From Actinomycetota bacterium (GTDB taxonomy: Bacteria; Actinomycetota; Thermoleophilia; RBG-16-64-13): a stretch of DNA of 42,293 nucleotides. Of the stretch, positions 1 through 42,293 are shown in pieces. Made by a program: the position numbers and the translations under genes. Location: positions 1 through 42,293 of the forward strand of contig JAAYZX010000054.1 of assembly GCA_012514635.1 (NCBI GenBank), written 5' to 3'. Each line of letters opens with the position of its first letter. The first letter of the stretch is position 1. A model generated the notes under the pieces. It was not told where the DNA came from, did not search any database, and was given only the letters and a program-made list of their open reading frames with translations.

Positions 1-336
1 CAGCCACGACGGAGCGATCTCTACATCCACCACAACCGCTCCCTCCAGATCGCCAATGAACCGCCGGTCCACATGCACCTCCGGCAAATCATCCACAGAG
101 CCGAATGGATCCCCCGGTCCTCTTACGCTTACCACCAGTTCTGTTTCCGCAAGTGGAGTCTCAAGCCTACCTTCTAGGCGCATAGTCACGGCCACGCCGG
201 TCGGAACAAGTAGCGTATTCACCTCAAGATCTACTTCGGGCAAACCGCCCTTCTCGATACCAAAGTCCTCATTGGCCGCACCCGGATCGGGGGCAACGAA
301 AGCAAGCAGGAGAAGCAACATCGCAGAGAGCAGCAT
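1..336 (-). CDS. Secreted or membrane-anchored hypothetical protein, 3' end cut by window edge
   Basis: The frame is open from an ATG at 334-336 to the left edge, giving 112 residues of the N-terminal part. It begins with a strongly hydrophobic stretch (MLLSAMLLLLLAFVAPDPG), then a short acidic linker. A region rich in Val, Glu and Leu follows and looks like beta-strand (for example LVVSVRGPGD, VVVDVEIAPS). I read a signal peptide or membrane anchor followed by an extracytoplasmic domain. The gene lies 34 nt after the RsbW-like gene on the same strand and is probably co-transcribed with it. The start is uncertain: an in-frame GTG lies at 343-345, and neither start has a clear ribosome binding site. 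I do not recognise the family. Confidence 0.55.
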   Translation of the reverse strand, partial: MLLSAMLLLLLAFVAPDPGAANEDFGIEKGGLPEVDLEVNTLLVPTGVAVTMRLEGRLETPLAETELVVSVRGPGDPFGSVDDLPEVHVDRRFIGDLEGAVVVDVEIAPSWL

Positions 337-370
337 GTCGTACACAGGCCGCCCGAGGGCGTTGAACCAA

Positions 371-799
371 CTACAGATTCTTGACCAAACGGAGCACTGC
401 GCCGGAGCTATCAAATCCCTCCAGTATGACCTCATCAACCAGTGCCTGCATGACAACCAAACCCAGGTCATCGGTCCCAGGAATCGGCAGGCGCGATTCT
501 TCGTCATGCTGCTGAGAAAAACCACGCACCTCGATGACCCATCGTTTTGGCGCCACTTGGAAGTCTACTCGAAGGCTTTCCAAGCCGCCCGAAACAGAAC
601 CAATCATACAAACACAGGCTTCGGTCACGGCCAGCTTGAGATCCGCAACCTTCTCTTGGTCCAGGCCTGCACCTGACCCCAAACCTGTGAGAGCCAGTCG
701 ACAAATAGCTACAAATTCGGCACGCGCCGGGAAGGACAGGCTGATTCTGTCGGAGGATTCCGACCCGTGCTCTATGGAAGGCGTGCACTCAGTTGACAT
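371..799 (-). CDS. RsbW-like anti-sigma regulatory protein with degenerate ATP-binding boxes
   Basis: The 142-residue protein matches the HATPase-fold RsbW/SpoIIAB family of anti-sigma factors. The landmarks are in order: the LKLAVTEAC helix (residues 54-62), a central beta region (VEIR-like, 88-92), and the LGLVVMQALVDEV segment (112-124) that corresponds to the G2/lid region. Two ATP-site residues usually conserved in the family are missing. The N-box Asn position is Cys64 (E60-A-C-V-C), and the G1-box Asp position is Gly93. It may therefore bind a partner without kinase activity. I place the start at ATG 797-799. A TTG two codons upstream (803-805) is an alternative, since GAGGG sits about 6 nt from the TTG and 12 nt from the ATG. 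No sigma factor or RsbV-like antagonist gene is adjacent in the window. Confidence 0.75.
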   Translation of the reverse strand: MSTECTPSIEHGSESSDRISLSFPARAEFVAICRLALTGLGSGAGLDQEKVADLKLAVTEACVCMIGSVSGGLESLRVDFQVAPKRWVIEVRGFSQQHDEESRLPIPGTDDLGLVVMQALVDEVILEGFDSSGAVLRLVKNL

Positions 800-840
800 G
801 CCCAAAGACTACCCTCAGCCGCATGTGTTTCAAACGCGTG

Positions 841-870
841 GCGAGCCCGCGGGCGTTGCCGCGGGCTCGC
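841..870 (-). terminator. Strong hairpin downstream of amrS
   Basis: A perfect 12-bp GC-rich stem (GCGAGCCCGCGG paired with CCGCGGGCTCGC) with a 6-nt loop lies 13 nt after the amrS stop and before the RsbW-like gene. There is no good T-run after it on the minus strand, so termination may be imperfect or Rho-assisted. It probably separates amrS from the downstream genes. Confidence 0.55.
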
Positions 871-882
871 CACGTACGCTCC

Positions 883-1905
883 TCAAATCCCCACAACACC
901 GAGATCTTCACCACAGAAAACACAGCAGCCGGCTTTGACCCGAACCTCAGTAGCACCACGATCATCGCGGTGAATCACTGTACGCCCACAGGCAGGGCAC
1001 GTTGTGTGCCGTGACACATGACCGGGCACGTTTCCCACGTAAACAAAGCGCAGTCCTTCCTTACGACCCAGAGCCGCTGCCCGCTCAAGAACCGCTAAAG
1101 GTGTCTGGGCAAGATAGGAAAGCTCGAAGTCGGGAATGAACCGTGTCACATGCCACGGTGTATTTACTCCCAAGAAATCACGGACCCATGAGGCCACGAT
1201 ACCGACAGAGGTATCGTCGGCATTCAGGCCGGGCACAAGATTCGAAACCACCTCCACATGGCAACCGTGCACCTCCCTCGCCCGCACAGCCAGATCCAGA
1301 ACAGGCTGAGGGTCTTTGATCTTGGTGAGCCATGCCCATCCTTCGGGTGATGCCGCCTTCAGATCCACCTTGACCGCATCAAGCAAGGGACCGACGAAAT
1401 CGAGTGCGTCCACCGTCATGAATCCAGACGTGACCAACGCCGTGTACAGACCGGCTCGACGGAAAACTTGCGCTACATCGTATACATACTCCAACCAGAC
1501 TGCCGGCTCGTTATACGTCCAGACCACACCACTCAAACGAAAGCGCCGTGCCATATCGAGAGCACGACTCGGGCTCAAGAAAGCCAGCCGCTCCGCCTCT
1601 CCACCAGACGCTCCTGCATGCGAGATCTGCCAGTTTTGACAGCCGGAGCAAAGTACGTTGCACCCCAGCGTGCCCAAAGATAGAGCCCGCGTGCCGGGGT
1701 GGAAGTGAAAGAAGGGCTTCTTCTCAATCTCGTCGGAGCCAACGGAAGCCGGCCGGCCGTACACAAACGACACCACCTCACCCTCCCGCACCCCCCTCAC
1801 TTTGCACAAGCCTTCTCGGCCCTCCTGGATGAGACACCCGTGTGGGCACAACGTACAACGTACCCCACCGGCCTCTCTCACCCAGAATCGCGCGGGGCGA
1901 CTCAC
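883..1905 (-). CDS. amrS: AmmeMemoRadiSam-system radical SAM enzyme
   Basis: This 340-residue protein is a radical SAM enzyme of the AmrS type, related to pyruvate formate-lyase activating enzymes. An N-terminal Cys cluster (C17-x2-C20-x3-C24, then C34) is followed by the radical-SAM motif C82-x3-C86-x2-C89. The C-terminal part has the YVGNVPGH motif and two CxxC pairs (CPACG, CVFCG) typical of this family. The family is normally linked to AMMECR1 and MEMO1 homologues; its substrate is not settled as far as I know. Neither partner is in the window. The frame opens at 1962, but I prefer the GTG at 1903-1905, which has GAGGG seven nt upstream and gives the usual family length. Confidence 0.85.
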   Translation of the reverse strand: MSRPARFWVREAGGVRCTLCPHGCLIQEGREGLCKVRGVREGEVVSFVYGRPASVGSDEIEKKPFFHFHPGTRALSLGTLGCNVLCSGCQNWQISHAGASGGEAERLAFLSPSRALDMARRFRLSGVVWTYNEPAVWLEYVYDVAQVFRRAGLYTALVTSGFMTVDALDFVGPLLDAVKVDLKAASPEGWAWLTKIKDPQPVLDLAVRAREVHGCHVEVVSNLVPGLNADDTSVGIVASWVRDFLGVNTPWHVTRFIPDFELSYLAQTPLAVLERAAALGRKEGLRFVYVGNVPGHVSRHTTCPACGRTVIHRDDRGATEVRVKAGCCVFCGEDLGVVGI

Positions 1906-2084
1906 AGTTGTCCCTCGCGGCAGTATTGCGCCAATGGTCCATACCCCTTTCCACCATGTCAACCAGAGCAGCTCACGGCTCTAGCCCTGTGGAGGCGACA
2001 ACGCTCATCCGGTAGCCGGCCACATTGTGCAGCGAGGGGAGAGGGAACAGCCTCCATTTCGACGTCGATTATACAGGAGAGCTA

Positions 2085-2113
2085 TTCCCAGGAGCCCTCC
2101 CGTGTGCTATGAA
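2085..2113 (+). promoter_or_regulatory. Possible promoter of the amino-acid ABC transporter
   Basis: A TTCCCA box lies 17 nt before TATGAA, and the -10 box is preceded by TGC, giving an extended -10. It sits about 90 nt upstream of the binding-protein start. The -35 match is only moderate, so this is a weak call made by eye. Confidence 0.3.
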
Positions 2114-2123
2114 TAGAAAGCTT

Positions 2124-2145
2124 AGAGGCTGTCGGCAGCCCCTCT
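2124..2145 (+). other. Leader hairpin ahead of the ABC transporter operon
   Basis: AGAGGCTG pairs with CAGCC(CC)TCT around a TCGG loop. It lies in the 296-nt divergent region between amrS and the binding-protein gene and about 55 nt before the start codon. No known riboswitch consensus is recognisable. The rest of that region shows no other gene. Confidence 0.3.
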
Positions 2146-2201
2146 GGGGACGTGCCGCACGAAGACCGCAGCTATTCGTAACCCATATCGGGGAGGGAGA
2201 A

Positions 2202-3089
2202 GTGAGCAAACGCTGGCTACCGATTTTTGTTGTGGCTATCCTAGGGTTGATGGTCATCCCGTTGGTGACTGGATGTGGAGAAAGCACCACCACTACAGCC
2301 GGCCCTACCTCTACTACGGAAAGTGGTGAGGAAGTCGGGCCCACAGGGCCCAACGCCGAGGCGGCAGATCAGGCTATCGCAGCGCTGACGAAGTCACCAG
2401 ACATTGAATCCCCCAAGACGATCACGGCAGGCAAAGTGCAGGCCGGCTCCGACACTACCTATCCACCTTTTGAATTCTCCGATGGCAAGGGCGGCTACAT
2501 TGGGTTTGATATCGACATGATGGCAGCCATATGCAAAAAGATGGGCCTGGAGCTGGTCGTAGTCCCCACGGCATGGGACGGCATTATCCCCGCGTTGGTG
2601 AGCGACCGTTTCGACGTCATCATATCTGCAATGAGCATCACCGCTGAGCGGAAAGAGCAGATCAACTTCACTGATCCTTACTACAAGAATGACCTCGCTA
2701 TCACCACACCTGTCGACAAACCCATTAAGAATGCCGACGAACTGGTTGGCAAAGTCGTGGGCGTCCAAGTTGATACCACCGGTCAGTTCGCAATAGAGAA
2801 GATTGAAGGCATCAAGGACATTAAGAAATATGAAACCATCATCGCTGCACTTCAGGATCTCCAGGTAGGTCGTACTGATGCCGTGGTGAACGATGAGCCG
2901 TCGAATGCATACCAGATCCTCAATATCCCGGAACTCGCCAACACCGGCACCATTCCCGTTGACGATGACTACGGTTTTGGAATTAAGAAAGAGAACGAAG
3001 AACTCCTAGCGGCCGTGAACCAAGCCCTCAAGGAGCTGAAGGAAGAAGGTGTTTACGATCTCATCAGGACAAAGTGGTTCGGCAAATAA
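2202..3089 (+). CDS. Polar amino-acid ABC transporter substrate-binding lipoprotein
   Basis: This 295-residue protein belongs to the family 3 periplasmic-binding-type proteins. The N-terminus has two Lys/Arg, a hydrophobic helix and the lipobox LVTGC with Cys25 as the lipidation site, then a Thr/Ser/Glu-rich linker. The mature part shows family signatures: AGSDTTYPPFEF, GFDIDMMAAICKKMG and a TDPYYKN segment. The frame is open from 2025, but the GTG at 2202 directly follows GGGAGGGA and gives a proper lipoprotein signal. It is the first gene of the transporter and is separated from the permease by a hairpin with a T-run. The ligand cannot be read from the sequence; a polar or charged amino acid is the family expectation. 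Confidence 0.9.
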   Translation: MSKRWLPIFVVAILGLMVIPLVTGCGESTTTTAGPTSTTESGEEVGPTGPNAEAADQAIAALTKSPDIESPKTITAGKVQAGSDTTYPPFEFSDGKGGYIGFDIDMMAAICKKMGLELVVVPTAWDGIIPALVSDRFDVIISAMSITAERKEQINFTDPYYKNDLAITTPVDKPIKNADELVGKVVGVQVDTTGQFAIEKIEGIKDIKKYETIIAALQDLQVGRTDAVVNDEPSNAYQILNIPELANTGTIPVDDDYGFGIKKENEELLAAVNQALKELKEEGVYDLIRTKWFGK

Positions 3090-3127
3090 GCAGTCTACAA
3101 TACGTCGCTCATTGATGTGAATAAGAA

Positions 3128-3156
3128 GGGCCAAGGCAAACTGCCTTGGCCCTTTT
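3128..3156 (+). terminator. Intrinsic terminator or attenuator inside the ABC operon
   Basis: A perfect 11-bp stem (GGGCCAAGGCA with TGCCTTGGCCC, loop AAC) is followed by TTTTCGTT. It sits between the binding-protein stop and the permease start. It would lower permease/ATPase mRNA relative to the binding protein, a common arrangement in such operons. Confidence 0.85.
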
Positions 3157-3182
3157 CGTTCGCAGTGTAGTCGGGAGACGCC

Positions 3183-3890
3183 ATGGGTCAGTTTGGCAGA
3201 TACTATTTCAACTGGGATATTCTGAGGGATACCCTCCCCGAACTTCTGAAGGCTGTAGTTGTAGTGGTCGAGCTTCTGGTGTTCGGCCTATTCTTCGCCT
3301 TCATATTGGGGCTGCTCATCTCCCTCATGCGCATCTCGCGGGTGCGTATTATACGGTGGCTCGCGGCTATCTACGTCGACTTTTTCCGCGGTCTGCCACT
3401 TCTGCTTCTCCTCACTTTCATATACTACGGCCTTGCGCTAGTCGGCTTGCAGACGGGGTTACGCTTTCTCATCCTGCCCCCTATACCAGCCGCTGTGGTC
3501 GCTCTCAGCCTATGCTACGCGGCGTATTCCGCAGAGATATTCAGAGCAGGGATCGAATCCATCCACCGAGGTCAAATGGAGGCGGCCCGATCCCTCGGCA
3601 TGACATACGGACAGGCCATGAGGTTCGTTATCTTGCCTCAAGCAATCAAGATAGTGATACCACCACTCACTAATGAGCTGATCGCTATGATCAAGGACAC
3701 GGCACTTGCGTCGGTGATCACAACACCCGAAATCCTCTTCCGCGCCCGCGAAATCATGGGAGTACGAGCCAACCCCACTCCTCTGACGGCTGCCGCCATC
3801 ATCTACTTAGTGTTCACCATTCCTCTCATTCGCGTGGCCGCCCGACTTGAGAAGAAGAAGGGCAGTCCAGGAACACCGGCAGGGATGTAG
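3183..3890 (+). CDS. Amino-acid ABC transporter permease (HisM/GlnP type)
   Basis: The 235-residue integral membrane protein has several hydrophobic helices (around residues 22-50, 60-90, 98-118 and near the C-terminus). The binding-protein-dependent transport motif lies at about 130-150 (GQMEAARSLGMT, then FVILPQA), which contacts the ATPase. It has the normal length for a single-subunit permease of the polar amino-acid family and would act as a homodimer. GGGAG lies a few nt upstream of the ATG at 3183. It comes after the terminator-like hairpin and 9 nt before the ATPase gene. Confidence 0.92.
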   Translation: MGQFGRYYFNWDILRDTLPELLKAVVVVVELLVFGLFFAFILGLLISLMRISRVRIIRWLAAIYVDFFRGLPLLLLLTFIYYGLALVGLQTGLRFLILPPIPAAVVALSLCYAAYSAEIFRAGIESIHRGQMEAARSLGMTYGQAMRFVILPQAIKIVIPPLTNELIAMIKDTALASVITTPEILFRAREIMGVRANPTPLTAAAIIYLVFTIPLIRVAARLEKKKGSPGTPAGM

Positions 3891-3899
3891 GAGGCCGAC

Positions 3900-4634
3900 G
3901 TGAGAAGAGTAATGATCCAATTGGAGCAGGTACACAAACATTTCGGCCAACTGAAGGTTCTTAACGGTATTGATCTTGAGGTCACCAAAGGCGAAGTCAT
4001 CGTCATCATCGGTCCATCCGGTTCCGGTAAATCTACGATGCTACGCTGCGTCAACGGCCTGGAGCCTATCCAAAAAGGCCGCATCATCATCGAAGGCGAC
4101 GACATAACCGACCCCAAGACCGACCAGAACAAAATCCGTCAACGTATCGGCATGGTCTTCCAAAGTTTCAACCTGTTCCCGCACCGTACTGTGCTGGACA
4201 ACGTCACGCTGGCGCCTATCAAGGTGCAGGGTAAGAAGAAGGCGGAGGCCAAACAGATCGGAGAGGAGCTGCTCGTACGCGTAGGGTTGGCCGACAAAGC
4301 CAAGGATTACCCGGACCAGCTGTCCGGTGGTCAGCAGCAGCGTGTAGCCATTGCGCGCGCGCTGGCCATGCAGCCTGATATGATGCTTTTTGACGAGGTT
4401 ACCTCGGCACTAGACCCCGAACTGGTAGCCGAGGTGCTCAACGTCATGAAAGACCTCGCCCTAGGAGGCATGACCATGCTGGTGGTCACCCATGAAATGG
4501 GCTTTGCCCGCGAGGTCGGAACGCGACTCATGTTCATGGATGAGGGGGTCATCGTGGAGGAGGGAGACCCGCGCAAGATGATCGCCGATCCGCAAGAGGA
4601 GCGCACAAAGAAGTTCCTCGGCATGGTGCTCTGA
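3900..4634 (+). CDS. Amino-acid ABC transporter ATP-binding protein (GlnQ/HisP type)
   Basis: This 244-residue ATPase has all the expected motifs: Walker [10 protein letters not shown] (38-46), Q-loop Gln88, signature LSGGQQQ (141-147), Walker B MMLFDE (161-166) and switch His198. The residue after the Walker B Glu is Val ([10 protein letters not shown]) where many family members have Pro; this variant does not touch catalytic residues. The start is GTG 3900-3902, preceded by AGGAGG; an ATG four codons later is less well placed. It closes the three-gene uptake system and is followed by a hairpin between convergent genes. Confidence 0.93.
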
Positions 4635-4665
4635 AGAACCGGGTGCCATTAGAAACAACGGTGTA

Positions 4666-4692
4666 GGCGGCGAGGCTTTTCGCCTCGCCGCC
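4666..4692. terminator. Hairpin between convergent ABC ATPase and dedA genes
   Basis: GGCGGCGAGGC and GCCTCGCCGCC form a perfect 11-bp stem around TTTTC. It lies 31 nt after the ATPase stop and 64 nt after the dedA stop on the other strand. The tails are not T-rich, but the position suits a bidirectional terminator. Confidence 0.65.
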
Positions 4693-4756
4693 TCCCGCAG
4701 CTCCGCCCAGCGCGCGTTGCCCTCACGCTATATATCCCGCACACGCTTCCCACATC

Positions 4757-5395
4757 TCATGGTTCCTCAGACGCTTCTGAAGGAACCTGCTGCCTGCGCC
4801 GTCTTGCTACCCGCAAAGCCACCAACACCATCACCACTGCCACTAGGACTCCGAAGAACCATAGGTTGTATTGATGAAAGTAGCCCTGGAGTCGGCCCCA
4901 GTTGGACCCAAAGTACCAGCCGAGAAGAGCAAGGGCCAAGTTCCACGGCACCGCCCCCAGTACTGAGTACAGTGCAAACTTCCATATGCCCATGCGACCT
5001 ATGCCCGCCGGTACGGAGATGAAGGTCCGTATTCCCGGCATCATCCGGGTCAGGAAAACGGTTAGCTCACCTCTTCTAGAAAACCACTCGTCGGCTTTGT
5101 CGAGGTGATGATGAGAGATCAAGATATAGCGACCATAGCGTTCAATAAACGCTCGACCACCATATCTCCCCACCGCATAGGCCACAAGCGACCCCACCAA
5201 GTTCGCCGTCACCGCCACAACCACTACCTGCCACAACCGCACATGTCCAAGCGCAGCCAGGACTCCACCGTACGGCACAACGATCTCCGACGGTATCAGT
5301 ATGCAGGCGCTTTCTAGCGCCATGGTGATGAAAATCGCGAGGAGACCGTACTCCTGAAGCAATGGGATTAGACGATCGGTAAAAAATTCGATCAA
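4757..5395 (-). CDS. DedA-family membrane protein (SNARE-associated/VTT domain)
   Basis: The 212-residue protein has the DedA pattern. An N-terminal helix holds ESACILIPSE (about 28-37) with the conserved Glu and Pro. VVPYGG and a GRYGG loop follow, then FLTRMMPGIRTFISVPAG (about 114-131) with the functionally important Arg residues, and C-terminal helices with a basic tail (RVARRRRQQ). DedA proteins are proton-coupled membrane proteins, several of which act as lipid flippases for undecaprenyl phosphate or phospholipids; the substrate here is unknown. The start is TTG with CCGGAG about 9 nt upstream. It lies 34 nt downstream of the small-gene trio on the same strand and could be their fourth operon gene. 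Confidence 0.88.
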   Translation of the reverse strand: MIEFFTDRLIPLLQEYGLLAIFITMALESACILIPSEIVVPYGGVLAALGHVRLWQVVVVAVTANLVGSLVAYAVGRYGGRAFIERYGRYILISHHHLDKADEWFSRRGELTVFLTRMMPGIRTFISVPAGIGRMGIWKFALYSVLGAVPWNLALALLGWYFGSNWGRLQGYFHQYNLWFFGVLVAVVMVLVALRVARRRRQQVPSEASEEP

Positions 5396-5428
5396 AAGGA
5401 CAAACTCCGGAACGAATGATGGCTGTAA

Positions 5429-5623
5429 CTATTTACGTGGACGCTTGAAGTATGCCACGAGCCTGCGGGTATTGTCCGGATAACCGCCCACCTCGAGGAA
5501 TCTCATCTGCGCAAACGGCACGATGACGTGCATCAACTCCCAGCCCGCATTTGCAAGACCCTCAATATCTTCCGAATCCTCCAGATCACTACGCCGCGGG
5601 CGCAGACTGTCCGACCAAATCAT
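5429..5623 (-). CDS. Small DUF4177-like protein
   Basis: This 64-residue protein starts at the ATG (5621-5623) that overlaps the preceding stop codon as ATGA, which argues for translational coupling. An upstream in-frame start at 5656 would overlap the previous gene by 37 nt and is less likely. The sequence has the short pattern seen in DUF4177-type proteins: a helix ending GLANAGWELMHVIVP, then a strand ending YFKRP. It has no signal peptide or membrane segment. Its role is unknown. It is the third gene of a three-gene coupled set and is followed 33 nt later by dedA. Confidence 0.65.
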   Translation of the reverse strand: MIWSDSLRPRRSDLEDSEDIEGLANAGWELMHVIVPFAQMRFLEVGGYPDNTRRLVAYFKRPRK

Positions 5624-5937
5624 ACAGCTTCCCGCTTCCGGGCCACCACCATACACTCCTGCAATCTATCGTACAGCGACTCCTCTGCAAGCATGACTTT
5701 GTATTCCACCCCGCGTCGCATCAGATCCTGTTCCAACTCTCCCACCAACTGCAGCATTTCTCGCTCATGCTCCACCTCCGTCAAGGGACGTCCGAGTGCC
5801 TCCTCCCGCCATGATAGATACTCACGACAGGCCGAATATGCATCGGTGGGATCGGAGATAGTCGCCGTACACACTTGAAGATAGTATCGGCAGAAGGCAC
5901 GCTTGAGTTGAAGGCGATGCGAGACTGCCGAATTCAC
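5620..5937 (-). CDS. Hypothetical soluble helical protein, middle gene of a coupled trio
   Basis: I place the start at the GTG 5935-5937, which overlaps the upstream TGA as GTGA; an in-frame ATG at 5967 would overlap the upstream gene by 34 nt. The product is 105 residues, largely helical and charged, with WREEALGRPLTEVEHEREM and LVGELEQDLMRRGVEYKVML in the middle. Two Cys lie near the N-terminus and one near the C-terminus, and there is no membrane segment. I do not recognise a family. The 4-nt overlaps at both ends are strong evidence that it is a real gene whose product is made with its neighbours. Confidence 0.6.
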   Translation of the reverse strand: MNSAVSHRLQLKRAFCRYYLQVCTATISDPTDAYSACREYLSWREEALGRPLTEVEHEREMLQLVGELEQDLMRRGVEYKVMLAEESLYDRLQECMVVARKREAV

Positions 5938-6413
5938 TCGGTTTCCGAGTACTGGAGGTCCTTCCACGAGGGATGGGGCGGGAGTCCAATCTCGCGCGAA
6001 GGATGCCCTGTGGGGAAATAAACAAACTGCAGCCGCTCATCATCGAACACGAACTCGATCTGATTCTCGAGTATCTGCATGTCCAACCAAGCGCTGCGAA
6101 AAACAAGCTCTCTAAGCCAGAAGACAAGCGACTCTCCGCGATGATTCAAAGCGTAATCGCCCAATGCAGCAAGGTAATCTCCCAGAGGACTCAGGCGCTG
6201 TTCGATGGAACCGGTTACAATCAGCTGGATGAGATCTCCAACACCATCGGCATCTAGAGAACCGGGGGCCACCAATTCCAGTTGTTCCGCCGCCTGCTCT
6301 ACACGCTGAGCAAAATCTACACTATTGAACCCATACCGAAAGCTACGAAACTCCAGAACGTAATCGTCTCCGGAGCAGTAGTTGGGTTGCGCTTGTTTTC
6401 CTTCTCGGGCCAT
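5934..6413 (-). CDS. Hypothetical protein, first gene of a coupled trio
   Basis: This 159-residue soluble protein starts at ATG 6411-6413 with GAGGTGG a few nt upstream. The N-terminal half is helical (FAQRVEQAAEQLELV, DYLAALGDYALNHRG). The C-terminal half looks beta-rich and ends with aromatic residues (FVFDDERLQFVYFPTGHP). I see no signal peptide, no membrane segment and no recognised motif. It overlaps the next gene by 4 nt. The divergent region to 6528 on the other side holds the promoter of the lipoprotein/exporter operon. The name must remain hypothetical. Confidence 0.6.
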   Translation of the reverse strand: MAREGKQAQPNYCSGDDYVLEFRSFRYGFNSVDFAQRVEQAAEQLELVAPGSLDADGVGDLIQLIVTGSIEQRLSPLGDYLAALGDYALNHRGESLVFWLRELVFRSAWLDMQILENQIEFVFDDERLQFVYFPTGHPSREIGLPPHPSWKDLQYSETE

Positions 6414-6487
6414 ACCACCACCTCGTCACCCCCGCTCTTTCTGATAAATAGTACCAAAGCTCATCACCGAACAAACGTGTATAGAGG

Positions 6488-6516
6488 TTGTAGCCTGAGC
6501 CTTATCGCTACATAAT
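6488..6516 (+). promoter_or_regulatory. Promoter giving a near-leaderless lprG-like transcript
   Basis: TTGTAG is spaced exactly 17 nt from CATAAT. A start about 7 nt downstream of the -10 box would leave only some 4-6 nt before the ATG at 6528, and no Shine-Dalgarno sequence is present. The promoter match is good by eye; the short leader is inferred. Confidence 0.6.
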
Positions 6517-6527
6517 ACTAATCAACC

Positions 6528-7316
6528 ATGGATATGAAAGAGTACAGCCACATACATCTCACCACATTCGACCGCGGCCCGCGCCCATCAAATGCTGGGC
6601 CGCACAAGAAGACGACATCCGGCCTGCCGATCCTCCTAATACTTGTCATGGTCATCGCGCTGCTTGCGCCGGCCGGTTGCTCCGGCCGAGACCCCGCAAC
6701 GCCGGTGGATGCAGCTGAGGTGTTACGCTCCGCCATCGAACCAATGAAGATCGCCTCCTCCTTCCATTTCAGTTACGCGGTCACCAAACCTCAGGGCTCT
6801 AAACCCCCTCAGGGAACAGAAATCGTGAGCATTGTAGGTGATGTCAGTTTGGAGGGTTCTATGAAGGCAACGGTGGACCTCAACCAATCAGGTGTACCGC
6901 TGCAATTCCAATTCGTGGCCACTGAAGATATTCACTATGTACAGAATCCCACCTCGCAGAAGTGGCAATCCGTTCCTGCCGATCTCAGCCCCATTGGCAG
7001 AATCAACCTCTCGTCGGGAGCCGTACAGATACTGGAGCAGGTACGCCACGCCAAGTACATATCCACAAAGAAAATCGGCGGCGTGATGTGCTATGAAGTG
7101 GAGGGATCCGTTGCAGCCACAGATATCGCCGACATCGTGGCATCCGCCAACGCCACTACCGATCTCCACTGTGTGATCTGGATCGGCGTGGATGACAGGC
7201 TACTGCACCGCATCCAACTGACAGGAGCCGCAGAGGTCGACGAAGACCCCCGTGTACTCCGCACCATTGAGCTATCGCGCTTTGATGAGCCCCTCGTCAT
7301 TGAGGTACCGCAATAG
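6528..7316 (+). CDS. LppX/LprG-family lipoprotein
   Basis: The 262-residue protein has a 30-residue N-terminal extension, a hydrophobic helix (33-48) and a lipobox-like APAGC with Cys51. The exported part (about 60-260) resembles the LppX_LprAFG fold. It alternates beta-strands with short helices, including EVLRSAIEPMKIASSFHFSY, the FVATEDIHYVQNP segment, and the GGVMCYEVEGSV strand. Mycobacterial LprG binds triacylated lipids and works with the MFS exporter P55. Here an MFS gene follows after only 5 nt, reproducing that pair. The lipobox has Pro at -3, which is atypical. Specific orthology to LprG rather than LppX is inferred from the neighbour. Confidence 0.75.
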   Translation: MDMKEYSHIHLTTFDRGPRPSNAGPHKKTTSGLPILLILVMVIALLAPAGCSGRDPATPVDAAEVLRSAIEPMKIASSFHFSYAVTKPQGSKPPQGTEIVSIVGDVSLEGSMKATVDLNQSGVPLQFQFVATEDIHYVQNPTSQKWQSVPADLSPIGRINLSSGAVQILEQVRHAKYISTKKIGGVMCYEVEGSVAATDIADIVASANATTDLHCVIWIGVDDRLLHRIQLTGAAEVDEDPRVLRTIELSRFDEPLVIEVPQ

Positions 7317-7321
7317 CCGCT

Positions 7322-8833
7322 GTGACCCGGAAGCCCTCACCGCGTCGAGCCGGCTGGGCGTTCGCCGCGGTGTGTGCGGGAGTATTTCTGGCCGCACTTG
7401 ACCAGACTATGGTCGTCACCGTATTGCCCTCTATCCTCCAGGGGCTGCGCATTCCCCTTACACGACTGGACAGCGCATCCTGGATTATTACCGGTTACCT
7501 GCTTGGATACACGGTCGCCATGCCGCTGTTCGGCAGAATTGCCGACGTACGGGGGCGGCGACTGATGTACGCAGTGGCTCTGGGCATCTTCGTCTCGGGC
7601 AGCGCGTTTTGCGTCGTGTCTCCCAACCTCAACATGTTAGTGGGGGCACGAGTGATTCAGGCCGCCGGCGGCGGCGCACTCGTGCCCATCGGTATGTCGA
7701 TAGCAACAGAGATCTTCCCGGCGGCGCGGCGCGCACTCGCTCTAGGAATCATAGGTGCAGCCGCCGAAGCCGGCGGTGTACTCGGCCCAGTATACGGCGC
7801 CGGTCTGGCGAGCCTGGGGGGATGGAAGCTCATATTCCTGATCAATGTACCCTTAGGATTGCTCATAGGGGTGAGCACATGGCTACTGCTTCACACCCTC
7901 ATCCGTCACGGAGCCGTCGGCGGCGGCGCTCCAGGTAGGGTTGATTATGCTGGGGCCGCTTTTATGGCCATCGCCCTCGCCTCACTCACCATAGGCCTGG
8001 GCGGCAATGCCGAAGTGGACTCTCTGGCCGTGAAACCTTGGTGGCTGATTGGAAGCATAGTGGCCTTTGTGGTGTTCGTCCTTTGGGAGCTGCGTCAGAA
8101 AGAGCCCCTGATCCGCCTCTCCTTCTTCCGAGATATTCGCTTCACAGCGGCCAACATCGCCAGCCTGGCGGTGGGGACCGCGCTCATCGTAGGCATGGTA
8201 GAGATACCCCTCTACGCCTACTCACTACTCGGCAAAAGCGAGGTGGAAGGCGGATTGCTGCTTATGCGGCTCACGGTGATGATCCCGGTGGGTGCCGTGC
8301 TGGGAGGTTGGCTCGCCGACCGCCTCGGCTACGTCGTCAGCGCTACGGCCGGGTTTCTAGCCATTGCCGCCGGCTACTTTCTCATCACGCTCTGGCCCCA
8401 ACACCCCGGAGAGCTACTGATGACACGCGACCTCGCCCTTGCTGGACTGGGCTTTGGGCTAGTTATCGCCCCTCTAGGCGCCACAGTCATTGCCGTAGTG
8501 GGCAAAGCATGGACCGCAACGGGATCGGCTCTGATCACTGTGACACGAATGGTTGGAATGACTGTCGGCCTTGCCGCCTTGAGTTCGTGGGGCATTCGCC
8601 GTTTCAACCGGTTGATGGCCGACACGCCCCTGCCTCTGCGCTCACCAGATATGACGGATGCTCAGTACAACGCAGCCGTCCAGGCCTACGAACAAACCAT
8701 CAATACCGCCCTCCAAACCCTGTACTCCAACTTCTTCTTGATCTGCGCCGTAATCGCCCTGGTCGCGGTAGTTCCCGCGCTGATGCTGAGCCGCGGCAGC
8801 GGTAGGCCCAAGCAACCTCTGCCTCCATTGTAA
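7322..8833 (+). CDS. MFS exporter, DHA2 (14-helix) family, P55-like
   Basis: This 503-residue protein starts at GTG 7322, 5 nt after the lipoprotein stop. It shows the DHA2 landmarks: motif D1 LDQTMVVTVLP (26-36), motif A GRIADVRGRR (71-80), and an antiporter-type motif C around GAAAEAGGVLGP in helix 5. Its length and hydrophobic profile fit about 14 helices. A second motif-A-like loop, GGWLADRLGY, lies in the second half. With the preceding lipoprotein it resembles the mycobacterial Rv1411c-Rv1410c pair, which moves triacylglycerides and affects drug tolerance. Whether the substrate is lipid or drug here is inference. No SD precedes the GTG, so translation may be coupled. Confidence 0.85.
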   Translation: MTRKPSPRRAGWAFAAVCAGVFLAALDQTMVVTVLPSILQGLRIPLTRLDSASWIITGYLLGYTVAMPLFGRIADVRGRRLMYAVALGIFVSGSAFCVVSPNLNMLVGARVIQAAGGGALVPIGMSIATEIFPAARRALALGIIGAAAEAGGVLGPVYGAGLASLGGWKLIFLINVPLGLLIGVSTWLLLHTLIRHGAVGGGAPGRVDYAGAAFMAIALASLTIGLGGNAEVDSLAVKPWWLIGSIVAFVVFVLWELRQKEPLIRLSFFRDIRFTAANIASLAVGTALIVGMVEIPLYAYSLLGKSEVEGGLLLMRLTVMIPVGAVLGGWLADRLGYVVSATAGFLAIAAGYFLITLWPQHPGELLMTRDLALAGLGFGLVIAPLGATVIAVVGKAWTATGSALITVTRMVGMTVGLAALSSWGIRRFNRLMADTPLPLRSPDMTDAQYNAAVQAYEQTINTALQTLYSNFFLICAVIALVAVVPALMLSRGSGRPKQPLPPL

Positions 8834-8878
8834 CGTCCCCCAGCGCTGATAGAATCCTGCATCAGGAGGTGTCATGAG

Positions 8879-9928
8879 GTGAACCAGTTTAATTTTGACC
8901 TGGGTGATCCCACAGAAACGGAGCCCACTCGATTATCTGTGTCAGGCCTGGTTGCTGGCCGGGAAGTGCAGGAGATCTATCTCGTCACCAGCAAAGACCT
9001 GCGGACCACAAAGGCAGGTAAGCCGTTCCTGCGCTTGAAGGTGGCAGATCGCTCAGGAAATATCGACTGCATGGTGTGGGACAATGCGGAAACTGCTGTC
9101 CTTGGCTTTGAAGTGGGGGATCTGGTTCGTATCTGCGGACGGGTTACCGAGTATGAGGGACGTCCGCAACTGGAAGCCACCACCATCGTGGCCGCGCCGG
9201 TTGGGGCGGCTGATCCCCGTGACTTCCTGCCGTCCACCTATCGTGATGTGGACGAGTTGCTGGACTTTCTTCGTTTTCACATAGATTCGGTATATGATCG
9301 CCACTATTCTGCCCTTTTGCACAACATCTTCGACGATGAGGCATTCATCAGGCGTTTCGCGCTTGCGCCGGCCGCTAAGCAATTCCATCATGCCTATCTG
9401 GGCGGCCTGCTGGAGCACACGGTCAGTGTTGCTGCACTCTGCGAAAGTCTCGCGCAGCAATACCCACGGGTCAATCGGGACCTCCTCACCACTGCCGCCC
9501 TACTCCACGATGTGGGGAAGGTATCGGAGCTCACTTATGACAGAATGATCGACTACAGCGATGAAGGAAAGCTCTTAGGGCACGTACTTCTAGGTGTCAC
9601 TTTCGTTCACGACAAAATCAACCGGATAGAGAATTTCCCGGAAGAGAAGGCACAGATGATCCTTCACGCCATCGCAAGCCATCATGGGGAGCTGGAGTGG
9701 GGATCACCCAAACGCCCCAAAACCCTCGAGGCATTGATCATTCATCACATTGACAACCTGGATGCCAAGATTAAGGGCTTCCTAGAGATAGTCGAGGGCT
9801 CGCGCAATGCGCAATGGACAGACTTGAGAAACCTCTTTCGTAGGCCTCTACATGTCCCACGGGCACATCACCAAGAGGATGACTTCCTCCCTCCCCAGGA
9901 AGAAGACCCAAACCAAGGTCGTCTTTGA
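8879..9928 (+). CDS. YhaM-like 3'-5' exoribonuclease (OB fold plus HD domain)
   Basis: The 349-residue protein starts at GTG 8879 with AGGAGGT 8 nt upstream. An OB-fold nucleic-acid-binding domain (about 22-106) precedes an HD phosphohydrolase domain (about 165-300). The HD part has the metal-binding signature: H180 in LLEHT, H210-D211 in LLHDVGK, H268-H269 in SHHG and D292 in HHIDNLD. That order matches the YhaM family of Bacillota 3'-5' exoribonucleases (about 314 residues). This protein is longer by a charged C-terminal tail rich in Pro, His and Asp. It lies 45 nt after the MFS gene and may be co-transcribed or independent. Confidence 0.85.
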   Translation: MNQFNFDLGDPTETEPTRLSVSGLVAGREVQEIYLVTSKDLRTTKAGKPFLRLKVADRSGNIDCMVWDNAETAVLGFEVGDLVRICGRVTEYEGRPQLEATTIVAAPVGAADPRDFLPSTYRDVDELLDFLRFHIDSVYDRHYSALLHNIFDDEAFIRRFALAPAAKQFHHAYLGGLLEHTVSVAALCESLAQQYPRVNRDLLTTAALLHDVGKVSELTYDRMIDYSDEGKLLGHVLLGVTFVHDKINRIENFPEEKAQMILHAIASHHGELEWGSPKRPKTLEALIIHHIDNLDAKIKGFLEIVEGSRNAQWTDLRNLFRRPLHVPRAHHQEDDFLPPQEEDPNQGRL

Positions 9929-9998
9929 CCCCGGTTCTCGCGCTAACGCTTCTTCTCGCCTCTAGGAGGCCGTCCTTGAGAGATAATATCTTATCGGG

Positions 9999-11009
9999 CT
10001 AGATATCCGTTTCTGACAGAGAGCTCTCTATGGTCTCATCTACATCTGCATCCAATAGAGGTGCACTGTCTCCCGTGTCACTCATCGCCGGTGCCTCTCT
10101 CTGATCGCGGGCCAGCAGAGCCGTCTCACCGGTCATCATTGCGTCGAATGCCTTAGATTTCAGCCGACTGCGGGTCTGTTCGATTCGCCTGCGCATCTCT
10201 TCGTAATCAAAGCTTTGCGGCTCGCCGGACTCGGGCGCCGGATCAAGTTCTGTACTTGGTTGCGAAAGGGTCTCGAGCGGCGAAATTACGGAGGGCACAT
10301 CCTCTGCCGGACCGGCAAAATCCGTGGCCTCAACCGCTTTTGTTTCTTCCGGCGCTTCCACCCAACCGGCATCGTCGGCCATTTCGGGTAAGCCGGGGTC
10401 GTATGCCACCTCGCTCCCAGGAGTGTCGTCTGCCACCGGCGTCTCAGAGACCAGCTGCACCTCGAGAACGGGGGAGGACATCTCTTCCGTAACGACGGCA
10501 GCGTCACCCAACTGGAACGGGCTCTCCAGTTCGGCCTGGATACGCCGTCTCGTCTCTTCGATCCGCACTCTTAGATCAACGTCGGGTGCAGAGGTTTCCG
10601 CCGTCTCCACCTCTTTCGCCCGTGGCGCCTCCATCTCTCCAATAGATTCGGGTTCGAGATCCACCTCAATGATAGCTTCAACATCCAGTTCGGTAATGGG
10701 CTCCGTCGCCGGTTCACTCGGTATCTCTGTCAAGATCTCTGCAGATGCCTCAGCAGTGTCTACCGGCTCTGCCATCTGCACCGGCGGAAACGCTTCTTCC
10801 ATCGGAGCGGGCGGCGCAACGGACACTGGGGGCTCGGATACAAGAGCAGAGGGCTCATCCATGCGCGTTTCGCGATCCAGAACCGACTCGATGGTGCTCA
10901 CCCTTCTCAGCAGCGCTTCGCGGACCCTCTCGCCATGCTTGGGGGCAATCAAGAATCCTATAACTGCCCCGATGATCCCGCCAATCAAGAACTTACCTGC
11001 GTTCCTCAC
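9999..11009 (-). CDS. Membrane-anchored acidic protein with YtxH-like N-terminus
   Basis: The GTG at 11007-11009 follows AAGGAGG and gives a 336-residue protein; a frame open to 11051 has no such site. Residues 3-23 form a Gly-rich membrane helix (KFLIGGIIGAVIGFLIAPKHG) like YtxH-type proteins. The remaining 300 residues are very acidic, rich in Glu, Asp, Pro and Ser, and probably disordered. Two similar basic helices interrupt the acidic chain at about 146-162 (LRVRIEETRRRIQAELE) and 270-286 (EEMRRRIEQTRSRLKSK). Function is unknown; they could be docking motifs. It follows the other small membrane protein and RarA on the same strand, with gaps of 69 and 43 nt. Confidence 0.65.
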   Translation of the reverse strand: MRNAGKFLIGGIIGAVIGFLIAPKHGERVREALLRRVSTIESVLDRETRMDEPSALVSEPPVSVAPPAPMEEAFPPVQMAEPVDTAEASAEILTEIPSEPATEPITELDVEAIIEVDLEPESIGEMEAPRAKEVETAETSAPDVDLRVRIEETRRRIQAELESPFQLGDAAVVTEEMSSPVLEVQLVSETPVADDTPGSEVAYDPGLPEMADDAGWVEAPEETKAVEATDFAGPAEDVPSVISPLETLSQPSTELDPAPESGEPQSFDYEEMRRRIEQTRSRLKSKAFDAMMTGETALLARDQREAPAMSDTGDSAPLLDADVDETIESSLSETDI

Positions 11010-11078
11010 GTCGAATCCTCCTTCCGCCGGCGTCCGGGGTCGGCCGAACACTGTGTGTCGACTAATCTCATACTAATG

Positions 11079-11573
11079 TTAAGAAAGCCGTCGCAAATGC
11101 AGCCTTCCCTCGTTGTCTTCATTGGCTAATATCGACCAAGAGTACCCGAAGCTTAAGGTGGCCTGCGATACGATGCGCTGCAAAACCTGCCGCAGCTTGG
11201 GATCAAGCACGTAGGTCAAAGGCGCCGGCGGCCTGTCCCCCATCTGTACGCTGACATCTCCTGCAGAATCACGCGCCAGGAACACCACTCCAGAGCTTAG
11301 CTCGCTGAGACCCACTCCGGCGCTCGTAACGGTATCGCTCACTGCCGGCGCGCCGGATTCGGGAGCCCCGAGAAGCCCTTTCGGGACCACTGTTTCCCCG
11401 TCCAACGCATCCATTCGCGTCTGCATCAGCAACTGCTGCTGTGTGAAGGCCTGAAAGCGCGAAGCGTTGTCCCGCGCGCTACGGGAAACCTTGAGCAGCT
11501 TCACCAGATAATAGGCGGTGATGGCCACGAGCAAAACTGCAATTAGACCAAGTGTCATCAGTATGATGTTCAT
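11079..11573 (-). CDS. Hypothetical membrane-anchored protein
   Basis: This 164-residue protein has one N-terminal membrane helix (residues 2-24), then a polar helical segment (about 25-58) that could form a coiled coil. A Gly/Pro linker and a C-terminal domain of about 70 residues ending in a basic tail (GRLHLRRLS) follow. The helix plus coiled coil resembles DUF948-type proteins, but the match is loose. AGGAAA precedes the ATG. It lies between RarA and the acidic YtxH-like protein on the same strand and is probably in their operon. I cannot assign a role. Confidence 0.6.
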   Translation of the reverse strand: MNIILMTLGLIAVLLVAITAYYLVKLLKVSRSARDNASRFQAFTQQQLLMQTRMDALDGETVVPKGLLGAPESGAPAVSDTVTSAGVGLSELSSGVVFLARDSAGDVSVQMGDRPPAPLTYVLDPKLRQVLQRIVSQATLSFGYSWSILANEDNEGRLHLRRLS

Positions 11574-11616
11574 GGGTTTCCTGACGCACTATCCGAAGGA
11601 TTAATTTTCATAATCT

Positions 11617-12963
11617 TTAGCTCTCGGTAGGCGCATCCTGTCGTCCCGAGGATCGTAGCTCTCTCATCTTCCTTAAGAATTCGCGAATACGACCCTCGAA
11701 TCCTTGATGAGACGGTTGATAGAATTCCGTGCCTTGAAGCGATACCGGAAGACAGTTCTGGGATACATAGCCCCCCTCGTCATGAGGATACACGTATCCT
11801 GGATCTGTTTGGTGCGCACGTGCCTCAGCGGAGCGTCTGTCGCATAGGTACAGAGGAGGGGGCTGGGGCCCATGCGTGCGAACATGAGTTAGTGCGCGCT
11901 CCAAAGCCGCATAGGATGCGGTAGATTTAGGACAACAACTCAGATACGTCACCGCTTGGGCAAGATTTAGGCGCCCCTCCGGCAGGCCCACAAGCTCCAC
12001 GGCCCGTGCCGCAGCAACGGCAACCTCGAGCGCCCGTGGATCCGCGTTGCCCACGTCTTCACTTGCAAAGATTACTGCCCTTCTGGCGATGAAGAGCGGA
12101 TCCTCTCCACCCTCCAGCATCACGGCCAGATAGTACAGAGCGGCGTCTGGATCGGATGCCCTCAAACTCTTGATGAATGCCGACGCGAGATTGTAATGAC
12201 GGTCTCCTCCTTTATAGAAAGCCGCCAATGGTCTCTGTGCCACCGTCTCCAGCGTTTTCAGGTCCAAGCTTGTTTGCCCCCGCTCGGAAGCCAGAAGCAC
12301 CGCCTGCTCCAGAAGATTCAAGCTACGACGAGCGTCACCTGCACCGAGCGCGGCCACCGCATCGCGCTCCGCCGAACCAACCTTCATCCGCGGCGCAACC
12401 TCCCGCAAAAAACCCCAATCGACGGCGCGACCGACAAGCCTGCACACGTCGGCGTCTGTCAGCGCGTGGAAGGCATATATCTGGCATCGAGACAGGAGGG
12501 CAGAGATGACTTCAAAGTGAGGATTCTCGGTGGTAGCCCCTACTAAAGTCACCAGCCCATCCTCCACTGCATGGAGCAGAGCATCCTGCTGAGCCTTGGA
12601 AAAGCGATGGATCTCATCTATGAAGAGAAGAGTGCCCTGCCCCAGTTCGCCCAGACGACGACCCGCACTTTCGATGACTTTGCGGACCTCAGCAACTCCC
12701 GAAGCGACCGCCGACAATTCCTCAAAGGCCATTCCCGTCCGCTTTGCCACCAAACGAGCTACAGTGGTCTTTCCTGTACCAGGAGGACCCCAAAAAATCA
12801 TCGAGCCGATTCTGCCTGCACGCATGGAGCGTTCCAGAGGGCCCTCGGGCCCAAGAAGATGATCCTGACCTACAACATCCTCGAGCCGCCCTGGGCGCAT
12901 ACGAGCCGCCAAAGGTGCCTGCCTCGTCAACCGCTCCTCTTTCGCTGCAGAAAACAACTCCAT
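11617..12963 (-). CDS. rarA: Replication-associated recombination protein A (AAA+ ATPase)
   Basis: The 448-residue protein is a clear RarA/MgsA homologue, a clamp-loader-like AAA+ ATPase acting at stalled replication forks. It has Walker A GPPGTGKT (59-66), Walker B LLFIDE (112-117) followed by IHRF, the sensor-1 segment GATTENP (142-148) and the arginine-finger region around R159. The helical C-terminal half has the family's KSLRASDPDAALYYLAVM and the C-terminal PQNC-like tail. The start is ATG 12961-12963 with GGAG 5 nt upstream; a GTG two codons earlier lacks proper spacing. It is divergent from the HNH gene and is first in an operon with two membrane-anchored proteins. Confidence 0.93.
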   Translation of the reverse strand: MELFSAAKEERLTRQAPLAARMRPGRLEDVVGQDHLLGPEGPLERSMRAGRIGSMIFWGPPGTGKTTVARLVAKRTGMAFEELSAVASGVAEVRKVIESAGRRLGELGQGTLLFIDEIHRFSKAQQDALLHAVEDGLVTLVGATTENPHFEVISALLSRCQIYAFHALTDADVCRLVGRAVDWGFLREVAPRMKVGSAERDAVAALGAGDARRSLNLLEQAVLLASERGQTSLDLKTLETVAQRPLAAFYKGGDRHYNLASAFIKSLRASDPDAALYYLAVMLEGGEDPLFIARRAVIFASEDVGNADPRALEVAVAAARAVELVGLPEGRLNLAQAVTYLSCCPKSTASYAALERALTHVRTHGPQPPPLYLCDRRSAEARAHQTDPGYVYPHDEGGYVSQNCLPVSLQGTEFYQPSHQGFEGRIREFLRKMRELRSSGRQDAPTES

Positions 12964-13060
12964 TGGCACTCCAGGTTAGGACCTTCTCATGGTTTCATTC
13001 TAGCAATCTGTGTGCGCCACTCGAACCTGGGACAGTACCAAACCACCAACCAGGGACCTG

Positions 13061-13089
13061 TTGAGCGTCTGCGGTGTCTTCGATACAAT
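13061..13089 (+). promoter_or_regulatory. Promoter of the HNH nuclease gene
   Basis: TTGAGC and TACAAT are separated by 17 nt, and the start codon at 13118 lies 29 nt beyond the -10 box. The motif is seen directly. On the other strand a TAGAAT box at 12997-13002 may serve rarA but has no convincing -35. Confidence 0.6.
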
Positions 13090-13117
13090 CGCAGGCAACC
13101 GTAAGAGGGAGGTATGC

Positions 13118-13624
13118 GTGCCCCGCCGGGTGCTCGTTCTGAACAACACATATGAGCCCCTGAACATCTGCCCCCTGAAACGTGCACTAGTTCTCCTCAT
13201 CAAGAACAAGGCTGAAATCCTGGAGTCTGCAGGACTCAAGATCCATTCAGAAAAGCTATCGCTGCCGCTCCCGGCCGTCATCAGACTGCACTATCATGTG
13301 CGCGTTCCCCCGGGAGAACGACGCAAGGTGTCTCGTCGCGCCATCCTGGCTAGAGACGGGTTCCGTTGCCAATACTGCGGAAGCAATCGTCAGCTTACGC
13401 TGGACCATGTGATACCGCTAAGTCGTGGCGGTGCCAGCACATGGGAGAATGTGGTGACCTCCTGCGCCGCCTGCAACGTCCGCAAGGGCGCAAGCCTTCC
13501 CTCAGAGATCGGAATGGCCCCACATCAGCGACCGCGACCCCCCTCCATGATTGAGCTGCTCGTGTCTGGGTGGAGTGATCTCCCAGCGTCGTGGCAGCCC
13601 TATTTAGGGCTGGCGACGGTCTAG
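13118..13624 (+). CDS. HNH endonuclease family protein
   Basis: This 168-residue protein starts at GTG 13118 with GGGAGG 5 nt upstream. The N-terminal 70 residues follow a pattern common in stand-alone bacterial HNH proteins ([15 protein letters not shown], then a KAEIL segment). The HNH domain at about 72-125 has C84-x2-C87, the catalytic L-D-H at 95-97, N111 in WENVV, and C116-x2-C119 for a structural zinc. Such proteins are widespread, and their cellular target is usually unknown. There is no methylase or specificity subunit beside it, so a restriction role is not supported. Its stop codon overlaps the accA stop on the opposite strand in a shared CTAG. Confidence 0.85.
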
Positions 13625-14625
13625 GGGAACTGTGACCAACCCTGGTCCGGCCCAGAGCTCAGTCCAACAGCCAGATATCTGCGACGACGCGCGACGCACA
13701 GTTCGCTCGACTTCAGCCCACGAAGTTCTGTAAGGGTATCAACCGCCAGCTTGAGTATCCGTCGCGCCATGGTACGAGCACGTCCCGCCGCGCCTCCCCG
13801 CGGCTCCGGGACGATGCCGTCAATCAGACCCAGCTCCAACAGCTCGCACGCGGTCAACTGCAGGGCCTCCGCCGCGCGCGGAGCCGCGGCGGCGTCTCTC
13901 CACAGAATGGCCGCGCACCCCTCTGGTGTGATTACGGAATAGATAGCATTTTCGAGCATGAAGACCCGGTCGCAGAGCGCCAATGCCAATGCGCCGCCGG
14001 ACCCGCCCTCCCCGATGATGAAGGCTACCGTAGGGACCTTCAGTCCCGCCAACACCTGCAATGTCCGCGAAATTGCCCATGCCTGTCCTCCGCGTTCCGC
14101 GTCCAGACCGGGAAACGCTCCTGGTGTGTCTACCAACGTAACCACTGGTAGATTGAGTCGCTCCGCTGTGAGGAAGAGGCGTTGAGCCTTACGGTAGCCC
14201 TCCGGACGAGCCATCCCGAAATTGCGTAGTTGTCGCTCCTTCAGATCATGTCCCTTCTGGTGGCCGACGAAGACAACCGTCCTGCCGTCTAGACTCCCTA
14301 CGCCCCCCACAATGGCACGGTCATCTCCCCCAACCCTGTCGCCGTGTAGCTCGACAAAGTCCGGCGCTAAGTAGGGAATGTAATCGAGAAACTGCGGACG
14401 CTTCTGTGCTCGAGCTATCGCCACAGTTTTCCACGCTGCGGTCGGCAACCCGAGACCCTCTAGGGCCTGCAGTTTCCCCTGCACCTCAGCGATCTCTTCT
14501 TCGTAGCCAATTCCAGGCAGCGCGGGCAACGCCTGCAGATCTCTCAGCCGCTCTACCAGCTCCTCCCGCTCTCCACCCGGCTGTTTTCCGCCGCTGTGGA
14601 ATAATCTCACCAAGGACAGACTCAC
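13621..14625 (-). CDS. accA: Acetyl-CoA carboxylase carboxyltransferase subunit alpha
   Basis: This protein of about 334 residues is the alpha half of the carboxyltransferase that makes malonyl-CoA with AccD. It carries the family's crotonase-fold motifs: [49 protein letters not shown] and [13 protein letters not shown]. An N-terminal helical segment ([24 protein letters not shown]) matches the usual AccA leader. The start is uncertain: GTG 14623-14625 is fused to an AAGGAGG sequence, and in-frame TTG and GTG codons lie 4 and 5 codons later. Any of these leaves accA overlapping accD by about 120-140 nt in another frame. It is the last gene of the fatty acid operon. Confidence 0.9.
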
Positions 14626-15424
14626 CTCCTTGCAGAAGGATCAAGAGCTCGACCAGACGCTGCCGTAGCTCCGTCCGTGGCACTACCAAGTCCACGTGTC
14701 CACACTTTAGCGCCTCTTCTGCCGAACCAAAGCCTTCCGGCGTTCTTTCTCGTGTGGTCATCTCCCGGACTCTGGGCCCGGTAAACCACAGCTGAGCACC
14801 AGGTTCGGCGATAATCACATCAGCGAGGGAGGCAAAGCTGGCCAACACTCCTCCGGTAGTGGGATCAGCCAATACTACTAGGAAAGGAATTGTGGTCTCC
14901 CGCAGCTCCTCAAGAGCCATCACCGTCTTTGCCATCTGCAGCAAAGAAAAGAGCCCTTCCTGCATTCTTGCCCCGCCAGAGGATGTCACAACCACCAACG
15001 GCACGTGATCAATGATGCAATGTTCCGTCAGCCTCCAGAAACCTTCGCCTACTGCTGCGCCCATTGATCCGCCCAGAAACTGGAAATCCAGGATCCCCAA
15101 GCCGACGGGCACGCCCTCGACCGTGCACCTGCCCGCCGCGAATGCCTCCGGTAATCCCGTGGAGAGCTGTGCGGCCTTTAAACGCGCCGGATAAGGACGC
15201 GAATCGAAGAAGTTCAACGGATCGGAAAGCACTCCATCTACTGCTATCCCTTCCCAGCTGCCGTCGTCTACCAACTGCGAGATACGCTGAAGCGTGCCCA
15301 ACGGGTGATGGTAACCGCACAGAGGACAGACCATCAACGAATCTCGTAAAGCCTCCGGAGCGATATATCGTCCACAGGCGGGGCATCCATCCACACCCAT
15401 GGTGGTGTTCGTTTTCTTAGCCAC
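14486..15424 (-). CDS. accD: Acetyl-CoA carboxylase carboxyltransferase subunit beta
   Basis: The protein of about 312 residues has the AccD zinc ribbon near its N-terminus (C14-x2-C17, C33-x2-C36). The carboxyltransferase core follows with VEGVPVGLGILDFQFLGGSM, TSSGGARMQEG and LADPTTGGVLASFA. I prefer GTG 15422-15424, just after fabF; an ATG at 15398-15400 also fits, and neither has a strong SD. The family's usual C-terminus ends near LVELLILLQ, but this frame runs on about 45 residues in an Arg/Ala-rich tail lying over the start of accA. The tail is probably non-essential overlap rather than a domain. With AccA it forms the transferase; biotin carboxylase and BCCP genes are not in this window. 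Confidence 0.88.
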   Translation of the reverse strand: MAKKTNTTMGVDGCPACGRYIAPEALRDSLMVCPLCGYHHPLGTLQRISQLVDDGSWEGIAVDGVLSDPLNFFDSRPYPARLKAAQLSTGLPEAFAAGRCTVEGVPVGLGILDFQFLGGSMGAAVGEGFWRLTEHCIIDHVPLVVVTSSGGARMQEGLFSLLQMAKTVMALEELRETTIPFLVVLADPTTGGVLASFASLADVIIAEPGAQLWFTGPRVREMTTRERTPEGFGSAEEALKCGHVDLVVPRTELRQRLVELLILLQGGESVLGEIIPQRRKTAGWRAGGAGRAAERSAGVARAAWNWLRRRDR

Positions 15425-15449
15425 CGCATCGGTAGACCTAGTCAAGAGA

Positions 15450-16697
15450 TCACCCGGCTCCGAACACCACTGACGCGTTGTGCCCACCGAAACCAAAGCT
15501 GTTGGACACCGCGTACTGCACCGGCGCGCGACGTGCAACAAGCGGTACGTAGTCCAGGTCGCATTCAGGATCAGGAGATTCGAGATTGAGCGTGGGATGG
15601 ATTATGCCGTTATGGATGGTCAGTACCGTAGCCGCAGCTTCAAGGGCGCCGGCGGCGCCGAGACAATGGCCTATCATGCTCTTGGTGGAGCTGATTGCCA
15701 CTTTGGCAGCCGCCGGCCCCAGAGCATGCTTAATGGCACGTGTCTCCATGACATCACCGAGTGGCGTGGACGTGCCGTGAGCGTTTACATAGTCCAGCTC
15801 CATTGGGTCCACTCCGCCCTGCTGTAACGCTCGAGTCATGGCTGTTGCGGCGGCAACGCCGCTCTCGTCGGGTTCGGTCAGGTGGAAGGCGTCCGCCGTC
15901 ATCCCATACCCCAGCACTTCGGCTATGATATGCGCGCCCCGGGCCAGAGCATGTTCCCGCTCTTCAAGCACCAGGACCGCCGCCCCTTCACCAACTACAA
16001 ACCCGTCGCGATCAACATCAAACGGACGACTGGCGCCGAGCGGGTCATCGTTTCGGGTGGAGAGCGCCCGCGCAGCGGCGAACCCGCTGATTCCCGGCGG
16101 ATTGATAGGAGCTTCCGCTCCGCCCGCAAACATGATCAGGGCGTCGCCACGCCGCACGATCTCGAATGCATCCCCCAAAGCATTGGTGCTGGCGGCGCAG
16201 GCGGTACAGGTTGCACTCACCGGACCTTTGAGACCCAGGGCGATCGATACGTGTGCCGCTCCCATATTGGGAATCATCATGGGTACGAAGAAGGGACTAA
16301 CTCGAGCCGGGCCGCGCTGTAGCAATATCTTGGTCTGTTCGTAGAACGTCCAAAGACCACCAACGCCGGAGCCCACCAGCACACCCACCTGATACGGGTC
16401 CAAAGCACCGAGGTCTAGAGCCGCATCCTCCCGAGCCTGGAGCGCAGCCACAACCGCCATCTGCGCGTAACGGTCCATCCTTCTGGCTGCTTTGCGCTCG
16501 AGGCACTGTCCTGCGTCGAAGCTTTTGACTTCTCCTGCGATCCGCACGGAGTAGGCCGAAGCATCAAAGCTCGAGATCTCCTCGATGCCGGATACGCCGC
16601 CCACTAGTGCATCGAAGAACGCAGCGGCACCTATGCCAACAGACGACACCACCCCGATACCGGTCACCACCACGCGCCTGGCACCCGCCACCCTCAT
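15450..16697 (-). CDS. fabF: Beta-ketoacyl-ACP synthase II
   Basis: This 415-residue condensing enzyme extends acyl-ACP with malonyl-ACP. It has the Cys-His-His catalytic triad in its usual motifs: C167 in TACAAS, the first His in [11 protein letters not shown] and the second in [12 protein letters not shown]. The C-terminal [12 protein letters not shown] loop is also present. The start is ATG 16695-16697 with GGAGG 5 nt upstream; the longer frame to 16769 would overlap fabG. It lies 13 nt after fabG and 25 nt before the preferred accD start, all on one strand. The family normally has acpP just upstream, but there is no room for it here. Confidence 0.94.
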
Positions 16698-16710
16698 GGT
16701 TGCCTCCTCT

Positions 16711-17475
16711 CTACATCCCCAATCCGCCATCGACCGGCAGGACAACACCGGTAACGTATGAGGCGGCATCGCTCAGCAGAAAGGCCACCGCGTCGGCTAC
16801 GTCCGACGGCATACCGGGCCGGCTGAGGGGCGTATCGGCTAGAATAGCTCCCTTCACCGCTTCGGGCAGACCGATCGTCATCTCTGTAGCTATGAATCCG
16901 GGCGCAACAGCGTTCACCCGAATGTTGCGAGGCGCCAACTCTCGTGCCAATGATTTTGTTAGTCCAACAAGACCCGCCTTAGCGGCTGCATAGTTAGCCT
17001 GGCCGGCGTTGCCACGCAACCCCGAAACGCTCGACACATTGACAATCGCCCCAAAGCGACGTTTCATCATGCCGCGCGCAGCGACCTTGCTCACCAGGAA
17101 TGCGCCTCCCAAGTTGACATTCAGCACCGCGTCCCAATCCTGCTTGGACATGCGCAGGAACATACCATCACGCGTGATGCCCGCGTTGTTTACCAGCATG
17201 GAAATGGGTCCCAGCGCCCGCTCCACCGCTCCGATCATCTCTCTTACCGCGTCTTCGTCGCACACATCGGTCGGCTCGAATGTCGCTTGGCCGCCCTTGC
17301 TCTGCACTGCCTCCACAACCTCCAGCGCGTACGACTCCGCCGTGGGTAGGTCGTTGATGGCTACATCGGCCCCCATTTCGGCCAGACGCAGCGCGATGGC
17401 TCGTCCAATGCCGCGCCCGGCCCCCGTAACGAGGGCTACCCTTCCCCGCAGCACCTTGTCATCCTCGACTATCAC
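16711..17475 (-). CDS. fabG: 3-oxoacyl-ACP reductase
   Basis: This 254-residue short-chain dehydrogenase reduces beta-ketoacyl-ACP with NADPH. Visible motifs are the nucleotide-binding TGAGRGIG (about 17-24), NNAG (about 95-98), the catalytic Ser in VSSVSG, and YAAAK with the catalytic Tyr and Lys. PGFIATEM and the PVDGG C-terminus are the usual FabG signatures. The start GTG overlaps the fabD stop as GTGA, indicating translational coupling. The gene sits in the middle of the fatty acid operon, which supports FabG over other SDR roles. Confidence 0.93.
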
Positions 17476-18449
17476 GTGGTCATCCCCCTATCTCTTCTCA
17501 GGGTGTCCCTTACAGTCTGCAGCGTCTCCTCAGAGTTCGTAGAATATACGGGCAGGCTTCTGTCGATCCTCTTCACCAGTCCCGCCAATACCTTACCAGG
17601 ACCAACCTCTACGGCAGCACAGACAGTCGAACGCAGATAGGCCAGCGCCTGTGAGAACTGAACGGGAGAAGTCAGCTGCGCCACCATAGCCGAGTGGATT
17701 TTTCTCGCTTGCAGCAATTGGAGCTCGGTAGTCGAGAAGAAGGCACCGATTGTTGCCTCGTGAAGCGGAACCTCGTCGAGGGCGGCAGCCACCTCGCTGG
17801 TGGCTGCCGCCACCAGCGGACTGTGGAACGCCCCTGATACCTTGAGCGGGACTAGCCTGGCGCCAGTCATACCCCCAACCAACTCCGCCAACCTAGTCAA
17901 CCCTTCGCGACTACCCGAGACCACTACTTGTCTGGGGCTGTTGTAGTTGGCCGGCCAAACTTCAGATACGCGCCCGCAAATGTGGCGCACGATCTCATCC
18001 TCCAGACCCAGAACCGCCACCATCCCACCCGCCTGCCGCTCCCCACATTCCCACATTGCTCGGCTCCGCCTCGTTACTACTGCCAGCCCATCCTCAAAAC
18101 TCAGATGACCGCAGGCCACGAGCGCACTGTAGTCTCCCAAGGAATGACCGAGCATGATCGGCGCGCACTCATGGCCGATCTCTTGAGTTTTTGGTTCCTG
18201 GGACCATCCCATATGTGCCGTCAACACGGTCCACGTCGCGATGCTCGTCACAAAGATGGCCGGCTGGGCCACATCAGTCTGCATAAGCCTCTCGGCCGGC
18301 CCATTCTGACAGACCTCCAACACGTCCCAGCCAACAATCTTCGTCGCCCGTTCGTAGAGATCTGCAGCCATCGGGTATTCTAGGAGCCAGGAGGCCATTC
18401 CCACTGACTGGCTTCCCTGCCCAGGGAACATGAGAAGCACCTTGCTCAT
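17472..18449 (-). CDS. fabD: Malonyl-CoA:ACP transacylase
   Basis: The 325-residue enzyme moves malonyl from CoA to acyl carrier protein. It begins with the FabD signature LLMFPGQGSQSVGM and has the active-site GHSLG with Ser103. SRAMWECGERQAGGM and SGAFHSPLV follow, the latter carrying the catalytic His. A short extra loop precedes the active site (about residues 83-97). The start ATG overlaps the fabH stop as ATGA, so the longer frame to 18737 is not needed. It is translationally coupled to fabH upstream and fabG downstream. Confidence 0.94.
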   Translation of the reverse strand: MSKVLLMFPGQGSQSVGMASWLLEYPMAADLYERATKIVGWDVLEVCQNGPAERLMQTDVAQPAIFVTSIATWTVLTAHMGWSQEPKTQEIGHECAPIMLGHSLGDYSALVACGHLSFEDGLAVVTRRSRAMWECGERQAGGMVAVLGLEDEIVRHICGRVSEVWPANYNSPRQVVVSGSREGLTRLAELVGGMTGARLVPLKVSGAFHSPLVAAATSEVAAALDEVPLHEATIGAFFSTTELQLLQARKIHSAMVAQLTSPVQFSQALAYLRSTVCAAVEVGPGKVLAGLVKRIDRSLPVYSTNSEETLQTVRDTLRRDRGMTT

Positions 18450-19504
18450 ATCGTAGTCACTCCAACCGGATCTCCCCAACGAAGTAGGCAGGATCCCCAA
18501 CTGAGACCGGCACCGAATCCCAGTAGCAGGATGCGACAACCCTGATATACCAGGCCTCGAGCACGAGCCTCCATGAGACACAGAGGGATCGAGGCACACG
18601 ACGTGTTCCCATACTCGTCGAGGTTGGTAAAGACGCGCTCCCAGGCTATTCCCAGTCTGCGGGCCACTGCCTGGATGATGCGTGTATTCGCCTGGTGCGG
18701 GACCATCAGGTCCACCTCGGAGGTGGAGAAACCGCAATGCTCCAGAATCTGCGCAGCAGAACGAGGTACCACCCGCGTAGCAAAACGATACACCTCGCGA
18801 CCATTCATCTTCAGGTAATGCAGTCCATCGTCAACAGTGGCATGCGTGGCCGGAAGCCGGGAACCACCCGCCGGTATCTGAAGAAGATCCGCACCCGACC
18901 CATCGTTTCCCATGTCCAACCCCAGGATCCGGTTCGGCCCGTACGTGGCTGAGACAACCACGGCCCCGGCCGCATCTCCAAACAGAACTGCGGTGGAGCG
19001 ATCCTCCCAATCGAGAATTCGCGATATGGCTTCCGCTCCCACAACCAGCACGTGTTCCTGTATTCCAGATTCAACCAACCCCGTCGCCATGGCCAGTGCG
19101 TAGATGAAACCGGAGCAGCCCGCCGATAGATCAACCGCTCCCGCATTCTCTGCACCCAGTGCGTACGCAACACGCGACGCGGTGGCCGGCATGATCTGAT
19201 CGGGACTGATACTCGCCACGATCACCAGCCCCACGGCCTCCGGCACGAGACCCGCCTCTTTGATGGCGGCCGCTCCCGCCGGAATCGCCAAAGTCGATGC
19301 ACTCTGGTCTTCGGCCGCGATACGCCTGCGCATAATGCCGGTCCGCTGCCGGATCCACTGGTCGGAAGTTTCCAGCGTCAACGATAAGTCATGGTTGGTC
19401 ACGACATGCTCAGGAAGGTAGACGCCGATCCCAGAGATAGTCGCACCCCTATCCGCTCTTGAGGAGGCTATACCGCGACTGTACCCAGCAGACCCCACGA
19501 GCAC
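18446..19504 (-). CDS. fabH: Beta-ketoacyl-ACP synthase III
   Basis: This protein of 352 residues starts fatty acid chains by condensing acyl-CoA with malonyl-ACP. The catalytic residues are all visible: C130 in LSAGCSGFIYAL, His in MVPHQANTRI and Asn in EYGNTSCASIP. The first 20 residues extend beyond typical FabH, and the start at GTG 19502-19504 has no clear SD. The true start may lie a little downstream, though no better-placed codon is obvious. It begins 3 nt after the fabZ stop and overlaps fabD by 4 nt. Confidence 0.92.
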   Translation of the reverse strand: MLVGSAGYSRGIASSRADRGATISGIGVYLPEHVVTNHDLSLTLETSDQWIRQRTGIMRRRIAAEDQSASTLAIPAGAAAIKEAGLVPEAVGLVIVASISPDQIMPATASRVAYALGAENAGAVDLSAGCSGFIYALAMATGLVESGIQEHVLVVGAEAISRILDWEDRSTAVLFGDAAGAVVVSATYGPNRILGLDMGNDGSGADLLQIPAGGSRLPATHATVDDGLHYLKMNGREVYRFATRVVPRSAAQILEHCGFSTSEVDLMVPHQANTRIIQAVARRLGIAWERVFTNLDEYGNTSCASIPLCLMEARARGLVYQGCRILLLGFGAGLSWGSCLLRWGDPVGVTTI

Positions 19505-19507
19505 CGG

Positions 19508-19939
19508 CTATTGCTTGTCGGCGAGAAAGAAGGTCAGCAGCACACTACAGGCGAGCTGATCGCCAACGTAAGCACGCCCCTCGCCCCGGCCCACCGGTCC
19601 CCGTGACCGCACAAGAACTACTTCCAGACGCAAGACCTCGCCCGGCACCACGTTGCGTCGGAAGCGGGCCTTCTCCACGCCTCCAAACAACGCGAGTTTC
19701 CCAGCATGCTCCGGCGCCGAAAGCGCCGCCACCGCTCCCGCCTGCGCAAGAGCTTCAATGATCAGCACCCCGGGCATGATAGGTCTACCCGGGAAATGCC
19801 CCCGGAAGAAATCCTCTCGGCCGGTGACATCCTTCTCTGCCACCACACGCTCCCCCGGCACCAGCTCCAGAACACGATCAACAAGAAGGAAAGGGTCACG
19901 ATGTGGAATGATGGATTGAATCTGGGACCTGTCAAGCAC
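19508..19939 (-). CDS. fabZ: 3-hydroxyacyl-ACP dehydratase
   Basis: The 144-residue hot-dog-fold dehydratase has the family opening [20 protein letters not shown] and the catalytic His48 and Glu62 in [22 protein letters not shown] choose GTG 19937-19939, which has GGAG 9 nt upstream and gives the normal N-terminus; the frame to 20005 adds 22 unlikely residues. It is the first gene of the fatty acid operon. It is an unusual leader, since fabH or a fabR/fapR-type regulator often comes first; no regulator is present here. Confidence 0.92.
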
Positions 19940-20022
19940 GAAAGGCGTCTCCAGACGCAGCGCTGGGCTGAGCAACCTGTACGATACGCAGGAGTTATAA
20001 GACACTCCAGACGAATGATGGT

Positions 20023-20051
20023 ATTCTCCCGAAAGCGCCGAGCCTTTTCAA
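20023..20051 (-). promoter_or_regulatory. Candidate promoter of the fatty acid operon
   Basis: On the minus strand, TTGAAA is followed after 17 nt by GAGAAT. It lies about 85-110 nt upstream of the fabZ start and within 20-45 nt of the divergent exonuclease gene start. The -35 match is good and the -10 match moderate. Confidence 0.4.
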
Positions 20052-20066
20052 GGCGGCTCCACTAGC

Positions 20067-21995
20067 ATGCTCCAACTGTCGCTCACCCTAGCTAACGATC
20101 TGTACGAACTGCTGGCCATCAGCGGCGAACCCGTCGACTTCCTGAAGGCAGCACGCAGGTTGTTGGCCCTGAAGGAGGCTCCCGCCTCTCTTTGCCGCGA
20201 AGTGATGAACTCGCTTGTGGTCGAAGATGGTCGCTTCTGCTGGCATAGTCCCCAGTCCTTGGGTCTTCGTGATTGGCAAGAAACGGACCCAGACCTGAAA
20301 GACGTCAGCTTCGTGGTTGTGGACGTGGAGACAACCGGAGGCCGTCCTGGGCCTGCTAAGATCACGGAAATTGGGGCGGTGAGAATAGAAGAACTCCGCG
20401 TGGTTTCCACCTTCCACAGTCTCGTCAATCCACAGCGCCCCATTCCGGCCAAGGTTATCGAGATCACAGGTATCACGCCGGACATGGTGAGAGATGCCCC
20501 TCGTATAGAATTGCTCATGCCCAATCTGATGGAATTTATGCAGAACTCTGTGCTGGTCGGACACAACGCCCAATTCGACCTTGCCTTCCTGAACTACGAA
20601 CTCTCGCGTCTCGACGGGCGACGTTTGGACGAGGGTGCCTTTGACACTCTCAAGCTCTCGCGACTCTTGGCGCCTGGGCTCCCGAATCATCAGCTGTCCA
20701 CAGTGGCCGGGGCGCTCGGCTCCCGGGTGGACACGTTCCACCGCGCCCTGGCAGACGCATCCGCCACCGCCGATATCTTTCTCGTGCTCGTCGGACGTCT
20801 CCAGGAGAGAGGCATTACGCGACTCAACCAGGCACGCAGTTTCGCCGACCCTCTGCACAAACGCGACCGGCACAAGCTGGTCCTGACAAGACATCTTCCT
20901 CGCACTCCCGGCGCCTACCTCTTCAGAGACGAGAACGACGAAGTCCTGTACGTGGGAAAAGCCGATCGCCTACGAGACAGAGTGCGCTCGTACTTCATAT
21001 CCGGCCCCGATCATTCGCGCCGCGTTCGTCAGGCTCTGCGACGCCTACACCGCGTTGACTACGTGGAGGCGACAACACCATTGGAAGCGATTGCAACGGA
21101 GCAGGATCTCATCCTGCAGCATCGGCCACAGTGCAATACATTCGGTCGCAATCCGGAGCGCTATGTCTATCTTAAGGCTGAAGGAAACCGTGGCCTGCGC
21201 CTATACACCAGTCCCAACCCGAGTGCTCGAGGAGCTACCGTGGTCATGGGGCCTTTTCGGGGTAAAGGTAGAGTGACGGGCGCCATTGATCTACTGACGC
21301 GCTGCTATCCTATTCGCCGTTGTGCGCGGAACGCTGGGGACCCGTGTCTCTACGGGCAAACCGGCAGATGCCTGGCGCCCTGTGTCGGACAACCGGACGA
21401 GATTGCCCGCCACGATGCCCTCGTTTACGACCTGCTCCGCTGGCTGGCAGGCGACCTCCCCCAACGGTTCAGTCAGCCCGATCCTCCCGAAGCCATGGCA
21501 CTGGCACTTACGACCAAACTTGCTCGGCAGAGCCGGTTTGAAGAGGCGGCAGAGATCAAGAAGGCGCTCGACGATACCCTTGCCCTGCGACGTTCATGCC
21601 GTGCCGTCATGGACGGTTTGAGGATCAACACGGCCGCGCTGTGGCCCGACTACACCGACACGATTATGCCCCAAGCCCATATTTCTATAGTTTGGGAAGG
21701 ATCTGTAGTGGCAACTTTGACGGTTACTGAGAGCACAGCCGCATTGGAGATCGGCAGATTTATACGCACACTGGAACCGCCTACGCAACCGCGGTTTCCT
21801 GTGGCGCTACCCAACACCAGATTGGATTCTTTGCTGGCCATCCGTCGCTGGCTGCTGGAGAATCAGACCATCCTCCGAGTGCCGTACAGCGACTCAGACC
21901 CTGTCAGCGCCCGCGAGAGCCTGGACAGATGGGGCGAAAATATAATGGCCTCCGCCCTGCGCCTCCTGACGATCCACCGACCACCAAGCAAATAA
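20067..21995 (+). CDS. DEDDh exonuclease fused to UvrC-type GIY-YIG nuclease
   Basis: This 642-residue protein joins two nuclease domains. A helical N-terminal segment (1-75) precedes a DnaQ-like 3'-5' exonuclease at about 80-250 with all DEDDh residues: D86 and E88 in VVDVETTG, D171 in HNAQFD, and H225 and D230. From about 275 a GIY-YIG domain follows (PGAYLF, then LYVGKAD, R302), similar to UvrC and Cho. A CYPIRRC and CLYGQTGRCLAPC cysteine region is next. A UVR-like helical motif sits near 500. The second UvrC nuclease (RNase-H fold) and HhH domains are absent. The architecture is known from Actinomycetota, where a role in DNA repair is presumed. AAGGCGG precedes the ATG. Confidence 0.87.
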   Translation: MLQLSLTLANDLYELLAISGEPVDFLKAARRLLALKEAPASLCREVMNSLVVEDGRFCWHSPQSLGLRDWQETDPDLKDVSFVVVDVETTGGRPGPAKITEIGAVRIEELRVVSTFHSLVNPQRPIPAKVIEITGITPDMVRDAPRIELLMPNLMEFMQNSVLVGHNAQFDLAFLNYELSRLDGRRLDEGAFDTLKLSRLLAPGLPNHQLSTVAGALGSRVDTFHRALADASATADIFLVLVGRLQERGITRLNQARSFADPLHKRDRHKLVLTRHLPRTPGAYLFRDENDEVLYVGKADRLRDRVRSYFISGPDHSRRVRQALRRLHRVDYVEATTPLEAIATEQDLILQHRPQCNTFGRNPERYVYLKAEGNRGLRLYTSPNPSARGATVVMGPFRGKGRVTGAIDLLTRCYPIRRCARNAGDPCLYGQTGRCLAPCVGQPDEIARHDALVYDLLRWLAGDLPQRFSQPDPPEAMALALTTKLARQSRFEEAAEIKKALDDTLALRRSCRAVMDGLRINTAALWPDYTDTIMPQAHISIVWEGSVVATLTVTESTAALEIGRFIRTLEPPTQPRFPVALPNTRLDSLLAIRRWLLENQTILRVPYSDSDPVSARESLDRWGENIMASALRLLTIHRPPSK

Positions 21996-22013
21996 CAAAC
22001 GGGCCATTAACTC

Positions 22014-22199
22014 CTAGACAGACACGGCTTCCGGCTCAGGAATCGTCATCCCCCTGGCCTTCATCACAACCGCGAGTAGGCTACGGTCTATCTTCCCCTT
22101 GTAGATAGGAATACTCTCGCGCAGACAGAACTCGATCAGGCCCTGCGTCTCCATCCCTATTTCCTTCGCCAGCTCTTCAGGAGTGAAGTGGTTGGCCAT
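22014..22199 (-). CDS. Small helix-turn-helix-like protein
   Basis: This 61-residue protein has a strong ribosome binding site (AAAGGAG about 7 nt before the ATG), so I consider it real. The sequence FTPEELAKEIGMETQGLIEFCLRESIP followed by a short strand and LLAVVMKARGM resembles a small winged or IF2_N-like/MerR-like helical domain. No catalytic motif is visible. It lies downstream of moeA on the same strand, after a hairpin, and its 3' end meets the exonuclease/GIY-YIG gene 18 nt away. A nucleic-acid-binding role is possible but unproven. Confidence 0.6.
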   Translation of the reverse strand: MANHFTPEELAKEIGMETQGLIEFCLRESIPIYKGKIDRSLLAVVMKARGMTIPEPEAVSV

Positions 22200-22245
22200 C
22201 TACATCTCCTTTCGCGGAGTCAAGCCACCAAGGCCACAGAACAAA

Positions 22246-22278
22246 GAAGTCCGACGGCACAATGCGCCATCGGACTTC
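22246..22278 (-). terminator. Terminator or attenuator between moeA and the 61-residue gene
   Basis: A 9-bp perfect stem (GAAGTCCGA with TCGGACTTC) extends inward by GGC/GCC around one mismatch. On the minus strand it is followed by TTTGTTCT. It lies 123 nt after moeA and 47 nt before the small gene. The remaining 22279-22400 stretch holds no gene I can support. Confidence 0.6.
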
Positions 22279-22400
22279 CCGGATCATACGCTTGAATAGA
22301 TGCTGACATTCATAACACTGTTATTGTACCCGGTTTGAGCCTTCGAAAACAACTCGTCCTACACCCGAAGGCAACTCGCCGCTCAGTAGAGGCTGCATCT

Positions 22401-23639
22401 CTAGACACGAGTCTCTCGAATGGTCATCACGTCGACCTGATCGCCCGCCTTCTTGCCGCTGCCTTCCGGACCCACGAAGGCCAAAGCGCTTGCTCCCACC
22501 ATGGAGCGCACCCGTCCCGATCCCTGCGATCCTGTGGAGTGCGCCAGAACGCGACCCTCAGAACGCTCCAACCACACACGTACCACTCGGACACGTTTCT
22601 CACTGTTTGGCTCATCCTGTGCCAGAACTGCAGTGCTCACAGATCGCACAACCGCGGTATGCCCCATCAACCGAAGCAACGTGGGCCTGATGAAAAGCTC
22701 AAAAGACACCATTGCGGACGCCGGGTTCCCCGGCACACCGAACACCAGGCATCTTCCGCCCTCAGGTCGCTCGAAAACGCCAAACGAGAGCGGTTTCCCC
22801 GGCTTCATGGCTACACGCCACAACTTGCGCTCCACTCCCAGTGCGTCCTGCACGTCCTTGACGAAATCGAAATCACCTACAGACACGCCCCCCGACGTGA
22901 TGAGTACATCGTTTACCAGGGCGTTCCGCATCATGGCCAACGTCACATCATAGTCGTCCGGTGCAATACCCATACGTTGCGGCTTCACACCCACTTCTAC
23001 GCACTGAGCCTCGGATGTGTACGCATTGGAATTGTAAATCTGGCCCTTAGCCAAAGGATTGCCCGGCTCAACGAGTTCGCTTCCCGTAGCAATTATGGCA
23101 ACCGAAGGCTTCCGGTACACACGAACCGTGGGCATACCGAGGCTTGCCAGTACCCCTATCTCCGCGGGTCCAATCGCCGCCCCGGCTGCAAGCACTTCCG
23201 TGCCTTTCGGCGAGTCCTCGCCCATAGGCCTGACGTTATCCCAGCTCTTCACTTTTCGCCTGACCAGCACCGTTCCGGCAGTTTCCGTCGTGGATTCTGA
23301 CTCCACCACGGCATCCGCACCTTCCGGAAGCGGAGCACCGGTCATGATCTTGGCTGCGGTGCCCGATACCACGACTTGCTTTCCGGAAGTACCCGCTCTT
23401 ATAACATCGACCACTGCCAGAGATACGGGCTCTTCCTCCTTGGCGCCCTCTGTGTCCGCCGCCACGATCGCAAATCCGTCCATGGCGGAGTTATCAAACG
23501 GCGGGATGTCCATAGCAGCTACCACCGGGTGAACCAGCGCTCTTCCAAGCGCCTCCGACAGAGGCAAGTCCTCCGGTGGCAGGGGTTGACAATGAGCAAG
23601 TATGAGTTCCCGCGCATCTTCGATACTGATCAAGGTCAC
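22401..23639 (-). CDS. moeA: Molybdopterin molybdenumtransferase
   Basis: The 412-residue protein inserts molybdenum into adenylylated molybdopterin at the end of Moco synthesis. It has the MoeA landmarks in order: PPFDNSAMDGFA, KIMTGAPLPEGADAVV, the MoCF/MogA-like domain with IIATGSELV and TSGGVSVGDFDFVKD, and GVPGNPASAMVSFELF. The C-terminal domain follows (about 330-412). I choose GTG 23637-23639 with GGAG 10 nt upstream; the frame runs back to 23804 without similarity to the family. No other Moco genes and no molybdoenzyme are in the window, so its client is unknown. Confidence 0.9.
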   Translation of the reverse strand: MTLISIEDARELILAHCQPLPPEDLPLSEALGRALVHPVVAAMDIPPFDNSAMDGFAIVAADTEGAKEEEPVSLAVVDVIRAGTSGKQVVVSGTAAKIMTGAPLPEGADAVVESESTTETAGTVLVRRKVKSWDNVRPMGEDSPKGTEVLAAGAAIGPAEIGVLASLGMPTVRVYRKPSVAIIATGSELVEPGNPLAKGQIYNSNAYTSEAQCVEVGVKPQRMGIAPDDYDVTLAMMRNALVNDVLITSGGVSVGDFDFVKDVQDALGVERKLWRVAMKPGKPLSFGVFERPEGGRCLVFGVPGNPASAMVSFELFIRPTLLRLMGHTAVVRSVSTAVLAQDEPNSEKRVRVVRVWLERSEGRVLAHSTGSQGSGRVRSMVGASALAFVGPEGSGKKAGDQVDVMTIRETRV

Positions 23640-23783
23640 TCGTTTCCGGCTCCATTCTCGTCGATGGCCCCTCGGGGATTGCAATGGACAGATTACCCCT
23701 TTCAGAAACAACAACAAACCGTCCATTTGGCGCATGACGCCCAAGTAGCATACAATTTGTTTGTTATCGTCGCGAGGAGTGGG

Positions 23784-25607
23784 ATGCAATTTCCTATTCG
23801 GCAAAAGATCGCCGATAGAGTCTGGCGATGGAGAAGGGCAACCTACGCGGTCAGCGCGGCGGTAGTGCTCGTAACCCTTGCCTCCGTGTTTTTGTCAATC
23901 TCCACTCCTCCCTCCACCATAGAGGTCTCTTCGGCGCCCACCTTCTTCGACGCCAACAGAGCACTCAGGACCACACAAGAACTTGCACGCCTCTACTCCG
24001 ATCGCCACCTCGGCTCCGAAGACGCAGCAGGAGCAGCCGCATGGCTGACGGACAAGCTCTCCTCGCTTGATATCGAACACTTCAATGAGAGCACTTTGGT
24101 CCCGTATGGCGACAAACGAGTGGCCGTAGATAACATCTGGGTTGTCCTGCCCGGTACCTCGCCGCGCACCATTGTTTTCAGCGCTCCGCGAGACCCGGCG
24201 GCAGATGCCCGACTCTCTGCTCTGGCCCAAGCCGCTCCCACAGCATGCCTTATCGAGCTCATCCAAGTATTCTCTACGCGCTCCCATCAACGCACTCTTG
24301 TCTTCCTATCAAGCGAAGGCGGCTCACAAGGAGGCCTCGGGCTCTCTGCATTTCTGCACGAATACCCCGATACCGAACGAATCGAGACGGTTATCTCCGT
24401 ACAGGCTCTTGGAATGGAGGGAAGAGACTTCCTCCAAGCCGGGATAACGGGACCAGGAATCACTACTCCAGGATGGCTAGTAGAGACCGCTACACGCGTA
24501 CTCGCTCGAGCGAGCTTGGATCTGCACCTCCCCAATCTCCAAGAACAGATCGCCGACCAAGCATTGCGGCTCTATTCCGGCGAACAGGTGGCAGCACTCA
24601 GAGCGGGCATCCCCGGCCTGACGCTCTACGACAGCGGAGAGGGTACGGTGACCTCGGGCGGATTGGCAACACAAGGTGCGGCCCTTGAACGCCTACTACT
24701 CTCTCTCGACGACGCCGGCTCCCCACCACGGGACCCCGGCACGGCGATTGTACTGGCATCGGGGAGATACTTCACACACCGCTCGCTCACTATCCTTGGC
24801 ATCCTGGCGCTTCTGCCCGCCATCCTCATGACCTTCAGTTGGCTGGCGGTAACGCGTCTCCGGCCCGAGGGTTGGTTGCGACACCTGCGCAACCTGCTCT
24901 CGTTCGTGGTGCCGGTCGCCGTTACCCTCTTCCTTACCTGGGTGGCGGCGCGCGTGGGCCTGATGCCCGTTTACCTCAACCAAGCGATTCTCTCTTCTCC
25001 AGAAGCAACCCAGCCAAACTGGATTGTAGGGCTGACTTTGCTTCTTCTCGGACTTGTCCTTTTCATCATAAGCCGCCATTTCCTCGGCTATCTCAAGCCT
25101 GTTGAAAGTCGCGCCACAACAGAGATGGCAAAACTGACCGGAGGCCTGGCTCTGCTCACCTTGGGTCTCATATTTCTTCTCGCTTCTTCGCCCTTCTCCC
25201 TGGCGCCCGCGGTTACCGTTGCGTGGATATGGCCGCTCTGCACGAGCTTCTTGGAGCCGCCCAGCCCGGCTATGCCATGGTGGCCCAACTCTCGTTCCAA
25301 CCTCTGGCTGTTGGCCTTGGGGCTAATTGGACCACTTGGCTTCTATGCTTACCTGAGCGCAAACACGGCCGCGGGGTGGTTTGGGGCCTGGTGGTTCTTC
25401 CTGGTGCAGATGGTCTCCGGTGCCTACGGGATCATAGGCCCTGCCGGTACGGCTTTTGTGGCGGCCGGCCTTCTCTTACTCATGGGTTCGCGTAGGTTGC
25501 GACTCAAGCCTGTGGAATCGCTGCAGCGCACGAACGGCCTGGGCACAGTTGAGCCGCCCCCTCGTGTCCTGAAAGTAAGGAAAAAAACCGGACAAACGAA
25601 AGGCTGA
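23784..25607 (+). CDS. Membrane protein with M28-peptidase-like domain lacking metal ligands
   Basis: The ATG at 23784 follows GAGGAG by 4 nt and gives 607 residues. After a signal-anchor helix (about 20-40), residues 60-320 resemble the M28 aminopeptidase fold. RTTQELARLYSDRHLGSEDAAGAAAWL corresponds to the family N-terminus (residues 62-88), and NIWVVLPG, IVFSAPRD, LVFLSSEGG and GLSAFLHEY follow. The zinc ligands are altered: the His-x-Asp His is Pro135, the bridging Asp is missing, and only one of the paired Glu residues (E178) remains. About 6-8 hydrophobic helices fill 325-575, and the basic tail is cytoplasmic. I expect an inactive peptidase fold used for binding; the function is unknown. 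Confidence 0.7.
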   Translation: MQFPIRQKIADRVWRWRRATYAVSAAVVLVTLASVFLSISTPPSTIEVSSAPTFFDANRALRTTQELARLYSDRHLGSEDAAGAAAWLTDKLSSLDIEHFNESTLVPYGDKRVAVDNIWVVLPGTSPRTIVFSAPRDPAADARLSALAQAAPTACLIELIQVFSTRSHQRTLVFLSSEGGSQGGLGLSAFLHEYPDTERIETVISVQALGMEGRDFLQAGITGPGITTPGWLVETATRVLARASLDLHLPNLQEQIADQALRLYSGEQVAALRAGIPGLTLYDSGEGTVTSGGLATQGAALERLLLSLDDAGSPPRDPGTAIVLASGRYFTHRSLTILGILALLPAILMTFSWLAVTRLRPEGWLRHLRNLLSFVVPVAVTLFLTWVAARVGLMPVYLNQAILSSPEATQPNWIVGLTLLLLGLVLFIISRHFLGYLKPVESRATTEMAKLTGGLALLTLGLIFLLASSPFSLAPAVTVAWIWPLCTSFLEPPSPAMPWWPNSRSNLWLLALGLIGPLGFYAYLSANTAAGWFGAWWFFLVQMVSGAYGIIGPAGTAFVAAGLLLLMGSRRLRLKPVESLQRTNGLGTVEPPPRVLKVRKKTGQTKG

Positions 25608-25694
25608 TGGCGCCAAGACTCATCGTAATCGCTATCGACATCGTGTCCCCATGCCGATACATACGTTGAAAGACGTGTGAAGAGGGCACCTCAC

Positions 25695-27068
25695 ATGAAT
25701 AACCTTTTTGGCAAAAATGGCGCTATGATCTCCCGCTTTCGAGCCGCTGTGGCCGCAAAAATCCTGATTGCCTGCGTACTCATGGTCGTAGGTTGGTTTG
25801 CTAACGGAGGAGCTTGGTCGGCATCCGCCCTCATTGTCACACTGCTGATCGCCGGCCTTGTAATCGACGCTTGGACAAATCGCAGAAAACCTTCCCACAC
25901 ATCGGCCGATGCAGATAACGAGATGTCCCACCAACCCGAGCCCGGACAGCCGCACCATACGGGAACTCCTACTACGGTCACCGGTATAGACGCCTTCATG
26001 GCCGACCTGCTAAACCAAACTCAGACCACCGACACTCTGGAAGTTGCCATCCTGCGTGAAGACCTCTACCGGCTCCAGGCGTTCAACAACCAGTTGCTCC
26101 GATTGGGTGAGATCGCCCAGGAGCTCAATACGGCTCTACCCTTCAAGGAGACCAAAGCCAAAGCACTTGCACTCGCACGGCAGTTGCTGTCGGCGGACGT
26201 GGTGGCATTCGTAGCGGAGACCGGCCGGGAGTTCACTCTGCAAGGCGTGTCCGGATGTGAAGAGGAAGACGTGAATGTGAACTGCTGCGGATACTACTCC
26301 CGCTGCCCCATACGCACCTCTTTCCGTGACCTGCGACCAACCGTTATCTCCAATGCCGACTGCAAAGCCTTCCCGCCCACTCTGCGCGCCCACCTCTCCC
26401 TTCCCTTCCGCATGGACGATAAAAGCGTGATGTCCCTCATGGCAGCCGCCACCGGACCCGATGCTTTCTCTCACGTATCCTTGCCTATTTTAGAGAGTCT
26501 GGTGGGACACATACAGGCCGGCCTGAAGGCGGCACAGAAATACGACGCCATCCGCCGCGAAGCCATCACCGATCCTCTTACCAACCTCTATAACCGTCGT
26601 TTCTTCGAGGCGCGGGGGAGAGAGGAGATCGAACATAGCCTGCGCCACCGCGAGCCGTTGACCATTCTCATGTTCGATGTCGATCACTTCAAAGACATCA
26701 ATGACACATACGGACATCAGACCGGTGACAAGGTTCTACAAGCCATAGCACAATATCTGAAGGACCAAACCCGTACATCCGACATCTGTGGTCGGTACGG
26801 TGGCGAGGAGTTCGCGCTGCTGCTACCCGCCACGCCGGGTCGCAACGCCGGTTTCCTCGCTGATAGGTTGCGCGACGGACTGTCTCAGATTATGTACACA
26901 GGGTTAGGTCTGCCCGCCAACGCCTCCGTCACGGTCAGCGCAGGCCTGGCCACTTGTCCTCATGACGGAACCACACTGGAGGAATTGGTGGCACAGGCGG
27001 ATACGGCTCTGTATCAGGCCAAGCGATCAGGAAGAAACCGGGTAGTGCGGGCTACGCCGAGTGGATGA
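25695..27068 (+). CDS. Membrane-bound GGDEF diguanylate cyclase with Cys-rich GAF-like sensor
   Basis: This 457-residue protein has two membrane helices (about 18-36 and 43-60), a polar linker and a short coiled-coil region (about 115-140). A GAF-like domain follows (about 148-285), then a GGDEF domain (about 288-455). The active site GGEEF is at 369-373, and the RxxD inhibitory site RTSD at 360-363 sits at the canonical 5-residue distance, so product inhibition by c-di-GMP is expected. The GAF-like domain contains five Cys (188, 197, 198, 204, 223), which could hold a metal or act as redox switch. The start is ATG 25695 with GAGGG upstream; GTG 25677 is an alternative. It lies 87 nt after the M28-like gene. 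Confidence 0.88.
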   Translation: MNNLFGKNGAMISRFRAAVAAKILIACVLMVVGWFANGGAWSASALIVTLLIAGLVIDAWTNRRKPSHTSADADNEMSHQPEPGQPHHTGTPTTVTGIDAFMADLLNQTQTTDTLEVAILREDLYRLQAFNNQLLRLGEIAQELNTALPFKETKAKALALARQLLSADVVAFVAETGREFTLQGVSGCEEEDVNVNCCGYYSRCPIRTSFRDLRPTVISNADCKAFPPTLRAHLSLPFRMDDKSVMSLMAAATGPDAFSHVSLPILESLVGHIQAGLKAAQKYDAIRREAITDPLTNLYNRRFFEARGREEIEHSLRHREPLTILMFDVDHFKDINDTYGHQTGDKVLQAIAQYLKDQTRTSDICGRYGGEEFALLLPATPGRNAGFLADRLRDGLSQIMYTGLGLPANASVTVSAGLATCPHDGTTLEELVAQADTALYQAKRSGRNRVVRATPSG

Positions 27069-27074
27069 AGGGCG

Positions 27075-27111
27075 GCTGCGGTGGGCCCGCCTTCCGCGGG
27101 CCCACCGCAGC
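27075..27111. terminator. Long hairpin between convergent GGDEF and corA genes
   Basis: A perfect 16-bp stem (GCTGCGGTGGGCCCGC with its complement) surrounds a CTTCC loop. It starts 6 nt after the GGDEF stop and ends 16 nt from the CorA stop on the other strand. It fits a bidirectional terminator; T-runs are weak on both sides. Confidence 0.75.
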
Positions 27112-27127
27112 TCCGCTCATTCTGTTG

Positions 27128-28066
27128 CTACAGATATCGCTTGCGCCAGAATATCAGTGCCGCCAGCGCCGATATGACCACCGAAAACACCATGACACCG
27201 ACAAAGGCCTGTGAATTGTGCATAAACGGGAGAGAAACATTCATCCCGTAGAAGGAGGCTACCATCGTCGGAAGTGCCACGATAATAGTGATGGAAGTTA
27301 GCAGCTTCATCACGATATTCAGATTATTGGAGATCACCGATGCAAATGCATCCATCATGCCGGAGAGGATGTTGGAGTAGATCTCGGCCATCTCGATAGC
27401 CTGCTTGTTCTCGACAATCACATCTTCTAGGAGATCCTGGTCCTCCTCGTACATCCGAATTTCTTTGGTTCTGACTATCTTGTGGAGAACCACCTCGTTA
27501 GAGCGAAGCGACGTGCTGAAGTAGACCAGCGCCTTCTCGAGAGTCAGAAGACCAAAGAGTTCCTCGTTCTTCTGAGAGGCACGCAGTTGGCGCTCCAGCT
27601 TGTCGGTCTCACGGTCTATTCTCTTCAGATAGCGAAGGTAGTAACTGGAAACCTTCTGGAGCACCTGAAGCAGAAAGCGCGTCTTCTTAAACGTAGCGAA
27701 ACTCTTGACTGCGCCGCGCTCGAAATCTCCCAAAATAGGGTTGGGCTGAAGACACGTGGTCACCACGAAATCCGGGTGGAGCAAGATGCCCAGGGGGATG
27801 GTGTCGTACCCCTGGTCACCGGCCATTCGTTCCACAACCGGAATATCTATTATCACGTGGACCAGATCAAGATCCTCTTCTATGTCGATACGGGATTTCT
27901 CCTCACGATCTAAGGGCCCCTGCAGGAAGGAGAGCGGTATGGCCGGAGCTTTGGAGACCACCGCCAATTCTTCTACTGTGGGACTGACAAGATCAATCCA
28001 GGCGCCGGTTTCGTAATCCTGAACGCGCTCGAGACCGTCTGCAGTGGTCTTGAGGATATTCAGCAT
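27128..28066 (-). CDS. CorA-family divalent metal transporter
   Basis: The 312-residue protein has a large cytoplasmic N-terminal domain and two C-terminal helices. The selectivity motif GMN sits between them in SFYGMNVSLPF, followed by FVGVMVFSVVISALAALIFW and a basic tail. CorA proteins form pentamers that conduct Mg2+ and sometimes Co2+ or Ni2+. The ATG has AAGGAGG 6 nt upstream. It is monocistronic by appearance and divergent from the lactate-dehydrogenase-like gene. Nickel supply for LarA is conceivable but purely inferential. Confidence 0.9.
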   Translation of the reverse strand: MLNILKTTADGLERVQDYETGAWIDLVSPTVEELAVVSKAPAIPLSFLQGPLDREEKSRIDIEEDLDLVHVIIDIPVVERMAGDQGYDTIPLGILLHPDFVVTTCLQPNPILGDFERGAVKSFATFKKTRFLLQVLQKVSSYYLRYLKRIDRETDKLERQLRASQKNEELFGLLTLEKALVYFSTSLRSNEVVLHKIVRTKEIRMYEEDQDLLEDVIVENKQAIEMAEIYSNILSGMMDAFASVISNNLNIVMKLLTSITIIVALPTMVASFYGMNVSLPFMHNSQAFVGVMVFSVVISALAALIFWRKRYL

Positions 28067-28183
28067 CGCTCACCTCCTTCGGTTCCAAACGGTGGCTCGT
28101 AACTTTACACTTCCCACGACCATCCGTTGAGCAATCTGCGCATTGCCTCACCCTCCTCGTCTGTCCGCTACGCGTGTGCCCGA

Positions 28184-28192
28184 TGGTATGAT
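28184..28192 (+). promoter_or_regulatory. Extended -10 promoter of the hydroxyacid module
   Basis: TGGTATGAT is a good extended -10 (TGn plus TATGAT) about 40 nt upstream of the start at 28233. The -35 region (TCCGCT) is poor, as is common with extended -10 promoters. Confidence 0.4.
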
Positions 28193-28232
28193 GTAGCATC
28201 TGATTGTTCTCACCCTCGTGAGGTCTTAATTC

Positions 28233-31172
28233 ATGCGACCCACCATCAATGCCCTCGAGAAGGACCTGCGACGCCTCATCCGCGGCGACGTTGAGTTCGA
28301 CCCAATCTCCCGCCATCTTTACGCCACCGACGGCAGCATCTTCCAGATAGAACCGCTGGGAGTGGTGTCTCCGCGCGACGCGGACGATGTAGCACGACTG
28401 GTTGCGTACGCCTCTCAACACAGCGTACCGCTGGTCGCACGCGGAGCAGGCTCCGGTCTGGCCGGCGCAGCGCTCGGCACCGGATTGCAGGTGGACTTCA
28501 CAAGATACATGAACCGCATCCTAGAGTTTGCCCCGGATGGTTCCTGGGTCCGCGTGGAACCCGGAGTCATCATGGGTGAACTAAACCGCCGCGCCAAATC
28601 CTACGGCACCTTCTTCGCGCCCAACCCTTCCAGCGAGAACTACTGCAGTTTGGGCGGAATGATCGGATGCAACTCCTCCGGCTCACGTTCCGTAGCCTAC
28701 GGAGGGACCAAGGACCACGTACTTGCACTCAACATTGTATTGCATGATGGTAGAACCTTCGAGGCCGGCACCTTGGGCCGAGACTCAGCAGAGCTCGCTC
28801 AACTCCTGCAGGGAGACAGCCTCCCAGCCAGGGCTTTTCGTAACCTCGTAACAACCCTGGAAGAGCAGGCATCCATTATTGAAGCATCACTGCCGCGCGT
28901 GATGAAGAATGCCTCTGGCTACCGTGTAGAGACTGTGTTGGAGCCGGAATCCGGCCTTGTACACCTGCATAAGATTTTCGTCGGCGCGGAGGGTACGCTG
29001 GGTCTGGTGACAGAAGCCACCTTGAACCTGGTACCACTGCCCGGGAAACGCGCCATCGCTATGGCGTACTTCCCCACGGTCTTCTCGGCTGGAGAGACGG
29101 TCTTCCCAATCCTCGGCCTCAAACCCACGTCTCTCGAAATCATGGACGCCGGCTTCCTCCGATTCGTGCGTCGCAACGATCCCAAGATTGATGCTCTGGT
29201 GCCGGCCAATGCCGATACCGCCCTCCTCGTAGAGTTTGAAGCGGCCGACGATTCTCAGCTGGCAGAACAACTAGAGTCGCTACAATCGCTCCTCGCCGGG
29301 GGCGACGCCATGGAGATACGCCCCGCTTTCGATGCAGCCGAACAAAAGCAATTGTGGGCGGTGCGCCAAGCAGCCGTTCCCCTTCTCCAGAAACTGCCTG
29401 GACCCAAACGTATCACCGAATTCATTGAGGATGTTACCGTCCATCCCGATGTACTAGCCAAGTACATGAACAAACTCACCCGCATACTCGCTGGGTTCGG
29501 ATCTGAGGCCATCATGTATGGGCACGCGGGAGACGGCAACATCCACACCCGCCCCGTACTGGATCTGAAACAAAGCAGCGACTTAGCCATCATGCAGAAG
29601 ATGATGGACGAAGTCATGGATTATGCGTTAGAGATTCAGGGTACACCGTCCGGTGAACATGGTGATGGATTAATACGTTCACCCTACGTGCGCCGTGTCT
29701 ATGGCGATGATGTCTACAATATTTTCAAGTCCATCAAAAGGACTTTCGATCCCAACGACATCTTCAACCCAGGCAAGAAGATCGTCTACGAATCCGAAGG
29801 CGGAGGCGTAGGCCGCAACCTGCGATACGGCCCCGCGTACTGGACCTTCGACCAACCCACGTATCTCCTGTTCCCGGATGGGGAATACGAGCGTGAGATC
29901 GAGAAGTGTCACGGATGCGGTCAATGTAAGAGCGCCGTAGGGACAAGCATGTGCCCCATCTTCAAAGCCACTAGAAGGGAACATGCCTCGCCTCGCGCAA
30001 AAGCCAATCTCCTGCGCAACATCATCCAGGGCAAGCTGCACCCTTATGACACGTACGCCGAAGAAGCGTTCAAGAACGTGATCGACTACTGCATTGAATG
30101 CGGAATGTGCGCCGTAGAATGTCCCTCCAACGTCAACATCCCCAAACTGATGTTGGAAGCTAAGAGCAAGTACCGGAGCCTGGCCAAGCCCAATAACGTG
30201 GAGCGAGTACTGGGTAATGCCGGCCTCGTTTTTGAAGCAGGGCACATTCTCGCCCCTGTAGCCAACGCAGTCATGAAGCAGCAACCTCTCCGCGGTATCG
30301 GGGAGCGCGTCGTGGGTATCGATCGTCGACGCGCCCTTCCCAACTTCGCCGGAAGAACACTTTCCCAGAGGCTGCGCAGGCGTGGGAAGGATATGGTGAA
30401 GGGGTCTGCCACGACACCCGGCGACTACAGCGCGCATGTGGCCTTCTTCTACGAGATGTACGCCAACTACAACGACCCGGATCTTGCATTCATCATGGAG
30501 GAACTGCTTCGTTCCCATGGAGTAGACGTTGTATTCCCACACCAAAAAAGCAGTGGCATTCTAGACATGGCATACGGGCTTCCCGCCAAAGCTTCTGAGA
30601 TCGCTCGGTACAACGTCAACACGGTACTGCCGTACGTGCGCGCCGATGCAATCCTCGTGTCCGGCGAGCCCACGGCCACTTTTGCGTTCCGCGCACACTA
30701 TGCCGACTACCTGGATGATCCAGTTGTGGCCGAGGTTTCGGCCGCCACACGCGACCTGGGAGAGTTTCTCTACGAATGGCGAAGCGCCCATCCGGAGCAG
30801 GCACCAGCTCCCGTTGCCATGCCTCTGACGCTCGCCTACCATATGCCCTGTCACCTCAAGGCTCAGTGCTTGTCCTACACGTTCTACGACCTCGTGGCAC
30901 AAGTACCAGACGTGCAGTTGGTTGACCTCGATGCCGGTTGCTGCGGCATGGCCGGCACATTCGGTACCAAAGCCGGAACGTTTGAGCTCTCTATGCTTGC
31001 CGGACGCCCCGTCTTCGACAGGGTGGAAACACTCAAACCGGATTTGGTCCTCTCCGACTGCAGTTCTTGTCGCATGCAAATTGAACAGGCCACAGGAGTT
31101 GCGACCATGCATCCAGCCGAACTGCTTGCACATCTCTATGGCATAACACCGGCGCGTCGCTCGCTGCCCTAG
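28233..31172 (+). CDS. FAD-binding and Fe-S oxidoreductase, D-lactate-dehydrogenase-like
   Basis: This 979-residue protein fuses a GlcD-type flavin domain to a GlcF-type Fe-S domain. The FAD_binding_4 domain (about 40-180) has VARGAGSGLAGAALG and CSLGGMIGCNSSGSRSV; the FAD-oxidase C domain follows (about 255-520) with YGHAGDGNIHTRP. Two 4Fe-4S motifs begin at about 559 (CHGCGQC) and 620 (CIECGMCAVECP). Cys-rich CCG-type segments follow near 870 (MPCHLK) and 905 (GCCGM). Such proteins oxidise D-lactate or other 2-hydroxyacids and pass electrons to quinones or ferredoxin/Etf partners. LarA next to it favours D-lactate. GAGGT lies 8 nt before the ATG. Confidence 0.87.
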   Translation: MRPTINALEKDLRRLIRGDVEFDPISRHLYATDGSIFQIEPLGVVSPRDADDVARLVAYASQHSVPLVARGAGSGLAGAALGTGLQVDFTRYMNRILEFAPDGSWVRVEPGVIMGELNRRAKSYGTFFAPNPSSENYCSLGGMIGCNSSGSRSVAYGGTKDHVLALNIVLHDGRTFEAGTLGRDSAELAQLLQGDSLPARAFRNLVTTLEEQASIIEASLPRVMKNASGYRVETVLEPESGLVHLHKIFVGAEGTLGLVTEATLNLVPLPGKRAIAMAYFPTVFSAGETVFPILGLKPTSLEIMDAGFLRFVRRNDPKIDALVPANADTALLVEFEAADDSQLAEQLESLQSLLAGGDAMEIRPAFDAAEQKQLWAVRQAAVPLLQKLPGPKRITEFIEDVTVHPDVLAKYMNKLTRILAGFGSEAIMYGHAGDGNIHTRPVLDLKQSSDLAIMQKMMDEVMDYALEIQGTPSGEHGDGLIRSPYVRRVYGDDVYNIFKSIKRTFDPNDIFNPGKKIVYESEGGGVGRNLRYGPAYWTFDQPTYLLFPDGEYEREIEKCHGCGQCKSAVGTSMCPIFKATRREHASPRAKANLLRNIIQGKLHPYDTYAEEAFKNVIDYCIECGMCAVECPSNVNIPKLMLEAKSKYRSLAKPNNVERVLGNAGLVFEAGHILAPVANAVMKQQPLRGIGERVVGIDRRRALPNFAGRTLSQRLRRRGKDMVKGSATTPGDYSAHVAFFYEMYANYNDPDLAFIMEELLRSHGVDVVFPHQKSSGILDMAYGLPAKASEIARYNVNTVLPYVRADAILVSGEPTATFAFRAHYADYLDDPVVAEVSAATRDLGEFLYEWRSAHPEQAPAPVAMPLTLAYHMPCHLKAQCLSYTFYDLVAQVPDVQLVDLDAGCCGMAGTFGTKAGTFELSMLAGRPVFDRVETLKPDLVLSDCSSCRMQIEQATGVATMHPAELLAHLYGITPARRSLP

Positions 31173-31180
31173 GACTCTGC

Positions 31181-32461
31181 ATGCTGACTATTCCCTTCGC
31201 CGACGGTGAGATTGAGGTGCAGGCTCCAGTCGGAGCCTCCCTCTTTGAGGTTGCGCCACTGCCGGAACGTCACACAGAGCCACACCAAATCTTATCCGAC
31301 GCCCTTGAGGCACCGCACGTGCACCAAGCGTTGACCGAGCTCCTGGCCCCTCGGGCAGATCGGCGCACGGTTATCGTTGTAAACGATGCCACGCGACCCA
31401 CACCCACCGGCCTGGTGCTCGACACCCTAATCCAGCGCGGTCTACTCCGAGCCACCGCCACCGTCACCGGGCGTCTTCGCCTACTGATAGCCACGGGCGC
31501 CCACGCAGCGGGCGGCCCGGACGAGCTTGCCCAAATCCTCGGTGATAAAAATGTAGACCTACTGGCACCTCTCGTCCGCTGGCACGACGCCCGAGATGCT
31601 GCATCCTCGGTCTACTTAGGAGACACACCGGTACATACACCCGTCTGGATAAACCGAGAGGTAGTCGAAGCCGACGGCCTCATACTCATCAACTCAGTAG
31701 AGCCCCACTACTTCGCCGGCTACACGGGTGGTCGGAAATCTCTTGTCCCCGGTGTATCTGGTTTTGCCACAATCGAGGCCAACCACCGCCTGGCACTCGA
31801 TCCCACAGCCGAAACCCTGGGACTCGACGGAAATCCGGTACACGAGGATCTCATGGAAGCGGCGGCTCTACTACCTCCACGGCCTCTTCTTTCGATACAA
31901 ACGGTGCTCGACCGGACACACAACATATGTGCAGCCTACGCCGGAGATCTCTTGGAGACATTTACAGATGCAGTCCAAGCGGCAAATCGCGAGTACGTAG
32001 TAGACCTGCCGCACAGGTACGACATCGTGGTAACGGCAGCTGCGCCACCCATGGATTACGATTTATACCAATCGCACAAGGCGCTCGAAAATGCCTCGCT
32101 TGCAGTCCGGCCGGGTGGAGCGCTCGTCTTGGTGAGTAGTTGCCGACACGGTATAGGCGACCGCACGTTCTTTGACCTTCTGGCAGCAAGCTCAGACCCG
32201 GAATCTGTTCTCAAAGCTGTGGCGGCCACATATCGTCTGGGTTTCCACAAGGCGGCGCGGCTGGCATCTCTCGCCCAGCGTCACCGCATCATGTCGGTGA
32301 CGGGACTTTCCCAAGACACATCTCGCGCGGCATTTCTTGAACCCTTCCCGTCTCTAACCGCCGCTCTGAACGACGCAGCAACACGCCTAGGACCCAACCC
32401 CAGTATCTTGGTCATACCCGATGGATGTGTGACGGTCCCGCGAGTCAAGGAGACGACGTGA
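31181..32461 (+). CDS. larA: LarA-type nickel-pincer racemase (lactate racemase family)
   Basis: The 426-residue protein keeps the residues that define active LarA. R72 lies in NDATRP and H108 in IATGAH. H176 and the cofactor-linked K186 lie in PHYFAGYTGGRK, and H202 in EANHRL; these match R75, H108, H174, K184 and H200 of the Lactobacillus enzyme. It interconverts D- and L-2-hydroxyacids using a nickel-pincer nucleotide. The start is ATG 31181, 8 nt after the dehydrogenase stop, and the 3' end overlaps ridA by 4 nt. The cofactor genes larB, larC and larE are not in the window and should be elsewhere in the genome. The hydroxyacid substrate is inferred. Confidence 0.82.
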   Translation: MLTIPFADGEIEVQAPVGASLFEVAPLPERHTEPHQILSDALEAPHVHQALTELLAPRADRRTVIVVNDATRPTPTGLVLDTLIQRGLLRATATVTGRLRLLIATGAHAAGGPDELAQILGDKNVDLLAPLVRWHDARDAASSVYLGDTPVHTPVWINREVVEADGLILINSVEPHYFAGYTGGRKSLVPGVSGFATIEANHRLALDPTAETLGLDGNPVHEDLMEAAALLPPRPLLSIQTVLDRTHNICAAYAGDLLETFTDAVQAANREYVVDLPHRYDIVVTAAAPPMDYDLYQSHKALENASLAVRPGGALVLVSSCRHGIGDRTFFDLLAASSDPESVLKAVAATYRLGFHKAARLASLAQRHRIMSVTGLSQDTSRAAFLEPFPSLTAALNDAATRLGPNPSILVIPDGCVTVPRVKETT

Positions 32462-32835
32462 AAAAACAGATTTCGACCCCGCTCGCGCCCGGCGCAATCG
32501 GACCCTATTCACAGGCAATCAGAGTAGGCGACCTGTTGTTCATCAGTGGTCAGTTGCCGGTAGACCCCTCCACCGGAATACTCGAGCAGAACGACATCGC
32601 CGTTCAAACCGAGAGGGCCATGCAAAATATCATGGCACTGGTCCAGGAAGCGGGCTTCACACCCGCCGACATAGTCAAGACCAGCTGTCTCCTTGCAGAC
32701 CTCGCCGACTTCCCCCTATTCAATGAAATATATGCGCGCTTCTTCTCTGAGGAGCCGCCCGCACGAGAGACATATCAAGTCGCGGCGTTACCCCTGGATG
32801 CCCGTGTAGAAATCTCGGCCGTCTGTGCACGCTGA
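32458..32835 (+). CDS. ridA: RidA-family 2-imino/enamine acid deaminase
   Basis: This 125-residue protein has the RidA fold signature: GPYSQAIRVGDLLFISGQLPVDP near the N-terminus, the NIMALVQEAGFTPADIVK helix and VEISAVCA at the end. The catalytic arginine corresponding to E. coli Arg105 is kept as R103 in PARETYQV, so it is probably an active 2-aminoacrylate/imine deaminase. The GTG start overlaps the larA stop as GTGA, with AAGGAG just upstream inside larA, so translation is coupled. Its 3' end overlaps the convergent TetR gene by 48 nt. Confidence 0.9.
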   Translation: MKKQISTPLAPGAIGPYSQAIRVGDLLFISGQLPVDPSTGILEQNDIAVQTERAMQNIMALVQEAGFTPADIVKTSCLLADLADFPLFNEIYARFFSEEPPARETYQVAALPLDARVEISAVCAR

Positions 32836-33453
32836 TACTGTTTTGCTGCACGCTAGATTCGAGTTCCCGAGGAACAGTTCGCGGGCGAATCGTTCACATA
32901 ACAGATAGCCGTCCGCCAAACTGAGCCGATCCGGATTGTAGAGCCACTGGAGAATCAGGCCCTCCATCATTGCGACCAGCTGACTCGCTGCGGAGTGAGG
33001 GTCTACGGACTGAAACTCTCCTGACTCAACACCGCACTGAACTATGCGCTCTATGTAGGTGAGATGCGTCTGATAGATTACGCGCGTATAGTTCCCTACC
33101 GACTTCTCACGAGGAGCCTGGGCCAAGAAGTCGATGAGCACCGTGTAATAGCTGCGTGTTCGTCGCTCGCTGCCAAACAGGTTCTTCAGGCTCAGCTGCA
33201 GTTGCTCCCATGCAGTGCGACCACCGCGGCAGCACGCTTCTAAATCACTGCGCAATCGTCCTAGGATGCGCTCAAGCACCGCAAGGAAGAGTTCGTCCTT
33301 TTTCGCGAAGTAATAGGAGACTAGACCCTTGCTCACCCCCGCCTGTGCGGCAACCTGTCCAAGCGTTGTGTTGCCGTAGCCGTTCTTGAGGATCAGTTTG
33401 AGAGCAGCGCTGACTATCATGTCGCGCCGCTCTTCCGTGGAACGAGGACTCAT
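32788..33453 (-). CDS. TetR-family transcriptional regulator
   Basis: The 221-residue protein has an N-terminal TetR helix-turn-helix: MIVSAALKLILKNGY, then TTLGQVAAQAGVSKGLVSYYF (about residues 29-49). An all-helical ligand domain follows, including YIERIVQCGVESGEF and a LVAMMEGLILQWL helix. The last 16 codons lie over the 3' end of ridA on the other strand. AAGAAGG lies 10 nt before the ATG. An 8-bp inverted repeat is 35 nt upstream and could be its operator. It sits at the end of the Hdr/OYE gene set and opposite the lactate genes, so either could be its target. Confidence 0.85.
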   Translation of the reverse strand: MSPRSTEERRDMIVSAALKLILKNGYGNTTLGQVAAQAGVSKGLVSYYFAKKDELFLAVLERILGRLRSDLEACCRGGRTAWEQLQLSLKNLFGSERRTRSYYTVLIDFLAQAPREKSVGNYTRVIYQTHLTYIERIVQCGVESGEFQSVDPHSAASQLVAMMEGLILQWLYNPDRLSLADGYLLCERFARELFLGNSNLACSKTVSACTDGRDFYTGIQG

Positions 33454-33487
33454 AGGTGAGCTGCCTTCTTCAAGTTGTGTAAAGTGG

Positions 33488-33514
33488 GATCCGCTGCATC
33501 CCCCGTAGCGGATC
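33488..33514. promoter_or_regulatory. Candidate operator upstream of tetR-family gene
   Basis: GATCCGCT and AGCGGATC form a perfect 8-bp inverted repeat with an 11-nt gap, 35 nt upstream of the regulator start. TetR proteins usually bind such palindromes near their own promoter. It could equally be part of a transcript hairpin, so this is a candidate only. Confidence 0.35.
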
Positions 33515-33523
33515 AGAATGAGT

Positions 33524-33587
33524 GGCTCGGTGGGATGCCTGCTGTTTTCGCTCGCTGCACCTCGACTTCAAGGTTTCCCACCGAGCC
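33524..33587. repeat. 12-bp perfect inverted repeat with 40-nt loop
   Basis: GGCTCGGTGGGA and TCCCACCGAGCC pair perfectly across a 40-nt spacer in the gap between the VOC gene and the TetR gene. In either orientation the transcript would form a long hairpin. No T-run follows, so it is not a classical terminator. It may mark the end of the Hdr/OYE transcript or a structured leader of the regulator. Confidence 0.5.
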
Positions 33588-33653
33588 CCGTGTCGTTGTC
33601 AGAGAGACCGGTCCTACGCCTACTACACCAGCCATCGGCGCAGCCCAATCGGA

Positions 33654-34088
33654 CTACTTCTTCAGCTCTTCCCACTTGTAGTCGATGAGTTCGACCAGAA
33701 TGCCGTTAGTCTGCTTCGGATGTACAAAGGAGTAGTAGCAATCCCGGAAGGGGATGAGTTCCCCGTACTCTCCGAACTTGATGAAGTTGTAGCCCTTGGC
33801 CTTCAGCTCTTCCACCGCTTCAGCCGTGTTGTCCACGTGGAAGCCGATGATATTGACGCTCTCGCCGTGGCGCTCGATCCACTTGGCCACGTCGCCGGTG
33901 CCGTCCATGTCCTCCATCAGCTCAAATCCGGACTCGCCCAGCCAGTAGCGTGCAACGCGAATCTTGGACGGAGCGTCCTCGTACGGATCATCCGGGCCGT
34001 CTTTGCCAAGGATGGGCTCCCACATCTTCTGCGCAGCCGCCAAGTCTTTGACACACATGCAGATATGGTCGATCTTGTTGACCTTCAT
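33654..34088 (-). CDS. VOC-family protein, methylmalonyl-CoA-epimerase-like
   Basis: This 144-residue protein has the two-repeat vicinal-oxygen-chelate fold. Likely metal ligands are H8 (IDHICMCV), E56 (GFELME), H84 (IGFHVD) and E133 (ILVELID). The FVHPKQTNGILVEL segment is close to methylmalonyl-CoA epimerase, but Glu replaces the Gln often found at the second ligand. The ATG is preceded by AGAGGTG. It is the last gene of the Hdr/OYE set. Without methylmalonyl-CoA mutase or carboxylase nearby, I would not assign the epimerase reaction; it may act on another CoA or hydroxy-acid intermediate of this pathway. Confidence 0.75.
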   Translation of the reverse strand: MKVNKIDHICMCVKDLAAAQKMWEPILGKDGPDDPYEDAPSKIRVARYWLGESGFELMEDMDGTGDVAKWIERHGESVNIIGFHVDNTAEAVEELKAKGYNFIKFGEYGELIPFRDCYYSFVHPKQTNGILVELIDYKWEELKK

Positions 34089-34118
34089 CTCACACCTCTC
34101 TTCGCTTCGCTCTGACGC

Positions 34119-34152
34119 CGGTGGCGGCCCGCTTGCTGGCAGACCGCCACCG
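34119..34152 (-). other. Intercistronic hairpin between ferredoxin and VOC genes
   Basis: CGGTGGCGG and CCGCCACCG form a 9-bp stem with a 16-nt loop. It lies in the 90-nt gap inside the operon and lacks a T-run. It may protect or process the mRNA and change the relative amounts of the two products. Confidence 0.4.
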
Positions 34153-34178
34153 ATGCTACTTACTTGCTGCTTCGCTGA

Positions 34179-34385
34179 CTAGAAGGTGACCAGGTGAAGC
34201 GGAATGTTGATAGCTTTGTCCGGGCAAGCCTTGCCGCACTCATTGCAGTCTTCGCAGAGCGCTTCGGTCACAACCGGGCGACCGTCCTGAACGCGCACGG
34301 CGTAGACAGGGCAGACCTCAACACAGATTGTGCTGGAGAGCCCACCGCACATGGTGCATTTATTGTAGTCGATTTGAGCCGCCAT
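34179..34385 (-). CDS. Two-cluster ferredoxin with atypical first cluster spacing
   Basis: The 68-residue protein has eight Cys for two 4Fe-4S clusters. The second motif is standard (C44-x2-C47-x2-C50-x3-C54-P). The first is C10-x2-C13-x7-C21-x3-C25-P, with a longer loop between the second and third Cys, as seen in the beta subunit of APS reductase and some oxidoreductase-specific ferredoxins. The usual effect of such a loop is a shifted redox potential. It lies between the OYE/unknown genes and the VOC gene and probably carries electrons for that pathway. Confidence 0.85.
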   Translation of the reverse strand: MAAQIDYNKCTMCGGLSSTICVEVCPVYAVRVQDGRPVVTEALCEDCNECGKACPDKAINIPLHLVTF

Positions 34386-34399
34386 ATCGCTCTCCTACC

Positions 34400-34921
34400 T
34401 CATTCCTCAACCCACAGACGACGTACGCAAGCGCCTTCGCCTCTGGGAATGGCCTTGAGGGTCTCGATCTTGAGCTTCTTGTTGGTGAACAGAGCCAGCT
34501 GCTCTACCGTGGTCTGCAGACCCTTGTCACAGCCCTGCACGTCTTCTTCCATGCTGGCACCGTATTGCTTCGCAGTAGTGGGGAAGGGGCAGCGATCCCA
34601 GATCAGCAGGATCTCATTGTCGTTAGCGCCCTTCTCCATGCGGATCTTGGCACCCCGCATCATCCAGGTGGCTACAAAGTTGCTGGCGATGGCCTGCAGC
34701 CAATTCGGCTTGGAGAGGTTCGTGCGGGGGAAGTAGCTCTTCGCAGTGTCAATACCAATGTTTTCCCACGCCTTCAGAGCGACTTCCATGGGATCGGCTT
34801 TATCGCCCAGCAGTTGCAGGGCGGTCTGACGCCAGAGGTAGAAAAAGCGGCGACCGTCGTCCTGGGTGCCGTGGAAAGCCCTCCACAGACTGGTGATTTC
34901 TCTTTCAGCATCAAACGCCAT
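34400..34921 (-). CDS. Unknown 173-residue protein of the OYE operon
   Basis: The protein is soluble and has no clear named domain. An N-terminal helical region (1-60) is followed by a mixed region with three Cys: C111 in DRCPF, C131 in VQGCDKG and C165 in GEGACVRRLW. The ending GEGACVRRLW resembles the C-terminal segment of ATC-hydrolase-like and V4R-type small-molecule-binding domains, but this is a weak resemblance. It sits 14 nt upstream of the ferredoxin gene and 23 nt downstream of the OYE gene, so it is almost certainly co-transcribed and works on the same substrate. Confidence 0.6.
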   Translation of the reverse strand: MAFDAEREITSLWRAFHGTQDDGRRFFYLWRQTALQLLGDKADPMEVALKAWENIGIDTAKSYFPRTNLSKPNWLQAIASNFVATWMMRGAKIRMEKGANDNEILLIWDRCPFPTTAKQYGASMEEDVQGCDKGLQTTVEQLALFTNKKLKIETLKAIPRGEGACVRRLWVEE

Positions 34922-34944
34922 TAGTGGTTTCCTCCCTCTCCCTG

Positions 34945-36945
34945 TCAGATCCGGAGACCGGTCTTGTAGCCGTCGTGAACAGCGCCGGAGACGCCCCGCG
35001 GAATGGCAGCGTCGCCGATGAGACGGAACTCGATGCCGTTCTCCTGGCAGGCTTCTCTGAGGGCGTTGTTGGATTCCCGCTCAGCGTACACGATGGTATC
35101 GGCCTTGACGGGGAACTTAACACCGTCGTAGTAGCGAACAATAACTTGTCCGTCGCCGATTTCTTTGATGGTAGCGTCGTTATAGGCCTTGACGCCGTTC
35201 TGAGCTAGGAAGATGTTGTAGCGCCAGCGGAAGGACGGGTTGATGTCCTTGCCCGCGCTCCTCTCTTCGCCCACAATGGTAACCTTCTTGCCCTTCTTGG
35301 CAAGTGCCAGTGCGCAACCAATGGCCGGCTTCTTGTTGCCCCAGATGACCACGTTGTCTCCCATGGGCTTGAGGTCGTTGATGGCCTCGTGCAGAGAGAT
35401 AATGTTGTCGCCTTCCCAACCTTCGGGCTTCACGTAGTCGGCACCGGTGGCGATGACCACTGCATCCGGCAGCTCGTCCGCGATCATGTCGGCTGTTACT
35501 TCGGTGTTGAATTTGAACTCGACATCGCGCTTCTGGCACTGCGCCATGCCGAAGTTGGTGGTGACTTCGTACAGCTCGTAGTCGTTGTACGGCGCCTGGC
35601 GGGCATCGAGCAGCGTGCCGCCGGGTTCGGCGTTCTTGTCGAACACGGTGACGTTATGGCCGCGTTCGGCAGCCGTCCATGCCGCTTCCAAGCCCGAGAC
35701 TCCGGCACCCACTACCCAAACGTCCTTGGGGTCGTCGGTGTGAACGTTCTCCGGATACCAATCGGGCTGCGACTCGTGTGCGCAGGTGGGGTTGATGTAG
35801 CAGGTCATGGGAGCGTCACGGAACAGGCGGGCGAGACAAACGTTGCAGGCCACGCACCAGCGGATATCCTCTTCGCGCCCTTCCAGGAACTTCAGTGGCA
35901 TGTGCGGATCGGCGATTTGCGGACGGCAGTTCTCCCAGTAATCGATGACGCCGTCGGCGATAGCCTTGTCGGCCATCTCAGCCTCAAACAGGCGGTAGGC
36001 CATGGAGACAGGGACCTTGAGACCAAATTCCTTGGCCTTCTTGGGCACCCACAGCCACGAGCCCTTGTCTACGTCCCGGCTAATAACGGGAACCGTGGAC
36101 TCCTGCCAGCCAACTGTGATGGAGATCGAGTCAACACCGGCTTCTGCGGCCATGAGGTAAGTCTGGAGAGACTCCTCCATGGTGTTGCCGTCAACGTCAT
36201 CCAGCTGCTCCCATGCACAGAGACGAATGATCAAAGGCATGTCATCGGGGATGACCGATTTGACTTTGCGGATGATATCGCCCACGAACTTGAAGCGAGC
36301 TTCGAGATCACCGCCGAATTCGTCGGTGCGACGGTTGGTGTAGGTGTTCAGGAAGTTCGACAGCAGGTAGCCAACAATACCCGAGATCTCCATGATCTCG
36401 AAACCGGCCTCTACGCCGATCTCTGCTGCGAACGCGTGTTCATCAATGCACTGAATAACGCGAGCATGCGACATTTCTTCCACAGGCTCGAACAGACGAA
36501 GCCGCTGCGGAATAGCTGAGGGGCCTTCCGCCACCCCTGCCCAGTGACCACCTACGCGACCACAGTGCATCAACTGGTAATTAGAGACCGCCTTCTCTCC
36601 CTTGATGGCGTTGGCCATCTCGGTGAGGCCGGGGAGGAACTTGCGGTCGGCGGCACAGGCCTGACCCAGATAGCCTTGGCCCTTCCGCGTCTCATCGGTG
36701 GTAACACCCTGCATGGTGCAGATGCCACCGGCGACGCCCTTGGCCCGAGCGGCCATGTAGGCGATATCTTCCTTGGTAATGAACCCGTCGTGGGTGTTGA
36801 GGTTGTCCTCGGTAGCAGCGTACTTGACCCGGTTCGGGATCTCGAGCTTGCCGATCGTGATGGGGCTGAAAACGTGCGGGTACTTCTTGGCACCCGGCAT
36901 CGTCTCGTATTTGGCCCTCCACTCATCAAAGTACTTACTCTTCAT
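34945..36945 (-). CDS. OYE-type Fe-S flavoprotein reductase (2,4-dienoyl-CoA reductase/BaiCD-like)
   Basis: This 666-residue protein has an N-terminal TIM-barrel FMN domain of the Old Yellow Enzyme family (about 20-360), with ITIGKLEIPNRV, SNYQLMHCGRVGG and TNRRTDEFGGDLEAR. A 4Fe-4S motif follows near 370 (CVACNVC, then C after 11 residues). A C-terminal FAD/NAD-binding domain has VVGAGVSGLEAAW and a degenerate second Rossmann segment (VIWGNKKPAIGCALALA). This matches FadH, enoate reductase and BaiCD/BaiH architecture. I choose ATG 36943-36945 over an upstream frame start at 36978. The substrate is unknown; an enoyl- or dienoyl-CoA or a cyclic enone is expected. Confidence 0.88.
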   Translation of the reverse strand: MKSKYFDEWRAKYETMPGAKKYPHVFSPITIGKLEIPNRVKYAATEDNLNTHDGFITKEDIAYMAARAKGVAGGICTMQGVTTDETRKGQGYLGQACAADRKFLPGLTEMANAIKGEKAVSNYQLMHCGRVGGHWAGVAEGPSAIPQRLRLFEPVEEMSHARVIQCIDEHAFAAEIGVEAGFEIMEISGIVGYLLSNFLNTYTNRRTDEFGGDLEARFKFVGDIIRKVKSVIPDDMPLIIRLCAWEQLDDVDGNTMEESLQTYLMAAEAGVDSISITVGWQESTVPVISRDVDKGSWLWVPKKAKEFGLKVPVSMAYRLFEAEMADKAIADGVIDYWENCRPQIADPHMPLKFLEGREEDIRWCVACNVCLARLFRDAPMTCYINPTCAHESQPDWYPENVHTDDPKDVWVVGAGVSGLEAAWTAAERGHNVTVFDKNAEPGGTLLDARQAPYNDYELYEVTTNFGMAQCQKRDVEFKFNTEVTADMIADELPDAVVIATGADYVKPEGWEGDNIISLHEAINDLKPMGDNVVIWGNKKPAIGCALALAKKGKKVTIVGEERSAGKDINPSFRWRYNIFLAQNGVKAYNDATIKEIGDGQVIVRYYDGVKFPVKADTIVYAERESNNALREACQENGIEFRLIGDAAIPRGVSGAVHDGYKTGLRI

Positions 36946-37010
36946 AGTCTCGTTTCCTCTTGCGTCGACTACGGGCAAACGGGTAAATGTAGGTCGCTTT
37001 GCTCTCCTAA

Positions 37011-37034
37011 TCAGCTCAGAGCCGCCCGCACCAT
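37011..37034 (-). CDS. Possible 7-residue leader ORF with strong SD
   Basis: ATG GTG CGG GCG GCT CTG AGC TGA follows GGAGGTG by 4 nt. It lies 66 nt upstream of the OYE start in a 239-nt gap. About 60 nt further upstream (37095-37105) is AAAGGAGGTGA, a near-perfect SD with no well-spaced start codon. The rest of the gap (36946-37184) shows no other gene. A leader peptide is possible but unproven. Confidence 0.25.
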   Translation of the reverse strand: MVRAALS

Positions 37035-37184
37035 CTCACACCTCCACCCTACAGGTGCCGCTGAGCGGACCCCCTCGCGTGAAAGCGAACCCTATCACCT
37101 CCTTTCCCTGCTCACCCCGTTTCTTCAATTTGGGCGGATTGTGGTGAACTGTCTTTTTCTATGACTGTACGGCCCGCTCCGTCT

Positions 37185-38933
37185 TTAGGCGGCGGGGCCG
37201 AAGCCGTTGAGCGCCAACTTCAACTCGAGATCGCAGTGCAGGCAACGATTCGCCTCTGCAACCGCCTCCTCTTCTGCGAAACACTTCCCGACTTCGTTGA
37301 AGTTGCCCTTACGCTCTTCCACCGGAAGCTTGGCGTACTCCACCCGCGGAACGGTAGCGAAACCGGCTTCCCGACGACCTTCATACAAGGCCGCATCGGG
37401 AGGAGTACCTGTCCACAACTGCTCGTCGATGTCGCCGTTGCCGCCTAAAGCCTGGTCAATTGCGGAGGCCGCACGGCGGCCGGCCGCGATAGCTTCAATG
37501 ATGGTTCCCGGAGTTCCGGGAGCCTTGGTGGCTGCATCGCCACCGGCGTAGAGACCTGCGGCTGAAGTAGCCTGTGTATCCGGATCTGCCTTGATCATGC
37601 CGGCGACAACCTCGGGCTCCGTCTTACCGGCGGCAAAATCCAGGTTGATGGATTGACCGATGGCCAGAATCACTTGATCCGCATCCACCGTCAATTTGTC
37701 GCTGCCGAACATGGGGCAGAAGGCCCCCGAGTCATCGAAGACTGAGGTGCACTGCACCAGTTCCATCTGCTTGATCGCCGCCCCATCGCGGACAATCTTG
37801 CCGGGACCCCAACCGGGCAGCAACTCTACGCCTTCTTCTACAGCCTCCTCGATTTCCCACTCGAAGGCAGGCATCTCTTCCCGGCTCTCCAGGGAGGCCA
37901 TTGTCACCTTCTCGGCGCCGCACCTCAGCGCCGTCATAGCCACGTCCACGGCTACGTTGCCGCCGCCGATCACAACGACGTTCTTCTTCACATCAACCGG
38001 ACGAGCAGCAGCTACATCGGCCAGGAACTCGACGCCCCACAAGACGTCGGCACCGTCATCGCCTTCCAGTGTGATCTTGCGACTGTCTTGGGCTCCGGGG
38101 GCCAAGAAAATAGCCTCGAAGCCTTGGGCCTTCAAGTCATCGATGCTGAAATCGCTTCCCAACTTCTGTGATGTCTTGATTTCTACACCGAGACTCGCAA
38201 TATCCGCGATCTCAGCGTCAAGCACATCTTCCGGCAGACGAGAGTACGGAATGCCGTACCGCATCATGCCGCCCGCCTTCTCCTTCTCCTCAAAGACGAC
38301 AACAGCATGCCCTTTTTTGCGCAGATAGAAGGCGGTAGTGAGACCGGCCGGACCGGCGCCAATGACAGCCACCTTTTTACCCGTATCTGGAGCGACTTTG
38401 CCCAGGTACGACTCAGACGATTCTGTATTGTCAGCGGCATAACGTTTCAACGCGCAGATCTGAATAGGATCGTTAACAGCCGCCCGCTTACACATGGTCT
38501 CGCAGGGATGCGCGCACACGCGTCCCAAAACGCCCGGAAACGGTACCTTCTCCCGAATAACCGCGTATGCTTCTTCCGGCTTACCATCGGCGATCAGCCG
38601 CAAATACTGTGGGATATTAATGTGAGCCGGGCAGGCTTCCACGCACGGTGCTGCTGCCGGAAATAGATCCGGCGGCGTGAGTCTACGCAGACCTCTGGTG
38701 GTATCCATAATGAGGTAGCCGTTGGGGCACACCTCTTCGCAACGGCCGCACATGGTGCAAACCCACTGCACGCCGGTCTTGGCGACACTGTCGAACATAT
38801 TCAGCTGCACCGCGTGTTCAATGCGGCGGATGTTGAACCCATCGACACCGGTGACCGGGCAGGCCGAACTGCACGTACCGCACTGTTCGCAGGAGATCAC
38901 CGGCTCCTTGATCTGTTGCACATCAACTGCCAC
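37185..38933 (-). CDS. HdrC-like Fe-S domain fused to GltD/NfnL-like flavoprotein
   Basis: This 582-residue protein begins with a two-cluster 4Fe-4S domain like HdrC (C15-x2-C18-x2-C21-x3-C25 and C59-x2-C62-x2-C65-x3-C69). The glutamate-synthase-small-subunit type module follows with an Fe-S helix region (CVEACPAHINIPQYL, CAHPCETMCKRA). It has an FAD Rossmann motif (VIGAGPAGLTTAFYL) and an NAD(P) motif (VIGGGNVAVDVA), and ends with LYAGGD and a Cys pair (CLHCDL). It probably oxidises NAD(P)H and passes electrons to the HdrA partners. I choose GTG 38931-38933 because GAGGTG lies 5 nt upstream; GTG 38937-38939 overlaps that SD. Confidence 0.85.
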   Translation of the reverse strand: MAVDVQQIKEPVISCEQCGTCSSACPVTGVDGFNIRRIEHAVQLNMFDSVAKTGVQWVCTMCGRCEEVCPNGYLIMDTTRGLRRLTPPDLFPAAAPCVEACPAHINIPQYLRLIADGKPEEAYAVIREKVPFPGVLGRVCAHPCETMCKRAAVNDPIQICALKRYAADNTESSESYLGKVAPDTGKKVAVIGAGPAGLTTAFYLRKKGHAVVVFEEKEKAGGMMRYGIPYSRLPEDVLDAEIADIASLGVEIKTSQKLGSDFSIDDLKAQGFEAIFLAPGAQDSRKITLEGDDGADVLWGVEFLADVAAARPVDVKKNVVVIGGGNVAVDVAMTALRCGAEKVTMASLESREEMPAFEWEIEEAVEEGVELLPGWGPGKIVRDGAAIKQMELVQCTSVFDDSGAFCPMFGSDKLTVDADQVILAIGQSINLDFAAGKTEPEVVAGMIKADPDTQATSAAGLYAGGDAATKAPGTPGTIIEAIAAGRRAASAIDQALGGNGDIDEQLWTGTPPDAALYEGRREAGFATVPRVEYAKLPVEERKGNFNEVGKCFAEEEAVAEANRCLHCDLELKLALNGFGPAA

Positions 38934-38971
38934 TATCACACCTCACGCAACCCGTGGTTTCCTCCTGCAGC

Positions 38972-41086
38972 CTAGATGGGCTTGTTCTCGAGCCCAAGGG
39001 CCTTCACCATCTCCTTCTGGGTCGAGACCCACTTGGGCCCCATGGCGGCGGACAGCCACACTTCCCAGATCTTGTCGGTGTCGTAGCCCTTCTTCCCCAG
39101 CTTTCTCCGGAGCTTCTCGAGCCGGTCCTTGCACTCGTAGTTACCTGTGATGTAGTGGCAGGTTGGGAACTCGCAGCCGGCCACAAGAACCCCTGCCGCG
39201 CCCTTGTCAAGAGCATGCTGAACAAAGCGCTGAGCCACACGAGCCGAGCACATTACCCGTATGATCCTTATGTTGGGAGGATATTCCATGCGGCCTACGC
39301 CCGCGATATCCACGGCGCCGTGTGCGCACCAGTGGCATACGAACGCGATGATCTTCTTGTCCGCGTCGTGCTCGAGGGCCGCGTCAACGGCGGCCAGGAG
39401 CTGTTCGTCGGTGTAGTGAACGATCTGGATGCACTCTTTCGGGCAGTCGGCCGCGCAGGTTCCGCAGCCCTTGCACAGGGCAGAGATGACTTCTGGCGTC
39501 TTTCCCTCTTCGCCCACCAGTTTGATGGCACCATATGGACACTTCTTAGCGCAAAGCCCACACTCTATGCAGTTCGTCAGGTCTATCTTGGCAACGATGC
39601 CTTCCGCCTCGACAAACCCGGCGGTCATAGGGATGGAAGCCCGCATAGCGGCCCCATAACCTTCGTCGCGCACGTCTTTCATAGGCTTCGGATTGCGCGC
39701 GGAACCGGCCAAGTGTACACCCGCTGCCGCGAAATCTAGGGGGCCGAGCTTGATGTGCTGCTCTTGGAAGAAGCCGTCAGAGTTGGCCGAAACCTTCAGC
39801 AGTCCCTTGATGTCTTCGACACCGTCGGCGCCCTGGAATCCGGTTGCCAAAACCACGAGATCGGCAGGCAGTGTGATCTCCTGCCCAAGCAGGATGTTGT
39901 ACACAGTCACCGCGAGACCATCATCGGTCTCGGTAACAACCGGAGGCCTCTCGTACTCCCAGCGTACGAAGACCACGCCTTCCTTCATGACTTCTTTGAG
40001 ATGAACGTATTCTTCTTTCACCGTGATCATGTCGCGGTAGAGCACGTATACGTTGGTATCCGGCTGAGCTTCCTTGATGGCGCGCGCGTTCTTGACAGAC
40101 GCCCCACAGCCAACCGTGCAACAACCCCGCTCCTCGTTACGCGAGTTGACGCACTGAATGAACACCACGTTCTTCTTATCTTTAACTTCGCCGGCCTGCA
40201 GCATGCCTTCCAGCTGCAGCTGCGTCACCACATCGGGAGACTCGCCATACATGTATTGGCCGGTACAGTCGATCTCTACCATTCCTGTCGCTACGATGAC
40301 AGTGTCGGCGTGGAACTCCTCGGTCTCGCCGTTGGCCTCCACGGCTACCGAGTAGTTACCGATGTAACCTTCAACTTTCGTCAGTTTGGCGTTTGTGAAG
40401 ACCTTGATGTTGTCCCTACTTGCGATCTCTGCAAGCAGCGCCTCTTTCACTTCGGCTGCGGAATTGCCCTCAGGGGCTATGGTGCCGATAGAATTCAGGA
40501 GGCCACCCAGTTCGGCCTCGCGTTCCACCAAGTAGACCTGAAAACCCTGATTGGCAATCGCGGTAGCCGCAGTCATGCCGGCCGCACCACCACCAATGAT
40601 CAGGCAACTACGACCCACAGGCAGCTTGATCTCGTATCCGGGCTCCAAGAGACGGGCCTTCGCAACGCCCATTTTCACCAGGTCTTTGGCCTTCTCTGTA
40701 GCCACATCCTGGTCGTTTCTGTGGACCCACGAAACCTGCTCTCGCGTGCTGACAAACTCAAGCTGGTACGGGTTCATACCGGCTTCGGCCACAGTCTTCC
40801 TAAATAACTTTTCGTGCGTCCGCGGCGTACAGCAGGCCACAACCACACGATTGAGGTTGTTCTCTGTCACCGACTCCTTCATGCGATTCAAGAAGTCAAC
40901 CGAGCAGATCCACTTCCCCTCTTCTGCAGCCACCACGTCGGGCAGGCCTTCCGCGAAGTCGCGGACTTCGTTGCAGCGAACTGCGCCCTGGATATTGGAG
41001 CCGCAGTCGCAGACAAAGACGCCTACACGAGGCTCTTCCTCGGGAGCCGCGCCGGCTTCGTTCTTTACTTCAGTCTCGTCGCTCAT
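38972..41086 (-). CDS. HdrA-MvhD fusion, flavin and Fe-S electron-transfer protein
   Basis: The 704-residue protein is HdrA-like from the N-terminus: VGVFVCDCGSNI (21-32), C61, CCTPRTHE (85-92), FAD motif IIGGGAAGM (163-171) and the QCVNSRNEERGCC segment. Two 4Fe-4S motifs follow near 520-560 (CIECGLCAKKCP, CKGCGTCAADCP). The last 135 residues are MvhD-like (VCHWCAHGAVDIAG, IRVMCSARV, VAGCEFPTCHYITGN). MvhD usually links HdrA to a hydrogenase or formate dehydrogenase. I choose ATG 41084-41086, 5 nt after the upstream stop; GTG 41093-41095 overlaps that stop by 4 nt. HdrA flavins can bifurcate electrons in methanogens; bifurcation here is inference. Confidence 0.88.
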   Translation of the reverse strand: MSDETEVKNEAGAAPEEEPRVGVFVCDCGSNIQGAVRCNEVRDFAEGLPDVVAAEEGKWICSVDFLNRMKESVTENNLNRVVVACCTPRTHEKLFRKTVAEAGMNPYQLEFVSTREQVSWVHRNDQDVATEKAKDLVKMGVAKARLLEPGYEIKLPVGRSCLIIGGGAAGMTAATAIANQGFQVYLVEREAELGGLLNSIGTIAPEGNSAAEVKEALLAEIASRDNIKVFTNAKLTKVEGYIGNYSVAVEANGETEEFHADTVIVATGMVEIDCTGQYMYGESPDVVTQLQLEGMLQAGEVKDKKNVVFIQCVNSRNEERGCCTVGCGASVKNARAIKEAQPDTNVYVLYRDMITVKEEYVHLKEVMKEGVVFVRWEYERPPVVTETDDGLAVTVYNILLGQEITLPADLVVLATGFQGADGVEDIKGLLKVSANSDGFFQEQHIKLGPLDFAAAGVHLAGSARNPKPMKDVRDEGYGAAMRASIPMTAGFVEAEGIVAKIDLTNCIECGLCAKKCPYGAIKLVGEEGKTPEVISALCKGCGTCAADCPKECIQIVHYTDEQLLAAVDAALEHDADKKIIAFVCHWCAHGAVDIAGVGRMEYPPNIRIIRVMCSARVAQRFVQHALDKGAAGVLVAGCEFPTCHYITGNYECKDRLEKLRRKLGKKGYDTDKIWEVWLSAAMGPKWVSTQKEMVKALGLENKPI

Positions 41087-41091
41087 GCCCC

Positions 41092-42293
41092 TCACCTTGT
41101 CCAGACAGCCTTCATGCCGGCAGCGGTTGCCTGTGCTACCGACTCTGAGATATCAATAGGACCGGTGGCGCCGCCCGCAAGATAGATACCAGGAACCGCG
41201 GTTTCCAGCGGGCGCCTGATCGGGTCGACCTCTTTGAAGAAGCCGTTGTGATCAAGCTCCACCTTAAGAACTTTGGCCAGTCTCTTATTGCGATCGTTGG
41301 GAACGAGACCCGTAGAGAGCACGAGTAGATCGAACTCATCTTCCCGAATCTCTCCGGTCTTCTCATCTTCATAACGAACGATAACGTTATTGGTCTCCGG
41401 TACTTCCGTCACATCGAAAGGCTTACCGATGATATACCGTACGCCAAGATCCGATGCTTTGTTGTAGAACTCGTCAAAACCCTTACCGTAGCAGGTCTGG
41501 TTGTTATAGAAGACCGTGGCTTCGACTTTGGGATCATGCTCCTTGGTAATGATGGTCTGCTTGGCCGCTACCATGCAGCACACTTTGGAGCAGTAGTTGA
41601 GACCCTTATCTCCGCGACCCGCACATTGGATCCATGCGATGTTCTGCGCGTGCTTGCCATCCGACGGACGAACGATCTCGCCCAACGTGGGGCCCCCGGA
41701 GTTCATGGTCCGCTCGAAGTTCATGTAATCGATCACGTTTGGATAGACGTCGAGCCCCCACGTGCCGACCGGCAACGGGGCGGTCATGACGCCCGTAGCC
41801 ACGATGATGCTCTTGACGGTCAGGTTGAGCCACTGATCTTTCTGCCACAACAAGACGGCACTCTTGCCCTCTTCGCGACAGGCCTTCACACAGAGCGCCA
41901 CGCCGCACTCCCGGCACTGGCTACAATCGACCACGCAGTCACCAATGCAGGCGCCTTGTTGACGCATCTTGCCGGTCCGGCACAGGATGTTCACGTAGTT
42001 GATGTTGGGCACGGCCTGCGGAAAGGCCACTGAGACCAGTTTCCGCGTACCACCGATACGTGCATCGAGTTCATCCGGAATAGTAACGGGACAGACTTCG
42101 ACGCACTTGCCGCACGCAGTGCACAGCTCTTCATCGACGAAGACGGCCCGCTTCAGGACGCGCACCTTGAAGTGCCCGTCCACTGCCTCCACTTTCCTGA
42201 CATCCGCATTGGCCACAATCTCAATGTTTTCGTGAGTATTTACCTCGTACATCAAGGGGGCTTCGATGCAGATGGAGCAGTCGTTGGTGGGAA
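41092..42293 (-). CDS. HdrA-like flavoprotein, 5' end beyond window edge
   Basis: The frame is open to the right edge, so the N-terminal part including the first FAD motif is missing; about 400 residues are visible. They include a C-x-x-C element (NDCSICIEAPLM), a 4Fe-4S motif (CTACGKCVEVCP) and an unusual Cys-rich stretch (CIGDCVVDCSQCRECGVALCVKAC). IIVATGV and the canonical HdrA segment WIQCAGRGDKGLNYCSKVCCM follow, and IYLAGGATGPIDISESV closes the FAD domain. It lacks an MvhD tail, unlike the next gene. It is the first visible gene of the Hdr/OYE operon, and its stop is 5 nt before the next start. Confidence 0.85.
   Translation of the reverse strand, partial: PTNDCSICIEAPLMYEVNTHENIEIVANADVRKVEAVDGHFKVRVLKRAVFVDEELCTACGKCVEVCPVTIPDELDARIGGTRKLVSVAFPQAVPNINYVNILCRTGKMRQQGACIGDCVVDCSQCRECGVALCVKACREEGKSAVLLWQKDQWLNLTVKSIIVATGVMTAPLPVGTWGLDVYPNVIDYMNFERTMNSGGPTLGEIVRPSDGKHAQNIAWIQCAGRGDKGLNYCSKVCCMVAAKQTIITKEHDPKVEATVFYNNQTCYGKGFDEFYNKASDLGVRYIIGKPFDVTEVPETNNVIVRYEDEKTGEIREDEFDLLVLSTGLVPNDRNKRLAKVLKVELDHNGFFKEVDPIRRPLETAVPGIYLAGGATGPIDISESVAQATAAGMKAVWTR

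What the first reader, a model, noticed from the sequence alone, without database searches (positions are those of the whole stretch)
23784..25607. Membrane protein carrying a metal-dead M28 peptidase fold
Residues 60-320 follow the M28 pattern, but the first His ligand is Pro, the bridging Asp is absent and one of the two Glu is Gly. The C-terminal half holds 6-8 helices. This suggests an exported binding domain derived from a peptidase, perhaps a receptor or scaffold, next to a c-di-GMP cyclase.
Basis: partly seen in the sequence, partly recalled or inferred. Interest (0 to 1): 0.6.

Follow-up and report, generated by a model that had tools for sequence, protein, structure and literature searches.

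The report
Dead-peptidase membrane receptor of Thermoleophilia bacteria

Summary
The 607-residue protein (23784-25607, +) has one N-terminal membrane helix, an exported M28-peptidase fold (~45-320) and about seven further membrane helices. Every canonical M28 metal or catalytic position is lost: His->Pro135, bridging Asp->Ala148, BOTH glutamates (Gly180, Ser181), fourth ligand->Gln207, last His deleted. The loss is ancestral: among 65 homologues from at least eight families, none keeps the catalytic Glu or the last His. Three residues absent from intact M28s are instead near-invariant (Arg136 65/65, Gln255 63/65, Gln268 62/65), suggesting a re-used pocket. The full-length family is a core, nearly always single-copy gene of class Thermoleophilia (328 of 399 genomes). 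The full-length model's best PDB matches are all GPAA1, the metal-dead M28-like subunit of eukaryotic GPI transamidase. The membrane bundle alone does not match GPAA1 significantly, and no C13 (PIG-K-type) peptidase was found, so this is GPAA1-like architecture, not GPI transamidase. The GGDEF neighbour is not conserved. In other families the gene is usually divergent from a two-component system, in several loci followed by an HtrA protease. Most likely role: non-catalytic receptor/scaffold of the cell envelope. Ligand and partner are unknown.

The parts
23784..25607 (+). Gene for the 607-residue M28-like pseudopeptidase membrane protein
   Evidence: homologues in 328 of 399 Thermoleophilia genomes
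23847..23903 (+). Membrane helix 1 (residues 22-40), N-terminus probably cytoplasmic (6 Arg/Lys, 1 acidic, in residues 1-18)
   Evidence: hydropathy; model (helix 3-37)
23916..24743 (+). Exported M28-fold domain (residues ~45-320)
   Evidence: Pfam M28 117-281; model and Foldseek to M28 enzymes and glutaminyl cyclases
24186..24194 (+). P135-R136-D137: first His ligand lost; Arg136 invariant in 65/65 homologues
24225..24227 (+). A148 in place of the bridging Asp
24321..24326 (+). G180-S181 in place of the catalytic/ligand Glu-Glu pair
24402..24404 (+). Q207 in place of the fourth ligand (Asp/Glu)
24546..24548 (+). Q255, family-specific conserved residue (63/65), no counterpart in intact M28s
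24585..24587 (+). Q268, family-specific conserved residue (62/65), at the position of His/Phe/Leu in intact M28s
24777..25484 (+). C-terminal membrane bundle (residues 332-567), seven long helices plus one short helix; both termini probably cytoplasmic
   Evidence: (pLDDT 89.7)
22401..23693 (-). MoeA, divergent neighbour; conserved next to the gene in the same family and, convergent, in several loci of family f4
25677..27068 (+). GAF/GGDEF diguanylate cyclase, neighbour here but not conserved

Best explanation
It is a membrane-anchored pseudopeptidase of the Thermoleophilia cell envelope. Shown: one helix, an exported M28 fold without any metal site, then a multi-helix bundle; the loss is ancestral to the class; the gene is core and nearly always single-copy. 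Inferred: the former active-site cleft, re-lined by invariant Arg136 and conserved Asp137, Gln255 and Gln268, binds an extracytoplasmic ligand (peptide, wall fragment or lipid head group) without cleaving it, and the membrane bundle presents that ligand to, or assembles, a membrane enzyme or signalling partner, as GPAA1 and nicastrin do in eukaryotes. The synteny with a two-component system and HtrA points to envelope homeostasis.
For: 0 of 65 homologues keep the general-base Glu or last His, while Arg136 (65/65), Gln255 (63/65) and Gln268 (62/65) are family-specific constants. Open reading frames at 44-55% identity across genera of the family and presence, nearly always single-copy, in 328/399 class genomes (183/215 good ones) argue for selection. 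Full-length Foldseek hits 1-5 are all GPAA1 (637-645 columns for the four human chains, 614 for the fifth; E 1e-14 to 1e-17; TMq 0.56-0.59); M28 enzymes match only the exported half (TMq ~0.35). hhalign of the family against human+yeast GPAA1: E 1e-7, 288 columns, residues 7-317, versus E 0.004-0.4 for intact M28 controls; smaller ten-sequence subsets give E 3-6e-4 (window's family) and 0.002-0.1 (other families). Human GPAA1 likewise lacks a Zn site and tolerates mutation of candidate ligands (PMC9098846). A divergent histidine kinase/response regulator lies upstream in about 19 of 28 loci outside the window's family, with HtrA next to it in several.
Against: No operon partner: the conserved flanking genes are on the opposite strand and differ between families, so the partner is a guess. 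No ligand is known; nearness of Arg136 and the two Gln in space is inferred from the M28 fold, not measured. The histidine kinase synteny is missing in the window's own family, where MoeA sits instead.
Confidence: 0.55

Rival explanations
1. It is a bacterial relative of GPAA1/Gaa1 proper and works in a transamidase-like membrane complex that attaches proteins to a lipid.
For: Same order of parts and metal-dead M28 domain; best PDB match over the full length; closer to GPAA1 than intact M28s by profile comparison. TMq of 0.57-0.59 cannot come from the exported half alone (~0.35), so the bundle is placed similarly. Actinobacteria make phosphatidylinositol glycolipids (general knowledge).
Against: Membrane bundle alone: no PDB match with E below 0.1; GPAA1 has the best TM-score of the list (0.37-0.43) but below 0.5; no sequence match for the bundle (hhalign null; profile score about 2 SD above shuffles, 2 of 60 shuffles reach it). 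No C13 peptidase in 61 relatives. Pfam Gaa1 best E 0.1 among members, none over cut-off.
Confidence: 0.1
2. It is still an enzyme, using metal-independent chemistry or a partial metal site.
For: Some members, mostly of family f4, keep H1, bridging Asp and fourth Asp (3 of 6 positions; one member 4); conserved Arg/Asp/Gln in the exported domain.
Against: General-base Glu and last His are gone everywhere, and in the window protein all six positions are gone.
Confidence: 0.15
3. It is an input module for the neighbouring diguanylate cyclase.
For: The genes are adjacent and in the same direction in the window.
Against: A related GGDEF gene lies nearby in 5 of 17 family loci, is absent in the closest relative, and was not found in the loci of other class families.
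Confidence: 0.04
4. It senses or regulates envelope stress directly through the divergent two-component system and HtrA, like an accessory sensor of an MprAB-PepD-type system.
For: Divergent kinase/regulator in about 19 of 28 loci outside the window's family; HtrA beside the kinase in several, resembling the mycobacterial mprA-mprB-pepD-moaB2 order (PMC11656743).
Against: Not adjacent in the window's own family; class families f1 and f2 have other neighbours. MprAB orthology was not tested.
Confidence: 0.2

Closest known systems
GPAA1/Gaa1 (GPI transamidase subunit; Pfam PF04114)
   Same: One N-terminal helix, exported metal-dead M28 domain, about seven C-terminal helices; best full-length structural match; profile match over residues 7-317.
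   Different: Membrane bundle not significantly similar by itself; no C13 catalytic partner found; not above the Pfam Gaa1 cut-off.
Intact actinobacterial M28 peptidases with a multi-helix membrane domain (ERMP1-like by general knowledge; L090, L094, L095)
   Same: Same order of parts; profile alignment spans residues 15-440, i.e. into the membrane half, E 1e-15 to 5e-20.
   Different: These keep all M28 ligands and continue into a longer C-terminal part.
Transferrin receptor, nicastrin and other non-catalytic M28-fold receptors
   Same: Peptidase fold reused for binding; TfR profile match E 5e-13, with an Arg-Asp pair at the lost HxD motif (AQRDAWG).
   Different: Different membrane anchoring (one helix) and accessory domains (general knowledge).

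Membership tests
M28 peptidase (fold/superfamily) | M28 alpha/beta fold | tested here: met
   Pfam 22.8 bits vs 21.3; Foldseek to many M28s, E to 1e-12
M28 peptidase (active enzyme) | two His, bridging Asp, Glu-Glu pair, fourth Asp/Glu | tested here: not met
   none of the six present in the window protein; at most 4 of 6 in any of 65 homologues
GPAA1/Gaa1 | one helix + metal-dead M28 domain + seven-helix bundle | tested here: met
   PMC9098846 for GPAA1
GPAA1/Gaa1 | homologous membrane bundle | tested here: inconclusive
   best TM-score of the list but 0.37-0.43, E about 2; no sequence signal
GPAA1/Gaa1 | Pfam Gaa1 above cut-off | tested here: not met
GPI transamidase complex | C13 peptidase partner (PIG-K/Gpi8) | tested here: not met
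   0 of 61 genomes
Membrane M28 peptidase (ERMP1-like) | intact M28 site on a multi-helix anchor | tested here: not met
   architecture met, site lost

The most novel reading that the evidence does not exclude
Thermoleophilia carry a bacterial counterpart of GPAA1 that scaffolds an undescribed membrane complex handling proteins or lipids at the cell surface, so that the GPAA1 architecture predates or arose outside eukaryotic GPI anchoring.
Probability: 0.1. Interest if true: 0.85.

Novelty: new variant of a known kind. Interest (0 to 1): 0.5.

Why it matters
A core gene of a whole bacterial class has no assigned function, and reading it as an 'M28 peptidase' (the Pfam hit) is misleading because the active site is gone throughout. 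It is a bacterial case of the GPAA1/nicastrin principle, a peptidase fold turned into a membrane-complex receptor, and gives a genetically simpler place to ask how that conversion happens. GPAA1's membrane part was reported to resemble no known fold (PMC9098846), so even a partial bacterial match is worth an experimental structure.

Tried and rejected
c-di-GMP link: GGDEF adjacency not conserved. Sequence search of PDB with the single protein: chance hits only. Named-genome scan with the single protein: no relatives found, solved with the alignment. GPI transamidase membership: no C13 peptidase, Gaa1 Pfam below cut-off, membrane bundle not significant alone. First neighbourhood clustering was polluted by antisense ORFs in GC-rich DNA and was redone with a GC-by-codon-position filter. 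Decaying pseudogene: rejected, since open frames are conserved across the class. Recent loss from an active enzyme: rejected, since no examined homologue in the class has a full site.

Full report
What was checked. The ORF at 23784-25607 (+) encodes 607 residues. Pfam M28 is just above its cut-off (22.8 vs 21.3 bits). Homologues from the same family are 44-55% identical. The genome is a Thermoleophilia (Actinomycetota) MAG, judged from its named relatives: the matching GTDB records are Gaiellales, Thermoleophilia and Actinomycetes MAGs such as RBG_16_64_13.

Active site. Aligned to seven intact M28 sequences, the window protein has P135 for the first His, A148 for the bridging Asp, G180 and S181 for the Glu pair, Q207 for the fourth ligand and a gap for the last His. 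Across 65 class members, zero keep the general-base Glu and zero the last His; 24 keep none of six positions, 31 keep one, and the most intact (mostly family f4) keep three or four (H1, bridging Asp, fourth Asp, and in one case the second Glu). The metal site therefore most likely died before the class diversified. Meanwhile Arg136 is invariant (65/65) where the intact M28s have Tyr/Phe/Ile/Leu, and Gln255 (63/65) and Gln268 (62/65) have no counterpart in them; Asp137 is kept in 63/65. Transferrin receptor, another dead M28, has the same Arg-Asp step.

Architecture. AlphaFold2 (39 sequences) gives pLDDT 87. Helix 3-37, exported domain to ~323, then helices 332-356, 361-390, 413-435, 443-468, 470-487, 507-527, a short 531-544 and 551-567; positive charges at both ends fit N-in/C-in with eight membrane helices. 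Against the PDB the five best hits are all GPAA1 (8imy_G, 7w72_A, 8imx_G, 7wld_G, 9ub7_A), 614-645 columns, E 5e-14 to 9e-18, TMq 0.56-0.59; glutaminyl cyclases and aminopeptidases follow, on the exported half only. GPAA1 has eight membrane helices and a soluble M28-like domain without a zinc motif, and mutating candidate ligands does not reduce activity (PMC9098846).

How far the GPAA1 likeness goes. hhalign of the family alignment to human+yeast GPAA1: probability 94, E 1e-7, residues 7-317. Controls: ten intact M28s E 0.004; intact membrane M28s E 0.08-0.4; ten-sequence subsets of the family E 3-6e-4 (window's family) and 0.002-0.1 (other families). The advantage over intact M28s is thus modest once depth is equalised. 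For the membrane bundle alone there is no significant match: Foldseek E about 2, though GPAA1 has clearly the best TM-score of the listed hits (0.37-0.43 vs at most 0.25 for the rest), and no sequence signal. So homology of the bundle is open. Intact actinobacterial membrane M28s match over 15-440, into the membrane half, which makes an ERMP1-like membrane peptidase the likeliest ancestor (inference).

Distribution. Full-length relatives occur in 328 of 399 Thermoleophilia genomes (183 of 215 good ones), nearly always one copy; family f6 is conspicuous among those without it. In a phylum sample, matches outside the class cover only the peptidase domain. Other phyla could not be searched at this depth. 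In the window's genome the only other PF04389 hit is a partial one (68 of 193 positions).

Neighbours. In the window's family the gene is divergent from MoeA in all 16 retrieved relatives; GGDEF is nearby in 5 of 17 loci, the window included. In other families MoeA, ThiL-like or PBP1A genes lie downstream on the opposite strand, and a response regulator and/or histidine kinase lies divergently upstream in about 19 of 28 loci, with an HtrA protease and MoaC further on in several. This resembles mprA-mprB-pepD-moaB2 of mycobacteria (PMC11656743), but MprAB orthology was not tested. No C13 peptidase was found in 61 relatives.

Verdict. A conserved, non-catalytic, membrane-anchored M28 protein with a GPAA1-like build. 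Receptor/scaffold in the envelope is the best reading; ligand and partner are unknown. No paper found in the searched library described a bacterial GPAA1-like protein, but that library is incomplete.

Noticed in passing
28233-32461: A fused FAD-linked oxidase/4Fe-4S protein (lactate- or glycolate-dehydrogenase type) is followed directly by a LarA lactate racemase; relatives of both lie close together in several family members.
   Followed up: partly
20067-21995: A protein with an N-terminal DnaQ-like exonuclease and a C-terminal UvrC/GIY-YIG-like part (read from sequence), conserved beside MoeA in the family.
   Followed up: no
9999-12969: YtxH-like protein and RarA/MgsA ATPase; in class family f3 relatives of these two genes lie right next to the pseudopeptidase gene.
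   Followed up: partly
L036:8017-9869 (G004): In this relative the gene is split over two overlapping frames (likely a frameshift, real or an assembly error).
   Followed up: no
class family f6 (G022, G027, G032, G037 and others): All listed genomes of one Thermoleophilia family lack the gene despite near-complete assemblies; comparing its gene content could reveal the partner.
   Followed up: no
L054:7885-9744 (G035, family f4): Most nearly intact member by eye: keeps AHRD, DDNAS, an EE-like stretch and INLD but lacks the last His.
   Followed up: partly
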